This document shows positions 1 to 64,000 of a stretch of DNA of 64,000 nt, piece by piece. Each line of letters opens with the position of its first letter. The first letter of the stretch is position 1. The translations under genes were made by a program, and so were the position numbers. The notes under the pieces were generated by a model that saw only the letters and a list, made by a program, of their open reading frames with translations, was not told where the DNA came from and searched no databases. This stretch comes from Corallococcus carmarthensis (GTDB lineage Bacteria; Myxococcota; Myxococcia; Myxococcales; Myxococcaceae): positions 1 through 64,000 of the forward strand of contig NZ_RAWE01000005.1 in the NCBI RefSeq assembly GCF_003611695.1. Direction: 5' to 3'.

Positions 1-1
1 C

Positions 2-169
2 CCCCGCCCCGACCTTCCGGCCACGCCCACGACGCCGGGCGTCACGCCGGGGGATGGAAATGACGCGAACGGGGGCGGAGGCTGCGCCGCCGGCCCGTCC
101 GCCGCCCTGATTCCCGCCGCCGCGGCCCTCGTGGCGAGCCTGGTCCGCCGCCGGCGCCGCGACCGCTGA
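2..169 (+). CDS. 3' end of a secreted protein with MYXO-CTERM-like sorting tail (partial)
   Basis: Only the last 55 codons are inside the window; the reading frame is open from base 2 to a TGA at 167-169. The visible part is a Pro/Thr/Gly-rich linker, a GGGGCAAG motif with a single cysteine, a hydrophobic stretch (AALIPAAAALVASLV) and an RRRRRDR end. This Gly-Cys, transmembrane helix, arginine cluster order is that of the MYXO-CTERM sorting signal of Myxococcota, which holds exported proteins at the envelope before processing. The catalytic or binding part of the protein lies upstream of the window and cannot be named. Confidence 0.8.
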   Translation, partial: PRPDLPATPTTPGVTPGDGNDANGGGGCAAGPSAALIPAAAALVASLVRRRRRDR

Positions 170-295
170 CCCCCTGGAGGCGCGCCGCACGAACCGGTCC
201 GACAGTCGGACCAGCTTGGCCCCCGCCGGGCAGGAGGCGGCCCGCGGAGCTGTCCTCAGGCCCGGCCCCCGGAAAACCCTCCTGAAGGGGTTCCC

Positions 296-341
296 AGACG
301 CCTCCGGCCGGTCCCTCCAGGACCTTCCGGGGGCGTCTTTT
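296..341 (+). terminator. Rho-independent terminator
   Basis: AGACGCC (296-302) pairs with GGCGTCT (332-338) and CCGG (304-307) with CCGG (327-330), with a T-G wobble between them, followed by TTTT at 338-341. It lies about 130 bases after the stop of the sorting-tail gene and before the methyltransferase gene, so it probably ends the upstream transcript. Confidence 0.65.
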
Positions 342-391
342 GCGTTCCCTGCTTGTCAAGCCGGCCCGGGGGATGCGAAGGCCCATGCGAC

Positions 392-1882
392 ATGGCCACG
401 ACTCGCAAGCCTGGACCTTCCCGCGGCGGCCCCCCCAAGTCCGGCGGGCCCCGCACGTCCCGCCCTGGCGCTCCGAAGAAGCGCAAGGACGCCGGTGGAC
501 GCGCCGACAAACCGAAGATGAGCCGCGCCCAGCACGAACGCGCGCGCCCCAACCCCAACCGCCCCCTGCGCGAGGACCTGGTCCTCCAGGCCTGCCTGGA
601 GGCCTACGGCGGCGTGCGCCGTGAGGGCCGCCTGTCCGACCGCGCCCTGGAGTTCGTGCTGCGCCGCAAGACGCTCCTCTACTCCACCGAGCGCCGCGCC
701 GTGGCCGAGCGCGTCTACGCCCTGCTGCGCCGCCAGCGCACCGTGGACTTCCTCCTGGACCGCGCCCACCGGAAGTTCGACGCGCTGGACGCCACGCGCC
801 AGGACGTCATGCGGCTGGCCGCGTCCCGCATCCTCCACGGCGAGGACCCCACCTACGTCGCGCGCTCCAGCGGCCTCACCGGCCTGGACGTGTCCGTGCT
901 CGACCGCCTGCCTGACGCCGCCGCGGAGCTGGACGCCCTGCCGGAGGCGAAGCGCTTCCCCATCGCCGCGTCGATGCCGGACTTCCTCGCCGACCGCTTC
1001 CGCGCCGTCTTCGGCAAGGACGCCGCGCGCGCCGCGGAGGCCATGAACGAGCGCGCCCCGCTCATCGTCCGCGCCAACACGCTCAAGGGCGACCGCGCCC
1101 AGCTCCAGGAGCGCCTGGCCGCGGAGGACGTGGAGTCCACGAAGCCCACCGCGCTGTCCCCCTTCGGCCTGGTGATGGAGACGCGGCTCAACCTCTTCTC
1201 CCTGCAGGACTTCAAGGACGGCGGGTTCGAGATCCAGGACGAGGGCAGCCAGCTCCTGGGAATGCTCGTGGACGCGCCGCCCACCCGCGTGGTGGACGCG
1301 TGCGCGGGCGCCGGCGGCAAGACGCTGCAGCTGGCCGCGCAGATGAAGAACCGCGGCGACCTGCACGCGCTGGACGTGGACGAGGGCCGCATGGAGGACC
1401 TGCGCAAGCGCGCGCGCCGCGCCGGCGTGCACAACGTGCGCACGCAGCTCATCCCCCATGAAGGCCCGGACGCGGACGCCGCGCTCACGCCGCTCAAGGG
1501 CCTGGCGGACCGCGTGCTGGTGGACGCGCCGTGCAGCGGCACCGGCACCTTCCGCCGCAAGCCGGACGCGCGCTACCGCCTCAACCCCGAGGACCTGGAG
1601 ATGCACGTGGGCCGGCAGAAAGCCCTGCTCGCGCGCTTCGCCACGCTGGTGAAGCCCGGCGGCCGGCTCATCTACGGCACGTGCAGCGTGCTGCGCGAGG
1701 AGAACGAGGACGTGGTGGAGGACTTCCTGTCCAAGCACCCCGACTTCAGCGTGCGCCCCGTGGCGGAGGTGCTGGGCGCGGAGCTGGGCGCGAAGCTGGG
1801 CAAGGGCCCCTTCCTGCGGCTGGCCCCGCACACCCACGGCACCGACGGCTTCTTCGGCGCCGTGCTCGTCAAGGCGAAGTAA
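392..1882 (+). CDS. RsmB/NOP-family rRNA (cytosine-C5) methyltransferase
   Basis: 496 residues from the ATG at 392; a TTG 39 bases upstream is also in frame but would add a poor leader. Residues 1-45 are a basic Lys/Arg/Pro tail, about 50-170 form a NusB-like helical RNA-binding domain, and the rest is a Rossmann methyltransferase. The SAM motif VVDACAGAGGKT is at about 300-311, motif IV DAPCSGTG with Cys381, and motif VI GTCSV with Cys431; the two cysteines are the nucleophile and release pair of m5C RNA methyltransferases. Known members methylate C967 of 16S rRNA (RsmB); exact target here is inferred. A peptidase gene follows after 35 bases in the same direction. Confidence 0.9.
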   Translation: MATTRKPGPSRGGPPKSGGPRTSRPGAPKKRKDAGGRADKPKMSRAQHERARPNPNRPLREDLVLQACLEAYGGVRREGRLSDRALEFVLRRKTLLYSTERRAVAERVYALLRRQRTVDFLLDRAHRKFDALDATRQDVMRLAASRILHGEDPTYVARSSGLTGLDVSVLDRLPDAAAELDALPEAKRFPIAASMPDFLADRFRAVFGKDAARAAEAMNERAPLIVRANTLKGDRAQLQERLAAEDVESTKPTALSPFGLVMETRLNLFSLQDFKDGGFEIQDEGSQLLGMLVDAPPTRVVDACAGAGGKTLQLAAQMKNRGDLHALDVDEGRMEDLRKRARRAGVHNVRTQLIPHEGPDADAALTPLKGLADRVLVDAPCSGTGTFRRKPDARYRLNPEDLEMHVGRQKALLARFATLVKPGGRLIYGTCSVLREENEDVVEDFLSKHPDFSVRPVAEVLGAELGAKLGKGPFLRLAPHTHGTDGFFGAVLVKAK

Positions 1883-1917
1883 CCCCGCCGTCCCCCAGGA
1901 AGAAAGGCACACCGTCC

Positions 1918-3690
1918 ATGCCGCTCGCCGTCCACTACCGCGTCGCCATGCCCCGCCCGCATGCGCACCTGTTCGAAGTGGAGGCCGCCTTTCCCGCCGG
2001 GCCCGACGTGCTGGACGCGGTGATGCCGGTGTGGACGCCGGGCAGCTACCTGGTGCGCGAATACGCCCGCCAGGTGCAGGACCTCACCGCGCAGGGCCCG
2101 GATGGACAGCCCCTGCCGGTGCGCCGCGTGGACAAGCGCACCTGGCGCGTGGACGCGAGAGGCCAGACCGTCACCCTGCGCTACCGCGTCTACGCGAACG
2201 AACTGTCCGTGCGCACCAGCCACCTGGACGGCAGCCACGCGTACTTCAACGGCGCCACCGTGTTCCTCTACACGGAGGGCACGCGCGCCCTGCCCCACCA
2301 CGTCACCGTGGACGCGCCCCAGGGCTGGCGCACCTTCTGCGCGCTGGATTCCGACGGGGCCACCTTCCACGCGCCGGACTACGACACGCTCGTGGACAGC
2401 CCCTTCGAAGTGGGCCCGCACACGCCGCTCACCTTCACCGCCGCGGGCGTGCCGCATGAAGTGGTGGTGTGGGGCGACAGCGTGCCGGACACGGAGCGGC
2501 TGTGCGCGGACATGCAGCGCATCTGCGAAGCCCAGGCGCGCATGTACGAAGGCCTGCCGCTCCAGCGCTACCTGTTCCTCGTCTACCTCACCGACAAGGG
2601 CCGGGGCGGGCTGGAGCACCAGGCCTCCACCGCGCTGCTCTTCCCGCGCACGGGCCTGTCCACGCACCGGGGCTGGGAGGACTTCCTCACGCTGGTGGCG
2701 CACGAGTACTTCCACCTGTGGAACATCAAGCGGGTGAAGCCGCGCGCGCTGGTGCCGTTCGACTACTCGCAGGAGAACTACACCTCGCTGCTGTGGGCCT
2801 TCGAGGGCGGCACCGCCTACTACGACAACCTCTTCGTGCGCCGCGCGGGCCTGATGTCCCCCCCGCGCTACCTGGCCCGGCTGGGAGAGACGTTCAGCCT
2901 GCTGCACTCCACCCCGGGCCGCCGCGTGCAGACGCTCACCGAAGCGTCGCTCGTCAGCTGGGTGAAGCACTACCGCCCGGACGAGCACTCCACCAACAGC
3001 GCCGTCTCCTACTACCTGAAGGGCGAAGTCGTGTGCGCCCTGCTGGACCTGGAGGTGCGCCGCGCCACCGGCGACGCGAAGTGCCTGGATGACGTCATGC
3101 GGTTGCTGTGGCAACGCCATGGCGACGGCTCCGGCGTCCCGGAGGACGGCGTGGAGAAGGCCGCGAGCGAAGTGGCGGGCGTGGACCTGACGCCCTTCTT
3201 CGACCACGCGGTGCGCACCACGGAGGACCTGGACTACGGCGTCTTCGCGCACGTGGGCTTGGAGGTGTCCTTCCGCGTGCGCGAGGCCCCCAACGACAAG
3301 GGAGGCACGCCGCCGCGCCTCAAGGGCGAGCCCAAGCCCAAGGGCTGGCTGGGCGTCACCTTGCGCGGCTCCTCGACGCTGTCCACCGTGCCGGAGGGCA
3401 CGCCCGCGCTGGAGGCCGGCCTGTACCCGGAGGACGACGTGGTGGCGCTAGACGGCTGGCGCGTGGACGGCGCGGGGCTCATCGCCCGCTGCGAGGACAA
3501 GCGCCCCGGCGACACCGTGCGCGTGACGCTGTTCCGCCGCGACCGGCTGCTGGAGGTGCCGGTGGTGCTGGGGCAGAAGCCCGCGGACGCCGTGTGGCTG
3601 CAGCGCGTGGAGCGCCCCACCGACGCGCAGAAGGCCGCGTTCCAGGCGTGGCTGGGCGCCCCCTGGGATGAGACTCCCGGCCCGGCGTAG
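1918..3690 (+). CDS. M61-family metallopeptidase with PDZ domain
   Basis: 590 residues; the ATG at 1918 is preceded by AGGAAGAAAGG. The N-terminal 170 residues form the beta domain usual in M61 proteins, then comes the substrate-binding motif GRGGLEHQASTALL and the zinc motif HEYFH (H262, E263, H266) followed by WNIKRVKP, which is the M61 signature. A PDZ domain lies at about 475-555 (GWLGVTLRG, then GLYPEDDVVALDG). M61 enzymes are glycyl or acidic-residue aminopeptidases. No signal peptide is seen, so a cytoplasmic role in peptide breakdown is likely. It may share a transcript with the upstream methyltransferase gene. Confidence 0.9.
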   Translation: MPLAVHYRVAMPRPHAHLFEVEAAFPAGPDVLDAVMPVWTPGSYLVREYARQVQDLTAQGPDGQPLPVRRVDKRTWRVDARGQTVTLRYRVYANELSVRTSHLDGSHAYFNGATVFLYTEGTRALPHHVTVDAPQGWRTFCALDSDGATFHAPDYDTLVDSPFEVGPHTPLTFTAAGVPHEVVVWGDSVPDTERLCADMQRICEAQARMYEGLPLQRYLFLVYLTDKGRGGLEHQASTALLFPRTGLSTHRGWEDFLTLVAHEYFHLWNIKRVKPRALVPFDYSQENYTSLLWAFEGGTAYYDNLFVRRAGLMSPPRYLARLGETFSLLHSTPGRRVQTLTEASLVSWVKHYRPDEHSTNSAVSYYLKGEVVCALLDLEVRRATGDAKCLDDVMRLLWQRHGDGSGVPEDGVEKAASEVAGVDLTPFFDHAVRTTEDLDYGVFAHVGLEVSFRVREAPNDKGGTPPRLKGEPKPKGWLGVTLRGSSTLSTVPEGTPALEAGLYPEDDVVALDGWRVDGAGLIARCEDKRPGDTVRVTLFRRDRLLEVPVVLGQKPADAVWLQRVERPTDAQKAAFQAWLGAPWDETPGPA

Positions 3691-3703
3691 GCTCGCCGGC
3701 CGC

Positions 3704-5134
3704 ATGGCCCCCTCCGCCCTCCCCGCCCCTTCCGCCTGCGCAGGACATCCGGACACCGCCGCCGGCTGGCGGTGTGAGCACTGCGAGGCCCTGCTGTGTC
3801 CCGCGTGCGTGGCGGTCCGGCGCATGGGCACGGTGGAGTACTTCACGTGCGTCAGGTGCCAGGGAACGGCCAACGTGCTCCTGCGCCACCGCGCGCATCG
3901 CGCCCTGGGGGCACGGCTGCCTCAGGCCCTGCGCTTCCCGTTCACCGGCCCGGGACTCCAGTCGCTCGTGGCCCTCAGCTTGGTGCTGGCCGTGCTGCGC
4001 TCGTTCGCGGTGAGCGCCATGCTCCTCGCCATATTGCCCCTCACGCTCGCGCTGGGCGTCTTCTGGGCGGCCTTCTTCGCGCTCGTGCGCGGCGCGGCCC
4101 GGGGAGACCCGGAGCCGGAGGGCCCCGGCTTCACCGACCTCGTCCGGGACAACCTCCTGCCCGGGCTGACCGGCCTGTGCGTCACCGGGGGCGTCTTCCT
4201 GCCCGCGCTCGCGCGTGCATGGACACTGCTGGGCCCCGCGTCCCCGGCCGAGGTCCTGGCGCGGGTCACGCACCCCGTGGAGACGCTGGCGGCGCCCGTC
4301 TTCTGGGCGGATCCCCTCTTCTGGGGGCTGACGGTCCTGGGTCTCCTGTGGCTGCCGTGGGCGCTGCTGGTGGCCGCGATGTCGCGCTCGGTGCCCGCCG
4401 CGCTCAACCCCTTGCGCGCGCTCGCGTGCCTCCACGCGGTGGGGCGCGACGCCCGGCTCGTGGCGGGGGTGTTCCTGCTGCTGGCACTCGTGCACGCGGG
4501 ACTGCACTGGGGCGCCGAGGCCGTGCTCGAGCTGCCCATCCTCTTCGTGCCCCGCATCCTCGCGGAGGTGCTCACGTGCCTGGCGCCCTTCGCCGCGGCG
4601 AACCTGCTGGGGCTTGTCCTCTACGTGCACGGCGATGCGCTGGGCTACCTGCCCACGCGTGAGTTCCTGGAGCCCGCGCTGGGCGGCACCGCTCCCCTTC
4701 AGGCGCCGCCCTTGATGCGCGAGTCCATGCAGGAAGACGCCTCCGCGCCCGCCCCCGAAGCACTCCAGGCCGCACAGGAGGCGGAGCTCGCCGCGGCGGT
4801 GGAGGCGCGCGACGTGGCGAAGGCGCTGGCGCTGTATGGCGCGCTCCACGTTCTGCCCCGCCTGAAGGTTTCGCCGTCACACCATCTGTTCATCGGACAG
4901 GCCGCGGCAGTGGAAGGAGATTTCCCACTGTCGGTCAAAGCGTTGGAAGCCGCGGCGGACTCGGCGCCAGAGGAACCCACCGCGCCCCGCGCCCTGGTGC
5001 TCCTGGCGCGCGTGCAAGGGGAGAAGATGGGAAACACGGTGCGCGCGGAGGAAATCTACCGGTACATCCTGCATCGATATCCGGACACGGAGGCCGCACG
5101 TTTTGCCCACGCGCGGCTGCCGCCCGCCGCCTGA
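3704..5134 (+). CDS. Zinc-ribbon/B-box-like membrane protein with C-terminal TPR-like part
   Basis: 476 residues from ATG 3704; an in-frame ATG at 3668, overlapping the M61 stop by 23 bases, would add 12 residues and cannot be excluded. Residues 8-50 contain CAGHPD, CEHC, CPAC and CVRC, a treble Cys/His pattern typical of a B-box-like zinc finger that opens many myxobacterial membrane proteins. The middle (about 75-310) holds several hydrophobic helices; the last 100 residues look like tetratricopeptide helices (ALYGALHVLPRL, FPLSVKALEAAA, EEIYRYILHRYPDTEAARFA). Function unknown; the layout suggests a membrane scaffold with a cytosolic metal-binding head and a protein-binding tail. Confidence 0.75.
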   Translation: MAPSALPAPSACAGHPDTAAGWRCEHCEALLCPACVAVRRMGTVEYFTCVRCQGTANVLLRHRAHRALGARLPQALRFPFTGPGLQSLVALSLVLAVLRSFAVSAMLLAILPLTLALGVFWAAFFALVRGAARGDPEPEGPGFTDLVRDNLLPGLTGLCVTGGVFLPALARAWTLLGPASPAEVLARVTHPVETLAAPVFWADPLFWGLTVLGLLWLPWALLVAAMSRSVPAALNPLRALACLHAVGRDARLVAGVFLLLALVHAGLHWGAEAVLELPILFVPRILAEVLTCLAPFAAANLLGLVLYVHGDALGYLPTREFLEPALGGTAPLQAPPLMRESMQEDASAPAPEALQAAQEAELAAAVEARDVAKALALYGALHVLPRLKVSPSHHLFIGQAAAVEGDFPLSVKALEAAADSAPEEPTAPRALVLLARVQGEKMGNTVRAEEIYRYILHRYPDTEAARFAHARLPPAA

Positions 5135-5201
5135 CAAACGCATTGCAGCACCCGTCCTCCGGTACCAGATTCACTGCATGGGACGGGTTGGGGGCGTGGG
5201 G

Positions 5202-5591
5202 ATGGGAAAGCAGTTGAGGACGTATGGCTGGTTGGGGCTCCTCGCGAGCGTGCTGATGACGGGCTGTGATGATGCCCCCAGCGCGAACCGGCACGAGGAC
5301 ACCTGCGCGGAGCCGCTGTCGCTGCGCGTGGAGGTGATGTCGTCGGACGGCGCGTACATCCAGGGCGCGTCCGTGACGGCCACCAACATGGAGAGCAACG
5401 TCAGCATCACCGGCGTGACGGATGACCGGGGCGTCACCACGGCCATCAACGAAACGCTCGCGCCCAGCCCCATCCGCGTGGTGGCGACGGCGGGCTCGCA
5501 CGTGACGGCCGCGGAGCGCGTGGAGTGGACGTGCGACGCGTGTCACTGCACGCCTGTTCCCGCCACGGTGACGCTCCAGCTCCAGGATTGA
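5202..5591 (+). CDS. Small lipoprotein with carboxypeptidase-regulatory-like fold
   Basis: 129 residues. ATG 5202 is preferred because GGGGGCGTGGGG lies just upstream; ATG 5178 is in frame too. The leader ends with lipobox LMTGC, so the protein is probably anchored to a membrane. The mature part has VSVEV-like strands with the phrase ASVTATNMESNVSITGVTDDRG, resembling carboxypeptidase-regulatory/Ig-like beta sandwiches, and four cysteines (CAEP, CDACHC) that may form disulphides. No enzyme motif is present. Function unknown. Confidence 0.75.
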   Translation: MGKQLRTYGWLGLLASVLMTGCDDAPSANRHEDTCAEPLSLRVEVMSSDGAYIQGASVTATNMESNVSITGVTDDRGVTTAINETLAPSPIRVVATAGSHVTAAERVEWTCDACHCTPVPATVTLQLQD

Positions 5592-5870
5592 GCCGGAAGA
5601 CCTGTCAGTGAGGGCCGGGGCGCGCGGAAAATCCGCCGCTCCAGACCGTCCGGCGGTTGTGCACACCTGCCCGCGCGCGATACCACTTACGCCATGCGTC
5701 AAACCCGCATGCGCGCCTCCGCGTCGGTCCGGCTCTCCCCCAGCCTTGCCGCCCGCCTGTCTGGCCTGACGGCGTGCGTGCAGGCGTGTTGTCGCGGCAC
5801 TGGTGTTCCCCCACTCCAGTAGGCCGTGCAACCGCGCTACCCGCCGGGTAGGCAATCCCGAAGGTCCCCC
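5592..5870. other. Intergenic region with one doubtful small ORF
   Basis: 279 bases between the lipoprotein and the RNase HII gene. A 42-codon frame (ATG 5694 to TAG 5822, ending in CVQACCRGTGVPPLQ) is open on the plus strand but has no clear ribosome binding site and is Arg/Ser-rich as expected by chance in GC-rich DNA. No clear terminator or promoter was recognised. Confidence 0.4.
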
Positions 5871-6749
5871 ATGTCCGCAGAGAGTGTGCAGGCGCTGCTC
5901 GAATGCTCGGTCACCGAGCTGACCGGGCGGTTCGTCACCCAGGCGCAGCCCGTCCCCCAGGGTCTGCTGGAAGCCCTGGAAGCAGACCCCCGCCAGGGCG
6001 CGCAGGTGCTGGCGCGAAGGCTGCGCTCCCGTCAGGAGAAGAACCGGGCGGAGGGGCAGCGGCTGCGGCACCTGCTGAAGTTCGAGACGGAGCTGTGGGA
6101 GCAGGGCCTCTTGAAGGTGGCCGGCGTGGACGAGGCGGGCATGGCGCCGCTCGCGGGCCCCGTCGTCGCCGCCGCCGCCATCCTGCCCAGGGGCTACAAG
6201 CTCAAGGGGCTGGATGACTCGAAGAAGATTCTGGACCCGGACAAGCGCGAGGCGCTGGCGGAAGCCCTCAAGCGCGACGTGGTGGCGTGGGCGGTGGGCC
6301 GGGCGGAGGTGGAGGAGATTGATCAAATCAACATCTACCACGCGGGCCTGCTGGCCATGCGGCGCGCGGTGGAGGGGTTGGGGCTGACGCCGGACTACGT
6401 GCTGGTGGACGCGCGCACGATTCCCCAGTGCCCTTCTCCGCAGCGGGGGATCATCAAGGGGGATTCGCTGTCCTTGAGCATCGCGGCGGCGTCCGTGCTG
6501 GCGAAGACGACGCGCGACCGGCTGATGGCGGAGCTGGACGCGCAATATCCCGGCTACGGGCTGGCGGCGCACAAGGGCTACCCCACCGCGCAGCACGTGC
6601 AGGCCATCCAGGCAAAGGGCGTGCTGCCCATCCACCGCCGGAGCTTCGGTCCGGTGCGCGAGGCGCTCGGACTGGCGCAGCCCTCCGGGCCCGTCCCGAT
6701 GCAATCCGAGCTGTTCGCCGCTACTCCTGCCCCGATGGCGAAGCGATGA
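5871..6749 (+). CDS. rnhB: Ribonuclease HII
   Basis: 292 residues, ATG with GAAGG 8 bases upstream. RNase HII cuts the RNA strand of RNA-DNA hybrids and starts removal of misincorporated ribonucleotides. The catalytic signature is [14 protein letters not shown] (Asp87, Glu88), then [16 protein letters not shown] and [16 protein letters not shown], which match the family's active-site blocks. The usual Gly-Arg-Gly in the first block reads Gly-Met-Ala here, so the Arg and second Gly are replaced. An 80-residue helical N-terminal extension ([15 protein letters not shown]) resembles the long form known in Bacillus RnhB. It overlaps the next gene by an ATGA junction, implying translational coupling. 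Confidence 0.93.
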
Positions 6750-7381
6750 GCGCGGACAAGGACATCGACGGGTGGCTGGCGGAGCGGGGCGTCACGCTGA
6801 TGGACGCGCGGGCGCGGGCGCGGGGCGTGTTGGAGGAGGTGGGGCTCACGCGGCCAGGCAAGGCGCGGATGAGCGAGCCCAAGCTCCTGCGAGCGGCCGA
6901 GGTCCTGGCCGAGCGCTTCTTCCAGGTGTGCGCGGATCCCGGCTGCCTCCAGGTGGCGACGGCGAGCGGCCGGGAGCCACTGCGGGTGGAGCCCCGGAGC
7001 CACTGCGCGCGGTGCGGCGGTTCCGCCAACCGGCGCGCGGAGGTGGCGTTCCTGGAGATGTGCCACCAGCGCGGCGTGCAGCGCGTGGTGGTGGTGGGCG
7101 GCTCACCCGCGGTGCGCGAGGAGCTGGAGTCGAAGCTGAGCGGCCCCATCTCCCTGCGCATGGTGGATGGCACGGAGCGCCGCACGGCGGACCGCGCGAA
7201 GAGCGACCTGGAGTGGGCGGACCTGGTGCTGGTGTGGGGCGCCACGGAGCTGCACCACAAGGTGTCTGGCCATTACACGCACCTGGCCTCCGCGCATCAC
7301 CGCAAGGTGGTGCACGTGGTGCGCCGGGGCGTGGCCGCGCTGTTGGATGAGGCAATGATCCACCTGCAGCGCGCACGCTAG
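6746..7381 (+). CDS. Hypothetical protein with Cys/His pairs, coupled to RNase HII (DUF2325-like C-terminus)
   Basis: 211 residues; its ATG overlaps the rnhB stop (ATGA), so the pair is co-translated. The middle holds CADPGC and HCARCGG, a likely metal site. The C-terminal half has a Rossmann-like run [20 protein letters not shown], then [20 protein letters not shown], which resembles DUF2325 proteins whose role is unknown. The tight coupling to rnhB hints at a nucleic-acid link, but that is inference. Confidence 0.75.
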
Positions 7382-7462
7382 GAAGCAAGGCACACCTCGG
7401 CAGGAGGCTCAGGTTCCTGGCGCCTCCCCGGGCTGATTCGCATGTTGGCCCCAGGAGGCCGC

Positions 7463-8755
7463 ATGCGAAAGAAAACACAGACATCCCAGGCACGGCGAGG
7501 CAAGGCAAAGGGCGGGACAAGGGCTCTCAAGGCCCGGTCCGACAGCCCTCTGCGGCGCAAGGCACTCCAGCGGGAGGCCACCGCCGGGTACAGCCGGGCG
7601 GAGGTGGCGACGCTTCCGTTGAAGGGCTACACGTTGCCCGCGGTGGACCTGAAGCGCGGCTCCAGCGGTACAGGGGTCAGACAGCTCCAGACCGCCCTGG
7701 TGAAGCTGGGCCACATGACGCAGGCCCAGATGAACACGGGCCCTGGCACCTTCGGCGCCCAGACGGAAGCGTCGCTCAAGAAGTTCCAGAAGGCGCATGG
7801 CGTGGATGCCATTGGTGTCTACGGGCCCAAGACGCGCGCGGCGTTCAAGGCCTTGGGCGCGACCCTCGGCGGCACGGGGACGCCGCCGGCGCCAGCAGGG
7901 CTTCGCAAGAAAGTGGTCGCGGAGGGACAGTGGGGGGTCACCAACAAGGCCCAGATCCACTATGCGCAGATACGTCCCATCGACGGCATCCGGCTGCGCC
8001 ACAAGCTGCCGCTCAACATCGACTGCTCGGGCTTCGTGACGCTCTGCTACAAATGGGCGGGCGCCGCCGACCCCAATGGCAACCGTTACAACGGCTCTGG
8101 CTACACGGGCACGCTGGAAGCCCACATGCGCCACATCCCGTTGTCTCAGGTCCAGCCGGGGGACCTCTGTCTCTGGAAGGGCCACCATGTGTCGCTGGTC
8201 ATCCAGGGCGGCGCGGATCCGCTGCTCATCTCCCACGGTACGGAGTCGGGCCCCTACGCGATCCGGCTCTCGGCCCAGAAGAAGTCGTTCCCGGGGGCCA
8301 CCCTCCTCTGGCTCACCTCCCTGGGGGCGAAGGCAGGCCTGAAGTCCACTCGGATGGCGCTCAGCCCCGAGGACAAGCAGCGGGGCGATCCTCCCGCGGA
8401 AGATGGGCTTTCCGAAGAGGATACGGTCACGCTGGAGGGGCTCGAGGGTGAAGAGGAAGGCGCGCTCCTGACGATGGCGCGGGCGGCCAGCCAACCCTTG
8501 AAGGGCTACAAGCTGCCCGCGGTGGACCTGAAGCGCGGCTCCAGCGGCACGGGGGTCAGGCAACTCCAGACGGCCCTGGTGAAGCTGGGCCACATGACGC
8601 AGGCCCAGATGGACACCGGCCCTGGCACCTTCGGCGCCCAGACGGAAGCCTCGCTCAAGAAGTTCCAGAAGGCGCACGGCGTGGATGCCATGGGCGTCTA
8701 CGGGCCCAAGACGCGCGCGGCGTTCAAGGCGCTGGGCGCGACCATCAGTTCCTGA
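7463..8755 (+). CDS. Peptidoglycan-binding protein with central NlpC/P60-like domain and two identical end domains
   Basis: 430 residues; start set by AGGAGG at 7453-7458 four bases before ATG 7463. After a basic leader, residues 52-135 form a PG_binding_1 domain (AVDLKRGSSGTGVRQLQTAL, ending GVYGPKTRAAFKALGA). The middle (about 150-295) has NIDCSGFVTLCYKWAG and GHHVSLVIQGG, consistent with the Cys-His core of NlpC/P60 amidases. Residues 346-430 repeat the first domain almost word for word. Probably binds and cuts peptidoglycan, perhaps of prey or phage-derived origin. No signal peptide is obvious, so export, if any, is non-Sec. See the repeat and tail fragment entries. Confidence 0.85.
   Translation: MRKKTQTSQARRGKAKGGTRALKARSDSPLRRKALQREATAGYSRAEVATLPLKGYTLPAVDLKRGSSGTGVRQLQTALVKLGHMTQAQMNTGPGTFGAQTEASLKKFQKAHGVDAIGVYGPKTRAAFKALGATLGGTGTPPAPAGLRKKVVAEGQWGVTNKAQIHYAQIRPIDGIRLRHKLPLNIDCSGFVTLCYKWAGAADPNGNRYNGSGYTGTLEAHMRHIPLSQVQPGDLCLWKGHHVSLVIQGGADPLLISHGTESGPYAIRLSAQKKSFPGATLLWLTSLGAKAGLKSTRMALSPEDKQRGDPPAEDGLSEEDTVTLEGLEGEEEGALLTMARAASQPLKGYKLPAVDLKRGSSGTGVRQLQTALVKLGHMTQAQMDTGPGTFGAQTEASLKKFQKAHGVDAMGVYGPKTRAAFKALGATISS
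7619..7863 (+). repeat. Direct repeat A, copy 1 (245 bp, coding)
   Basis: Encodes the first peptidoglycan-binding domain. It matches 8498-8742 with an offset of 879 bases (a multiple of three) and only scattered substitutions, many synonymous. The near identity at the DNA level points to a recent internal duplication or gene conversion. Confidence 0.9.
8498..8742 (+). repeat. Direct repeat A, copy 2 (245 bp, coding)
   Basis: Second copy of the peptidoglycan-binding domain DNA. Identity to copy 1 stops within a few bases of the place where the reading frame ends and a lysozyme-like fragment continues in another frame. Confidence 0.9.
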
Positions 8756-8904
8756 AGAGCACCTGGGCCGCGTACTGCAAGGAGGGCGCGTACGGGAGTA
8801 CGGATCCCTACGTCCAGGCGATGGGCGGCTTCCGCTACATCAAGTCCCGCTACAAGACCCCCACGGGCGCCTGGGCCTTCTGGCGGAAGAACCACTGGTA
8901 CTGA
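8749..8904 (+). pseudogene. Frame-shifted lysozyme/transglycosylase C-terminal fragment
   Basis: In the frame -1 to the peptidoglycan-binding gene the DNA reads FLKSTWAAYCKEGAYGS, then DPYVQAMGGFRYIKSRY, then GAWAFWRKNHWY and a TGA at 8902-8904. This ending is typical of phage-tail or resuscitation-type transglycosylases (RYI..RY....AW.FW...HWY). It has no start of its own and overlaps the end of the upstream gene, so it is either the former C-terminus of that gene cut off by a frameshift, or a relic joined to it by recombination. Confidence 0.65.
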
Positions 8905-8906
8905 TT

Positions 8907-8939
8907 GACAGGAACCTGTCACCTTGACAGGTTCCTGTC
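8907..8939. promoter_or_regulatory. Nested palindrome, probable MarR operator
   Basis: A perfect 15-bp inverted repeat (8907-8921 and 8925-8939) around CCT. Each arm is itself an inverted repeat, TGACAGG-AA-CCTGTCA and TGACAGG-TT-CCTGTC. It ends two bases before the MarR start codon, so binding there would block transcription or initiation of the MarR-VOC operon: likely autoregulation. Confidence 0.75.
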
Positions 8940-8940
8940 C

Positions 8941-9411
8941 ATGCCGACCCTGACCCGGAGAGCAGAGTCCTTCAGCGCCCTGGTGCTGGAGGTGTTCCAG
9001 TTGAATGGGCTGCTGCTCCAGGCTGGAGACCGGCTGAGCGCTCCGGCGGGACTGACGAGCGCCCGCTGGCAGGTGCTGGGCGTTATTGATCACGGCCCCG
9101 CCACGGTGGCGGCGGTGGCGCGCACGATGGGGCTCGCGCGGCAGAGCGTGCAGCAGACGGCGGATGCGCTCGCGAGCGACGGGTTCGTGGAGTACGTCGA
9201 GAACCCGAATCACCAGCGTGCGAAGTGCGTCTCGCTCACCGCCGCCGGGCGCCGCGCCCTGCGCAAGGTCGAGCAGGCGCATGCCGCATGGGCGGACCGG
9301 CTGGGCGCGAGCCTTGCCCCGGCGCGCCTGGCCGCGGCGGTCGACGGTGTCCGCGAAGCGCGCCTGCGTCTTGAAAAGGACCTGGCCGAGGAGGGGCGCG
9401 ATGAAGCATGA
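8941..9411 (+). CDS. MarR-family transcriptional regulator
   Basis: 156 residues starting at the only sensible ATG, directly after the nested palindrome. The winged helix is clear: LTSARWQVLGVIDHGPATV, VARTMGLARQSVQQTADAL (recognition helix), then FVEYVENPNHQRAKCVSLT (wing). The dimer helices flank it. MarR proteins repress stress, efflux or catabolic genes and release DNA on binding a small phenolic or oxidant ligand. The gene overlaps the following VOC gene by 11 bases, so the two are one operon and the VOC protein is the likely target. No usual Shine-Dalgarno is seen because the palindrome fills that space; a leaderless message is possible. Confidence 0.9.
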   Translation: MPTLTRRAESFSALVLEVFQLNGLLLQAGDRLSAPAGLTSARWQVLGVIDHGPATVAAVARTMGLARQSVQQTADALASDGFVEYVENPNHQRAKCVSLTAAGRRALRKVEQAHAAWADRLGASLAPARLAAAVDGVREARLRLEKDLAEEGRDEA

Positions 9412-10135
9412 CGCTTCCATTCCCCTGCTCCCCTGCGTGGAGCTCGCGCCGACGCTGGAGTTCTACGCCCTGCTGGGGTTCGAGGTGACGTACCAGCAGC
9501 GGTCTCCGAACCCCTACGCGGCGACGCGGCGGGGTGGCGCCCAGCTCCACTTCTTCGGCCTGAAGGGGCTGGATCCGCTGAAGGCCTTCAGCAGCTGCCT
9601 GATCATCGTGGACGAGGTGGAGGAGCTGCACGCGCGCTTCCTGGCCGCGCTGCGGACGGCGTATGGCCGGACTCCTGTCCGGGGCCTCCCGCGGATGACG
9701 CGCATGAAGAAGGGGCAGACGCGCTTCACGCTCGTCGACCCCTCCGGCAACTCCCTGATGTTCATCCGGAGGGACGAGCCGGGCGGCTACGGCGACGACG
9801 CGGACGCCGCGACCACCGTCCTCGGCAAGGCCCTCAAGGCCGCCCGGCGCCTGCGCGACTTCAAGGGCGATGACGCCGCGGCCGCGAAGGTCCTGGACGT
9901 CGCGCTGAAGAAGGACGGCGCCGGGACGACGCTGGAGCGGGCACGGGCACTCGTGGCCCGGGCGGAGCTGGCCATGGCCCTGGGGGACACGCCTGGCGCC
10001 CTGGAGCGGGTGCGGGACGTCAGCGCCCTTCCCCTCCCGGAGGCGGAGCGCGAGGTGCTCCGCTTGGAGCTGGAGGCCATCTCCGGCGGAGTGTTGACCG
10101 CGCGATGGAAGACGGAGCTGAATCCCGCGGATTGA
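9401..10135 (+). CDS. VOC/glyoxalase-fold protein with helical C-terminal extension
   Basis: 244 residues; ATG 9401 has GAGGGGCG upstream and overlaps the MarR stop. Residues 1-125 follow the bleomycin-resistance/VOC pattern (LLPCVELAPTLEFYALLGF, AQLHFFGLKGL, RFTLVDPSGNSLMFIRR), a fold that binds drugs or metals and often serves in antibiotic sequestration. The last 110 residues are Ala/Leu/Arg-rich helices resembling a TPR hairpin array (LERARALVARAELAMALGD). Its pairing with MarR suggests induced resistance to a small toxic compound; the ligand is unknown. Confidence 0.8.
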   Translation: MKHDASIPLLPCVELAPTLEFYALLGFEVTYQQRSPNPYAATRRGGAQLHFFGLKGLDPLKAFSSCLIIVDEVEELHARFLAALRTAYGRTPVRGLPRMTRMKKGQTRFTLVDPSGNSLMFIRRDEPGGYGDDADAATTVLGKALKAARRLRDFKGDDAAAAKVLDVALKKDGAGTTLERARALVARAELAMALGDTPGALERVRDVSALPLPEAEREVLRLELEAISGGVLTARWKTELNPAD

Positions 10136-10209
10136 ATCTTCCGCCATCCGTCACGTAGATGGGGGCCGTGCGGCATCAGGCCCGCACCTCTCCTCAGGGG
10201 TCACAACGG

Positions 10210-10581
10210 ATGAACAGCAAGTTCGGGACGGCAGTGTTCATGATGGTGGCGTGTGCCTTCGGCCCGATGACGGCCGTCGCGCAGGAGGACTCGGAGGGCT
10301 CGGCCAGCATCGATGTCACCGGCTCTGGCGAGACCGCGACCCACGAATGTACGCCGGAGAGCACGGTGGAGATCACCGGCGCGTCCAACACCGTGACGCT
10401 GACCGGCGAGTGCAAGAGCGTCACCGTGAACGGCACCGGCAACAAGGTGAAGGTGGAGGCCACCCGTGCCATCGACGTGACGGGGAGCTCCAACTCCGTC
10501 ACCTACAAGCGCGGCCACGGCAAGTCGAAGCCGAAGATCAGCCGCACCGGCATGGACAACAAGATCACCCAGGAGAAGTAG
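10210..10581 (+). CDS. Secreted DUF3060 domain protein
   Basis: 123 residues, ATG 10210. A signal peptide (FGTAVFMMVACAFGPMTAVAQ) is followed by short beta repeats VEITGASNTVTLTG, VTVNGTGNKVKVE, IDVTGSSNSVTYK, the NTV/NSV pattern of DUF3060, which probably winds into a small beta helix. Two cysteines (HECTPE, GECKSV) may pair. The tail is basic (KRGHGKSKPK). DUF3060 function is not known. A strong terminator follows at once. Confidence 0.85.
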   Translation: MNSKFGTAVFMMVACAFGPMTAVAQEDSEGSASIDVTGSGETATHECTPESTVEITGASNTVTLTGECKSVTVNGTGNKVKVEATRAIDVTGSSNSVTYKRGHGKSKPKISRTGMDNKITQEK

Positions 10582-10592
10582 CCGCCGGACCG

Positions 10593-10622
10593 CGCGCCCG
10601 CTTCGTCATGGAAGCGGGCGCG
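10593..10622 (+). terminator. Rho-independent terminator, copy 1 of a duplicated cassette
   Basis: Perfect 12-bp stem CGCGCCCGCTTC / GAAGCGGGCGCG with loop GTCATG, eleven bases after the DUF3060 stop. The bases 10570-10619, including the last codons of the gene, recur at 14668-14718. Confidence 0.8.
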
Positions 10623-11398
10623 TGGGGTCAGCCAGACCAGGACGCCGTCCGAAACAATCCCATTCAACTCGCCGGCCCGAGCCGCGAACGCTTTCATCCC
10701 CCATCCACGACGAAGTGGGATGTTCACATCGAACGAAAGCTCACGGCCGCATGAAACATCTATTTCATGCATTCCCGAGGGCGCCGTCTCGATGTATTTA
10801 GCGGCGGGAATCTCAGACATGCCGACCCAGGGCAGGCGGCCGTTCTGACTGGGCACGGGCACCGGAATCCCCCCACATCCAGGAGGCCATCGAGTCCAGA
10901 ACGTGGTGGGTCATCTCCGGAAACTTCGTCGAGACGCCCAACCTGGCACCGGCGAGCACTCCTCCGGCGTTGGTAGGCCCCGGCAACGTGCTCTCCCTGG
11001 ACGGCGCACCGGACATGCGCAACGGTGAGCCCGTCAACGATCGGCTGAACAAGGGCGACACCCTGAAACAACGCCCGGGCCGCGCTCAGCGAGACGCGGA
11101 AGGCGGCGCGGGCTCCTCGTCCCCCGCGGCGACGCGGGACAGGTCTGGCCCCGCCAGTCCGGCACCTGCTCCTGGCGGGTCCCATGTTTCATGGCTCAAG
11201 CCGATAACCGGGACAGCCGGGTAGTTCCCTCGGCCCCCAAACACCGGCGGCGAGTCCGGGACTGGCGCGCGCGGATCACACCTCCGCGGCCCTGGACAAG
11301 GTGTTTCAATCTTCCTATACAGATACAATCCACTCAAACAGGCACCCCGGTCGAGTTGGCGGCGGCGTCCCCACCGGTCGTCGTTGAAAGGCACTTCC
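10623..11398. other. Long intergenic region
   Basis: 776 bases between the DUF3060 terminator and the porin gene. It includes one coding-like frame without a start (10802-11224, described separately) and, at the right end, the leader of the porin gene with GAAAGG at 11387-11392. No RNA gene was recognised. Confidence 0.6.
10802..11224 (+). pseudogene. Decayed coding frame, possible gene remnant
   Basis: Open from just after a TAG at 10799 to a TAG at 11222-11224 with no ATG or GTG near its start (only a TTG at 10970). The stretch ESRTWWVISGNFVETPNLAP, then GNVLSLDGAPDMRNGEPVN and DRLNKGDTLKQ has a mixed, protein-like composition and G/C-rich third positions. The last third (SSSPAATRDRSGPASPAP) looks random. 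I do not recognise a family. It may be a truncated gene or a chance frame. Confidence 0.3.
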
Positions 11399-12496
11399 AT
11401 GTCTCATCTGCGATGGCTTTCCCTGTGTCTGGGAGTCCTCCTGCTATCCGGTACCGCGTCCGGCATGCCCCTGGCGGATGGGAAGTTCTTCATCCACGGA
11501 TATGGGCACCTGAGCACCGGCAGGACCTGGGAGAACGTCTACCTGGGCGGCAACGACGAGCTGGGGCTGCATGACGTGGGGAGCACGCTGCTGTTCCGCG
11601 CCCTCCCCACGGAGCGCCTCGTCGTCAACACGCAGTTCTCCTTCGAGAAGGCGCCCGGCCAGGAGCTGGAGCTGGAGGTGGACTATGCCTTCGCGGAGTA
11701 CGCCTTCTCCGACAAGTTCCGCCTTCGTGTGGGCCGCAACCAGCTCCCCCTGGCGCTCTACTCGGAGATCTACGACGTGGGCACGCTGCGGCCCTTCAAC
11801 GCCCTGCCGCAGGGGACGTACGGCCCCACGTCGATTGGCGTGGAGAACTACAACGGCCTGGGGCTCACCGGCCGCATCAACCTGCCGGGCGAGTGGATGG
11901 TGGAGTACGACGCCTACGGGGGCTTCCTGGACCTGAAGGAGCCCCTCTCCCAGGACTGTGACGACACGGAGGGCGGGCTGTGTGTCATTGAATCGCAGAT
12001 GGCCGGCGGGCGGCTGGCGCTGTGGGCGCCGCTGGAAGGGCTGCGCTTCACCACGTCCGGGTTCGTGTCCCGGACGCCGACGGAGACGGCGGCAGGCGGG
12101 CACGACGTGCTGGGCGTGGTGGGCGTGGGCGCCGAGTACCTGGGCGAGTCGCTGTGGCTGCGGGCCGAGTTCTTCAACCTGTTCTCCGAGCAGGCCAAGG
12201 CGCGCACGGGCTACGTGGAGGCGGCGTACTTCGTCACCCCGCACTGGCAGGTGGCCGGACGCGTGGAGGGCTCGCGCACCTGGGTGCCCGACGCGCTGAT
12301 CACCTACCTGCGCCACCGCGAGGTGGCCGTGGGGCTGAACTACTGGTTCAACCCCCACCTCGTGTTCAAGGTGTCGTTCCACAACGTCATCGGCAACCGC
12401 TTCGCCATGCCCGAGGCCACCGACGACCTGGCGGCCCTCCTCCACCCGGAGCCCCACACGCGGCTCCTGTCCCTGGGCACGCAGTTCAGCTTCTAG
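11399..12496 (+). CDS. Outer-membrane beta-barrel (porin-like) protein
   Basis: 365 residues with a cleavable signal peptide (WLSLCLGVLLLSGTASGMP). The rest is alternating strands rich in aromatic residues and glycine (FFIHGYGHLSTGRTWENVYL, FRLRVGRNQLPLALYSEIYD), and it ends with phenylalanine in TQFSF, a usual barrel-insertion signal. The GRxQ/P-L-ALYSE motif occurs in phosphate/anion porins and similar barrels. It is the first gene of a three-gene run with a short phosphate-type binding protein and a chemoreceptor (gaps 24 and 19 bases), so it may admit the ligand sensed by them. Confidence 0.8.
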   Translation: MSHLRWLSLCLGVLLLSGTASGMPLADGKFFIHGYGHLSTGRTWENVYLGGNDELGLHDVGSTLLFRALPTERLVVNTQFSFEKAPGQELELEVDYAFAEYAFSDKFRLRVGRNQLPLALYSEIYDVGTLRPFNALPQGTYGPTSIGVENYNGLGLTGRINLPGEWMVEYDAYGGFLDLKEPLSQDCDDTEGGLCVIESQMAGGRLALWAPLEGLRFTTSGFVSRTPTETAAGGHDVLGVVGVGAEYLGESLWLRAEFFNLFSEQAKARTGYVEAAYFVTPHWQVAGRVEGSRTWVPDALITYLRHREVAVGLNYWFNPHLVFKVSFHNVIGNRFAMPEATDDLAALLHPEPHTRLLSLGTQFSF

Positions 12497-12520
12497 GCCC
12501 GCCCCCCTTCCGGAGACGCC

Positions 12521-12958
12521 ATGCGAACGCTCTTTCTGCTCCTGATGTGTGGGTTCCTCGGGCTCTTCGCCGGACCGGCGCAGGGTTCACCGGCGACGAC
12601 CTACAAGGTCGTGGTCCACCCCGCCAACCCGTTGACGGAGGTGAGCCGTGCGCGGCTGTCGCAGCTCTTCTTCAAGAAGAGCACCCAGTGGGATTCGGGC
12701 GCCACGGCGATGCCCGTGGACCTGAACGACAGCTCGCCGGTGCGCGCCGCCTTCTGCGACGAGGTGCTCAAGCGATCGCTGCCCGCTGTGCGTGCCTTCT
12801 GGCAGCAGCGCATCTTCTCCGGCCGCGACGTGCCGCCCCCCGAGCTGCCGTCGGAGAACGAGGTCCTCGCCTTCGTGCGCGCGAACCCCGGCGCCGTGGG
12901 CTACGTGCCCGTGAACACCCCCACCCCCGGGGTCAAGGTCCTCACCATCCTGGACTGA
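12521..12958 (+). CDS. Short periplasmic phosphate-type substrate-binding protein
   Basis: 145 residues with a signal peptide (FLLLMCGFLGLFAGPAQG). The mature sequence YKVVVHPANPLTEVSRARLS, LFFKKSTQW, PVDLNDSSPVRAAFCDEVLK, VLAFVRANPGAVGYVPVNT follows one lobe of PstS-like proteins. It is half their usual length and no ABC transporter genes accompany it, so transport is unlikely. Such short binding proteins are often paired with membrane sensors. GGAGA lies before the start. Its place between porin and chemoreceptor suggests it hands a ligand to the receptor. Confidence 0.8.
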   Translation: MRTLFLLLMCGFLGLFAGPAQGSPATTYKVVVHPANPLTEVSRARLSQLFFKKSTQWDSGATAMPVDLNDSSPVRAAFCDEVLKRSLPAVRAFWQQRIFSGRDVPPPELPSENEVLAFVRANPGAVGYVPVNTPTPGVKVLTILD

Positions 12959-12977
12959 AGAGAGCGAGCCCGGCGCC

Positions 12978-14567
12978 ATGCGATTCAAGCACAAGGTCCT
13001 GCTGCTCCCCGTCCTCGCGGCCCTCTTCCTGGTGGCCATCATCGGCCTCTCGGAGCTGCTCGGGCGCAGCACCCGGGAGCACCTGGAGCGCATCGAGAAG
13101 GGCTATGTCCCCGCGGTGCTCCTCAGCCGGGACCTGGACGTGCTCCTGCAACAGCTGCAACGGGGCCTCCAGGACGCGGTGGCGGCGGAGGACCTGGAGC
13201 AGCTGGCCGAGTCGGACGTCATCGCGAAGCGCTTCCTCCAGCGGCTCGCCGAGGGGCGCACCAACCCCGCCATCGCCCCGGGGCGCCTGGACACGCTGGA
13301 GGCGCAGCTGCGCGGCTACGTGGCCTTCGCCCGCGACACGAGCGAGCGGATGATCAACAAGGATGCCCAGGCCGCCGCCCGGCTCCCGGAGATGGCCGCG
13401 CGCTACAACCGGGTGCGGGACGCGTTGACGCGCGCCACCGAGGAGGATCAGCGGGAGATGGGTGCCTCCTTCGCCCTCACGCTGGAGGAGCACGACAGCT
13501 CCCAGCGGCGCCTGGTGCTCCTGGGACTCATCCTGCTGGGGGTGCTCGCGTCGCTGTCGGTGTGGCTGGTGGCGCAGGTGGCGCAGCCGCTCCTGCGCCT
13601 CACGCAGGTCGCCTCGCGCATCGCCACCGAGGGCGACCTCACCCAGGTCATCCACATCCGGTCCGAGGATGAGATTGGCCTCCTGGCCCAGAGCATCAAC
13701 CACCTGGTGCAGCGCCTGCGCACGATTCCCGTCACCCTCCAGGAGACGCTGACGGAGCTGGCGGGCAGCGTCGAGGGGCTGACGCACATCAGCCGCGAGC
13801 AGTCCCAGCAGCTGGCGCGCCAGTCGTCGAGCATCGAGGAGGCGAGCGTGGCCATGCGGGACATCCAGGAGCGCTCCCTGGAGGCCTCTCGGCAGGCCAA
13901 TACGGTGCTGCAGGTCGCGCAGCGCGCGGAAGCGACCAGCCTGACGGGCCAGGCGCGCCTGAAGCAGAGCGGCGAGGCGCTGGAGCACCTGCGCACCCAG
14001 GTGGGCGAGCTGATGCCAGCCATCGCGCGGCTCACGGAGGGCTCGCGCAAGGCGTCCGCCATCCTGAAGACGGTGAAGGACCTGTCGGACCAATCCAACG
14101 TGCTGGCCATCAACGCGGCCATCGAAGCGGCGCGCTCGGGCGAGCATGGGCGCAGCTTCGCGGTGGTGGCCCGGGAGATGCGGTCACTGTCGCAGCAGTC
14201 CCTGCGCGGCGCGCAGAGCATCAGCGGCCTGCTGTCGGAGATGACCACGTCGGTGAGCGCCGTCACCGCGTCCGTGGAGAGCAGCCACCAGAAGATGGCG
14301 GAGGGCATCAGCGAGGCGCTCTCCTCCGGGCAGAGCCTCCAGCAGCTGACGGAGGCCGTGCGGGACAGCAGCAGCGCGGCGCAGGACATCGTGCACTCCT
14401 TCACCCAGCAGAACGCGGGCATCGTGCAGATGACGGTGGTGGTGACGGACTTCTCGCGGATGATGATGGACAGCGTGCAAGCCAACGAGGACGTGGAGTC
14501 CGCCATCCAGCGGCTGGAGGTCGCCTTCCAGGGCATCCAGGGCGTCGTGAGCGGCTTCCGCGTCTAG
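12978..14567 (+). CDS. Methyl-accepting chemotaxis protein
   Basis: 529 residues. TM1 is at about 8-28, a periplasmic helical region (ligand domain, probably four-helix bundle) at 30-175, TM2 at about 178-200, HAMP at 200-255 (QPLLRLTQVASRIATEGDLT) and a long signalling coiled coil with the conserved tip DLSDQSNVLAINAAIEAARS and GEHGRSFAVVAREMR. It relays ligand occupancy to CheA/CheW. No che genes are nearby; the che operon in this window is 36 kb away. The upstream short binding protein is the obvious candidate partner. Confidence 0.92.
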   Translation: MRFKHKVLLLPVLAALFLVAIIGLSELLGRSTREHLERIEKGYVPAVLLSRDLDVLLQQLQRGLQDAVAAEDLEQLAESDVIAKRFLQRLAEGRTNPAIAPGRLDTLEAQLRGYVAFARDTSERMINKDAQAAARLPEMAARYNRVRDALTRATEEDQREMGASFALTLEEHDSSQRRLVLLGLILLGVLASLSVWLVAQVAQPLLRLTQVASRIATEGDLTQVIHIRSEDEIGLLAQSINHLVQRLRTIPVTLQETLTELAGSVEGLTHISREQSQQLARQSSSIEEASVAMRDIQERSLEASRQANTVLQVAQRAEATSLTGQARLKQSGEALEHLRTQVGELMPAIARLTEGSRKASAILKTVKDLSDQSNVLAINAAIEAARSGEHGRSFAVVAREMRSLSQQSLRGAQSISGLLSEMTTSVSAVTASVESSHQKMAEGISEALSSGQSLQQLTEAVRDSSSAAQDIVHSFTQQNAGIVQMTVVVTDFSRMMMDSVQANEDVESAIQRLEVAFQGIQGVVSGFRV

Positions 14568-14667
14568 ACGCGCGAAGCGCTGTCCCGCAGGCCCACCCAC
14601 TGAGAGACGACACGGTTGAACCTTCAGTCGCCAGTGACGCAGAAGCTCGGCGCGGCGGTGTCTCACG

Positions 14668-14718
14668 CAGGAGAAGTAGCCGGCCGGACCGCGCGCCCGC
14701 TTCGTCACGGAAGCGGGC
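14668..14718 (+). repeat. Second copy of DUF3060 gene end plus terminator
   Basis: Matches 10570-10619 almost base for base (one extra G, one substitution), including the GAGAAGTAG that encodes the last codons and stop of the DUF3060 gene. No coding sequence precedes it here, so this is a copied gene tail now serving as a terminator after the chemoreceptor gene. Confidence 0.75.
14695..14718 (+). terminator. Rho-independent terminator, copy 2
   Basis: GCCCGCTTC (14695-14703) pairs with GAAGCGGGC (14710-14718), loop GTCACG. It sits between the plus-strand chemoreceptor gene and the convergent subtilase-like gene and can serve both. Confidence 0.7.
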
Positions 14719-14738
14719 CCGGCATCCGGCCCGACCCC

Positions 14739-16145
14739 TCAAGGGGCCACGTACTCCCGGGGGCGATAGTTGAGCCGGACCGCCTCCACCTGCCCGTAGA
14801 GCAGCGGGTCCTGGTACATGCAGGAGCGGCCCGGCAGATCGTCGCACAGGACTGGCATCATCCTTCGCATGACCAGGGGAATCAGGGCATCCGACATCTC
14901 GATGCCATTGAAGTGCGCGTACCGGGCATTGACGAACCGGGAGAGCGCCAGCGGCGCGACCCAGGACGTCGTGGCCCGGGTGATGGGCTGGATGTCCACC
15001 CCGAAGCCATCCACCTGCAGCAAGGGCGTCTTGTTGTAGTCGAAGGGACGGTAGGTCAGGACGCCGGTGTTCACGTAGATGTCGACGTTGGCCCGCTCTG
15101 GCCAGCCTGAGATCAGCGAATAGGGCCCGCGGCCGTCGGGTCCCAGCCCGGATTCGAGCAGCGTGAAGTACCCCACCAGCAACCGGTTGGGGAAGTCAGC
15201 CGACGGGAAGTCGAAGGGGTTGTCCTGCGGGCTTGGCGCGCTGATCGCGGCCTGGGACGCGAAGACGCCGGGAGTGTGGAAGAGCGCGTCGTAGATGGGG
15301 CGGTAGGCATTGAGCTTGCCGCGCAACACGTTGTCGTCCGGACGCGGCCCGGCACAGTACGACGTCCACTCCTGACGCACCGCCTCGAGCGTCATGCCCG
15401 CGCTCAGGTTGACGAAGCGCACCCCCTGCGCCGCCATCAGCCCGCGAAGCTGCGATGCGACGGTCGAAGCCCTCGCCCGCAGGCGGTCCTGGGAGGCCTG
15501 CGACCCGGAGGCATCACAGAAGTCCTCCAGCGCGAAGCCGTGGAAGCTCAGGGTGTCGAGCAGGACCAGGGGCTGGTGGGGATTGGCTTCCACCAGCAAC
15601 GACAAGACATAGCTCCCATGGCCGGAGTTGCCGGCGACATCGTAGAAGCCGTAGGTCGACGCAAGCGGCTCCCTCAGCGCGCGCAGCTGCTCCGCGGGAT
15701 GGAAGTCGGGGGTCGCGAACGTGCTGAGCCCCTGGAAGAGCGTGACAGGTGCCCGCCAGGAAAAAGGCACGGCCCCGACCTGGCCCTGGCCGTTCACCCG
15801 GAAGTAGCCCTTGATCCGGTTCTTGTAGCGGATGGCTCGCGGCGGCAACGTCGGGAAGTCATCGATGACGAGGATGGCTTCGCCCGTGTTCTGGCTCATC
15901 GCGAACTGGCTGGGGTTGTAGGCGAAGTCCCCCCAGTTACAGACGGAGACGTCGGGCTGCTCCCGGAAGCACCGGTCCGCCAGGACGGCCTGCCGGACCG
16001 CCTCGATCTGGTCGGCCAGGACGGGATCCATCTGCTGGCTGAGCGGTGGATCCTCGGGGGAGACCACCGGAGAAGCAGGGTCCCCGCCGCAAGCGCAGAG
16101 CGAACCCAGGAGCACGGCCTGCAACGACCATCGGAGCGGATGCAT
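14739..16145 (-). CDS. Subtilase-like (S8) lipoprotein
   Basis: 468 residues with a lipoprotein-type leader ending in CACGG near residue 20. The S8 order Asp-His-Ser is visible: AILVIDDF (Asp95/96), NSGHGSYV (His176), FVNLSAG (oxyanion Asn246) and TRATTSWVAP (Ser394). The last block is normally GTSxAxP; here the Gly is Thr. The chain lacks a usual subtilisin propeptide. It may be an active secreted serine peptidase with altered geometry or a degenerate binding protein. The downstream neighbour on the minus strand is the terminator at 14718; the upstream gene starts 6 bases before it in an operon-like run. Confidence 0.65.
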   Translation of the reverse strand: MHPLRWSLQAVLLGSLCACGGDPASPVVSPEDPPLSQQMDPVLADQIEAVRQAVLADRCFREQPDVSVCNWGDFAYNPSQFAMSQNTGEAILVIDDFPTLPPRAIRYKNRIKGYFRVNGQGQVGAVPFSWRAPVTLFQGLSTFATPDFHPAEQLRALREPLASTYGFYDVAGNSGHGSYVLSLLVEANPHQPLVLLDTLSFHGFALEDFCDASGSQASQDRLRARASTVASQLRGLMAAQGVRFVNLSAGMTLEAVRQEWTSYCAGPRPDDNVLRGKLNAYRPIYDALFHTPGVFASQAAISAPSPQDNPFDFPSADFPNRLLVGYFTLLESGLGPDGRGPYSLISGWPERANVDIYVNTGVLTYRPFDYNKTPLLQVDGFGVDIQPITRATTSWVAPLALSRFVNARYAHFNGIEMSDALIPLVMRRMMPVLCDDLPGRSCMYQDPLLYGQVEAVRLNYRPREYVAP

Positions 16146-16151
16146 GAAACC

Positions 16152-16949
16152 TCAGGGACGCATGAGGGTGGCGGTCATTTCGGAGGCGCGCTCCCGGCCG
16201 AACTCAGCCTTCAAGCGCATGAAGACGACCTCATCGTAGATACGTCTGACATCTTCTGGCAGGGCGCTGGAGAGCCCCACGGCCCGCAGGGCTTGGGGAT
16301 TTCCGGACGAGAAGGCCTCGAGCCCCTTCACGTCGATGTAGGCGTGCACGAGGTCGTTGAGGTCGGTGGAGCGGCCTTCCGACAGCTTCCCGTCCCGCGC
16401 ATGGGAGCGGGCGAGGTCCTGGGCTACCGCGTCCGCGGAGCGCGTCAGGTACCGGTCATTCCCCTTGCGCGCGGCCGCGGTCACCACGTTGACCGCCAGG
16501 TAGCGGGACTCCGCCTGGAACTCGCCGAAGGCTTCCTGGGCGAAGGCGGGCTCCGCCAGGGTCTTTTCGGCGATCTCCGCGCCATGAGGCGAGGCGAGGA
16601 TGCGCTCGATCAGCTTCTTGCGGGTCACGCCCTGATTGTACAGCCCCTGCACCGCGATCATGTCCTGATAGGCATTGAGCACGGCCAGGACCTCCTCGCG
16701 GGGAAAGCCTCCCACCTCCTGGGGAACCTCCGGCTCCGGCATCTTCTTCTTGCGCTCCAGGGCCAGCGCGGAGGCCCGCGCCTCCATGGTCTCCAGGGTG
16801 GCGGGCGCGATGACCCGGGGCGTCGCAACGGCAGGCGCCGGGGATGTCTGGGGTTCGCCGGCCGGCCACAGCCCCAGGAGCAGGCTCGCGCCACAGGCCA
16901 CCGCGGCCATCACGACCAGTCCTGAACGCCAACGGGTACCACGAAGCAT
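16152..16949 (-). CDS. Membrane-anchored hypothetical protein
   Basis: 265 residues; ATG at 16949 has GGGAG upstream, and longer in-frame starts would run into the upstream terminator. One N-terminal helix (SGLVVMAAVACGASLLLGLW) anchors or exports it, followed by a Pro/Ala linker and then a charged, mostly helical domain (VLAVLNAYQDMIAVQGLYNQ, RKKLIERILASPHGAEIAEK). No family recognised. Its stop lies six bases before the subtilase-like gene, so the two are probably cotranscribed; it could be a propeptide-like partner or chaperone, but that is a guess from position. Confidence 0.7.
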   Translation of the reverse strand: MLRGTRWRSGLVVMAAVACGASLLLGLWPAGEPQTSPAPAVATPRVIAPATLETMEARASALALERKKKMPEPEVPQEVGGFPREEVLAVLNAYQDMIAVQGLYNQGVTRKKLIERILASPHGAEIAEKTLAEPAFAQEAFGEFQAESRYLAVNVVTAAARKGNDRYLTRSADAVAQDLARSHARDGKLSEGRSTDLNDLVHAYIDVKGLEAFSSGNPQALRAVGLSSALPEDVRRIYDEVVFMRLKAEFGRERASEMTATLMRP

Positions 16950-16967
16950 GGGGGCTCCCGGGAAGAT

Positions 16968-17016
16968 CCGCTTCCGGTGTGGGGGCGCGTGGACCGCACC
17001 CCCACACCGGAAGCGG
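16968..17016 (-). terminator. Strong terminator after the Hint-domain gene
   Basis: An 18-bp perfect stem (16968-16985 with 16999-17016, sequence beginning CCGCTTCCGGTGTGGGGG) and a 13-base loop, just past the stop of the minus-strand Hint gene at 17030 and before the start of the next gene at 16949. Confidence 0.85.
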
Positions 17017-17029
17017 GAAGAGGCAACGA

Positions 17030-17953
17030 CTAGCGACGCACCGCGATGGAGCCCAGCTCGCGCGCGAGCTGGTTCTGCCACGCCAGGTCACCCACGAGGA
17101 CGCCCTCGGCGGCGACGAAGTGGCCGGCCTTGTCGTCGGCGTTCACCTCGAAGTTGTACACGTCGAGCGCGGTGGGCTCGCGGGAGAGGCTCGTCACGCG
17201 GACGGTGGCGCCATCCAGGCCCACGAACTCCGCACCGGCGCCGAGCGTCTTGGCCTCCACCACGCGGCCGTCAGCCAGGAGCATGCCGTGGTTCTGGGTC
17301 ACCTTCAGCGTGCGGCCGTTGTCCAGCGTGAAGACGAAGAGGTCGGGCCGCTCGGCTCCGGCGGTCTTGGCCTTGATCGACTGGCTGATGAAGCCCGGCG
17401 CGCTCAGCGTGGTGTTCTCATCCAGCGCCACCAGCTTCGTGCTCTGGCTGATCGTCTTCGCCGCGACCCACTCGGCGAAGCCATCCCGGCCCTCGACGAG
17501 GATCTGGGTATTCGCCTCGAAGCAGCCGCACTTGCAGACCGCGGCGATCTTGTTGTAGCGGTCCACCGCCGGGTAGTAGCCGTTGGCGGTGCCCCAGTTG
17601 TAGGCCGCCGCGGTGATGAGCTGGTTGGTCAGCGCGTACTGCAGCTCCGTCAGGCACTCCGACTGCGAGATGCCGCCCGCACAGCGGGTCTGGTTGTTGG
17701 CCGCGTAGTACTGGTACGTCGACAGGTTCATCCCCGGACCGGTGTCACCGGAGGGAGGCGGCGGATCGCCAGGGTCGCCCGGGTCGTCCGGGCACTGCGC
17801 GACGCCCGTCACCGGCGACAGGGGGCAGTAGATGATGTCCTGCGACTGACTGCCGACCGGATCCTTGTCCTGGGTCGCGGCGGGCTCGCCACAACCCGCG
17901 CCCAGCAGCGCGACTCCCAGACACATCGACACGAAAAGACCACTTCGGTTCAT
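17030..17953 (-). CDS. Lipoprotein with C-terminal Hint (hedgehog/intein) domain
   Basis: 307 residues; ATG 17953 with GGAG upstream. The leader ends LLGAGC (Cys21), then a Pro-rich linker and a cysteine-rich segment (CAGGISQSEC, CKCGCF). A Hint domain runs from Cys144 (CFEANTQILVEG) through VTQNHGMLLADGRVV (the block-B Thr-x-x-His) to VYNFEVNADDKAGHFVAAEG and VLVGD. In inteins the last block ends HN followed by Cys/Ser/Thr; here it ends GD and runs 16 more residues, so protein splicing is not expected, but hedgehog-type N-terminal cleavage remains possible. Hint domains in bacteria often process exported toxins or adhesins. Confidence 0.85.
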   Translation of the reverse strand: MNRSGLFVSMCLGVALLGAGCGEPAATQDKDPVGSQSQDIIYCPLSPVTGVAQCPDDPGDPGDPPPPSGDTGPGMNLSTYQYYAANNQTRCAGGISQSECLTELQYALTNQLITAAAYNWGTANGYYPAVDRYNKIAAVCKCGCFEANTQILVEGRDGFAEWVAAKTISQSTKLVALDENTTLSAPGFISQSIKAKTAGAERPDLFVFTLDNGRTLKVTQNHGMLLADGRVVEAKTLGAGAEFVGLDGATVRVTSLSREPTALDVYNFEVNADDKAGHFVAAEGVLVGDLAWQNQLARELGSIAVRR

Positions 17954-18404
17954 GAAGTGCTCCATCAACAGCCAACAGCGTGGGGTGTTTTGCAGACGTG
18001 AAGGCCTGGAGCAGTCGCCTCCCCCGGACGTGAGGGAGGTCGCGGACGGCGAGGGTGCGCCAGTGCCTTCGCATGAGGCCGTTGCAGCCTCATTCCCAAT
18101 TCATTGCACATCTCAAATAAAACCACAACACCATGTCAAGACATACGTGTTTCCCACGCTAAGTACATCCCCCAGGCATTGAATGCCCTCCCAGACATCC
18201 ATGCCTTGACGTGAAAAGCCATGGAGCCCGCAATTCGCCGGAGCGTGAAAAATCCGTCTGGGATGTCGCAGTGGGGCGGAGAGAGAGAGACGATGGAGCA
18301 GCCTCCGCGGCAGGCGCTCGACACCGTCTTCAACGATGACATCCTGTCGCTCTTCCGGAGAGCCATGACGGCTCGATCCGGCGCTGGCGCGACCTCGCGA
18401 GGCT
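17954..18404. other. Intergenic region upstream of the Hint gene
   Basis: About 450 bases, with an AT-richer part (18095-18245) unlike the surroundings; the region near 18000-17954 should hold the promoter of the Hint gene. Two short frames (18221-18436 plus, 18136-18366 minus) are open but lack start signals, and the first runs through a terminator hairpin. No gene supported. Confidence 0.55.
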
Positions 18405-18432
18405 ACCGCCCCGGCGGCTTCACCGGGGCGGT
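18405..18432 (-). terminator. Terminator after the Tat-protein gene
   Basis: ACCGCCCCGG (18405-18414) pairs with CCGGGGCGGT (18423-18432) around an 8-base loop, 12 bases beyond the stop of the minus-strand gene at 18444. Confidence 0.75.
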
Positions 18433-18443
18433 GTGACCTGGTT

Positions 18444-18689
18444 TCAGTAGGGCAGGGCCTCCCCCCGAGCCCGGATGGACGCCACGAGGTCCTGGCGCGC
18501 GAAGCCATACAGCCCCGCGTCCAGCACGCCCGCGCCGGTGTCCAGCAACCACAGCTCCAGCCCCCCCGTGCCTCCCGCGGAGGCCGCGCCCGCCACGGAG
18601 GCGGCGCCCAGGCTCACGGGGACCACGGCGGCGACGGCTGTCAGGCCCATCGCCTTGAGGAAGTGACGGCGGTTCGAGTCTCCCGACAT
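18444..18689 (-). CDS. Small Tat-exported protein
   Basis: 81 residues beginning MSGDSNRRHFLKAMGLTAVA, a textbook twin-arginine signal (RRxFLK) with a hydrophobic core to about residue 37. The mature part (TGGLELWLLDTGAGVLDAGL, ending GEALPY) is only about 40 residues and matches nothing I recognise. It follows the cysteine-rich gene by 60 bases on the same strand, so the two likely form one unit; Tat use suggests it folds, or is carried folded with a partner, before export. Confidence 0.75.
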   Translation of the reverse strand: MSGDSNRRHFLKAMGLTAVAAVVPVSLGAASVAGAASAGGTGGLELWLLDTGAGVLDAGLYGFARQDLVASIRARGEALPY

Positions 18690-18749
18690 GACACGCTCCT
18701 TCGCTTGGAAATACCCGCCCTCTTCAGGGCTTCAAGGTTGTGGAAAGCC

Positions 18750-19571
18750 TCACGACACCACGAGGCTGAAGCCGTTGTAGTAGCCGCAGAAGATGGTGTA
18801 GCCGCCGCGGTTGCACGTCTCCGGGTTGGTGATGAGCAGCCCCGAGTTGTCGTAGTTGCGCGCCGCCGTCTGGCCCGGCTTGTGGCACCAGTGGTTGTTC
18901 GTGCACAGCCGGTACCAGTGGTAGTCATAGCCCGGCCAGATGACCAGGCAGACGTTGTAGTTCGCGTCCGCCCGGCACGCCGTCAGCCACCCGTCCCGCA
19001 GCGCCGCCGCGCCCACGTTCCCGCAGTCGATGGCCGTGTACATCGACCCCGCCGCCCGCCCCGGCTGGGCGAAGGTGTTGGTGCGCAGGTTGCTCGCGTA
19101 GTTGTAGCAGTTGTTGTACGGCTGGTAGGCCGCGCCATTCCAGAACGTGAAGTCCGTGTCGGTGGTCAATGCATTGGGGTAGCAGATGGTCACGACCCCC
19201 TGCACGTCCCGCGAATCGATGATGGTGGCCTCCGCCTGCGCCAGCACCGGTCCCGGGTCCCGCAGGTCCAGCCGCGCGCTCTCCGCCGTGTGCAGCAGGA
19301 ACCGGGAACTCTCCGCCGCCTCCGGCTGGAACGCGCCGCCCAGCCGCACCGTCGGCGGCAGGCCCAGACGCTTCCAGTCGTCCGCCATGCCGGTGTCCTC
19401 GGCGCGCACGATGAAGCCCCGGTAGCCCAGGCCGCCCGTGTTCGCCTCCAGCGGCAACAACTGCGACGGGTCCGCCCGGATGCGCTCGGTCAACTGACGC
19501 GCTTCGCGCTCAGACAGGTTCCACCGCGGATTGGGACGCCCCGAGAAGATATCCAGCTCGACAGTCACCAT
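18750..19571 (-). CDS. Cysteine- and tyrosine-rich protein of unknown function
   Basis: 273 residues; ATG at 19571 with GAGGTG upstream. The N-terminus MVTVELDIFSGRPNPRWNLS has the SGRPNP motif I have seen only in uncharacterised proteins, and no signal peptide. The C-terminal half is rich in Asn, Tyr and Cys (YQPYNNCYNYASNLRTNTFA, CRADANYNVCLVIWPGYDYH, CNRGGYTIFCGYYNG) with eight cysteines, unusual for a cytosolic protein; it may be exported by riding with the Tat protein encoded next to it. Function unknown. Confidence 0.7.
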   Translation of the reverse strand: MVTVELDIFSGRPNPRWNLSEREARQLTERIRADPSQLLPLEANTGGLGYRGFIVRAEDTGMADDWKRLGLPPTVRLGGAFQPEAAESSRFLLHTAESARLDLRDPGPVLAQAEATIIDSRDVQGVVTICYPNALTTDTDFTFWNGAAYQPYNNCYNYASNLRTNTFAQPGRAAGSMYTAIDCGNVGAAALRDGWLTACRADANYNVCLVIWPGYDYHWYRLCTNNHWCHKPGQTAARNYDNSGLLITNPETCNRGGYTIFCGYYNGFSLVVS

Positions 19572-19807
19572 TGTGACACCTCGTATGCGGGGCGTGAGCA
19601 GATGCCTCGAACGCCCCGGGAAAGGCGGGGGTGAAGCCGGTTCTGGATACAACCAGACTTCACCCACAGTCAATGGTCTGTCTTACTTTACTGCTTTTTG
19701 GCAGTTGACGCGCAAAGCCAACCTCGGACATTGATTGAAGGGCCTAGTGGATTCCACGCATCTCCGCGCTCCGCCGAATTCATATGCGGGCAATCCCTTA
19801 GGCGGCG
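19572..19807. other. Upstream region of the cysteine-rich gene
   Basis: About 235 AT-richer bases up to the left direct repeat of the island. It should contain the promoter of the minus-strand gene at 19571. GTGAAG and CTTCAC at 19632 and 19664 could form a weak hairpin. No gene seen. Confidence 0.5.
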
Positions 19808-19881
19808 CGGCAATGGCTGGCGTGACGCGGAAGGCGCCGTGTCCTCGCCGAGCAGCAACTGGCGGACGATGGGCACGGGCG
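19808..19881. repeat. Island left direct repeat (copy of DUF885 gene 3' end)
   Basis: 74 bases matching 24869-24942 at 71 positions, same orientation, 5,061 bases apart. On the minus strand it encodes the last residues of the DUF885 protein (VPIVRQLLLGEDTAPSAS), but the stop codon has become CAG. It looks like an att-type or recombination-generated duplicate at the edge of an inserted block. Confidence 0.85.
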
Positions 19882-20232
19882 TGAAGCCCAGGGGTCAAGC
19901 GGCTCAGCATTGACAACGCAAACCACCGCGGCCTCGTTGCCTCTCGCCCGCTTGACTCCAGAGATGGCTATTGATGCATCTGCACCTGAAAACTCATCGA
20001 CACGTCCATCCGACCCGGCGACATGAACTGACACTCCGCGGCGAGTCAGCGCGTTGGCAACGTGAACGCTGCCATTCGCCTCGACGAACAGATTTCACAC
20101 TGACAATCGGAATGTCGCGCGGAGTGAGGCCGTCATGAGAGATGTTCCTTGAGCTTTCCTCAGCCACCCATTTTGCTTCAGTCCCTGCCCTGGCGCAGGC
20201 GCGTCCTCGCCGCGCGGCTGAGCCTCGTCGAC
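19882..20232. other. Island left part without recognisable gene
   Basis: About 350 bases of lower GC than the neighbours between the left repeat and the transposase relic. It holds overlapping short frames but no start signal or family. It may be eroded mobile-element DNA. Confidence 0.5.
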
Positions 20233-20558
20233 GTGCGGCGGCGCGTCTTTCTCGACGAGTCCTTCTGGACTACCTGGGTGCCCACAAAGTCGCCGGTGTG
20301 CGCCAAGCGGTCGAAGCCGTGGGCGCTCGCGTGGTGTACCTGCACACCTACAGTCCTGACTTCAATTCCATCGAGCTGTGGTGGGCAGACCTGAAGCGCC
20401 AGCTTCGTCAACTTGCCCCTCGGGCCATTGAGGCCTTGGCACGGACGGCGGGGCGGTTGCGAGCGGCCACTCCCCTCGCGAAATTCGCGGCGTGGTTCCG
20501 CCACCGCGCCCATCCCCATACATGCGGGGAAAGCGTTGCCAATGACCCACACCCGTGA
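20233..20558 (+). pseudogene. IS630-type transposase relic with internal deletion
   Basis: VRRRVFLDES (frame 1, from 20233) carries the first Asp of an IS630 DDE core. At about 20262 the match jumps to another frame with LLDYLGAHKVAGVRQAVEAV (second Asp), VYLHTYSPDFNSIELWWADL (third acidic residue) and the C-terminal helix to 20558. The 80 or so residues normally between the first and second Asp are missing and the N-terminal DNA-binding part is absent, so it cannot be active. Confidence 0.8.
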
Positions 20559-20625
20559 CTCAAAAACAGACTCCACCAGATGTTTCTAGAGCCACAGTCC
20601 GGATCTTGACTCAAGACCAATAAAA

Positions 20626-20727
20626 ATGGATCAATTGTCTTACCATGAACAAACCGACAAGCTTCGTCCTGGTGTCGACTTCATGGCAATGAACAGCCGT
20701 CCCCTCTTGAGAAAGGCAATGCCATGA
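20626..20727 (+). CDS. Possible upstream leader ORF
   Basis: 33 codons (MDQLSYHEQTDKL to LLRKAMP) ending in a TGA that overlaps the ATG of the peptide gene (ATGA at 20724-20727). It lacks a good ribosome binding site, and its composition differs from normal genes here. If translated it would couple or attenuate synthesis of the downstream peptide. Confidence 0.25.
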   Translation: MDQLSYHEQTDKLRPGVDFMAMNSRPLLRKAMP

Positions 20728-20858
20728 AGCGCATCAACACGCTCCACGTCCAGACGATGAAGACCAGCGCCGCCGACTACGCTTGCTCCGAGTGCCCGGA
20801 TCGCCCTTGGTGCAAGGGCACGGTGGAGACGCTGCTGGGCCTGCTCGGCCTGTCCTGA
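20724..20858 (+). CDS. 44-residue cysteine-containing peptide, candidate exported precursor
   Basis: ATG 20724 with GAGAAAGG eight bases upstream, stop TGA 20856-20858. The first half (MKRINTLHVQTMKTSAADYA) is polar and leader-like; then CSECPDRPWCKG, and an amphipathic or hydrophobic tail TVETLLGLLGLS. Three cysteines and one tryptophan lie in ten residues. The gene lies 150 bases before a TPR protein gene and an ABC exporter gene in the same direction, as in ribosomally made peptide (bacteriocin or signal peptide) loci. No modification enzyme such as LanM, YcaO or radical SAM is present in the window, so any maturation is unknown. No homologue recognised. Confidence 0.6.
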   Translation: MKRINTLHVQTMKTSAADYACSECPDRPWCKGTVETLLGLLGLS

Positions 20859-21008
20859 GCGTCTCATCCTGAAGACAGGCGTCACCGGTGAGCAGACACG
20901 GTGTGCCTGCCCTCGGGCGTCGGCGCCCCTGAGTCTCTCAGGGGTTCCGACCTTCATTTTCCTGTCTGGAGATTTACCTCCCACACCCTTTATCGAGGAA
21001 CTCGTCTC

Positions 21009-22988
21009 ATGGAACCCGTCCCCGGCCCGCTTCCTGGTGGTGTGCTCATCTTGGAGGCCTCTCCTGGCGTTGCACGTCAGGAAGTCTTGCGCAAACAGGT
21101 CGAGCAGTCCTGTGGGGGGACAGCCAGGGCATGGGTTCTCGACTGTCACCGTGATGAGGGCGGCCCCTGGGCAGGCCTGAAGGATCTGATGACGGACGGA
21201 GCCGCGGACCTCCGGCGGCTGGCTCCGGCGCTGGTCCAGAAACACGACTATGAGCTGGCGCTGGTGGTGCCGGACTTGCGTCGGGACGTCGTCGTGCGCA
21301 ATCCCAGCCTCACGGATGTGAGTCCCGAGGCAGAGCGGACGCGCAACTACGCCGCAGACCGGGCCTATCGCATTCCACAGGGACTGGTTGACCTCATGGA
21401 GCGCTGGCATGCCCTGGCGGGAGGCGGCTCCTGGCTCATCGTGTGTGACCATTTCGACCACGCTGGGGCACTGACCCGCCTGTTCTTCACCGAGCTGGTG
21501 CGCCGCGTGGCGGGACGGTTGGGCCTGCGGTTGATTGTCGCCGTCAGCCCCGGTGCGGGAGCCGCGACCCGGGCCCTATTTGAGTCCGCCGTGACTACGC
21601 TCCAGTCGCTTGACCTGCCGCCGGACCCCATCCAGGCCCCCATTCCGCCCGAGGAAATGGCTCGCAAGGCCCGGGAGCTCTCCGAGGGCGTCAGCGACCT
21701 CACGGCCGTAGAGAACATCCTGCCGCGCCTCATTCGGTACTGGTCGGCCAGTGATCAGCCGAATCAGGCATTGAACCTGCTGTTGCACGCGCTGACCATC
21801 TATTCAAGCCGTGGTTTCTACGACGACGCCTTGAAGTACGCCCACGCCGCGCTGGAACTGCTGGAACGCCACTGTCCGGACAACGTGCCGGACCGGCTCC
21901 ACATCTACAACCGGCTGTCCAATTGCTACTCCGCGCTCCGCATGCCCCACGAGGGCGTGGCCATCGTGGACAAGGCGCTGGCCTGCACCGACGACCCCGC
22001 CTACCTCATCTCGTGGTGCTACGTGAAGGCGATGTATCACGCGCGATACCTGCCGGAACGGGACTACGACCTGGCGGAGTCCTTCCTGGAGCAGGGCCTG
22101 GTACATATCGAGCGCGCGGACATGCCTCCGTACCAGCGGCTGTTCCGCAGGGCATTCAACCGCAACGGACTGGCGATGATCCGCCACTTCCAGAAGCGCT
22201 ACGACGAAGCGATCACGCTGTGCCGCAGCGCCGTGGAGGAGCTCAACGCAAACCTGGCTCCCGGGGAGTATCTGCTGCACCGCTCGGTGCTTCTGTACAA
22301 CGTGGCCCAGGTCTACGCCGTGCTGGGGAAGCTCGACGAGGCCATTGACATGTACTCCGGCGCCATGCGGATGGATCCCAATTACTCGGAGTATTACAAC
22401 GAGCGCGGTGGGCTTTATCTCCAGGCGGGCCGGCTGGAGGAGAGCGAGCGGGACCTGCTGACGGCCATTGAGCTGAGCCCGCCATACATGGAGGTCTGGA
22501 CGAACCTGGGGCAGTGCTACCGTCAGATGGGGCGCAACCAGGATGCGGTCAGCGCGTTCTCCCGTGCATTGGACTGCAACCCTCGCGTGGCGCTCGCGCT
22601 GGCGGGACGCGGCCATGCCCATGAGGCCCTGGGGCAGTTCGACGACGCGCTGCGGGACTACACCGCCGCCTTGCAACTCAATCCCTCCCAGCCGCTGGTC
22701 CATGCCAGCCGGGCGGTGCTTCGCTACGAAGCGGGGCAACTGGAAGCGTCGGTGGCCGACCTGGACGAGGCCATCCGCTTGTCGCCAAAGATGGCGGACC
22801 TCTACCAAAACCGTGCGGTGGCCTTGCAGGACCTGGGGCGGCCCCATGAAGCAGCCCAAGACCTGCGGACCTACCTGGAGATCAACCCTCAGGCGCTAGA
22901 TCGAACGGAGGTGGAGGCCCGGCTCGCGACGGCGTTGGCCCACGTGGCTCGCGTCCCGGCCGCCGCCTCCTACCGGATGATGTCTTGA
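21009..22988 (+). CDS. TPR protein with degenerate NTPase-like N-terminal domain
   Basis: 659 residues; ATG 21009 with GAGGAA upstream. Residues 10-230 resemble an AAA/STAND core: GVLILEASPGVARQEVLRKQ sits where a P-loop would be but lacks the GKS/T lysine, and SWLIVCDHFDHAG (141-153) looks like Walker B. From about 235 to 640 there are about ten tetratricopeptide repeats (such as EAIDMYSGAMRMDPNYSEYY, DAVSAFSRALDCNPRVALAL, DALRDYTAALQLNPSQPLVH). TPR arrays bind short peptides or protein tails. Its place between a small peptide gene and an ABC exporter, whose frame begins at its stop, suggests that it binds the peptide for delivery, modification or sensing. Confidence 0.8.
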   Translation: MEPVPGPLPGGVLILEASPGVARQEVLRKQVEQSCGGTARAWVLDCHRDEGGPWAGLKDLMTDGAADLRRLAPALVQKHDYELALVVPDLRRDVVVRNPSLTDVSPEAERTRNYAADRAYRIPQGLVDLMERWHALAGGGSWLIVCDHFDHAGALTRLFFTELVRRVAGRLGLRLIVAVSPGAGAATRALFESAVTTLQSLDLPPDPIQAPIPPEEMARKARELSEGVSDLTAVENILPRLIRYWSASDQPNQALNLLLHALTIYSSRGFYDDALKYAHAALELLERHCPDNVPDRLHIYNRLSNCYSALRMPHEGVAIVDKALACTDDPAYLISWCYVKAMYHARYLPERDYDLAESFLEQGLVHIERADMPPYQRLFRRAFNRNGLAMIRHFQKRYDEAITLCRSAVEELNANLAPGEYLLHRSVLLYNVAQVYAVLGKLDEAIDMYSGAMRMDPNYSEYYNERGGLYLQAGRLEESERDLLTAIELSPPYMEVWTNLGQCYRQMGRNQDAVSAFSRALDCNPRVALALAGRGHAHEALGQFDDALRDYTAALQLNPSQPLVHASRAVLRYEAGQLEASVADLDEAIRLSPKMADLYQNRAVALQDLGRPHEAAQDLRTYLEINPQALDRTEVEARLATALAHVARVPAAASYRMMS

Positions 22989-23026
22989 GCGCCGCCACGC
23001 CCGAATCGAAGGAAGACAGCCGGTCC

Positions 23027-24784
23027 ATGAAGACGACGGCAAAGCCCCCCCTCTCGCGCGTCCCTTATTACCGCCTGCTCGAGCTGGCTCGTCCCGAAGC
23101 GCGCGGACTCGCGCTCGGGACATGCTTCCTCTTCGTAGGAAGCGTGGCGGGGCTGTTGTTCCCGCAGGCCCTGCGCCTCATCGTGGATGGGGCACTGTTG
23201 GAAGGTCCTTCCTCGGACCTCGACCGCGTCGCGCTGGGGCTCTTGGGGCTTTTCATGGTGCAGGCGGTCGCCACGGCGATGCGCTACGTCCTCTACCTCA
23301 CGGCGGGTGAGCGCATCGTGAACCGGCTGCGCGAACAGCTCTATCGCAGCCTGTTGCATCAAGACATCGCGTTCTTCGACACGCACAAGACGGGAGAACT
23401 CACCAGCCGCCTGTCCTCGGACACGGCGACCATCCAAGGGGTGGTCAGTTCCAACATCTCTGTGCTCCTGCGCAACATCATCGTGCTGATGGGAGGAGTG
23501 GGCTTTCTTCTCTACACCTCCCTGAAGCTGGCCTTGGTCATCCTCCTGGTGGTGCCGGCCATGGCCTTCGGGGCGGTCCTCTATGGCCGCGGCGTCCGCA
23601 ACCTGGCCAGACAGGTGCAAGGGATGCATGGGGCCTCCCACCAGGTGGCCACGGAGAGCCTGTCCGCCATCAGGACCGTGCGCATGTTCGCAGCCGAGGA
23701 CACGGAAGTCCGGCGCTATTCAGAGGCACTGCAGCGGGCTTTCGCGCTGACCCGGCGCCAGCTCCGGGCCTCGGGCTTCTTCAGTGGAGGAGGAGTATTC
23801 GGAGCGTATGCGGCGGTGGCGCTCGTCTTCTGGTACGGCGGCCGATTGGTCCACCAACACCAGCTGACGGTAGGAGCACTGACGTCGTTCCTCGTCTACA
23901 CACTCCTGGTCGCGATGGCTTTGAGCGCCCTGGGGGACCTTTGGGGCGATCTGATGAAGGCCACGGGGGCTACCGAGCGCGTCTTTGAAATCATCGACCG
24001 GAAGCCGGCGTTCCCCACCCGGGGGGGGCTGCGTCCGGAGCGGATGGAAGGGCGCCTGGAGGTGGAGGCTGTGCACTTCCGCTATCCGGCGCGGCCGGAC
24101 AGCCCGGTGCTGCAAGGGCTTGAACTCGCGGTGAACCCAGGCGAGGCGGTTGCGGTGGTGGGGCCCTCCGGGGGGGGCAAGTCCACGCTGGTGGCACTGT
24201 TGACACGGCTCTATGACCCAGACGCCGGGAGGATCCTCCTGGATGGACGGGACCTGCGGGAACTGGACCCCTCCTGGTTGCGGCAGCAAACCGGCATCGT
24301 GTCCCAGGAGCCGCTACTCTTCTCCTGCTCCATCGCGGACAACATCCGCTATGGGCGTCCGGACGCGACGGACGCGGAGGTCCAGGCAGCGGCTCGCGCG
24401 GCCCACGCGCATGAGTTCATCCAACGCTTTCCCGAGGGCTATCTCACGGAGGTGGGCGAGCGCGGGACACAACTCTCAGGTGGGCAGCGACAGCGGGTTG
24501 CCATTGCCCGTGCCATGCTCGTGGACCCGAGCCTCCTCATCCTGGATGAGGCCACCAGCGCCCTGGACGCGGAGAGCGAGCATCTGGTCAAGGACGCGCT
24601 TGAGCGGCTGATGAAGGGGCGCACGACGCTCATCATCGCCCACCGCCTGTCCACGGTGAGCGGCGCAGACCGGGTGGTGGTCATCGAGGCGGGCCGCATC
24701 GTTCAGAGCGGCGACCATGCGACCCTGATGGGAGAAGAGGGACTCTACCGCCGGCTGGTGGAAAGGCAATTCGTAGCGGCGTGA
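23027..24784 (+). CDS. ABC exporter with fused membrane and ATPase domains
   Basis: 585 residues; ATG 23027 with GGAAG upstream, 38 bases after the TPR gene. Six membrane helices lie in residues 20-310 and the ATPase at 335-580: Walker A GPSGGGKST (379-387), signature LSGGQRQRVAIARAM, Walker B LLILDEATSALD, His switch IIAHRLST. It is a homodimeric type IV half-transporter of the MsbA/BmrA/TAP class. There is no N-terminal C39 peptidase domain, so if it exports the 44-residue peptide the leader must be removed by another protease or kept. Multidrug or lipid export is the alternative. Confidence 0.92.
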   Translation: MKTTAKPPLSRVPYYRLLELARPEARGLALGTCFLFVGSVAGLLFPQALRLIVDGALLEGPSSDLDRVALGLLGLFMVQAVATAMRYVLYLTAGERIVNRLREQLYRSLLHQDIAFFDTHKTGELTSRLSSDTATIQGVVSSNISVLLRNIIVLMGGVGFLLYTSLKLALVILLVVPAMAFGAVLYGRGVRNLARQVQGMHGASHQVATESLSAIRTVRMFAAEDTEVRRYSEALQRAFALTRRQLRASGFFSGGGVFGAYAAVALVFWYGGRLVHQHQLTVGALTSFLVYTLLVAMALSALGDLWGDLMKATGATERVFEIIDRKPAFPTRGGLRPERMEGRLEVEAVHFRYPARPDSPVLQGLELAVNPGEAVAVVGPSGGGKSTLVALLTRLYDPDAGRILLDGRDLRELDPSWLRQQTGIVSQEPLLFSCSIADNIRYGRPDATDAEVQAAARAAHAHEFIQRFPEGYLTEVGERGTQLSGGQRQRVAIARAMLVDPSLLILDEATSALDAESEHLVKDALERLMKGRTTLIIAHRLSTVSGADRVVVIEAGRIVQSGDHATLMGEEGLYRRLVERQFVAA

Positions 24785-24868
24785 GCAGGCGCGCTTCATG
24801 CTGCAACGGCTGCGCTGGACGGAGGCGGCCGTGCAGTTCCCTGACACGCAAGCAGTACAGGTCGATGC

Positions 24869-24942
24869 CGGCAATGACTAGCGTGACGCGGAAGGCGCCG
24901 TGTCCTCGCCGAGCAGCAGCTGGCGGACGATGGGCACGGGCG
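24869..24942. repeat. Island right direct repeat (true 3' end of DUF885 gene)
   Basis: 74 bases matching the left repeat at 19808-19881. Here the sequence is the real end of the DUF885 gene, with its stop at 24878-24880. The island therefore lies immediately downstream of an intact gene end, as mobile elements that target gene 3' ends do. Confidence 0.85.
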
Positions 24943-26674
24943 GGTAGCCGTGGGAGACCACCGCGTCATGGAAGCGCTGGAGGCTGAAGTCCCTGCCCCA
25001 CTTCACCTTCGCGTCCTCGCGCAGCTCCATCAGCATCTTCTTGCCCAGCGCGTACACCAGGTACGTCGGGTCGGACGTGCCACGGCGCGCCTCGCGCTCC
25101 GCGTTGATGCGCGTCATGTACGCCTCCTTCTCAAAGAGGCTCACGGCCTGGTCGTACGTCATCCCGCGCGTGTGCAATGACAGACCCGCCACGTAGCGCG
25201 CCAGCCGCTGGAGGTAGAGCGCCAGCTGGTTCAGCCGCAGCCGGTCCGCCTGGGGCCCCGTGCCGCCGTAGCCCTCGTCCAGCATCATCTGCTCGGTGTA
25301 CAGGCCCCAGCCTTCGCTGAAGGAGCCTGAGCCCAGCAGCCGGCGCACCTTGGACTGGATGCGGTTGGTCCACAGGAACTGCACGTAGTGGCCCGGGTAC
25401 GCCTCGTGGATGGAGACGAGCGGCAGCGCGTAGCGGTTGTAGAAGCTCATGTGCTGCTCGGACTGCTCCGCGCTCCACGCCGGGTCCGGCGGCGTCACGT
25501 AGTAGTACGCCTCCGTCGCCTTCGTCTCGAACGGACCGGGCGTGCTCATGCTCGCGAAGGACAGCGCGCGGCTGAACACCGGCGTCTCCGCCACCTTCGC
25601 ACGCACCTCGCTGGGCACGGTGATGATGCGGTGGTCGATGAGGAACTGGCGGATGTCTTCCAGCGTCGCCGTCGTGGTGGGCACCAGCTCCGCCCCGGCC
25701 GGGTGGTCCTTCCCCAGCTCGCGGTACACGTCCATGGGCGCCTTGCCCGGAGCAATCCGTCCCGCCACCTCGCGGAACTGCTCCTGCGTGCGCTTCATCT
25801 CCGCGCGCCCCCAGGCCAGCAGCGAGTCGATGCTCTCCGTGACGCCCTCTTCGTACTGGAGCTTCTTGCGGTACGTGTCCTCGCCAATGGCGAAGTCCCC
25901 GTTCGAGCGGGCCAGCAGGTCGTCCTTCAGGAAGCGGATGTACCCGTCGATGGCCTCCAGGCAGCTCGCCTGCTCCTTCTTGAAGGCCTCCTGGAGCGCG
26001 GCGTCCTGCACCGGCGCGAAGGCCTGGGGCAGCGTCTGCGCGTAGAGCGCGCGCGTGCCCTTGGCCTGCTCCAGGGCGATCTCCGTCCACAGCTTCGGAG
26101 GGTTCTGGAGGTTCGCCGGCGCCGCCGCGAAGACCTCCGGCACCACCGCCATGCGCTTCACCGCCGAGCGCATCCGCTCCTCCAGCGGCGCGAAGTCGCG
26201 GTTGATGAGCTGGTACACGGCGTTGGACGCGAAGCCCAGGTAGGCGTTCGGGTTGCGCTCCCACGAGCGCACCGTCTCCAGGTCCAGGATGCGCGCCCGG
26301 AAGTGGTTCTCCAGGATGTCGTAGTCGGCCCGGTCCCCGGGCGGCAGCGCGGCGCGGTCCACCGCCTTGGGCAGTGCCGCGAGCCGCTCCTTCAGGTACG
26401 CCAGCTGCGACGCCCGCTCCTCGGGCCGGAAGCCGCGCAGCTCCCCGTCATACGTATGGACGCCCGCGGAGGTGGCGGACATGGGCGAGCGGCGGAAGTG
26501 CTCCTCGAAGTGCGCGTCCACGAAGTCGCGCAGCGCCACCTGCGCGGGGACGAGCGCGGGCGCGGCGGCCCGGGCGGCCGGGGACTCCGCCTGGACCGGT
26601 GGGCGTGACGTGGTGCAGCCAGGGGACAGCAGCAGCAACGCGGCGAGGACGCTCGGGGTGCGCAGTGCGTTCAT
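24878..26674 (-). CDS. DUF885-family lipoprotein (putative metallopeptidase-like)
   Basis: 598 residues; leader ends LLLSPGC (lipobox). The family signature SIHEAYPGHYVQFLW, preceded by a long helical domain and followed by FSEGWGLYTEQMMLDEGYG, is present; HExxPGH is thought to bind zinc and the family is related to M3-like peptidases, but no substrate is established. RHTYDGELRGFRPEE-like N-terminal motif (GVHTYDGELRGFRPE) is also conserved. Membrane anchoring suggests periplasmic peptide breakdown. A 3' fragment of the gene is duplicated 5 kb away. Confidence 0.88.
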   Translation of the reverse strand: MNALRTPSVLAALLLLSPGCTTSRPPVQAESPAARAAAPALVPAQVALRDFVDAHFEEHFRRSPMSATSAGVHTYDGELRGFRPEERASQLAYLKERLAALPKAVDRAALPPGDRADYDILENHFRARILDLETVRSWERNPNAYLGFASNAVYQLINRDFAPLEERMRSAVKRMAVVPEVFAAAPANLQNPPKLWTEIALEQAKGTRALYAQTLPQAFAPVQDAALQEAFKKEQASCLEAIDGYIRFLKDDLLARSNGDFAIGEDTYRKKLQYEEGVTESIDSLLAWGRAEMKRTQEQFREVAGRIAPGKAPMDVYRELGKDHPAGAELVPTTTATLEDIRQFLIDHRIITVPSEVRAKVAETPVFSRALSFASMSTPGPFETKATEAYYYVTPPDPAWSAEQSEQHMSFYNRYALPLVSIHEAYPGHYVQFLWTNRIQSKVRRLLGSGSFSEGWGLYTEQMMLDEGYGGTGPQADRLRLNQLALYLQRLARYVAGLSLHTRGMTYDQAVSLFEKEAYMTRINAEREARRGTSDPTYLVYALGKKMLMELREDAKVKWGRDFSLQRFHDAVVSHGYPPVPIVRQLLLGEDTAPSASR

Positions 26675-26731
26675 GGAGCCTCTGGGGGAAGGGACGCGGG
26701 AGCGTCGCCGAAGCCCTCCCGCGCGACAAGC

Positions 26732-26750
26732 CCGCGGAGCCGGTCCGCGG
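26732..26750 (-). terminator. Terminator after the collagen-like gene
   Basis: CCGCGGA (26732-26738) pairs with TCCGCGG (26744-26750), loop GCCGG, about 40 bases beyond the minus-strand stop at 26789. Confidence 0.6.
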
Positions 26751-26788
26751 TTTCCACCGGAACGAGCACCGGGCTCCCCGTGGCGCGA

Positions 26789-28057
26789 TCAGTTGAAGAG
26801 CCACTCAGGCTGGGGCGTCACGGTGATGCTGTAGTCGCCCGTCGACCCATCCTTGGCGGCGCCGGACGCTGCCGTGGAGGCCGTGCCGTCTCCGCCTTCG
26901 CCGCCACTCGCTCCCCCGCCGCCCCCCACCTGCACCAGGGTGGTGGGCGTGCCGCTGACGGCCGCGAGGCCCGCGGTGCCGCCAGCCACGCTGAGGAGCG
27001 CGGTGTTCGCGATGACAGGCGGGTTCGCGGAGAGGAGCTGGATGATGCCACCGCCGCCGCCACCGCCACCGCCGAACAGCTGCCCCGCGACCGGAGTGGT
27101 GCCCGCCCAGCCGTTGGCGCCATTGCCCCCATTGGCAAGGATTTTTCCATCGGCATCCACGGTGAGGGTGCCACGCGAGACGAGGCTGACGACACCACCT
27201 CCGCCGCCGCCGCCACCAGCCACCGGGGTCGGCGAGTTGTTCTGCGAGCTGGTGTTGAGTCCATGGCGGCCAGCGGCGTCGATGCTACCCCGGATGACGA
27301 TATTGCCCTTGGCGGCGAGGATGAGCCGCGGACCGCCATCGCCTCCGCTGATGTTGCTGTTCGTCGTCGAGCGGTAGCCGCTCCCTCCCCCTGCCAGGTC
27401 AGCGCGGCTGAGGGTCGCGGTGCGTCCCAGGGGCTGGCCTTTTCCGCCCTGACTGCCAAAGGAGGCGGACATGGCGATGCCCTTCTGCGAAGGGTTGATC
27501 GTCTGGATCTGGGACTCGGCGTTGACGACGATGCTTGCGTTCGGAGCGATGGTGATGTCGCCGGTGGCGCGAATCATCGTGCCGCTCGCGACAATGAGCA
27601 CTCCGCTGATGTTGACGTTGCGGAACATCAGGTTTGCGCCCTTCGGGAGGCCGCGGTAGTCGCTGGCGAGGTTCAACGGTGGTGAAGAGGACGGGACGGA
27701 GAGGTCCCCCGCGGAGCCGTCGCCGTAGAGCGCGAGCGCTCCGGACTCTCCCTGGGGCCCCGTCGCACCCGTCGCACCCTCCGGGCCCTGGGACCCCGTC
27801 GTGCCCGTCTCACCTCGAGGGCCCTGCGGGCCTTGTGCCCCCTGCTCACCCTGGGCCCCCCGCGGGCCGGGGGCGCCCTCTGGGCCTTGCGCCCCCTGCG
27901 GGCCGGGTGCCCCCTGTGTCCCCTGCGGTCCCGAGGGGCCCTCCGAGCCCGCGGATCCCGCCGAACCCTTGCAGGCAACGAGGCCCAGGAACCCGGTGGC
28001 GAGCACGGCTCGCAGCCACGGCGTGCGGACAACACCTGTCAGAAGAGATGCGCGCAT
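26789..28057 (-). CDS. Collagen-like lipoprotein with glycine-rich repetitive C-terminus
   Basis: 422 residues; ATG 28057 with AAGGGGG upstream; lipobox LGLVAC. Directly after the anchor come 25 uninterrupted Gly-X-Y triplets (for example [20 protein letters not shown]), enough to form a collagen-like triple helix. A polar beta-type region follows ([33 protein letters not shown]), then Gly runs ([22 protein letters not shown]) resembling polymorphic glycine-rich surface proteins. Likely a trimeric surface stalk with a beta-helix head, used for adhesion or matrix contact. Bacterial collagens often lack hydroxyproline and rely on charged triplets, as here. Confidence 0.85.
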
Positions 28058-28396
28058 CCAACCCCCTTGAGAAGACACCTGCGTCCGGAGCGGGCCCCGG
28101 ACAGCGTGAAACATCTGGGTGCGGGGCCGCGCACACCGGAAGAAATCGTGGGCGATATTCTTGTCGCATCCGGCCGCGTGTTGACAAGGCACACCGGGGG
28201 CATCCCACATCCGGTCCCGCGTCCCGCCGCCCTGCGTTCCGGAAAGACGCGAGCGCTTCCGGACGCGACGCAACCCCGGGCCTCCGGCGGGGGCCGTGCT
28301 CCGGACGCCCGTGTCAGGGCACGTGGCTGGAGTGCGGCACGCCTTCTGCACAATCAAAAGCAAGCACCTCCAGCCCCGCTTGCGTGACGAGGTCTC
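28058..28396. other. Divergent intergenic region
   Basis: 339 bases between the collagen-like gene (minus) and the GMC oxidoreductase gene (plus). It must hold both promoters. GACGCGAGCGCTTCCGGACGCGAC at about 28250-28275 has loose dyad symmetry but nothing definite; the end carries GAGG at 28389 as a ribosome binding site. Confidence 0.5.
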
Positions 28397-30124
28397 ATGG
28401 CCGCCAATTACAAGAAGTTCTTCGCTGGCTCCCGCAACATCCCGAAGGGAATCTCCCTGGGCTATCCCGTCCCGGGTCCGCAGGAGGCCAGCGCGGATCA
28501 GATCGCCGGGCAGGCGTTCTTCGCCACGCCGAACGACTGGAGCGACATCCAAGCCTCCGCGTACGACTTCATCGTGATTGGCACCGGGCCCACCGGCGTG
28601 GCCTTCATCGAGCAGACGCTGAAGCACAACCCGAACGCGCGCATCCTGGTGCTGGAGCGGGGCGGCTTCTGGTTGCCCACGCACTACCAGATGCTACCGC
28701 TCGCGTTCCAGGCCGCGACCGGCTCACCGCCCACCACCTATCCGTGGACCCGCACGACGCGGATGGCCACCACGGAGCTGGAGTTCTTCCAGGCCGGCTA
28801 CATCCCCGTGCTGGGCGGACGCTCCACCTACTGGAGCGCCTGGTGCCCTGCCCCGGGCCCCGACCTCATGCGCGACTGGCCGCAGGAGCTGATCGACGTC
28901 ACGCTCCAGCCGGGCTTCTGGGACCGCGCCCGGACGTTCCTGCACGTCACCCCGGTGGACAAGATCCACGATGGCGTCTACGGCAACCTCCAGCACCAGC
29001 TGGACGTGAACCTCCGCGAGAGCTTCAAGCGCTACGTGCCCTCGGCGGGGAACGCGTTCCCGGCCCCCATCGCCGTCGGCAACACCCCGTGGAAGGGGGT
29101 CAAGTTCTACAAGTACTCCACCGTCGGCACGCTGCTGGACCTTCAGCAGTCCCAGAAGGCGCTGGCGGCCCAGGGCAAGGGGCAGGCGCTGACCATCGTC
29201 GACCACTGCGTCGTCGGCCGCCTGGTGCATGACAACCATGGGACGGTGACCGCCCTTGAAACCAGCCGTGGCCCGCTGGCGGTGAGCTCGGCGAAGGTCG
29301 TGCTGGCGATGGGGACCATCCCGCCCGCGACGCTCCTGATGAACTCCTTCAAGGAGGCCCTGCCGAACATTGGCAAGCGCTACACCGGGCACTTCATGTC
29401 TCACATCACGGCGCGTGTGAAGCGCTCGGCGTTCAAGGACCTGTCCGCGCTGGAGATTGGCGCCACCTACCTGGACGGCAAGGCGCCCAATGGCTTGCAG
29501 TACCACGTGCAGGCCAGCGCCTTCGCCGCCGCGAACCCGGAGGCCGACGAGAGCACCATCGCCCACGAAGCGCCGGACGCGGCGGCGGTCGCGTCGATGG
29601 CGCAGTTGAAGGGCTCCGAGGACTACGTCGTGTTCGTCTGCGCGACCCTGGGCGAGGTGAGCGAGAAGAACCCCGAGAACTGGATCCGCATGAACGGCGG
29701 CACCGACCCCGCCACCAACATCACCCTGCAACTCCAGCCCGGAGTGCAGGACCACCACCTGTGGGACGTGCTCGACGAGGCGACGTATCAGACCATCGAC
29801 GTGCTGGCGGGGCGCGCGGGGTGCTCGGGCTCGGCGCCGGAGGTTGAGTACTGGGTCGACGACGCGAGCGGCAACGGCGGCTCCTGGCAGCCGGAGCGGC
29901 CGGGCCAGAAGAACATCCGCCTGAACATCATCGTGCACGAGGCCTCGCCGCTGTGGATGGGCAAGGACCCGGCGACCTCGGTGGTCGGTCTCGATTACCG
30001 CCCGCACGGCGTGCGCAATGTCTACGTAACGGGCGGAGCCCTCTTCCCCACTTCGGGCTCGTGGAACCCCACGCTGACCATGTGTGGCCTGGCGCAGGAC
30101 CTGGCGGACCGGCTCCGAGGCTGA
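28397..30124 (+). CDS. GMC-family oxidoreductase (FAD)
   Basis: 575 residues, no signal peptide. The FAD dinucleotide motif FIVIGTGPTGVAFIEQTL is at about 58-75; LVLERGGFW follows as second FAD contact, GRSTYWSAWCP as the GMC signature region, and GVRNVYVTGGALFPTSGSWN, PTLTMCGLAQDLA as the C-terminal block, where His/Asn of the catalytic pair would lie (WNPTLT has Asn in place). GMC enzymes oxidise alcohols or sugars, for example choline, glucose or cholesterol-type substrates. No neighbouring enzyme indicates the substrate. Confidence 0.88.
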   Translation: MAANYKKFFAGSRNIPKGISLGYPVPGPQEASADQIAGQAFFATPNDWSDIQASAYDFIVIGTGPTGVAFIEQTLKHNPNARILVLERGGFWLPTHYQMLPLAFQAATGSPPTTYPWTRTTRMATTELEFFQAGYIPVLGGRSTYWSAWCPAPGPDLMRDWPQELIDVTLQPGFWDRARTFLHVTPVDKIHDGVYGNLQHQLDVNLRESFKRYVPSAGNAFPAPIAVGNTPWKGVKFYKYSTVGTLLDLQQSQKALAAQGKGQALTIVDHCVVGRLVHDNHGTVTALETSRGPLAVSSAKVVLAMGTIPPATLLMNSFKEALPNIGKRYTGHFMSHITARVKRSAFKDLSALEIGATYLDGKAPNGLQYHVQASAFAAANPEADESTIAHEAPDAAAVASMAQLKGSEDYVVFVCATLGEVSEKNPENWIRMNGGTDPATNITLQLQPGVQDHHLWDVLDEATYQTIDVLAGRAGCSGSAPEVEYWVDDASGNGGSWQPERPGQKNIRLNIIVHEASPLWMGKDPATSVVGLDYRPHGVRNVYVTGGALFPTSGSWNPTLTMCGLAQDLADRLRG

Positions 30125-30163
30125 GCTGGGACATCCATCGGGCCGGAGCCTTGACGGAGGCCG

Positions 30164-30345
30164 TCAGCGGTCCGGATTCCCGAGCGGTGTGAAGTAGCGC
30201 GGCGCGACGGCGGCCCCCGTCGCGCCCTGCATCTTCTTGCCCGCGAGGGCCATCACCGCGCCCAGCAGGGTGAACATCGGGTGCGGAACTCCGAACGGAA
30301 CTCGCGCTCGAAGTCCGGATGTCGCTCCAGGACGCGGACCGGAAC
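30164..30345 (-). pseudogene. Remnant of an FAD-dependent monooxygenase
   Basis: Two fragments in different minus-strand frames. The first (about 30345-30290) reads NGVPVRVLERHPDFEREFRS, the second strand and helix of UbiH/aromatic-hydroxylase FAD domains. The second (30285-30164) reads MFTLLGAVMALAGKKMQGAT, then PRYFTPLGNPDR and a stop, like a hydroxylase C-terminus. The several hundred residues between are missing, so the gene is a deletion relic. Confidence 0.45.
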
Positions 30346-30422
30346 ACCGTTCGATGACGCTGTCCTGGGAGCCAATGCGCGAGCACCTGGACGACGCGTG
30401 CGGCCTACCGGGGAGCCGGTCG

Positions 30423-32417
30423 TCACAGGCAGGGCAGGACGAAGTGGAACGTCGAGCCGTGCTCCACTTCGCTCTCCACCCAGATGCGGCCGCCGTGGCG
30501 CTCGATGATGTCTCGGCAGATGTAGAGCCCCAGGCCCAGGCCTCCGAAGCCGGAGATGGGCGCATTCCTCGCGCGGAAGAAGCGCTCGAAGAGATGCGCC
30601 TGCTCCTCTTTCGGAATGCCGATGCCCTCGTCCTTCACGGACACGCACGCCTCCGTCCCCATGCGCCGAGCCGTGACGCGGATCGTGCCGCCGGTGGGGC
30701 TGTACTTGAAGGCGTTCTCCACCAGGTTCGTCAGCACCTGCGCGAGCCGTGCGCGGTCTCCCAGGATGACGAGCGGCTCGTCGGGCGCCTCGAACCGGAG
30801 TGAGTGGAGGGAGCTCGTGCCGCGGAAGTCCAAGAGGACCTCGCGGATGAACTCCCGCAGCGGGATGGGCTCCGTCGCGAGCTCCAGCTTCCCGGCCTGG
30901 ATTCGCGAGGTGTCGAGCAGATCATTGACGAGCAACGACAGTCGCGCGAGCTGGGCGAGCGCCTTGTCCACGTGGCGCGAGGCCACGCCGTGCCCGGTGT
31001 CCGCCTGGCCCTTCAGCATCTGGAGATGCAGCTTGAGGGGGGTCAGCGGCGTCTTCAGTTCGTGGGCGGCGATGGACATGAAGTCGTCCCGGATGCGGAT
31101 GGCCTCCTGGGCCTCGCGCAGCAGGCGGTCGCGCTCGGCCTGGGCGCGGTACTCCGCCGTGATTTCCGCCACCACCACCCCCACGCCCAGGATGGTGCCG
31201 CTTGCCGTCCGCACGGGGTAGTAGCTGACGTTCCAATGCCGCTGCTCGCCCGGGGTGGAGGGTACCTCTCCCGTCATGTTGAGGCCGATGATGGGGGTTC
31301 CCTCGTCCAGGACCTGGCGCATCAGGGGCTCGACGAAGGGCGCCATCTGGGGCGTCATCTCCCGCACCGTCTTGCCAAGCTCCTCCTCGCGGCGCCGGCC
31401 ATGGAGCGCGGCCAGTGCGTCGTTGCTGCGCAGGTAGCGCAGGTCCCGCCCGATGAAGCCCAGGGCGACGGGCGCGTGATTGAGGAAGGTGTCGAGCACG
31501 GCGAAGGATTCCTCCAGCCGCTCGCGCGCTTCTTGCTCGGCGACGAGCAGCCGCGCCTGTTCCGCCAGTGCCTGGCGCTCGGCCGTCACGTCCCGGTAGC
31601 TCCAGATACGGCCGATGATGGCTTCGCCCAGCAGCTGCGGAATGGACTTGCACTCGAGCACCCGGCCGTCGCGGAGCTCGACGATGGAGCTGCGGTACTC
31701 GAAGGTGGGCTCGAAGCCCTCGCGGATGAAGGCGATGAACCGCCCGGGGGCCGTCACCCGTGGCTCCACGCTCGCGAGCGCCTTCTCCGCGTCCCGCTCC
31801 TCCATCATCGCGTCCGTGAGACCCCATATCTCCTGGAAACGCTTGTTGAAGGCGGTGATTCGCCGGGCCAGGTCCACGACGATGACGCCATCGGTAATCG
31901 AGTCGAACGTGGCGCGCAGCAGCGAGGTCTGGTGCTCCAGGTGCTCCCGCGCCCTGCGCTCCTCGACGGCGCCCAGGCAGAGCGCCTGCGGCGCCCCCGC
32001 GGCCTCCGGTCTGGGCCGCTCGGACTTCCGAAGGCGGGCACAGGCGCCGACCTGCGTCCCGTCCTCGTCGAAGACGGGCACCACCACCGCGCTCAGCCGC
32101 TGCCCCTCCCCGCCGTCCTCACACAACCCATCCGTGCCGGCGAGAGCCGCGTCGAACGCGTGCAGGAGCCAGGGCAGACCGCCGAGCACCTCCTGCGCGG
32201 AGTGGCCGACGGGCGGGCCGCTCCGCCACCCGGCGGCGCCGGCCAACACCGGGTCCATCCAGACAATCCGCCCCTGGCGGTCCACGACCAGCGTGGCATG
32301 CAGGCTCGCCCCCACCTGGAGCAGCAGCTCGACCGGCGAAGCGCGGGAGGTGGGCGTGGCCCGCGAGTGCGCAGGGCCCTCCCATGCCGCCGGCTCTGCA
32401 CTCCTGTCACCCTTCAT
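30423..32417 (-). CDS. Multi-PAS sensor histidine kinase
   Basis: 664 residues, ATG 32417 with GAGGGAGG upstream. No membrane helix, so cytosolic. Three PAS-type regions occur: about 35-150, 165-290 (DGVIVVDLARRITAFNKRFQ) and 310-430 (PVALGFIGRDLRYLRSNDAL). The HisKA domain has FMSIAAHELKTPLTPLK with His452; the ATPase has VENAFKYSPTGG, DEGIGIPKEEQ and GFGGLGLGLYI. Such kinases phosphorylate a separate response regulator; none is encoded in the window, so it is an orphan. The opposite side is a FAD-gene relic. Confidence 0.93.
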   Translation of the reverse strand: MKGDRSAEPAAWEGPAHSRATPTSRASPVELLLQVGASLHATLVVDRQGRIVWMDPVLAGAAGWRSGPPVGHSAQEVLGGLPWLLHAFDAALAGTDGLCEDGGEGQRLSAVVVPVFDEDGTQVGACARLRKSERPRPEAAGAPQALCLGAVEERRAREHLEHQTSLLRATFDSITDGVIVVDLARRITAFNKRFQEIWGLTDAMMEERDAEKALASVEPRVTAPGRFIAFIREGFEPTFEYRSSIVELRDGRVLECKSIPQLLGEAIIGRIWSYRDVTAERQALAEQARLLVAEQEARERLEESFAVLDTFLNHAPVALGFIGRDLRYLRSNDALAALHGRRREEELGKTVREMTPQMAPFVEPLMRQVLDEGTPIIGLNMTGEVPSTPGEQRHWNVSYYPVRTASGTILGVGVVVAEITAEYRAQAERDRLLREAQEAIRIRDDFMSIAAHELKTPLTPLKLHLQMLKGQADTGHGVASRHVDKALAQLARLSLLVNDLLDTSRIQAGKLELATEPIPLREFIREVLLDFRGTSSLHSLRFEAPDEPLVILGDRARLAQVLTNLVENAFKYSPTGGTIRVTARRMGTEACVSVKDEGIGIPKEEQAHLFERFFRARNAPISGFGGLGLGLYICRDIIERHGGRIWVESEVEHGSTFHFVLPCL

Positions 32418-32625
32418 TCCGGCCACCTCCCTCAGGCGTTGCGGGTCGGTCTGCCCAATGAAGAAAACATGCGCAGCGGGTCGGCCTGACGCTCGCGTCA
32501 GGCGGGCGGTGCATCCCTCGGGTCCACTCCGCGTCTCCTGGCCGCGTGGAACGCTTCGGTGGGTTCTTCGGCTGATGCGCTGCGAAGTGAGCGAGCGGCA
32601 GAAGACGGGCGCTGCGCGGTCGAAG

Positions 32626-32652
32626 CCCCGGGCCGCGTGACACGGCCCGGGG
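32626..32652 (-). terminator. Terminator after the M4 peptidase gene
   Basis: CCCCGGGCCG (32626-32635) pairs with CGGCCCGGGG (32643-32652), loop CGTGACA, 22 bases beyond the minus-strand stop at 32675. Confidence 0.8.
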
Positions 32653-32674
32653 TCCACGACTCAACCACTCCTGC

Positions 32675-37570
<4,896 letters not shown>

Positions 37571-37645
37571 CAGCGCCGCGAAACCCGAGGCCTGGAGCGC
37601 GGAAGACCGCTCGCGCTCGCGTATGACATGCATGTCGTGTTGAAG

Positions 37646-37674
37646 ACGCCGGGCCCGGCTCGCGGGCCCGGCGT
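37646..37674 (+). terminator. Terminator after the RCC1 gene
   Basis: ACGCCGGGCCCG (37646-37657) pairs with CGGGCCCGGCGT (37663-37674), loop GCTCG. A perfect 12-bp stem 75 bases past the stop. Confidence 0.8.
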
Positions 37675-37767
37675 CCCTCTGAAGGCGTGTGGCATTGAGC
37701 TTGCTCTGCGTCGCGCGGCCCGGGCAGCCCGCCTGCCCGAGGCCTTCACGCCTGACCGAGGAAGCCC

Positions 37768-38355
37768 ATGCGCCGAGCCCGCCCCTCCCGCTTCGAGCGA
37801 ATTCCCACCGCGGCACGTGCCTGGGCCTCGCGGCTGGTGCTGCTGCTGGCCTGCGCCAGCGTGGTGGCCACGTCGCGGGCCCAGTCCGAGGACGTGCTGT
37901 CTCCCACCCTCACCGGCACGCCCGTCCGCCTGACGACGGACACCGGCAAGGTCACGCGCACGGTCGTCGTCCGGGCCACCGCGAAGGAGGACTCGAAGGA
38001 TCCGGTGGAGGGCGAGCTGCGGATCCAGGCGCGGGCGAAGTGGACGCCGAGCGACCCCACCCAGACGGCGCAGCCGTGGCTGGCGATCCACCACTCCGAG
38101 GGCGAGTTCGCCACGGGAAGCGGGTCTGGCGTCCTGGAGCCCGGCGTCACCGTGACGGTGGAGAGCTCGGCGAGCCTCGGCCACGCGTGCCCGCTGAATC
38201 AAGACTGTGAGTGGACCGTGCAGGTCGCCTTCGAGGTCCAGTCCAACACGGGCCCCGGCACGGTCGACGTGGAGTGGACGGCCCAGGCCGCCGCGCACGT
38301 GCTGGACGACTCCAGCGTCCCCAAGGGCTTCACCGTGAGCCTGTCCGAACCCTGA
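37768..38355 (+). CDS. Small secreted protein of unknown function
   Basis: 195 residues, ATG with GAGGAA upstream; signal peptide LVLLLACASVVATSRAQ. The mature chain is beta-rich: VRLTTDTGKVTRTVVVRATA, ELRIQARAKWTPSD, WLAIHHSEGEF, VTVTVESSASLGH, WTVQVAFEVQS, GTVDVEWTAQAAAHV. It shares layout and phrases (R..V.RA.AK..., W.P.D/E, FTV...) with the next gene, so the pair are probably paralogues. No family recognised. Confidence 0.7.
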   Translation: MRRARPSRFERIPTAARAWASRLVLLLACASVVATSRAQSEDVLSPTLTGTPVRLTTDTGKVTRTVVVRATAKEDSKDPVEGELRIQARAKWTPSDPTQTAQPWLAIHHSEGEFATGSGSGVLEPGVTVTVESSASLGHACPLNQDCEWTVQVAFEVQSNTGPGTVDVEWTAQAAAHVLDDSSVPKGFTVSLSEP

Positions 38356-38375
38356 CCCCTCCCGGAAAGACAGCC

Positions 38376-38954
38376 ATGCCCCTTCCCATGATGAAGCCCA
38401 TGCATCGCGTGCGGTGTCTGCTGTCCGTTGGCCTGGCGCTGCTGGCGTGCGCCTGTGACACCTCCGGGTTCGTGGAGGACTCGACGGAGGAGACCTCCCT
38501 GAGGCTGGACGCCGCCCAACCCCACGTCGTCAAACGCCTCCGGCTGCGGGCCAAGACCCGGGCGGATGCCGACGCGAAGTTCTCCCACCTCTCGGTCAAC
38601 GTGAGCTCCTCCGTGAGATGGTCGCCCGAGGAAGGGACCCGCACGGACGTGCTGCCCTGGTATCGCATCCGGATGGTCAACGACCCGGGCGGAGAGGTGC
38701 AAAGCGAGCGCGTCTTCGTGATGAAGCCCTTCGACCACCACGAGTACGTGTCCGTCAGCGCGGACGCCGACGTGAAGGCCCCCCTCGACACCGCGGACGC
38801 CAGCTTCCGGTTGGAGTTCGACCGCCAGGGAGCGCCCTCCGAGGGCGCTTTCACCGTGACGTGGAAGGCCTATGGGACCCTGTACACGGATGATGGAGAT
38901 CCGGAAGACATCCAGTTCACCGTGACGGAGGAGTCGGATCCTCCGGCGCCTTGA
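38376..38954 (+). CDS. Small lipoprotein, probable paralogue of the preceding gene
   Basis: 192 residues; ATG 38376 follows GGAAAG; in-frame ATGs at 38391 and 38400 are alternatives. Leader with ALLACACDTSG, so a lipid anchor is likely at one of two cysteines. The mature part (KRLRLRAKTRADADAKFSHL, VRWSPEEGTRTDVLPWYRIR, VSVSADADVKAPL, FTVTWKAYGTLYT) tracks the previous protein strand by strand. The two are 20 bases apart, one operon. The 3' end overlaps the convergent LysR gene by 38 bases. Confidence 0.7.
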   Translation: MPLPMMKPMHRVRCLLSVGLALLACACDTSGFVEDSTEETSLRLDAAQPHVVKRLRLRAKTRADADAKFSHLSVNVSSSVRWSPEEGTRTDVLPWYRIRMVNDPGGEVQSERVFVMKPFDHHEYVSVSADADVKAPLDTADASFRLEFDRQGAPSEGAFTVTWKAYGTLYTDDGDPEDIQFTVTEESDPPAP

Positions 38955-39840
38955 TGAAGTCGATGAACGCCCGCAGCGGTGCGGGCACCAGACGCCGCCC
39001 GGGGTAGTAGAGGAACGGCCCCGGGAAGCGCTGCCACCAGGGTTCGAGGACGGGCACCAGGGCGCCGCTGTCCAGGTGCGGCCGCAGCCAGTCCTCGAAG
39101 ATCTGCACGATGCCGGTGCCGGCGATCGCGGCGTCGACGGCGAGGTCCGTCGCCCCGCCCACCCGCACGATGAGCGGTCCCGTGGGCTCGACCTTCACCA
39201 CCTCACCATCGCGTTCGAACTCCCAGGGCGACGTCATCGCGCCGCTCGCGAAACGGCCGAGCAGGCACGCGTGCTTCAGCAGGTCCCGGGGGTGCTCCGG
39301 CATCCCGTGCCGCTCCAGGTATGCCGGGGCCGCGGCCGTGGCGAAGCGCTGGACGCGCGGGCCAATGGGCAACGCGATCATGTCCTGCTCCAGCCGTTCG
39401 TCGTAGCGGATGCCCGCGTCACACCCGGCCGCGATCACGTCCACGAAGCTGTCGTCGGCGATGACCTCCAGCTGGATGTCGGGATAGGCGGCGAGGAACG
39501 GCGGAACGATTCGCGGCAGCAGCAGGCGGGAGGCGCTGATGGGGACGTTGAGGCGCAACACGCCGGCGGGCCGGCTTCGGAAGCCGTTCACCACGTCGAG
39601 CGCGGCTTCCATCTCCGTCAGCGCTGGCGCCAGGCGCTCCAGCAGGCCTTCACCGGCCTCGGTGGGGACCACGCTGCGCGTCGTGCGGTTGAGCAGACGG
39701 ACGCCCAGCCGCTCCTCCAGCCGGCGGACCGCGTCGCTCAGCGAGGACGCGCTGCTCCCGCTCAGGCGCGCGCCCTCGCGAAAGCTCCGGGCCCGCGCCA
39801 CCACCACGAAGGCATTCAAGTCACCCAGGTCGACCTTCAC
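38917..39840 (-). CDS. LysR-family regulator, divergent from aldo/keto reductase
   Basis: 307 residues with GTG start. Winged helix at residues 5-65 (LNAFVVVARARSFREGARLS, SSASSLSDAVRRLEERLGVR), then the ligand-binding domain (GVLRLNVPISASRLLLPRIV). It faces the aldo/keto reductase gene across 94 bases, the usual arrangement of a LysR protein and the gene it controls. This subgroup often responds to small aromatic or aldehyde-type inducers, which is not determinable here. Confidence 0.92.
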   Translation of the reverse strand: MKVDLGDLNAFVVVARARSFREGARLSGSSASSLSDAVRRLEERLGVRLLNRTTRSVVPTEAGEGLLERLAPALTEMEAALDVVNGFRSRPAGVLRLNVPISASRLLLPRIVPPFLAAYPDIQLEVIADDSFVDVIAAGCDAGIRYDERLEQDMIALPIGPRVQRFATAAAPAYLERHGMPEHPRDLLKHACLLGRFASGAMTSPWEFERDGEVVKVEPTGPLIVRVGGATDLAVDAAIAGTGIVQIFEDWLRPHLDSGALVPVLEPWWQRFPGPFLYYPGRRLVPAPLRAFIDFIKAPEDPTPPSR

Positions 39841-39934
39841 TGTCCGCCGCTCCGCACAACCTGTACGGGTCGTGCCCCGTTATCCCCAAAGCCTACTGTG
39901 GCTATGAATGCTGCATCTCGAAAGGAGATGAAGC

Positions 39935-40813
39935 ATGCCCGGTATCGAGTCATCCAGCACCTTCCCCCTCGGGGGCCGCCCCGTGAAGCGCCTCGGCTAT
40001 GGGGCCATGCAGCTCGCGGGACCCGGCGTCTTCGGCCCGCCGAAGGACCCCGACGCGGCCCGGGCGGTGCTGCGCGAGGCCGTGGCCCGAGGGGTGGACC
40101 ACATCGACACCAGCGACTTCTACGGCCCGCACGTCACCAACCAGCTCATCCGCGAGGCGCTCGCGCCCTACCCTGACGGCCTCGTCATCGTCACCAAGAT
40201 TGGCGCCAGGCGCGGCGCCGACGGCTCGTGGCTCCCGGCCTTCTCGCCCGAAGCGCTGACCCAGGCCGTGCACGACAACCTGCGAAACCTCGGGCTCGAC
40301 GTGCTGGACGTGGTCAACCTGCGCGTCATGTTCGACACGCACGGCCCCGCCGAAGGCTCCATCGAAGCGCAGCTGACCGCCTTGGCGGAGCTTCAGCGCA
40401 AGGGCCTGGTGCGGCACATCGGGCTCAGCAATGTCACCCCGACGCAGCTCGAGGAAGGACGCCGGATTGCCAGAATCGTCTGCGTGCAGAACCAGTACAA
40501 CCTGGCGCACCGGAGCGACGATGCCTTCATCGATGCGCTGGCACGTGACGGCATCCCCTATGTGCCGTTCTTCCCGCTGGGTGGGTTCACCCCGCTCCAG
40601 TCGTCCACGCTTTCAGGCGTCGCCACGCGTCTCGGAGCGACACCCATGCAGGTCGCGCTTGCGTGGCTGCTCCACCGCTCGCCCAACATCCTGCTGATCC
40701 CTGGCACCTCCTCCGTCGCGCACCTGCGGGAGAACCTCGCCGCGGCCGAGCTCGTGCTGCCGGACGATGCGCTCAAGGAATTGGACTCCGTGGCGAGCGC
40801 CCACGCCGCGTGA
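39935..40813 (+). CDS. Aldo/keto reductase
   Basis: 292 residues, ATG with AAGGAG eight bases upstream. TIM-barrel AKR with catalytic residues Asp and Tyr in HIDTSDFYGPHVTN, Lys in IVTKIGARRG; the usual His block (xxxHR) reads VVNLRVM, common in this short bacterial subgroup. C-terminal NADPH part IPGTSSVAHLRENLAAAEL. Reduces aldehydes or ketones with NADPH. Likely controlled by the divergent LysR protein. Confidence 0.92.
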   Translation: MPGIESSSTFPLGGRPVKRLGYGAMQLAGPGVFGPPKDPDAARAVLREAVARGVDHIDTSDFYGPHVTNQLIREALAPYPDGLVIVTKIGARRGADGSWLPAFSPEALTQAVHDNLRNLGLDVLDVVNLRVMFDTHGPAEGSIEAQLTALAELQRKGLVRHIGLSNVTPTQLEEGRRIARIVCVQNQYNLAHRSDDAFIDALARDGIPYVPFFPLGGFTPLQSSTLSGVATRLGATPMQVALAWLLHRSPNILLIPGTSSVAHLRENLAAAELVLPDDALKELDSVASAHAA

Positions 40814-41170
40814 GTCCGTCACGGCCGTAACGGCCCGGGAAGCCACCCTGCTCCCGGACCGCTTCAGTCCTCGGTGACGTGACAGGAAAGGTGTCCGCAT
40901 GGCCTACCGGCTCCTGGCCGGTGCCATGTGCGCCTCAATGCCAAGACAGCTCACACGCAATTCCTGCCAGTCTTGACCTTTCCAGCGGAAGTCCGCCCCG
41001 CGCATGTCCCAGACAGTGCGGCGGCATTCCCTGACACGGATTGCCTAAATCGAAAAGCCGGATATACTTGCTTGGCCGGTTGGGCTTTGCTTTCCGGTAT
41101 GCCTCTGGCCGGCGTCCGTGCCGCCTGTCGTTGGGTCTGGCGGCTTCACCCAAGACTGAGAGGGAAGACC
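40814..41170. other. Intergenic region before the cysteine-rich lipoprotein
   Basis: 357 bases. CCGGGA and TCCCGG at about 40837-40858 could form a weak terminator for the reductase. The part from 41035 (GATTGCCTAAATCGAAAAGCC) is AT-richer and probably holds the promoter of the next gene, whose leader has GAGGGAAG at 41159-41166. No gene supported. Confidence 0.45.
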
Positions 41171-41500
41171 ATGAAGAAACTGTTCCTGGGAGTGTTCCTG
41201 GCTGCGATGCCGTTCGCGGTGGGTTGTGGCGGTGCGGAGTCGATGCAGGACGAGACCGGACAGCTGGTCACGAGTGAGAGCGGCGTCCAGATGAGCATCC
41301 AGCAGCGCACCTCGGAGCCAGGCGAGGCGCCGCCAGACGTTTCCTCCATGAACGTCTCTGGCGACGTGGCCGCCGGATGCTGGGTGGTGCTCAACTGGTG
41401 TCGGTCCCCGAGCACGGGCGGTCCGGAGTGCACGGCGACCAACTGCACCATCGCCGAGGCCATCCAGCACTGCGAGGCGCTGATCAACCAGACCTGCTGA
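41171..41500 (+). CDS. Small cysteine-rich lipoprotein
   Basis: 109 residues; ATG 41171 with AGGGAAG upstream. Signal LFLGVFLAAMPFAVGC gives a lipobox with Cys19. The C-terminal part is GCWVVLNWCRSPSTGGPECT, ATNCTIAEAIQHCEALINQTC, with six cysteines in 50 residues, which should form disulphides outside the cell. It ends inside the LysR gene on the other strand (17-base overlap). No family recognised; could be a surface signal, inhibitor or antimicrobial. Confidence 0.7.
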   Translation: MKKLFLGVFLAAMPFAVGCGGAESMQDETGQLVTSESGVQMSIQQRTSEPGEAPPDVSSMNVSGDVAAGCWVVLNWCRSPSTGGPECTATNCTIAEAIQHCEALINQTC

Positions 41501-42359
41501 GCGCCCCACGGCCGTCGCGAAGCCGCTCCAGCAGCTCCGCGACGACCGGCCGTACGGGGGCCTGGGTACGTTGCACGGCATGCACCGTGTTGGTCAGCGC
41601 GGGCTTGCCCCAGCTCACCACGCCCAGGCCCCGCCCCTTCGGGATGCAGAAGCCGGGGACGACGGCGACGCCCCGTCCCCGCGACACCCACTCCAGCACC
41701 TCCTCCAGCTCCTCGAAGTGCGCGGAGCTGTACCAGTGGGGGTGGCGCCTGCCGAAGTGGTGGCCCAGCCACCGGCCCACCACGTAGTCCCCCTCGTCGT
41801 AGGTCACCAGCGGCACGTCCTGGAAGTGCTCCTGCACGCGCAGGCGCCGGGCCCAGGTCCGCCCCGCGACGAGCACGAGCTGCTCTTCGTAGACGGGCGT
41901 CAGCGTGAGCCGAGGGTGCACGGTGCCGCGGAAGGAGAAGCCCACGTCCACCTGCCCTTCCAGCACCTGGCGGAAGACCTCCTCCGCCGGCGGGTAGCGC
42001 AGCGTCAGCGTCCGGTGCAGTGACTCCGACTCCCGCAGCAGCGGGAAGAGCACGTAGCGGCCAAAGCCAGACACCGCGGCGATCTCCAGCGGACGGTCCT
42101 CCGCGCCCCCCTGCAACACCGCCTGCACGTCCCGGGCGAAGCCGCCGAGGAACCGGAAGAGCCGGTCCGCCAGGGGCGTGGGCACGAGCCGCGCGGACCG
42201 GCGTTCGAACAGCGGTGCGCCGAGTGTCTCCTCCAGCCGCCGCAGCTGATAGCTCACCGTGGGCTGCGTGCGGTGCAGGCGTGCCGCGGCTTCCGTCACG
42301 CCCCGGGATTCGTAGACCGTCACGAACGTGCGCAGGAAGGGGAGGTCTGGGAAGTCCAT
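41484..42359 (-). CDS. LysR-family regulator
   Basis: 291 residues. DNA-binding helix-turn-helix at 5-62 (FLRTFVTVYESRGVTEAAAR, TQPTVSYQLRRLEETLGAPL), then a binding domain of about 200 residues (ILAAVSGFGRYVLFPLL-like stretch EIAAVSGFGRYVLFPLLRES). Diverges from a lipoprotein gene whose start is 72 bases away, so that gene is its probable target. Confidence 0.9.
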   Translation of the reverse strand: MDFPDLPFLRTFVTVYESRGVTEAAARLHRTQPTVSYQLRRLEETLGAPLFERRSARLVPTPLADRLFRFLGGFARDVQAVLQGGAEDRPLEIAAVSGFGRYVLFPLLRESESLHRTLTLRYPPAEEVFRQVLEGQVDVGFSFRGTVHPRLTLTPVYEEQLVLVAGRTWARRLRVQEHFQDVPLVTYDEGDYVVGRWLGHHFGRRHPHWYSSAHFEELEEVLEWVSRGRGVAVVPGFCIPKGRGLGVVSWGKPALTNTVHAVQRTQAPVRPVVAELLERLRDGRGALSRSG

Positions 42360-42431
42360 CGAAGCTTTCTATGGATTCAGGGCGCCACTATCAATTGGCG
42401 TCCACGGGCGTGAACGCGCACCTTGCAGGGC

Positions 42432-43271
42432 ATGTCGAAGACCCTCCCCCTGGTGACGCTCGCGCTGCTCACGGCCTGTGCACGAACCGGCCCCCTCCCC
42501 TCGCCCGGGCCCTTCTCCCGCCTGCACGCCAGTCCCGAGGAGGCCGTCCAGGCGTACTTCCAGGCCTCCGACACCGGCTCCAGCCGGCTGCTGCGGTCCG
42601 CGCTCCATCCGGACGTGCTGATGCACTGGGTGGATGGAGCTGACGGTTCGCTGCGGACACGGACCCAGCTGGAGTGGTGGCAGTTGCTGGATGCGGATGC
42701 GCCCCAGCCCGCGACCACGCGCGGGATGACGGTGCTCGACCGCGAGGGCCCCTTCGCGTTGATGGAGGCGGTCTCCCACTGGCCGGACCACGCATTCGAT
42801 GACCTGCTGCTCGTGGTGGAGACGCCGGTGGGCTGGCGCATCGTGGGCAAGGTGTTCCAGCGGCTCGCCCCAGGAGAAGCCGCGACCGCGTCCCCTTCCG
42901 CGCGGCAGGAGATTCGCGCGGTGCTCGACGCGAAGAGCGAAGCGCATGCGCTCTACAGCCACGCGCTGCTGCACCAATCACACACGCCGGACTGCCTCTA
43001 CTACCGCGTGAACGTCGAAGGCGTGCCCTTCGCGTGGGGGACGCTGTCGGAGGCCGCGGCCCGCTACGCGGCGAACGCGGAGGCGGGCATCCAGGACCGG
43101 GAGAGCCCCTGGAACGTCCTGAAGGTGGAGGTGCGGGGGAACGTGGCCGCCGCGAAGCTGGAGGTTCGGGTCGGAGGCGTGCGCTTCATCGACCATCTGC
43201 TGCTGGTGCGCACCGGTGGGCAGTGGCGCATCTCCGCCGCGGCGTGGGGCAATCCCCTGCCCCCCACATGA
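42432..43271 (+). CDS. Lipoprotein with two NTF2/lumazine-binding-like domains
   Basis: 279 residues. ATG 42432 preferred; a TTG at 42423 is in frame. Leader LALLTACARTG gives a lipobox. Two similar halves each have EEAVQAYFQASDTGSSRLLR / DAKSEAHALYSHALLH-type helices and DDLLLVVETPVGWRIVGKVF / DHLLLVRTGGQWRISAAAWG strands, as in the SnoaL/lumazine-binding superfamily. Periplasmic; binds or transforms a small molecule. Function unknown; likely under the divergent LysR protein. Confidence 0.75.
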   Translation: MSKTLPLVTLALLTACARTGPLPSPGPFSRLHASPEEAVQAYFQASDTGSSRLLRSALHPDVLMHWVDGADGSLRTRTQLEWWQLLDADAPQPATTRGMTVLDREGPFALMEAVSHWPDHAFDDLLLVVETPVGWRIVGKVFQRLAPGEAATASPSARQEIRAVLDAKSEAHALYSHALLHQSHTPDCLYYRVNVEGVPFAWGTLSEAAARYAANAEAGIQDRESPWNVLKVEVRGNVAAAKLEVRVGGVRFIDHLLLVRTGGQWRISAAAWGNPLPPT

Positions 43272-43277
43272 TGCGCC

Positions 43278-44132
43278 TCAAACCAGCGCGGCGATGGCTT
43301 GAGCCAGCGTGCGCGTGAACGGGAGGTCGTCCTGACGCTGTCCCTCCAACGCGCGCAGCGCCGGGAGCAGCGACGGGTCTCCCAACGCTCCGGCGGCTTC
43401 CACGAACTCCTCACGGACGCGTGAACGGCGGAGGGCCTTGCGCAGCGGCTCCAGGGCTCGCGGATCCTTCCGGTACGCGAGCAGGAGCACGGCTTCGGCC
43501 CGAAGCACCGGACTCACGTCGTCCATGCGGCGCACGAGCAACGCCCGGAGCCCGGGCGTGTCGACCTCCGGAGGCAGGGTCCGCAGGTGGGCCATGGCCT
43601 GACCTCGGACTCCCTCGTCCGGGTCGTCCGCGAAGGCGAGGAGCATGGGCAACGGCTCCTCGTCAGAGGTCCTGCGGTGGCTCAGCAGCACCGCGGCCCG
43701 GACCCGGGGAGCGGGATGATCCCGGAAGGGCTTGATCGCCTCCGGCACCCGCGCGTCCCCCAGGTGCCCCAGGCCCAGGATGAGCGATTGCAGGACCTGC
43801 GCGTCCTGTTCCTCGAGGAGCAGCGGCAGCATCCGGTCCGCTGCGCGCGACCGCACGTCGGAAGGACGTTCGAGCTGCGCCAGGATGTCGCCACCGCGCG
43901 CACGCTCATGGGGGCTGCGCGAGCACAGCAGCGCGCTGGCTGCGGCGAAGACGGTCTCCCCTCCCATGCGATGCAGGGCGTAGATGGCCTCCCAGGCCTC
44001 GGAGGCCTCCGGCACGCCCTGCAGTGCCACGGCCACCAACGCCTCCACCGCCGGGTCCTGCTCGTCTGGGTCGTGCGCCACGCGCCAAGCCTCCGTCAGC
44101 AGGCCCCCGCGTGTCACGCCCTCCCGGCTCAC
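43278..44132 (-). CDS. HEAT-repeat protein
   Basis: 284 residues; GTG start at 44132 overlaps the stop of the upstream gene (GTGA), implying translational coupling. Six or so HEAT units (for example VLQSLILGLGHLGDARVPEA, IKPFRDHPAPRVRAAVLLSH, LRALLVRRMDDVSPVLRAEA, DPRALEPLRKALRRSRVREE). No signal peptide. HEAT solenoids scaffold or bind partners. As last gene of a TetR-lactonase-HEAT operon it may assist or sense the lactonase's regulator. Confidence 0.85.
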   Translation of the reverse strand: MSREGVTRGGLLTEAWRVAHDPDEQDPAVEALVAVALQGVPEASEAWEAIYALHRMGGETVFAAASALLCSRSPHERARGGDILAQLERPSDVRSRAADRMLPLLLEEQDAQVLQSLILGLGHLGDARVPEAIKPFRDHPAPRVRAAVLLSHRRTSDEEPLPMLLAFADDPDEGVRGQAMAHLRTLPPEVDTPGLRALLVRRMDDVSPVLRAEAVLLLAYRKDPRALEPLRKALRRSRVREEFVEAAGALGDPSLLPALRALEGQRQDDLPFTRTLAQAIAALV

Positions 44133-44983
44133 TCCAGGGCGGCGGGAAACGCGGGCAGGGCCCGGAAGTCCTCGGGAGCGTGCTCCACGACGAAGTGCCC
44201 GTGCGCGTCCTTCACCAGGGCTTCGACCCGGGACATGGACGCCAGGGTGTTCTCGCGGCTGTCATTGAAGCCGGGCACGCCGTGGCGCTCCCAGTTCTCC
44301 CGCGTGTGACAGAGGTCACCGGACAACACATACGTCCCCGCCTGCCTCAATCGCAGCACCAGGGACTGGTGTCCAGGCGTATGGCCCGGCGTGGAGATGA
44401 CTCTCACGGTGCCATCGCCAAACACATCCAGGTCGCCGTCCAGCAACTGGAGCTTCACGTCGCGCCAGGCGGAGAAGCGGCTGGGGTCCACGCCCGGGGG
44501 CGCAGGCGTCCGGGTCGCCCACTCCAGCTCGCGCCGTTGCAGGAGCCAGGTCGACGCGGGAAAGACATTGGCATTGCCCGCATGGTCGGCATGCAGGTGG
44601 GAGAACCCGACGTAGCGCACGTCCGCGGGAGTGAGCCCCAGTTGATGGAGCTGCGCGGCCAGGGACGTCTCCAATCGCAAGCGATTGCCCACCGGGTCTT
44701 CCGCTCCGCCCGTCAGCGCATCGCTCAAGCCCGTGTCCCAGACGAGCGTGCCCTGGGGGTGCTGGATGACGAAGCACGGGACGATCAGCTCGCCGGGCTT
44801 GCCTCCAGGGGGGCTGCCGTCCGCGAAGAAGCCCATGTCCTTCACGTCGATGTGGCCACAGTCCAGCGCGTAGAGGCGGACCGGGGGAAGCGGAGGCGCT
44901 TGCGGCGCCGTTGAACGCACACATGCGCTCGTGAGCAGTCCCACCACGAGCCCGGCGAGCCGGGGGAGAGGGATTCGCGGCAT
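44129..44983 (-). CDS. Metallo-beta-lactamase-fold lipoprotein, N-acyl-homoserine-lactonase-like
   Basis: 284 residues, ATG 44983, two bases after the TetR stop. Lipobox LTSAC (Cys21) anchors it to a membrane. The zinc motif HLHADH (129-134) and later PGHTPGHQSLVLRL and GDLCHTRENWERHG give the AHL-lactonase-type pattern; AiiA-like enzymes open acyl-homoserine lactones and quench quorum signals. The substrate is inferred. Myxobacteria do not make these signals themselves in general, so it could disarm prey signalling. Coupled to TetR regulator and HEAT protein. Confidence 0.85.
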   Translation of the reverse strand: MPRIPLPRLAGLVVGLLTSACVRSTAPQAPPLPPVRLYALDCGHIDVKDMGFFADGSPPGGKPGELIVPCFVIQHPQGTLVWDTGLSDALTGGAEDPVGNRLRLETSLAAQLHQLGLTPADVRYVGFSHLHADHAGNANVFPASTWLLQRRELEWATRTPAPPGVDPSRFSAWRDVKLQLLDGDLDVFGDGTVRVISTPGHTPGHQSLVLRLRQAGTYVLSGDLCHTRENWERHGVPGFNDSRENTLASMSRVEALVKDAHGHFVVEHAPEDFRALPAFPAALE

Positions 44984-44985
44984 GT

Positions 44986-45564
44986 TCAGAGGGCCTTCAG
45001 GACGGTGTCGACAATCCGCTCCAACCGCGTGGCGTCCTCGGCCGTCTTTCCCAGGACCCGCAAGCCGGTGAGCGTGTTGAGCAGGAGGGCCGCGAGCGCT
45101 TCCGCATCTTGCGAGGCCGCCAGTTCCCCCGTGCGCTGCCCTTCCTGGATGACGGCCAGGAACGCGGCCTCCGTCTGGTCGAACATGCGCGCGGCCAGCT
45201 TCGTCGCGGAGGCATCGCGCCCGGCCAGCTCGATGGCGGTGTTGATGGCCATGCAGCCCCGGCGCTCCGGATCCGCGAGGTCGATCTCGATGATGGCGAG
45301 CATCAACGCCCGCAGCCGCTGCTTCACCGGCCCGGGCCGCTGGAGCAGCGCGAGCAGCTTTACCGCCTCGTGGTCCAGGTAGTGGCGCAGCGCGTGCTCG
45401 AAGAGGCCGTGCTTGCTCTCGAACGTGTTGTAGAGGCTGCCCCGCCCCAACCCCATCCGCTCGCCCAGCTCCTGCGGCGTCGCCGCCGCGTAGCCCTTCT
45501 CCCAGAAGACCTCCATCGCCTTCTCCACGACGGCTTCCGGCTGGAACTTCCGGGGGCGTGCCAT
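44986..45564 (-). CDS. TetR-family regulator
   Basis: 192 residues. N-terminal helix-turn-helix (ARPRKFQPEAVVEKAMEVFW, GYAAATPQELGERMGLGRGS, LYNTFESKHGLFEHAL) and a C-terminal ligand domain of the YcdC type with PERRGCMAINTAIELAGRDA. First gene of the operon; as is usual for TetR proteins, it probably represses itself and the lactonase-like gene and is released by a small ligand. Confidence 0.92.
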   Translation of the reverse strand: MARPRKFQPEAVVEKAMEVFWEKGYAAATPQELGERMGLGRGSLYNTFESKHGLFEHALRHYLDHEAVKLLALLQRPGPVKQRLRALMLAIIEIDLADPERRGCMAINTAIELAGRDASATKLAARMFDQTEAAFLAVIQEGQRTGELAASQDAEALAALLLNTLTGLRVLGKTAEDATRLERIVDTVLKAL

Positions 45565-45596
45565 GTCGTGCTTCTATGGCGTTTTGTACCTCCAGG

Positions 45597-45977
45597 TCAA
45601 ATATCGGAATCGCGGAAGAAGGACGCCTGCTGGAAGCGCAGGCCCGCGAGGACCTGCTCGACCCGTGCGTCGGAGAGCGTCCCGATGCGCTCACCGAGCC
45701 GCGCCTTCTCCACCGAGGACACCTGGGACACGACCACCACGCTCTGCTTCGCGAGGTGGCCCTCCCCCACGTCGAGCAGCACGTTGCCGGGCTCGCTTGC
45801 CTTCTTCAGGTTGGAGGTGAGCGCGCACACGACGACGGTGTGGATGCGCGAGCGGTTGAAGACGTCGTCCTGGATGACGAGGTACGGGTGGGCGATGGGC
45901 GGCACGGAGCCTCGCGCCTCGTCGGGCTCGCACCAGAACAGGTCGCCTCGGCGGATCATCTTCGGGCCCGTGCTCAT
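45597..45977 (-). CDS. MazF/PemK-type endoribonuclease-fold protein
   Basis: 126 residues from ATG 45977, or 120 from ATG 45959 (MIRRGDLFWCEPD). RRGDLFWCEPDEARGSVPPI, AHPYLVIQDDVFNRSRIHTV, VVCALTSNLKKASEPGNVLL and SVVVVSQVSSVEK follow the MazF mRNA-interferase fold; RNA-cutting enzymes of this family normally have an adjacent antitoxin, but none is evident on either side here. Myxococcus xanthus is known to have a solitary MazF, so this could be an orphan. No residue-level proof of toxicity. Confidence 0.8.
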   Translation of the reverse strand: MSTGPKMIRRGDLFWCEPDEARGSVPPIAHPYLVIQDDVFNRSRIHTVVVCALTSNLKKASEPGNVLLDVGEGHLAKQSVVVVSQVSSVEKARLGERIGTLSDARVEQVLAGLRFQQASFFRDSDI

Positions 45978-46078
45978 GCGCCGGGTTGTCCCACGCGGCG
46001 CCGAAAGGGGGCAATCCTTCCGCTGCCCGCGCGTTGGTTGTAGGCAGGACACGCAATCAAGCTTCGAGGTCGAACATC

Positions 46079-46969
46079 ATGAAGGCCGTGTTCCGGGATG
46101 GCGAAGGGCACTTGCGCAACGGGTGGAAGGGCCTGGGCTTCTTCGTGGTGGCCGCCATCCTCGCGGGCATCCTGATGTGGCTCCAGACGTTGCTGCCCGA
46201 CGCAGTGAGACCGTTCGCGCCGAACCCCTTCTTCGCCTTCCTGGGGGTGCTGCTCGTGAGCCTGGACTTCCTGTACCTCGAACGTCAGCCCCTGACGTCG
46301 CTCGGCATGTCACTGGACCGGCGCGCGGGCCGCGACCTCGGCGCGGGGGCACTGGGGGGCGTGGTCCTCGTGGGGCTCGTGGCACTCGGCGTCTGGGCGG
46401 CCGGTGGCGTCCATCTGGAGCGCGCCGCGAACGCCCATGTGACCGCGGTCGTGCGAACAGGCTGGCTGATGCTGGGCGTGGCCCTTTTCGAGGAGGCGCT
46501 GTTCCACGGCTACATCTTCCAGCGCGCCATCCGGGGCATGGGCACCGTCTGGGCACAGGTCGTCATCTCCCTCATCTTCTGCCTGGCCCACCCCTTCAGC
46601 ACCGAGATGGAAGTCCCCACGCGCGTCGTGGCGATGATCACCACCTTCATGGCGGGTTGGATGCTGGGCCTGTGCTACCTGCGCACGCGGCACCTCGCGC
46701 TACCGGTCGGCGTGCACCTGGGATGGAACTGGTTCCTGGGCGTGATGGGCTTCGGCGTGAGCGGCAAGGAGTTCCGCGGCTGGTGGATGCCCGTCTTCCA
46801 CGGCCGCCCGGAGTGGCTCACGGGCGGCAGCTATGGCCTGGAGGCGTCCATCTTCGCCGTCGTCGCCCTGGGCGTGGCAATCATTGCCCTGACGCGCTGG
46901 AAGGGTTCAGCCGCGCGGGAACCGGAGGCGATGCCCCGCCCCGACGAGGCTCCCGCGCTGAACGGATAG
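46079..46969 (+). CDS. CPBP-family intramembrane metalloprotease
   Basis: 296 residues with about eight hydrophobic helices. The family motif is FEEALFHGYIFQRAI (Glu-Glu-x-x-x-Arg-type block reads EEALFHGYIFQR), then CLAHPFSTEM (His) and HLGWNWFLG. Members cleave membrane proteins or mature prenylated or bacteriocin peptides (Abi family). ATG 46079 with GAGGT upstream. No clear partner; the neighbouring MazF-like gene is divergent. Confidence 0.85.
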   Translation: MKAVFRDGEGHLRNGWKGLGFFVVAAILAGILMWLQTLLPDAVRPFAPNPFFAFLGVLLVSLDFLYLERQPLTSLGMSLDRRAGRDLGAGALGGVVLVGLVALGVWAAGGVHLERAANAHVTAVVRTGWLMLGVALFEEALFHGYIFQRAIRGMGTVWAQVVISLIFCLAHPFSTEMEVPTRVVAMITTFMAGWMLGLCYLRTRHLALPVGVHLGWNWFLGVMGFGVSGKEFRGWWMPVFHGRPEWLTGGSYGLEASIFAVVALGVAIIALTRWKGSAAREPEAMPRPDEAPALNG

Positions 46970-46973
46970 GCGC

Positions 46974-47461
46974 TCACGCCTCCAGGCTGACCGTCTCCTC
47001 GAAGCCGTCGCCGTCCTTGACGGTGACGGTCTTGAGCCGGGGGAAGCGCCCCTTCACCCGCTCCAGCAGGTCCGGCAGTGCATCCAGTGCCCTTCGTCGT
47101 CCAGCTGGGACACGGTGTCCTCGCCCGACCCCGCCATCACGCTCCGGGCGATGGCGGTGACTGGCGCATCCCATGCCTCCAGGGCGTAGGGCCTGGCGCG
47201 CACGTCCAGGGCCTTCAGGCGGCGGGCCAGCTCTTCCACCTTCGCGGTGAGCCCTTCCTTCGCCACGAGCTCCGGCCGCACCACGTCACCGCGCGTCGTC
47301 GCGATGATGCGTGACAGGCATTCGCCCGAGTCCTCGTTGAGCAGGTCAAGGGACACGCTCGCGTGGCCCCACCGGTCCACGTCAACGCCCACGTGCGGGA
47401 TGCCCCGCAGCACTTCATCCGCGATGGCACGCGCCTGCTCGTATACCGATGCCTCTTCCAT
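46974..47461 (-). pseudogene. Frame-shifted hypothetical gene
   Basis: Reading starts with MEEASVYEQARAIADEVLRG from ATG 47461 and runs through VARRLKALDVRARPYALEAW, GEDTVSQLDDEG, where the frame ends as HWMHCRTCWSG at 47054. One base earlier in phase, the same DNA continues as ALDALPDLLERVKGRFPRLK, TVTVKDGDGFEETVSLEA to a stop at 46974. The total length is one base short of a 163-codon gene, with the break at about 47089-47093 (GAAGGGCACTG). A single-base deletion or a sequencing error. Family not recognised. Confidence 0.65.
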
Positions 47462-47470
47462 TCCCTGAAC

Positions 47471-47620
47471 TCAGCGAGGCGTCCATTCCCGGGCCAGCAT
47501 CGCGTACTGGAATTCGTCGCCCCAGGCGCCCTTGAAGAAGATGTTCTCGATGAAGTGACCCTCCAGTGCCTCCAGGTCCTCCGGCCCCAGGCGTCGCAGC
47601 ACCAGCCTGGGGGTCACCAC
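47471..47620 (-). CDS. Doubtful small ORF
   Basis: 49 residues from a GTG at 47620: VVTPRLVLRRLGPEDLEALE, HFIENIFFKGAWGDEFQYAM, LAREWTPR. The opening resembles the first strand and helix of GNAT acetyltransferases, but the rest is too short for one. Composition is gene-like. It may be a truncated gene. Position 31 bases after the lipoprotein stop allows cotranscription. Confidence 0.4.
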   Translation of the reverse strand: MVTPRLVLRRLGPEDLEALEGHFIENIFFKGAWGDEFQYAMLAREWTPR

Positions 47621-47651
47621 CGTGTCGAACGCAGGGCCCCTATGTCCGTCC

Positions 47652-48398
47652 TCACTTCGCCTTGGGCGGCACGATGAAGTGGCCATCCGGCCCCAGGCGC
47701 AGCCGGGTGATGTAGCGCTGGTGGATGTCCACGTAGAGGTCCTTCCCGTTGCGGAAGAACGTCACCGTGGGCGCGATGAGCTGGTGTTGCGGAGGCTCTC
47801 CCAGGGCGATCCACGCGCGGTGGCCATCCGTGCCCAGGCTGACCCACCGCACCTCGGGTTTTCCCTTCTCGGGCTCCGTGAGCAGCTTCAGCAGGAAGAT
47901 GGCGAAGCGCCCGTCGGGAGACCGCCAGGAGTCGGCCAGGGACAGCGTCATTGGCGCGAAAAGGCTCGTGGACCAGCCATTCACCACGCAATGCCCCTGG
48001 GCATGGGGACGCGCGAAGACCAGGGCTCCCCAATCTGACTTCCGGGTCGGTGCGCCCAAGCCGATGACCTCCACCGTTCCCGATGCGAGCGACACCTCCT
48101 GCTGGAAGAGCTGCTCGGCCGATGACCCGGCGACGAAGCCCAGGTCCGTGAGCGAGAGCGAGGGAACCCAGGCCCGTGCCCGTATTGACCGGGAGAGCCC
48201 CTGCTCCAGCCAGTCCTCCTCCACGATATCCGGGGGACATTCAGGCAGCTGTTCGACCGAGGCCGACGGCGCGCGGGCCGGAGCGTTCAAGGGGGTCTTC
48301 GGCACGTCGTCGGGCGGAGGGCGCGACTCCTGCTTCCCCGCCGCGCATCCCGCCATCAAACCCACCACGCATCCCCATATCCCCAGTCGTTTCATCAT
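47652..48398 (-). CDS. Lipoprotein of unknown function
   Basis: 248 residues; two adjacent ATGs (48398, 48395). Lipobox LMAGC followed by AGKQESRPPPDDVPK, a polar linker. The mature domain is beta-rich (VEVIGLGAPTRKSDWGALVF, SLSLADSWRSPDGRFAIFLL, DLYVDIHQRYITRLRLGPDG). No enzyme motif. Located 12 bases after the LysR gene stop on the same strand, perhaps read through. Confidence 0.75.
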   Translation of the reverse strand: MMKRLGIWGCVVGLMAGCAAGKQESRPPPDDVPKTPLNAPARAPSASVEQLPECPPDIVEEDWLEQGLSRSIRARAWVPSLSLTDLGFVAGSSAEQLFQQEVSLASGTVEVIGLGAPTRKSDWGALVFARPHAQGHCVVNGWSTSLFAPMTLSLADSWRSPDGRFAIFLLKLLTEPEKGKPEVRWVSLGTDGHRAWIALGEPPQHQLIAPTVTFFRNGKDLYVDIHQRYITRLRLGPDGHFIVPPKAK

Positions 48399-48410
48399 CG
48401 TGCGCGCATG

Positions 48411-49355
48411 CTAGCGCACCCGGGCGCGCGGTCTCTTCGAGCGCGGCGGGGCTTCCGCTTCGGCCTGCGCGGCCAGGTACTCCGCGAACACGGCCTCGAA
48501 GGTCGCCGCGAACTCACGGATGCGGGGGACCTTGCGCAGATCCTTGTGCATCGTGAGGTAGAAGCGGAGCGACGGCAGCGGCGTCTCCAGACGTACCCGG
48601 ATCAATCCCAGGTGCTCCTGCTCCGCCCCGACCCCCAGCATCACCAGGCCCATGCCGCCCTTCGCCGCGTGCAGCCGCGCCTCCATCGAATTGGAGCGGA
48701 AGGGAAAGCGGCAAGCGCCCCGCTGGATCAACCACTGCGAAGGGCCCTGCCCACGAGGCGTCTCGTCCTCGACGACGAAGTCCTGCTCACGGTAGTCGTC
48801 GGCGCCCAGGAACCGCTTGGGCAGAGCGCGCGCCAGGTACTCCGCGCTCGCGTAGAGGCCAGTCACGACGTCGCCCAGCGGCTTGTCGATGAGCACCGGT
48901 GAGGAGGACCGCCCGCCCCTCACGCCGATGTCCGCTTCGCGCGAGGACAGGTCCACGAACCGCAGCTCCGAAATCACTTCCACCAGTGTCTCCGGATGCA
49001 GCCGCCGGAACCGCGTGGCCGCCTCCGCCGCTCCCACCAGGAAGCCGTCCGGCAACGAGACGCGAATCCTGCCCGCATAGGGAGAGCTCCCGCCGCCATC
49101 ACGGCGGTGCGCGCGCAGGGACTGCTCGAAGCCCTCCGCCAGCGCGATGAGCTCCAGGGCCTCCTTCTCCAACCAGACGCCCTGCGAGGTGCGATGGACC
49201 AGCGCGCGCCCCAGGTCCTTCTCCAGCGCCCCGATACGGCGCGCCACCGTGGAGGTCGACAGGCCCAACTGGAGCCCCGCCGCGAGGAAGCTGCCGCCGC
49301 GATGCACTTCGAGCAGGACGCGGAGGTCATCCCAGGCGGGCAGTTTGTTTTCCAT
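48411..49355 (-). CDS. LysR-family regulator of the SDR gene
   Basis: 314 residues, helix-turn-helix at 8-65 (GSFLAAGLQLGLSTSTVARR, IGALEKDLGRALVHRT), ligand domain GRIRVSLPDGFLVGAAEAAT. It follows the SDR gene after 14 bases on the same strand. An inverted repeat TTTCCA-N4-TGGAAA overlaps its start codon and the same sequence lies upstream of the SDR gene, so it probably regulates both itself and SDR. Confidence 0.92.
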   Translation of the reverse strand: MENKLPAWDDLRVLLEVHRGGSFLAAGLQLGLSTSTVARRIGALEKDLGRALVHRTSQGVWLEKEALELIALAEGFEQSLRAHRRDGGGSSPYAGRIRVSLPDGFLVGAAEAATRFRRLHPETLVEVISELRFVDLSSREADIGVRGGRSSSPVLIDKPLGDVVTGLYASAEYLARALPKRFLGADDYREQDFVVEDETPRGQGPSQWLIQRGACRFPFRSNSMEARLHAAKGGMGLVMLGVGAEQEHLGLIRVRLETPLPSLRFYLTMHKDLRKVPRIREFAATFEAVFAEYLAAQAEAEAPPRSKRPRARVR

Positions 49356-49364
49356 GGGTGGAAA
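49349..49364. promoter_or_regulatory. LysR operator candidate, site 1
   Basis: TTTCCA (49349-49354), four bases, TGGAAA (49359-49364). It overlaps the LysR start codon (CAT on the plus strand at 49353-49355). The same arms recur at 50215-50230. Confidence 0.65.
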
Positions 49365-49369
49365 GCACT

Positions 49370-50158
49370 CTAGGTCGCCGGGAGCGCGGGCGTCTTCGGA
49401 CGGGTCATCCGCGCGATGACCTTCGCGCTGAACTCGCGTGAGAAGAAGCGGTTGGCGACGGATGCGAACCGGTTGCCAAGGCCATGCACCACCGACGAGC
49501 GCCCGGCGATGAAGGCAGCCAGGCCCACGGTCACCACGTCCTCCGGCCGCGCCTTCTTCCCGGGGGACGCGCCCTCCCCCGAGCGCTCGAAGAACGGCGT
49601 GTCCGTCGCCCCCGGCGACAGGGCCAGCACCCGGACGCCTCGCTCGCGGTACTCCGCCCAGAGCGCTTCGCTGAAGGACAGGACAAAGGCCTTCGTCGCC
49701 CCGTAGACCGCCATGTACGGCGTCGGCTGGTACGCGGCCATCGAGGCCACGTGGATGACGCCGCCCTGGCGCCGCTCCAGCATGGGAAGGAAGACGTGTG
49801 TCAACTCCACGAGCGCATGGACGTTGAGGTCGATCTGCTCCAGCTGGTCCTTCAAAGGCAGCACATCGAAGCCGCCGTGCAGGCCGAACCCCGCGTTGCT
49901 CACGAGCACGTCCACTTCGAGCCCCTTCGCACGGACTGCGTCGAAGAGCCGCCGCGGGGCCCCCGGAGCGGTCAGGTCCGCGGGCAGGACGTGCGCATTG
50001 CCCAGCGCCGCGGCGAGCGCCTCCAGCTTCGCCTCGCTCCGGGCCACCAGGACCAGCGTGGCGCCCCGGCGTGACAACTCCCGGGCGAACTCCGCGCCAA
50101 TGCCCATGGACGCACCCGTCACCAGCACCGTCTTGCCCGCGAAATCAAATCGTTTCAT
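49370..50158 (-). CDS. Short-chain dehydrogenase/reductase
   Basis: 262 residues. Classical SDR: TGASMGIG (residues 14-21), NAG (NAGFGLHG), catalytic Ser in VASMAAYQ, YGATKAF with Tyr-x-x-x-Lys. ATG 50158. NAD(P)-dependent oxidoreductase of unknown substrate. Its promoter side carries a 16-bp inverted repeat shared with the LysR gene start, so it is likely the LysR target. Confidence 0.92.
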   Translation of the reverse strand: MKRFDFAGKTVLVTGASMGIGAEFARELSRRGATLVLVARSEAKLEALAAALGNAHVLPADLTAPGAPRRLFDAVRAKGLEVDVLVSNAGFGLHGGFDVLPLKDQLEQIDLNVHALVELTHVFLPMLERRQGGVIHVASMAAYQPTPYMAVYGATKAFVLSFSEALWAEYRERGVRVLALSPGATDTPFFERSGEGASPGKKARPEDVVTVGLAAFIAGRSSVVHGLGNRFASVANRFFSREFSAKVIARMTRPKTPALPAT

Positions 50159-50212
50159 CGGTCAAGGATGGGCGCCGGCCGCCCCTGCAACAACGGGAAG
50201 CGGTGGACACCT

Positions 50213-50232
50213 GCTTTCCAGAAATGGAAAGC
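50213..50232. promoter_or_regulatory. LysR operator candidate, site 2
   Basis: GCTTTCCA (50213-50220), GAAA, TGGAAAGC (50225-50232): a perfect 8-bp-arm inverted repeat 55 bases before the SDR start, repeating the arms of the site at 49349-49364. Confidence 0.65.
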
Positions 50233-50242
50233 GGCGCTCCCG

Positions 50243-51136
50243 CTATTCGCGCGACGGCAGCGCGGGCCCCGGGCGCGGCGTGTACACGTTGGCGCTCACG
50301 GAGCGCGCCGCCGCGGTGATGCCAATCAGGCTCTCCGCGTGGCCCAGGAAGAAGTAGCCCGTCTCCGGCAGCCGCGACAGCAACCCCTGGATGACGCGCG
50401 TCCGGGCTTCCGCGCCGAAGTAGATGAGCACGTTGCGGCAGAAGATGATGTCGAACGGCCCCACCGGCCAGGTGGCCGGCGCGTGCAGGTTCGCGCGGGC
50501 GAAGCGCATGAAGGGGCGCAGCTCCGGGCCCGCCATCATCAGGCCCTCCTGGGTGCGCACGCCCTTCAGCATGTACTTGCGCAGCCGGTCCTGCGGAATG
50601 CTCCGGGCCCGCTCCAGGCTCCAGAGGCCCTCCTCCGCGCGCTTCACCGCCCAGGTGGACAGGTCCGTGGCGACGACCTCCAGGTTCCACCCGGAGCCCT
50701 TGGGGAACGCCTCCAGCAGCTCCATCGCCAGTGAGTACGGCTCCTCCCCCGTGGAGCACCCGGCGCTCCAGACGCGGATGCTCCGGGGCCGCCGACTCTG
50801 CGCCGCCTGGGCCGCCCACTCCGGGAAGACATGGTCGCGCAGCAGTTCGAAGTGCCGGGGCTCGCGGAAGAAGGACGTCTCGTGGGTGCAGAGGCTGTCG
50901 AGCATCCGCACCTTCTCCGCCTCGTTCCCCCGCGCGGTGACGTACGCGTGGTACGCGGCGAAGGACGTCAGCCCCAGCTCCCGCAGCCGCCGCGACAGCC
51001 GGTTCGCCACCAGCGCGCTCTTGGCGGAGGACAGGTGGATGCCAGCCTCCGTCTCCACCAGGTGCTGGAACAGCGCCAGCTCCGAGCGCGACAACGCCGG
51101 AGGCAGCGCGGACGGCCAGAGCGCGTCCTCGCTCAT
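50243..51136 (-). CDS. cheR: Chemoreceptor methyltransferase CheR
   Basis: 297 residues. N-terminal CheR helical domain, then SAM-binding RVWSAGCSTGEEPYSLAMEL and FDIIFCRNVLIYFG, the CheR signature. It transfers methyl groups from SAM to glutamates of the adjacent chemoreceptor for adaptation. Last gene of a CheA-MCP-CheW-CheR operon; 4-base gap after cheW. No CheB methylesterase is present, so the demethylation partner would be encoded elsewhere. Confidence 0.94.
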   Translation of the reverse strand: MSEDALWPSALPPALSRSELALFQHLVETEAGIHLSSAKSALVANRLSRRLRELGLTSFAAYHAYVTARGNEAEKVRMLDSLCTHETSFFREPRHFELLRDHVFPEWAAQAAQSRRPRSIRVWSAGCSTGEEPYSLAMELLEAFPKGSGWNLEVVATDLSTWAVKRAEEGLWSLERARSIPQDRLRKYMLKGVRTQEGLMMAGPELRPFMRFARANLHAPATWPVGPFDIIFCRNVLIYFGAEARTRVIQGLLSRLPETGYFFLGHAESLIGITAAARSVSANVYTPRPGPALPSRE

Positions 51137-51140
51137 CTGC

Positions 51141-51698
51141 TCACCCGTTGCCCGACGCTTCCGGAGCCGGAGGCGCCGCGGACGGCACCACGGGAGGCGC
51201 CGTCTCTTCGGTGGCGGCGGCCGTCAGCCGGAGCAACTCCTCCAGCGACAAGAGCCGGTCCAGATCCAGGAGCAGGATGAACGTGTCGTTGTGGCGGCCC
51301 ATGCCCCGGAGGAACTCCAGCCGCACGCGCGTGCCGAAAGCGGGAGGCGGTTCGATGTCCGCGGGGCCCAGCTCCAGCACCTCGCGCACCGTGTCCGTGA
51401 GCAGCCCCAGCACCGTCTGCTGGCCGTCGAGTGCCACCTCCACGATGACGAAGCAGGACCAGCGGGTGATGGGCCGGGGCGGCAGCCCGAACTTCACCGC
51501 CAGGTCCACGACGGGCACCACGCTGCCGCGCAGGTTGATGACGCCCTGCACGGCCGCGGGCATCCCCGGCACGCGCGTGACGGGGCGGTGTTCGATGATC
51601 TCCCGCACCCGCAGGAGGCCCACGGCGTACTCCTCGCCCGCGAGCATGAAGCTCAGGTAGCTGGACCTGCCGCTGCCCGGTTCGGTGGAATGGCTCAT
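51141..51698 (-). CDS. cheW: Chemotaxis coupling protein CheW
   Basis: 185 residues. SH3-like CheW fold: YLSFMLAGEEYAVGLLRVRE, PAAVQGVINLRGSVVPVVDL, VLGLLTDTVREVLELGPADI. The tail after residue 165 is Pro/Ala-rich. It couples the MCP encoded upstream to CheA. Gap to MCP stop is 15 bases. Confidence 0.94.
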   Translation of the reverse strand: MSHSTEPGSGRSSYLSFMLAGEEYAVGLLRVREIIEHRPVTRVPGMPAAVQGVINLRGSVVPVVDLAVKFGLPPRPITRWSCFVIVEVALDGQQTVLGLLTDTVREVLELGPADIEPPPAFGTRVRLEFLRGMGRHNDTFILLLDLDRLLSLEELLRLTAAATEETAPPVVPSAAPPAPEASGNG

Positions 51699-51713
51699 GG
51701 TGCGCGCCCCTTC

Positions 51714-53405
51714 CTAGAATCGCTGGAAGTCATGGGGGGCCGGCGCTTCCGCGCCGTTCTGGAGCCGGGACAGCGCTCCATGCGTGGACGCGGGGAGCGG
51801 TCCCTGCGCCGCCTGCTGGAGGCCCCGGAGGGGCGAGGCCGGCAGCCGGGGAGCGGTCGGACGATGCTGCGCGGAGGAGGCGTTGAAGCTGAAGCCCTCC
51901 GTCAGCCGGAAGAAGGTCATCATCTGCAGCAGCGACTCCGCCTGGGTGGCCATCTCCTCCGCGGTGGAGGACAGCTCCTCCGCGGCGGACGCGTTGCGCT
52001 GGGTCACCTGATCCACCTGCGTCATGGCGCGGTTCATCTGCGACACGCCGACGGACTGCTCGCGCGACGCGTTGGTCACCTGCTGCACCAGCTCCGACGT
52101 GCGGCGGATGGCGGGCACCAGCTCCGACAGCAGCTGGCCGCTGCGCTCAGCGACCTTCACGCTGGAAGTGGCCAGGCTCCCAATCTCCTTCGCGGCCTTC
52201 TGGCTGCGCTCCGCCAGCTTGCGCACCTCCGTGGCGACGACGGAGAAGCCCCGGCCGTGCTCACCGGCGCGCGCGGCCTCCACGGCGGCGTTCAGCGCGA
52301 GCAGGTTCGTCTGGTAGGCGATCTCCTCCACGATGTCGATGCGCTCCGCGATGGCGTTCATCGCCTCCACGGTCTCCTTCACCGCGCGGCCGCTCTCCTC
52401 CGCGTCGCGGGCGCCCTTGAGGGCCGTCTGCTCCATCTCCCGGCTGTTCTCCGAGTTCTGGCGGATGCTGACGTTGAGCTGCTCCAGGCTGGCGGTGGTC
52501 TCCTCCACGGAGGCCGCCTGGGAGCTGGTGCCCTGCGACAGCCCCTGCGCGGCGGACGCCACCTGGAGGGACGCGGACGACAGCGAGCCCGCGGCGCCGC
52601 GCACCTCGCTGATGACGCCCGACAGCCGCTGGATCATGTCCCGCATGCTGCCCATCATCCGGCCCGTCTCGTCGGTGCCCCGCGCGGAGATGTTCGCGGT
52701 GAGGTCACCCGCCGTCACCTGCGCCGTCACCTGCACGGCCTCCGTGAGCGGCTGCACGATGCTGCGGGTGAGGAAGAAGGCCAGCAGGCCCGCGATCAGC
52801 ACGCCCATGACGCCGCCGGTGATGATCACGTCGTACAGGTCCTTCACCATGGCCCCCGTCCGGGCGTTGCGCTCCTGCAGGAGCACCGTCTCGTCGTCCG
52901 CGAGCTTGGTGAGCAGCATCCGGATGCGGTCCGCGGTCTGCTTGCCGCGCGCGGACTGCTCCACCGCCACGAGCTGGGCCAGCTCCCCCCGGCCCGCGTT
53001 GACCTCGCGGCGCTGGGCGATGAGGGGCTCCAGGTGCTGGTTGATCCACTGCTGCAGCAGGTCGCGGATCTCCTGCTGGCGATCCTGCTGGCGGTGGTCG
53101 CTCTGGGTGAGCTGGCGGAGGCTGTCCAGGTTCTGGGACACGCTCAGCCGGGCCAGGGTGTAGGGCTCCAGGAACTTGTCGTCGCCGGTGATGATGAAGC
53201 CGCGCTGCCCCGTCTCCAGGTCGGCCATGTCACCCTCCAGGGTGCGCAGGGCGATCAGCACCCGTTGGCTCTCGGTGTCGCCCTCGGCGATCTTCGCGGT
53301 CCTGTCCAGGGTGGTGTACACGACCGTCACCACACCGATGATGATGGCGACCATCGCGCCGAAGGCGAGCGTCAGCTTCGCCGTGATGCTCATATTGTTG
53401 AACAT
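51714..53405 (-). CDS. Methyl-accepting chemotaxis protein with CHASE3-type N-terminus
   Basis: 563 residues. TM1 ([20 protein letters not shown]), periplasmic CHASE3-like helices with [14 protein letters not shown]2 at about 185-205, HAMP, then signalling coiled coil with tip [20 protein letters not shown] and [20 protein letters not shown]. Usual MCP length. Pro/Ala-rich C-terminal tail of about 60 residues may bring partners. It is the receptor of the downstream CheW/CheR and upstream CheA set. Confidence 0.94.
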
Positions 53406-53431
53406 GGTGACTCCGGAACTGCGACGGATGA

Positions 53432-55129
53432 CTACGGCGCCCGGGGGGCGGCGGAAGGGGATGGGGTTTCCAGGGGAGCGGGAGGACCGAGCACGGACTC
53501 GGAGGCGTGGAGGATGGCCCTGCGCACCAGCGCGGGCGTGTCCAAGAGGAGCCCCACCCGGCCGTCTCCCAGGATGGTGGAGCCGGAGATGCCGGGGATG
53601 CCCTGGAAGAGGCGCCCCAGGGGCCGGATGACCCGCTGGCCCTCGCCCTGGAGCTCATCCACCGCCAGCCCGATGACGCCGTCCGGATGCCTGAGGACGA
53701 CCACGTTCTCCCGGGCCGGTGTGCCGCCGCCCAGGGAGAAGACCTGGCGCAGCCGCAGGTACGGCAGCGGCTGGCCGCGCAGGGACAGCACGCCGGACGC
53801 ATCCAACGTGCGCTCGCCGGCGGGGACCTCCATGCACTCCTGCACGCCTTCGATGGGGACCACGTACACCTGATCCCCCACGCCCATGGCGAAGCCCTGG
53901 ATGACCGCGAGCGTGAGCGGCAGCCGCAGCGTCAGCGTGGTGCCCTGCCCCTCCTGGCTCTGGATGGACACGGAGCCGCGCAAGGCCTCGATGTCCCGGC
54001 GCACCACGTCCATGCCCACGCCGCGGCCGGACAGCTCCGTCACCTCGGTGGCCGTGGAGAAGCCGGGCTCGAAGATGAGGCGCAACAGCTCGTCGTCGCG
54101 CAGCCGCTCGGGCGCCGCCACCAGGCCCTTCTGCCGCGCACGCTCGCGCACCCGCTCGCGCTGGATGCCCCGGCCGTCGTCGGACAGCTCCACCACCACG
54201 CTGCCCGCGTCATGGTAGGCCTTGAGCCGCATGCGGCCCCGGGGGTCCTTGCCCGCGGCCCGCCGTTCGTCCGGCGTTTCGATGCCGTGGTCCAGCGCGT
54301 TGCGCAAGAGGTGGAGCAGCGGGTCGCGCAGCGCGTCCAGCACCGCGGTGTCCAGCGTGGCGTCCTCGCCCTCCAGCTCCAGCTGGGCCAGCTTCTTCTG
54401 GGAGCGGGCCAGGTCGCGCACGGTGCGCAGGTGCTGACGGAACAGCGGTCCCACCGGGACCATCCGCACCTTCATCACCTCTTCCTGGAGTGCCTCGAAG
54501 AGCGGATCCATCTCCCGCTGCTGGTTGAGCGCGTCCTCCCAGCTGGCCCCGAACTCCTCCGCGCGCGCCAGGAACTGCGCCATCCGGCCCCGCGCCACGG
54601 ACAGCTCCGCGGTGAGCGTGACGATGCGGTCCAGGCGCTCCAGGTCCATGCGTGCGCGGCTCCGCGCCTTGCTCCGCGCCTCCGGCAGGCGAAGCGGGCC
54701 GGCGGGAACGGGCGGCGCCTCCGTGGGAGCGCCCGCGACGATGCCCTCGCGCAGCCGGACGAGGTGGGCCTGGTGCACCGCGCCCAGCGAGTCCACGCCC
54801 GCGAGCGACGCCCGGGACAGTTCGCGAAGGTGATCCACGGCGCCGAGCAGCAGCGACACCCGCGTCTCATCCGGGGCGAGGCGCCCGTCGAGCAGCGCCT
54901 GGAGCAGGTCCTCGACGCCGTGCGTGTAGTCCGTCACGGCCTGGAAGCCGAGCGACGCCGCCGCGCCCTTCAGCGTGTGGGCCCCGCGCAGGATGTCCTG
55001 GAGCAGCCCTTCCGCCGGAGAGACCTCCAGGGCGATGAGGTTCTCTTCCATGGAGGAGACCAGCCCCTCCGCTTCGTCCGCGAAGACGGCCAGCACCTTC
55101 TGCCATTCCGCGGCGGTTTCCGACGACAT
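53432..55129 (-). CDS. cheA: Chemotaxis histidine kinase CheA
   Basis: 565 residues from ATG 55129 (a GTG 21 bases upstream is possible). Hpt domain with HTLKGAAA, phosphorylated His51; dimerisation region 165-225; ATPase with [21 protein letters not shown] and [14 protein letters not shown]; CheW-like end ([13 protein letters not shown]). It lacks the P2 CheY-binding domain between Hpt and dimer region (only a short Ala/Pro/Arg-rich linker). No CheY or CheB gene follows, so its output may be a separate regulator. First gene of the operon, followed at 26 bases by the MCP gene. Confidence 0.93.
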
Positions 55130-55598
55130 GTCCCCCGGGCCTGTCGTCACCTTCCGCCCCGGAGGCGAAGGGGAACCGGCGCGCGTGTTGGAACAGGTGG
55201 AGGGACTTTCAAGAACAGCGGCATGCGCCCCCCTTCCTCGAGATGCAAGGCATTGCCATGAAGGTGGGCCGACCCCCAGGCGAGGAATGAATCAAGAAGT
55301 CAACAATATCGAAACAAACAACAAGACACAACCTCACCAGTGATTTCACGCACAGTCGGAATCAGCAGGGAAGCGCGGCGCGTTTCCGGGCAGGACGTCA
55401 CAGGTCGGGTGACGGACGCCATCCGAAGGGAGTGTGTCTCAGCTGTCTTGAGTTACATGTTTCAATCCCAGCCACATCCAACACAGTGCGTCTCGTACGT
55501 TCGTCCAGGACAGTGCACTGGCACTCCGGGGTGATGTGGACTCCCTGGTTCGCGCGCGACGCTCCTCTGAGCGCACGACGAGCAACCGGAGGGACTGC
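55130..55598. other. Divergent intergenic region
   Basis: 469 bases between CheA (minus) and the FAD oxidoreductase (plus) starts. AT-richer around 55290-55340 (AACAATATCGAAACAAACAA). CAGTGCACTG (55511-55520) is a perfect palindrome. GGAGGG (55588-55593) is the ribosome binding site of the following gene. No gene supported. Confidence 0.5.
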
Positions 55599-57386
55599 AT
55601 GCCCAGCGTCATCGTGGTGGGAGGAGGCGTCGCGGGTCTGACGGTCGCGCATGAGCTGGTGGAGCGCGGCTTCGAGGTCCACATCCACGACACGCGGACC
55701 ACGTGGGGCGGCAAGGCGCGCTCGCAGCCGGTGCCCGGCACGGGGACGGAAGGGCGGCGCGACCTGCCGGGCGAGCACGGCTTCCGCTTCTACCCGCGCT
55801 TCTACCGGCACGTCATCGACATGATGCAGCGGACGCCCGCGGTTGCCGGCTCGGCCACACCGACGGTCGACCAGCACCTCAGGGCCACCACGGAGAGCGC
55901 CATCGCGCTCATCGACGAGGACACGTGGTACCGCTTCTCCCGCCGCAAGCTCGACAAGCCCTATGACGTCCTGGAGGCGCTGGAGCTGTTCTTCCAGAAG
56001 CTGGACTTCGACACGGCCGACAGCAGCCTCTACAGCCTCAAGATATTGCAATTCCTCTCATCCAGCGAGGCGCGCCGGTTCGGCCAGTACGAGCAGCGCT
56101 CCTGGTGGGACTTCGCCCAGGGCGACCTGTACTCGCCGAAGTTCCAGCGGCAGCTGCGGGCCGTGCCGCGCACGATGGTCGCCATGGATCCACGGCGCGG
56201 ATCCGCGCGGACCATTGGCGCCATCTCCATGCAGCTCATCCTCGACTTCGCGCAGAGCGGGGTGAACAACGACCGGACGATGGGCGGCCCCACGAGCCAG
56301 ATGTGGCTCGACCCCTGGGTCGCCCACCTGCGAAGCCTGGGCGTGCAGTTCCACGCGGGCGTGAGTTGCACCGGCTTCGACGTCGCGGGCGGGCGCATCT
56401 CCGGCGTCCGCTTCGCCAACGGCGAGTCGCGCACGGCCGACCACTACGTGCTCGCGGTGCCCCTGGAAGCGGCGCATGCCCTCATCACGCCGGAGCTGGC
56501 CGCGTTGGACCCCGCGCTGGCGCGGCTGCGCGCGGCGAACGTGGAGGAGCTGGTGTCGTGGATGGTGGGGATCCAGTTCTTCCTCTACGAGGACGTGCCG
56601 CTGGTCCGCGGCCACACCTTCTATCCGGACTCGCCCTGGGCGCTGACGTCCATCTCGCAGCCGCAGTTCTGGCGCGAGCTGGGCCTGTTCCGGCGCCAGT
56701 TCGGGGATGGGCAGGTGGGCGGGCTCCTGTCCATCGATGTCTCGGATTGGAATACGCCCGGCACGTTCGTTCCGAAGCGCGCGAAGGACTGCACGCCGGA
56801 GGAGATCAAGACGGAGGTCTGGGCACAGCTGAAGGCGGCGCTCAACGGCCGGGACGCGGAAGAGCAGGTGCTGACCGACGAGCTGCTGCACTCCGTCCAC
56901 CTGGACGCGGACCTGGACTACGCCGGCGGGCTGCCGCCGCTCAACTCGTCCGGCCTGCTGGTCCATCCGCCCCGCTCCTGGGAGGTGCGTCCGGAGGCCG
57001 CGAGCGCCATTCCCAATCTCTGCCTCGCGGGGGACTACGTCCGCACGCACACGGACCTGGCCTCCATGGAGGGGGCGTGCGAGGCGGGCCGCCGCGCCGT
57101 CAATGCCATCCTCGACCGGGCGCATTCACCGTCCACCCGCGCGGCCATCTGGCCCCTGGAGGAGCCGGCGTGGCTGGAGCCGTGGAAGCGCCTGGACGCG
57201 GCGCTGTACCAGCGCGGACGCCCGCACCTGTTCGAGCTGCTCGGCCTGCGCACCGCGCTCCAGGCGTCGGACGTGCTGCGCCGGTTCGCGGCCGTCACGG
57301 GCATCACCGACGTGGATGACTGGTTGGATCAGTTCCGCGTCTCCAGCAGGGTCGACTCGCTGCTGGCGCGGCTGGGCATCCGCTGA
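55599..57386 (+). CDS. Phytoene-desaturase/HpnE-like FAD-dependent oxidoreductase
   Basis: 595 residues. NAD(P)/FAD Rossmann motif VIVVGGGVAGLTVAHELVER at the very N-terminus, followed by DTRTTWGGKARSQP, matching flavin amine-oxidase/phytoene desaturase enzymes; C-terminal NLCLAGDYVRTHTDLASMEG, ACEAGRRAVNAILD is the second FAD block. Related enzymes make or modify carotenoids or squalene. A squalene/phytoene-synthase-type gene occurs 4 kb away in this window but is not adjacent. Cytoplasmic or membrane-associated. No signal peptide. Confidence 0.85.
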   Translation: MPSVIVVGGGVAGLTVAHELVERGFEVHIHDTRTTWGGKARSQPVPGTGTEGRRDLPGEHGFRFYPRFYRHVIDMMQRTPAVAGSATPTVDQHLRATTESAIALIDEDTWYRFSRRKLDKPYDVLEALELFFQKLDFDTADSSLYSLKILQFLSSSEARRFGQYEQRSWWDFAQGDLYSPKFQRQLRAVPRTMVAMDPRRGSARTIGAISMQLILDFAQSGVNNDRTMGGPTSQMWLDPWVAHLRSLGVQFHAGVSCTGFDVAGGRISGVRFANGESRTADHYVLAVPLEAAHALITPELAALDPALARLRAANVEELVSWMVGIQFFLYEDVPLVRGHTFYPDSPWALTSISQPQFWRELGLFRRQFGDGQVGGLLSIDVSDWNTPGTFVPKRAKDCTPEEIKTEVWAQLKAALNGRDAEEQVLTDELLHSVHLDADLDYAGGLPPLNSSGLLVHPPRSWEVRPEAASAIPNLCLAGDYVRTHTDLASMEGACEAGRRAVNAILDRAHSPSTRAAIWPLEEPAWLEPWKRLDAALYQRGRPHLFELLGLRTALQASDVLRRFAAVTGITDVDDWLDQFRVSSRVDSLLARLGIR

Positions 57387-57408
57387 AGCGCCGCGCCCGG
57401 CGCGCGGG

Positions 57409-57807
57409 CTACTGGAGGGACGGCTGCTCCGGCTCCTCCTTGCCCGTCTTGGCCACGGCGTAATCCTCCGCGCCGGTGAAGTCGACGACGCGGCAGGGCT
57501 CATCGCCCACGACCCAGGCGTCATGGCCTGACGGGACGAAGGCGACGTCGCCCGGCTCCAGGTCCAGCTCCTGGCCGTCCTTCATCTGGATGTGCATCCG
57601 CCCGGACAGGACGCTGAGGGTGTGGACCACCTCGCAGCTCTCCGTGCCCGCGATGGGCTTCACGTGCTGCGACCATTGCCAGCCGGGTTCGAAGTAGCCC
57701 CGGCCAATGCTGAGCGCTCCCAGGTTCAGGACGATGGCCTCTCCGTGCGAAACGAAGGGCCGGCGCTCGTCCGCCTCGTTGGCCTTCTTGATGATGGCGC
57801 GTGCCAT
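57409..57807 (-). CDS. Small cupin-domain protein
   Basis: 132 residues, ATG 57807 with GGAGGAG upstream. Single beta barrel with PGWQWSQHVKPIAGTESCEV, HTLSVLSGRMHIQMKDG, DLEPGDVAFVPSGHDAWVVG, the two cupin motifs. The metal-binding His/Glu set is partly kept. Convergent with the FAD enzyme gene (22-base gap). May sense or modify a small molecule; no specific function. Confidence 0.85.
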   Translation of the reverse strand: MARAIIKKANEADERRPFVSHGEAIVLNLGALSIGRGYFEPGWQWSQHVKPIAGTESCEVVHTLSVLSGRMHIQMKDGQELDLEPGDVAFVPSGHDAWVVGDEPCRVVDFTGAEDYAVAKTGKEEPEQPSLQ

Positions 57808-57982
57808 GGTGCGACTCCTCCCGGTGAATGGGTCCAAGAGGAAAGCTGGGGGCCGCGAGCGCTGGAGGAAAGGGTTGGAGCCCGGACACGGCGGTGGACT
57901 GGAGCACGGGGTGTAGCGCCCGTCCCCACCTCCGTACCTTCGTGCCGCAGCAGCCGACCTGCTTCTCACAGGGAGTTGAGCC

Positions 57983-59041
57983 ATGCGCCTTCCGTCGCGC
58001 CTTGCCCTCTGGGCATGTCTGGTCATCGCGCAGGGATGCCGCACGCATCACGAGCCACCTCCCGCGCCCCCCCCCACGCCGCCCATCGCCACCGCCCGGC
58101 CGCTCCACCTGGCGAGCCCGGAAGCCATCGAGTTCGAGTTCGGACGGGCCCAGGCCACCGCCTGCAATTGCTTCAAGTCGGACGCCACCGCGAAGGAGGG
58201 GGGCGCGTGCGACACGCCGCGCTTTGGCTCGTACCTGCTCGCGCTGACCTGGGCGCCCACCTTCTGCCGGACCCATCCAGACAAGGAGGAGTGCGAGCAC
58301 CTGGAGGACACCTTCGGCGCGACGCACCTCACCCTCCATGGCCTGTGGCCCCAGTTCAACGACGAGGAGGCGCGGGAGCTGAACTGCACCTATCCGGCGT
58401 TCTGCGGCGGGCTCTGCGAGTGCAAGAACAGCGACGCCCCTTCGCGGTGCTTCCCCGACCCCGCCACGATTCCGCCAGCGATGGGCACCTACGGTCCGGG
58501 CTTCGTCACGGACAACTTCTTCCTCGCGAACCACGAGTGGCCCAAGCACGGCAGCTGCACGGGGATGGATGCCCGCACCTACTTCCAGAGCAACATCGAC
58601 GCGCTGCTGTCATTGCCTGGCGACCAGGGGACGCCGGCCGCGCTCAGGGACAACGTCGGCGGGAGCGTGAAGCTGGAGGACCTGCGCGCCTCGTTCGGAC
58701 AGGGGGACAGCGTCGCCTTCGCTTGCGATCCGGGCTGCAACCTCATGGAGGTGGGGATCTGCTTCGCGGTGGATGATCAGCGGCGGCCCTCCGCGCGCAT
58801 GACGTGCCCGAAGAGCGTGACCAGCGGCGCCACCAACAACTGCGTGGGCAATGGCTCTCAGCCCCGCTGCCCCACCGTGAAGATTCAAGCCGCGAAGCCC
58901 TTCGACCCCGGCGGCGGACCGTCCTCCACCTGCGGGCAGCCGGGCCAGGGCCCCGCGTGCACGAATGATCAGCTCTGCCAGAACCAGGGCTGGGTCCGCT
59001 GCGCGCGCTCCGGGTGCTGCACCACCGTGCCCAAGCGCTGA
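57983..59041 (+). CDS. Ribonuclease T2 family lipoprotein
   Basis: 352 residues; lipobox VIAQGC (Cys19), then a Pro-rich linker. The two catalytic blocks are HLTLHGLWPQ (His119) and HEWPKHGSC (His184, Lys188, His189). There are many cysteines in CNCFKSD and CGGLCECKNS and in the C-terminal tail CQNQGWVRCARSGCCTTVPK, likely disulphides. RNase T2 enzymes cut RNA at any base to 2',3'-cyclic ends and act outside the cytosol; here membrane-anchored, perhaps to digest prey RNA. The stop is one base away from that of dusA. Confidence 0.9.
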   Translation: MRLPSRLALWACLVIAQGCRTHHEPPPAPPPTPPIATARPLHLASPEAIEFEFGRAQATACNCFKSDATAKEGGACDTPRFGSYLLALTWAPTFCRTHPDKEECEHLEDTFGATHLTLHGLWPQFNDEEARELNCTYPAFCGGLCECKNSDAPSRCFPDPATIPPAMGTYGPGFVTDNFFLANHEWPKHGSCTGMDARTYFQSNIDALLSLPGDQGTPAALRDNVGGSVKLEDLRASFGQGDSVAFACDPGCNLMEVGICFAVDDQRRPSARMTCPKSVTSGATNNCVGNGSQPRCPTVKIQAAKPFDPGGGPSSTCGQPGQGPACTNDQLCQNQGWVRCARSGCCTTVPKR

Positions 59042-59042
59042 A

Positions 59043-60056
59043 TCAGGCCACGGCCTGGAGGTCGGCGTCGCGCGGCACCTTCGCGGCGGCGGCGCGCACG
59101 ATCTCCGGGCTCGCGCCGTCCTTGTGGGCGTTCTCGCTCAGGTGGCGGCGCCAGGCTCGCGCGCCGGGCAGGCCCTGGAAGAGGCCCAGCATGTGCCGGG
59201 TGATGGCGCCCAGCGGCGCCCCCTGGCTCATCTGCGCTTCGATGTAGGGCAGCATCGCGTCCACCACCTCATGCCGCGTGAGGGGCGCCTGCGTGCTTCC
59301 GAAGAAGCGCCGGTCCGCGTCCGCCAGCAGGTACGGGGACTCGTAGGGCGCGCGGCCCATCATCACGCCGTCCACGCGGCCCAGGTGCTCCGCCGCCGCG
59401 TCCAGCGTCTTGATGCCGCCGTTGAGGCTGATGTCCAGGTGCGGGTATTCCGCCTTGAGCCGGTGCACCAGGTCGTAGCGCAGGGGCGGCACGTCCCGGT
59501 TCTCCTTGGGGGAGAGGCCCTGCAGCCACGCCTTGCGCGCGTGCACGATGAAGCGCGTGCAGCCCGCCGCGGAGACGCGCCGCACGAAGTCCTCCAGCGT
59601 GGGCCACTCCTCCATGTCGTCGATGGCGATGCGCGACTTCACCGTCACCGGGATGCGCACCGCTTCGCGCATGGCGGCGACACCGCGGGCCACCAGGTCC
59701 GGCTCCGCCATCAGGCACGCGCCGAAGCGGCCGGACTGCACGCGGTCGCTGGGGCAGCCCACGTTGAGGTTGATCTCGTCGTAGCCCCACTCCTCGCCAA
59801 TGCGCGCGGAGGCGGCCAGGTCCGCGGGCTCCGAGCCGCCCAGTTGGAGGGCCACCGGGTGCTCGGCGGGCGTGAAGCCCAGCAGGCGGTCGCGCTTGCC
59901 GTGGAGGATCGCGCCCGTGGTCACCATCTCCGTGTAGAGCAGCGTGTGGCGGGAGAGGAGCCGGAAGAAGTACCGGCAGTGCCGGTCCGTCCAGTCCATC
60001 ATCGGCGCGACACACAGCGGCATGGGGTAGGCCAGGGCAGTCATCGCCCTACCCAT
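59043..60056 (-). CDS. dusA: tRNA-dihydrouridine synthase (DusA-like)
   Basis: 337 residues from ATG 60056, which has GGGAG upstream; ATG 60044 is also possible. FMN barrel: LCVAPMMDWTDRHCRYFF, NLNVGCPSDRV with the catalytic Cys, RFIVHARKAWLQGLSPKENR, VDGVMMGRAPYESP. Reduces uridines in the D-loop of tRNA with NADPH. The 20/20a specificity (DusA type) follows from the KAWLxGLSPKENR motif. Last gene of a four-gene minus-strand run. Confidence 0.93.
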   Translation of the reverse strand: MGRAMTALAYPMPLCVAPMMDWTDRHCRYFFRLLSRHTLLYTEMVTTGAILHGKRDRLLGFTPAEHPVALQLGGSEPADLAASARIGEEWGYDEINLNVGCPSDRVQSGRFGACLMAEPDLVARGVAAMREAVRIPVTVKSRIAIDDMEEWPTLEDFVRRVSAAGCTRFIVHARKAWLQGLSPKENRDVPPLRYDLVHRLKAEYPHLDISLNGGIKTLDAAAEHLGRVDGVMMGRAPYESPYLLADADRRFFGSTQAPLTRHEVVDAMLPYIEAQMSQGAPLGAITRHMLGLFQGLPGARAWRRHLSENAHKDGASPEIVRAAAAKVPRDADLQAVA

Positions 60057-60129
60057 ATCCGGACTCCCGCCGTCCGCCCAGGGTCTCCCGAGGCCCCCTC
60101 CGAAGGCAGGCGGCCCGCCGGGCACCGGC

Positions 60130-60660
60130 TCAGGCGGGAGCGCTGAGCACCACGCCCTGCTCCGCGAGCCACCCGTCCACCAGCCGCTGGCCGGCGTCCG
60201 TCAGCGTGAAGCCCAGCCCGGCCCACTGCTGGCCGTTGAGCATCACCACCTGCCCCAGCGCGCGGGCGAAGGCCACCTCCGGCGCCGCGTGCTTGAGCAG
60301 CGCGCCCGCGTAGTGGTGGAGGAACAGGTCGAAGTTCTTCGCGAAGTCCGGGTGCCCGGGAAGCGAGTCGCTGCGCGTGTCCGCCGCCACGTCATACGCC
60401 TGGATGAGCGCGCCGAAGCCCAGCACCTCCACCAGGAACGCATGCATCCGCTCCTGCCCTCGCACCCGGCCGGGCAACCACCGCTCCGGCCCCGCCGGCG
60501 TCTGGAACGTCCACAGCCCCCGCTGACGCGTGGCGGCGAACGGCAGCCCCCCACCCTGCCGCTCAAGCCGGGCCACGCGGCGGTGCACCCGCAGGGGTGC
60601 CGCCTCTGAACGCGCGGGGAAGTAGACGATGACCGCCGGGGCCGAGCGGGCGCAGTTCAT
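60130..60660 (-). CDS. Conserved hypothetical protein
   Basis: 176 residues from ATG 60660; an ATG 12 bases upstream is in frame. RMHAFLVEVLGFGALIQAYD, FAKNFDLFLHHYAGALLKHA and QVVMLNGQQWAGLGFTLTDA are non-repetitive, gene-like and Arg-rich at the N-terminus (RRVARLERQGGGLPFAATRQ). No family recognised. It lies between dusA and the synthase gene on the same strand. Confidence 0.65.
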   Translation of the reverse strand: MNCARSAPAVIVYFPARSEAAPLRVHRRVARLERQGGGLPFAATRQRGLWTFQTPAGPERWLPGRVRGQERMHAFLVEVLGFGALIQAYDVAADTRSDSLPGHPDFAKNFDLFLHHYAGALLKHAAPEVAFARALGQVVMLNGQQWAGLGFTLTDAGQRLVDGWLAEQGVVLSAPA

Positions 60661-60744
60661 GGGGGACACCACTCCAGAGGGGGAACACCTGCACCGGAAT
60701 TATCCGGCGTCAGTGCCCTGGAGTTGCTTCCTGGACAACGCTTT

Positions 60745-61716
60745 TCAGGGCCCCCCGGGCATGGGTCCGGCGAGCGCCTCCACGGCCTCGGGGAGCATGC
60801 CGCGGTCGAGCGCGGCCTGGAGCATGTTCAGCTGGGCGGACACCACCGCGCGCGACACCTTGGCGCCCGCGCCGTCGCGCACGAGCAGTTCCAGGGTGGC
60901 CTGGGCCAGCAGCAGCGGCATCGTGGTGAAGGCGAGCACGTCCCGGGGCGCCCCCGCCAGGTGCAGGGCCCGCACGTAGCGCGCGGCCGCGATCAAATCC
61001 TCGCCCGCGAGCCGCTCCACGTCCTGGAGCTGGACGCCCTCCGGCAGCCACACGCGGCCCTCCTTCCGGTCCTGCCGCGCGTCCTTGAGGATGTTGACCA
61101 GCTGGAGCCCTTCGCCGAACAGCGGGGCCAGCGAGCGCAGGTTCGGCGCGTACATCGCGAGGCGCGGATCCAGGACGAACAGCTCCGTGAGCAGCTCGCC
61201 CACCAGTCCCGCCACGATGTAGCAATAGTCACGCAGGGACTGGAGCGACCCCAGCTGCAACAGCCCGCCTTCGGAGGCGCCGGCCAGCACCTGCCCCATG
61301 CCCTGCACCGTCTTCAGCACGAAGTGGCGCAGGATGGCGCCGGCCTCCGGGCGGATCGCGTCCAGGCTCGCCAGCAGCGTGGGGGTGCTCGCGAGGAGGT
61401 CCAGATAGCCCGCGTTCTCACTGGGAGGGCGCGACAGCCACTCGCGCGACAGCGCCCCGGCGTCCACGCCCGGGGTCTCCTGGAGCAGGGACTCGAAGGC
61501 GGCCAGCGCCTGGCGCCGCTCGTCGCGCGTCCAGGGGGCGGCGTCCTCCAGGGTGTCGGCGACGCGCAGGAGCAGGTAGCCCAGGCCCACCTCCCGGCGC
61601 AGCGGCTCGTCGAGCAGCGGGATGGCGAGCGCGAACGTGCGGCTGGTCCGCTCCAGGAAGTCCGCCAGCTCGTCATCCCGGAACGGCAGGGCCGTCTCAG
61701 TGGGGGCGTCACTCAA
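60745..61716 (-). CDS. Squalene/phytoene synthase family protein
   Basis: 323 residues from a TTG at 61716 with GGAGGACGG upstream; a GTG at 61770 is an alternative. The trans-isoprenyl synthase motifs are LLLRVADTLEDAAPW (first Asp-rich block) and LQLVNILKDARQDRKEGRVW (second), with RTSRTFALAIPLL and YCYIVAGLVGELLTELF typical of the family. Members join two prenyl diphosphates to squalene or phytoene. The pathway here is unknown; myxobacteria make carotenoids and sterols/hopanoids. Confidence 0.88.
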   Translation of the reverse strand: MSDAPTETALPFRDDELADFLERTSRTFALAIPLLDEPLRREVGLGYLLLRVADTLEDAAPWTRDERRQALAAFESLLQETPGVDAGALSREWLSRPPSENAGYLDLLASTPTLLASLDAIRPEAGAILRHFVLKTVQGMGQVLAGASEGGLLQLGSLQSLRDYCYIVAGLVGELLTELFVLDPRLAMYAPNLRSLAPLFGEGLQLVNILKDARQDRKEGRVWLPEGVQLQDVERLAGEDLIAAARYVRALHLAGAPRDVLAFTTMPLLLAQATLELLVRDGAGAKVSRAVVSAQLNMLQAALDRGMLPEAVEALAGPMPGGP

Positions 61717-61808
61717 GGAACCGTCCTCCGGAACGGGCGCACTTCTTCCGCCCGGCGCCCTCACTGCCACAAGCCACCCACCGACACACGCGAGAACGTT
61801 CGCGCGAC

Positions 61809-61840
61809 GCGCGCGGGGCCCGGATGGGACACCCGCGCGC
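61809..61840 (-). terminator. Terminator after the C69 dipeptidase gene
   Basis: GCGCGCGGG (61809-61817) pairs with CCCGCGCGC (61832-61840), 16 bases below the minus-strand stop at 61856. Confidence 0.65.
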
Positions 61841-61855
61841 CGGGTTTCCAGGGCC

Positions 61856-63541
61856 TCAGGGCGCCGGAGCGACCGTCGGCTTCGGGGCGGGCTGCGCGGG
61901 CGCGGCGGGCTTCGGCTCCGGCTTCTCGTGGGACTCCAGCATCTTGCCGTTGTCGGCCGCGATGCGGCGGTACCACGCGTCCGGGTAGCGCGGGTGGCCC
62001 ACCTTGCCCGTGGCGTCGCGCACGTTGCCGTCGATGTACTTCACCAGCATCTGCTCGCCCAGCTTGCGCCAGCGCGCGTGGACCTTGTCACCCTGCTGCA
62101 TGGAGTACTCGGTGAGGTACTGGCGGGCCTGCTCCGGCGTCCGCTTGTAGAGCACCTGCGCGATGCTCTCCACGTTGGCCTGATCCGCCAGGAACTGGCC
62201 CTCCAGGTCCCCCTGCGCCTTCTGCACGTCCACAATCATGTCGCTCCAGCGCCCGTAGGCCTGGTTCGACACCCAGTTGAAGACCCAGAAGGACGAATCC
62301 CAGGAGAACTCGCCGCGGCTGGCCACGCCCTGGGCGAAGTTCTTCGGCACCTGCCGGATGCCCGCGTACATGGGCGTGTAGACCGTGGTGAAGGTGTCAT
62401 CCACGCCGAACCAGAGCACCCCGCCAATGGCGTCCGGCAGCCCCGAGCGCATCTGCGCGACGAAGGAGAAGCCCGTCTGCTGCGTGGAGATGGCGCGCTC
62501 GTGCACGTAGTTCTTGCCGTCCACGTCCCACGTCATCGGGCGCCAGCGGTAGGGCACCGCGTAGGGCCCCGCGCCCACGTCCTTGGACATGTCCAGCGGC
62601 GTGCCCTCGTAGTGGTCGCGCATGAGCGCCATGGCGTCCTGCACGGACACCTTCTTGTCCGGCTTCACCCACAGGGGCAGCCGCTTCGCCGTGTCCGCGC
62701 CGTCCGCGTACTCCACGCCCAGCTTCAGGGACGGGGCCGCGCGGCGGAAGATGCTCCACACGCGCGCCTCGCTGAAGCGCTGCCCGCCGAAGTCCAGCGG
62801 GTGGTACGTGTCCGCGAAGCTGAAGTCCTTGTCCGCGCCCGTGTACCAGCCCTTCGCGCGCGCGAAGGAGATGACGTCCGGCGCGTACAGCGTGGTGGCG
62901 CTGTCGTTGAGCGGGAACTGGCGGATGCGCGACTGGTTGGCGTGCGCGGAGATGGAGCCGTCCGGCAGCTTGCGGGCCACCCACACCGCGCCCTTCTGGC
63001 CTTCGCCCTTGCCAATCATCTCCAGGATCCACGCCTCCTTCGGATCCGCGATGGAGAACGACTCACCGGTGGAGGCGTAGCCGTACTCGGAGACCAGGTC
63101 CGCCATCACCTGGATGGCCTCGCGCGCCGTCTTCGCGCGCTCCAGCGTGATGTAGATGAGCGAGCCGTAGTCGATGATGCCCGCGGGCCCCTCCAGCTCC
63201 TTGCGGCCCGTGAAGGTGGACTCGCTGATGGACAGCTGGTGCTCGTTCATGTTGCCCACCACCGAATAGGTGGCGGCCGGCTGCTTGATGCGGCCCAGGA
63301 ACTTGCCGGTGTCCCATTCCATGACGTCGCGCATGGCGCCGGCCGCGTGGCGGCGCGCGGGCGTGTAGTACAGCTCGCCGTACAGTTCGTGCGCGTCCGC
63401 CGCGTAGGTGATGAACGTGGAGCCGTCCGTCGTGGCGCCCTTCGTCACCAGCATGCTGGTGCAGGCGTCCGCGACGACGGGGGCCACCAGCACCGCCGTC
63501 AGCGGCAGCGCGGTGAAGAGGATGGAAGGGAATCGGTTCAT
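61856..63541 (-). CDS. Secreted C69-family dipeptidase
   Basis: 561 residues. Signal peptide ends ADACTSMLV, so Cys27 becomes the N-terminal nucleophile after cleavage, as in C69/Ntn hydrolases. TSMLVTKGATTDGSTFITYA, SVVGNMNEHQLSISESTF, GESFSIADPKEAWILEMIGK and TTLYAPDVISFARAKGW are family blocks. C-terminal Pro/Ala tail (KPEPKPAAPAQPAPKPTVAP) is probably a flexible linker. Cleaves dipeptides, including from food proteins. Gene starts near the window's right part and is followed by the synthase gene. Confidence 0.9.
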   Translation of the reverse strand: MNRFPSILFTALPLTAVLVAPVVADACTSMLVTKGATTDGSTFITYAADAHELYGELYYTPARRHAAGAMRDVMEWDTGKFLGRIKQPAATYSVVGNMNEHQLSISESTFTGRKELEGPAGIIDYGSLIYITLERAKTAREAIQVMADLVSEYGYASTGESFSIADPKEAWILEMIGKGEGQKGAVWVARKLPDGSISAHANQSRIRQFPLNDSATTLYAPDVISFARAKGWYTGADKDFSFADTYHPLDFGGQRFSEARVWSIFRRAAPSLKLGVEYADGADTAKRLPLWVKPDKKVSVQDAMALMRDHYEGTPLDMSKDVGAGPYAVPYRWRPMTWDVDGKNYVHERAISTQQTGFSFVAQMRSGLPDAIGGVLWFGVDDTFTTVYTPMYAGIRQVPKNFAQGVASRGEFSWDSSFWVFNWVSNQAYGRWSDMIVDVQKAQGDLEGQFLADQANVESIAQVLYKRTPEQARQYLTEYSMQQGDKVHARWRKLGEQMLVKYIDGNVRDATGKVGHPRYPDAWYRRIAADNGKMLESHEKPEPKPAAPAQPAPKPTVAPAP

Positions 63542-63770
63542 GGCGGCGCAATCTAGCAGGACCTTCGCCCGCTGCCCGCCCGGGCAGGTTGCCCGACCGT
63601 CAGGCACCCGGGCCCCTGCCGCACGACGCCATGCGTGAAGCCGATGGCCGCCGAGCGCCGCGCTACTTCCTGGCCCTCACGCTGGATGGCACCCGCCATG
63701 CCGGGACGCTAGGGTTGCCTTTTCCCGCCCCGGGGCCATCCGAACCCCAGGGCTCCCTTTGGAGGAAGCC

Positions 63771-63926
63771 GTGACGGAGATCGTGGTGGGCCTGGTGGTG
63801 TTCTTCGTCCTCACGGTCGTCCTGGGCCCCGCCCTGTGGAGTTCCCGCATCTGGTGGAGCAAGGCGGACCGCGAGCAGGTGAAGGACAAGCACGGCCGCC
63901 CCCGCAAGGACGCGAAGGACGCGTAG
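63771..63926 (+). CDS. Small single-pass membrane protein
   Basis: 51 residues from a GTG with GGAGGA five bases upstream (63761-63766). TEIVVGLVVFFVLTVVLGPA is one transmembrane helix, then the charged tail WSKADREQVKDKHGRPRKDA. Its short length and GTG start make it easy to miss. Function unknown; the tail is cytosolic if the positive-inside rule holds. Confidence 0.6.
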   Translation: MTEIVVGLVVFFVLTVVLGPALWSSRIWWSKADREQVKDKHGRPRKDAKDA

Positions 63927-63952
63927 GGCGGCCGCTGGAAGGACCTGGGGGG

Positions 63953-64000
63953 CTACTCGTCGGTCTGCCGCAGCGCGGCCAGCACGTTGAGGTCCTCCAG
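63953..64000 (-). CDS. 3' end of a gene continuing beyond the window (partial)
   Basis: Sixteen codons reading LEDLNVLAALRQTDE and a TAG at 63953-63955 (minus strand). The product cannot be identified from this tail. Confidence 0.5.
   Translation of the reverse strand: MEDLNVLAALRQTDE

Follow-up and report, generated by a model that had tools for sequence, protein, structure and literature searches.

Paired dyads at a tandem SDR-LysR locus of Corallococcus carmarthensis as candidate operators of the adjacent LysR-type regulator

The occurrence of the same inverted repeat, TTTCCA-N4-TGGAAA, at two adjacent genes raises the question of whether both copies serve the LysR-type regulator that one of the genes encodes. 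The window considered here is a 64,000-nucleotide stretch of the C. carmarthensis genome (positions 1 to 64,000 of contig NZ_RAWE01000005.1), and its two repeats stand where a first-pass annotation, made from the letters of the window, had put them: one across the LysR start codon (49349-49364) and one about 55 bases ahead of the ATG (50158) of an SDR-family oxidoreductase gene (Table 1). The LysR-side copy contains CAT at 49353-49355, which is the start codon read on the minus strand (ATG, 49355-49353). The SDR-side copy can be extended to GCTTTCCAGAAATGGAAAGC, or GCTTTCCA-N4-TGGAAAGC (50213-50232), and its centre lies 64 bp ahead of the SDR ATG. The two genes are indeed neighbors on one strand, the SDR gene leading and the LysR gene following after a 14-bp gap. 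Both LysR domains, the N-terminal HTH and the substrate-binding domain, score past their cut-offs, and the SDR gene encodes an SDR domain; among the best 25 NCBIfam models for the SDR, none reached its cut-off. A 90%-identical LysR orthologue is present in a named Corallococcus record, and, of 79 relatives, 14 genomes contain the LysR (E up to 1e-40), 13 contain the SDR (E up to 1e-75), and 12 contain both. The recognition segment of the HTH, STST-ARR, is invariant in LysR relatives of 39 to 91% identity. A search of open-licence papers found no description of this LysR/SDR regulator pair.

Table 1. Features of the SDR-LysR locus, in window coordinates
Feature	Position	Strand	Basis
LysR-type regulator gene, proposed binder of both dyads	48411..49355	-	Pfam HTH_1 (PF00126) 5e-13, LysR_substrate (PF03466) 3.3e-19
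Strong dyad over LysR start codon, TTTCCA-N4-TGGAAA, TTTCCATGGGTGGAAA	49349..49364	-	Exact motif
SDR-family oxidoreductase gene, leads gene pair	49370..50158	-	Pfam adh_short (PF00106) 3.7e-44
Proposed SDR -10 element CATCCT, 6 nt before ATG	50165..50170	-	Conserved A in relatives
Degenerate second dyad TTCCCGTTGTTGCAGG, proposed ABS, 31 bp downstream of strong site	50184..50199	-	Dyad similarity and column conservation
Strong dyad 5′ of SDR, proposed RBS	50215..50230	-	Exact motif, conserved in relatives

The exact motif occurs only twice in the 10,793,792-base genome, both times at this locus, against about 0.04 copies expected from base frequencies at an assumed GC content of about 70%; the reversed control pattern has no exact occurrence in the same genome. 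Allowing one mismatch gives 6 genome sites versus 2 for the control, and allowing two gives 77 versus 41, so that the weak matches are mostly background. The annotation had judged two copies unlikely by chance, and their rarity together with the conservation of the homologous positions bears this out; many copies unrelated to LysR genes, the result that would have spoken against it, were looked for genome-wide and did not turn up. A wider regulon was considered and rejected, as the one-mismatch sites (L164-L167) lie mostly in long reading frames and tblastn found no LysR or SDR relative there. Across 195 genomes of the phylum there are 46 exact dyads, 19 of them, by a hand count from the coordinates, at the locus of this regulator; exact dyads away from LysR in other genomes (L157-L163) are scattered. 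In two genomes (G152 and G154; L155:2018-2033 and L156), an exact TTTCCATTCATGGAAA overlaps what may be the start codon of an unrelated gene for a TPR-like protein; this LysR is not nearby, and a gene upstream resembles, by eye, one for a WYL-type regulator.

The dyad over the regulator's own start codon is, from comparison of related loci, unusually deeply conserved. Among 38 non-redundant relatives with a LysR at least 40% identical, mainly from myxobacteria and also from Delftia, 33 have a dyad that matches at least 9 of 12 positions and whose positions 10-12 are the LysR start codon. With dinucleotide-shuffled upstream regions, a start-codon dyad appeared in 0.37 of 38 on average and in 3 at most, a comparison that, the relatives sharing ancestry, speaks to the presence of the dyad and not to the number of times selection kept it. 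The left half of the dyad (TTTCCA or TTTGCG) precedes the start codon and lies outside the coding sequence, so that constraint on the LysR protein does not account for its conservation; the right half (ATGGAAA or ATGCAAA, encoding Met-Glu/Gln) is coding, and its conservation may be partly at the protein level. The dyad follows LysR over wide divergence and through a switch between divergent and tandem gene order, strong support from comparison for the annotation's proposal that the dyads are sites of the neighboring LysR. It also outlasts changes of partner: where no SDR adjoins LysR, several relatives still have the dyad on the start codon, with a different gene opposite, an ApbA/PanE-like reductase in L055 and L061 and, in Nannocystis, a protein that gave no Pfam match over its first 330 residues. 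Conversely, the dyad is missing at L043 (genome G018), where the SDR is 56% identical and has no LysR beside it; the gene divergent to this SDR resembles, by eye, one for a TetR-type regulator, which suggests that the regulator was exchanged. At the LysR start, the dyad is absent in four tandem relatives (L139-L142) and degenerate in two (L045 and L046), and Luteibacter L110 has no dyad. In G001 (L017/L145, C9:170115-171043), a 13-nt deletion in lysR shifts the frame, a possible natural loss of the regulator as read from sequence, and both dyads have two mismatches; that loss of LysR led to decay of the sites is weakened as an explanation by the degenerate sites that also occur beside intact lysR. 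In Roseobacteraceae (L082-L086), where the LysR is about 30% identical, TTTGCG-N4-[TC]GCAAA immediately precedes the apparent start codon instead of covering it, a hint that an operator of this kind is older.

Gene order differs among the relatives: of the tree rows, 24 have SDR and LysR divergent and 13 have them in tandem. In most (Archangium, Hyalangium, Sorangium, Minicystis, Delftia, and others), the two genes point away from each other and have one dyad in common; in the clade of the window, LysR lies downstream of the SDR on the same strand and each gene has a copy. The tandem loci form one supported group in the LysR tree, including one member without an adjacent SDR, which is consistent with a single change of gene order on a tree rooted at its midpoint only, and the divergent arrangement is probably ancestral. 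The spacing from dyad centre to SDR ATG is mostly 63-65 bp in both gene orders, with exceptions from 56 to 121 (projected starts). When non-redundant sequences are aligned on the dyad in the SDR direction, the strong dyad at 0-15 is followed by TTACC at 21-25, TGCCC[AG]TT at 31-38, [CT][AG]GAAA-like bases at 41-46, and a conserved A near +61, where a -10 element would fit. TTACC reads GGTAA in the LysR direction and is a probable -10 element for LysR, about 10 bp before the dyad. Its TA core is strongly conserved in divergent loci. In tandem loci, the SDR-side block no longer shows this conservation, as would be expected with LysR transcribed from elsewhere, but retains the strong dyad along with its spacing and some of the weak site. 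On the LysR side, two tandem relatives (L045 and L046) have a degenerate start dyad and, 30 bp from it, a weak site, TTTCCAGCAACGGGCA, suggesting that the whole block was duplicated; in the clade of the window, the start dyad alone remains there. The relatives L139-L142, of another genus, keep the dyad at the SDR as TTTGCGTTYCTGCAAA and have none at LysR, which makes the SDR-side site the best candidate for the main operator. We therefore refine the annotation's account in two respects: the main operator and promoter features belong to the SDR-side site, and the LysR-start copy, missing in some tandem relatives, is probably secondary or vestigial. The CAT within the SDR-side dyad (ATGGAAA on the opposite strand) may even be a fossil LysR start codon, a suggestion based mainly on one lineage.

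We consider it very probable that both dyads are operators of the adjacent LysR-type regulator. In the LTTR scheme, a high-affinity RBS is combined with lower-affinity ABS and ABS′ sites, and the protein shifts between them with effector (PMC11739112). The locus resembles this scheme in that a strong dyad lies about 64 bp before the presumed target start with weaker sites about 31 and 21 bp further in, in that the regulator adjoins its target (divergently in most relatives), and in that sites are found at both genes. T-N11-A is formally present in the 16-mer (T2 and T3, A14 and A15), off the dyad axis. Unlike in classical LTTR systems, however, the palindrome is an even 16 bp, so that centring gives T-N12-A, and the start codon of the regulator falls within it; in the clade of the window, the genes are also in tandem and the dyad is present twice. 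The locus is likewise close to uncharacterised divergent LysR/SDR pairs of Archangium, Sorangium, and Delftia (LysR 44-50% and SDR 65-73% identical), which have the same dyad at a similar distance from the SDR but differ from the tandem, two-dyad window in having one shared dyad. At offset +31, similarity to the dyad reaches its maximum (7.4/12 in divergent and 6.4/12 in tandem loci), and +21 is a second peak; in the window genome itself, the +31 site is a poor match. Of the non-redundant sequences, 16 of the 19 divergent ones and 10 of the 12 tandem ones have the conserved A at the proposed SDR -10 element, and the distance of CATCCT from the ATG would imply a leaderless or very short-leader SDR transcript. 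Provided that transcription begins at the SDR ATG, the spacing fits an RBS near -65 and an ABS near -35. LysR would then bind the strong SDR-side dyad as its RBS at about -64 and, depending on effector state, would also take the weak half-sites at +21 and +31 (ABS′ and ABS, overlapping the -35 region), repressing or activating the SDR-LysR operon and in this way setting its own dose. At divergent loci, the strong dyad on the LysR start codon lies just downstream of the GGTAA box, so that bound LysR should block LysR transcription. In the clade of the window, the copy on the LysR start may be a secondary autoregulatory site.

The SDR-side dyad could be the sole working operator and the copy on the LysR start a relic of the earlier divergent promoter, held in part by the coding ATGGAAA; this is a variant of the operator explanation, with which our confidence in it overlaps, and we give it somewhat less than an even chance. 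It would account for the relatives that have the dyad at the SDR alone, and for the window having no recognisable weak site or GGTAA box by the LysR copy, where the stretch is SDR coding sequence. However, the non-coding TTTCCA is intact at LysR in close relatives with intact lysR (G005, G007, G009, and G013) and in L123 at 79% identity, while the middle bases vary across these relatives. Another possibility, to which we give a slightly lower chance, is that a start-codon operator held by several myxobacterial families and Delftia was duplicated at the change from divergent to tandem order, giving an operon with an upstream and an internal operator in which LysR would lower its own production independently of the SDR. 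It is improbable that some other regulator binds the dyads or that they function as RNA hairpins, terminator, or attenuator. We found no specific support for this; the dyad lies at the classical LTTR position and stays with LysR through changes of gene order and partner, the arms of a hairpin would be just 6-8 bp, and the SDR-side copy would be upstream of the presumed transcript. A chance coincidence of two A/T-rich palindromes might be argued from window shuffles, 2 of 100 of which reach three matches at two mismatches, but the genome has no exact copies beyond these two, the homologous positions are conserved, and the comparative data refute it, leaving it a negligible prospect.

The proposed operators would give an uncharacterised myxobacterial LysR family a ready operator consensus of about TTT[CG]C[AG]-N4-TG[CG]AAA, with a regulon that is perhaps a single operon and as such testable. 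Judged by sequence and its evolutionary support, which is clean, the locus is ordinary LTTR biology, a further case of classical LTTR control in an arrangement already known in kind. The evolutionary series suggests how a shared divergent promoter splits once the regulator moves behind its target, the operator being retained at both genes and the -10 box of the departed gene decaying. The pair may also have moved between lineages. Nannocystis exedens has a tandem-type LysR/SDR pair (L047; 68% and 64% identical) that the LysR tree places inside the Corallococcus-type clade, which suggests horizontal transfer; this genome also has a further LysR of the family (L049). The betaproteobacterial Delftia (L062 and L064) has a divergent LysR/SDR pair of myxobacterial type with both the dyad and the GGTAA box, suggesting transfer between phyla.
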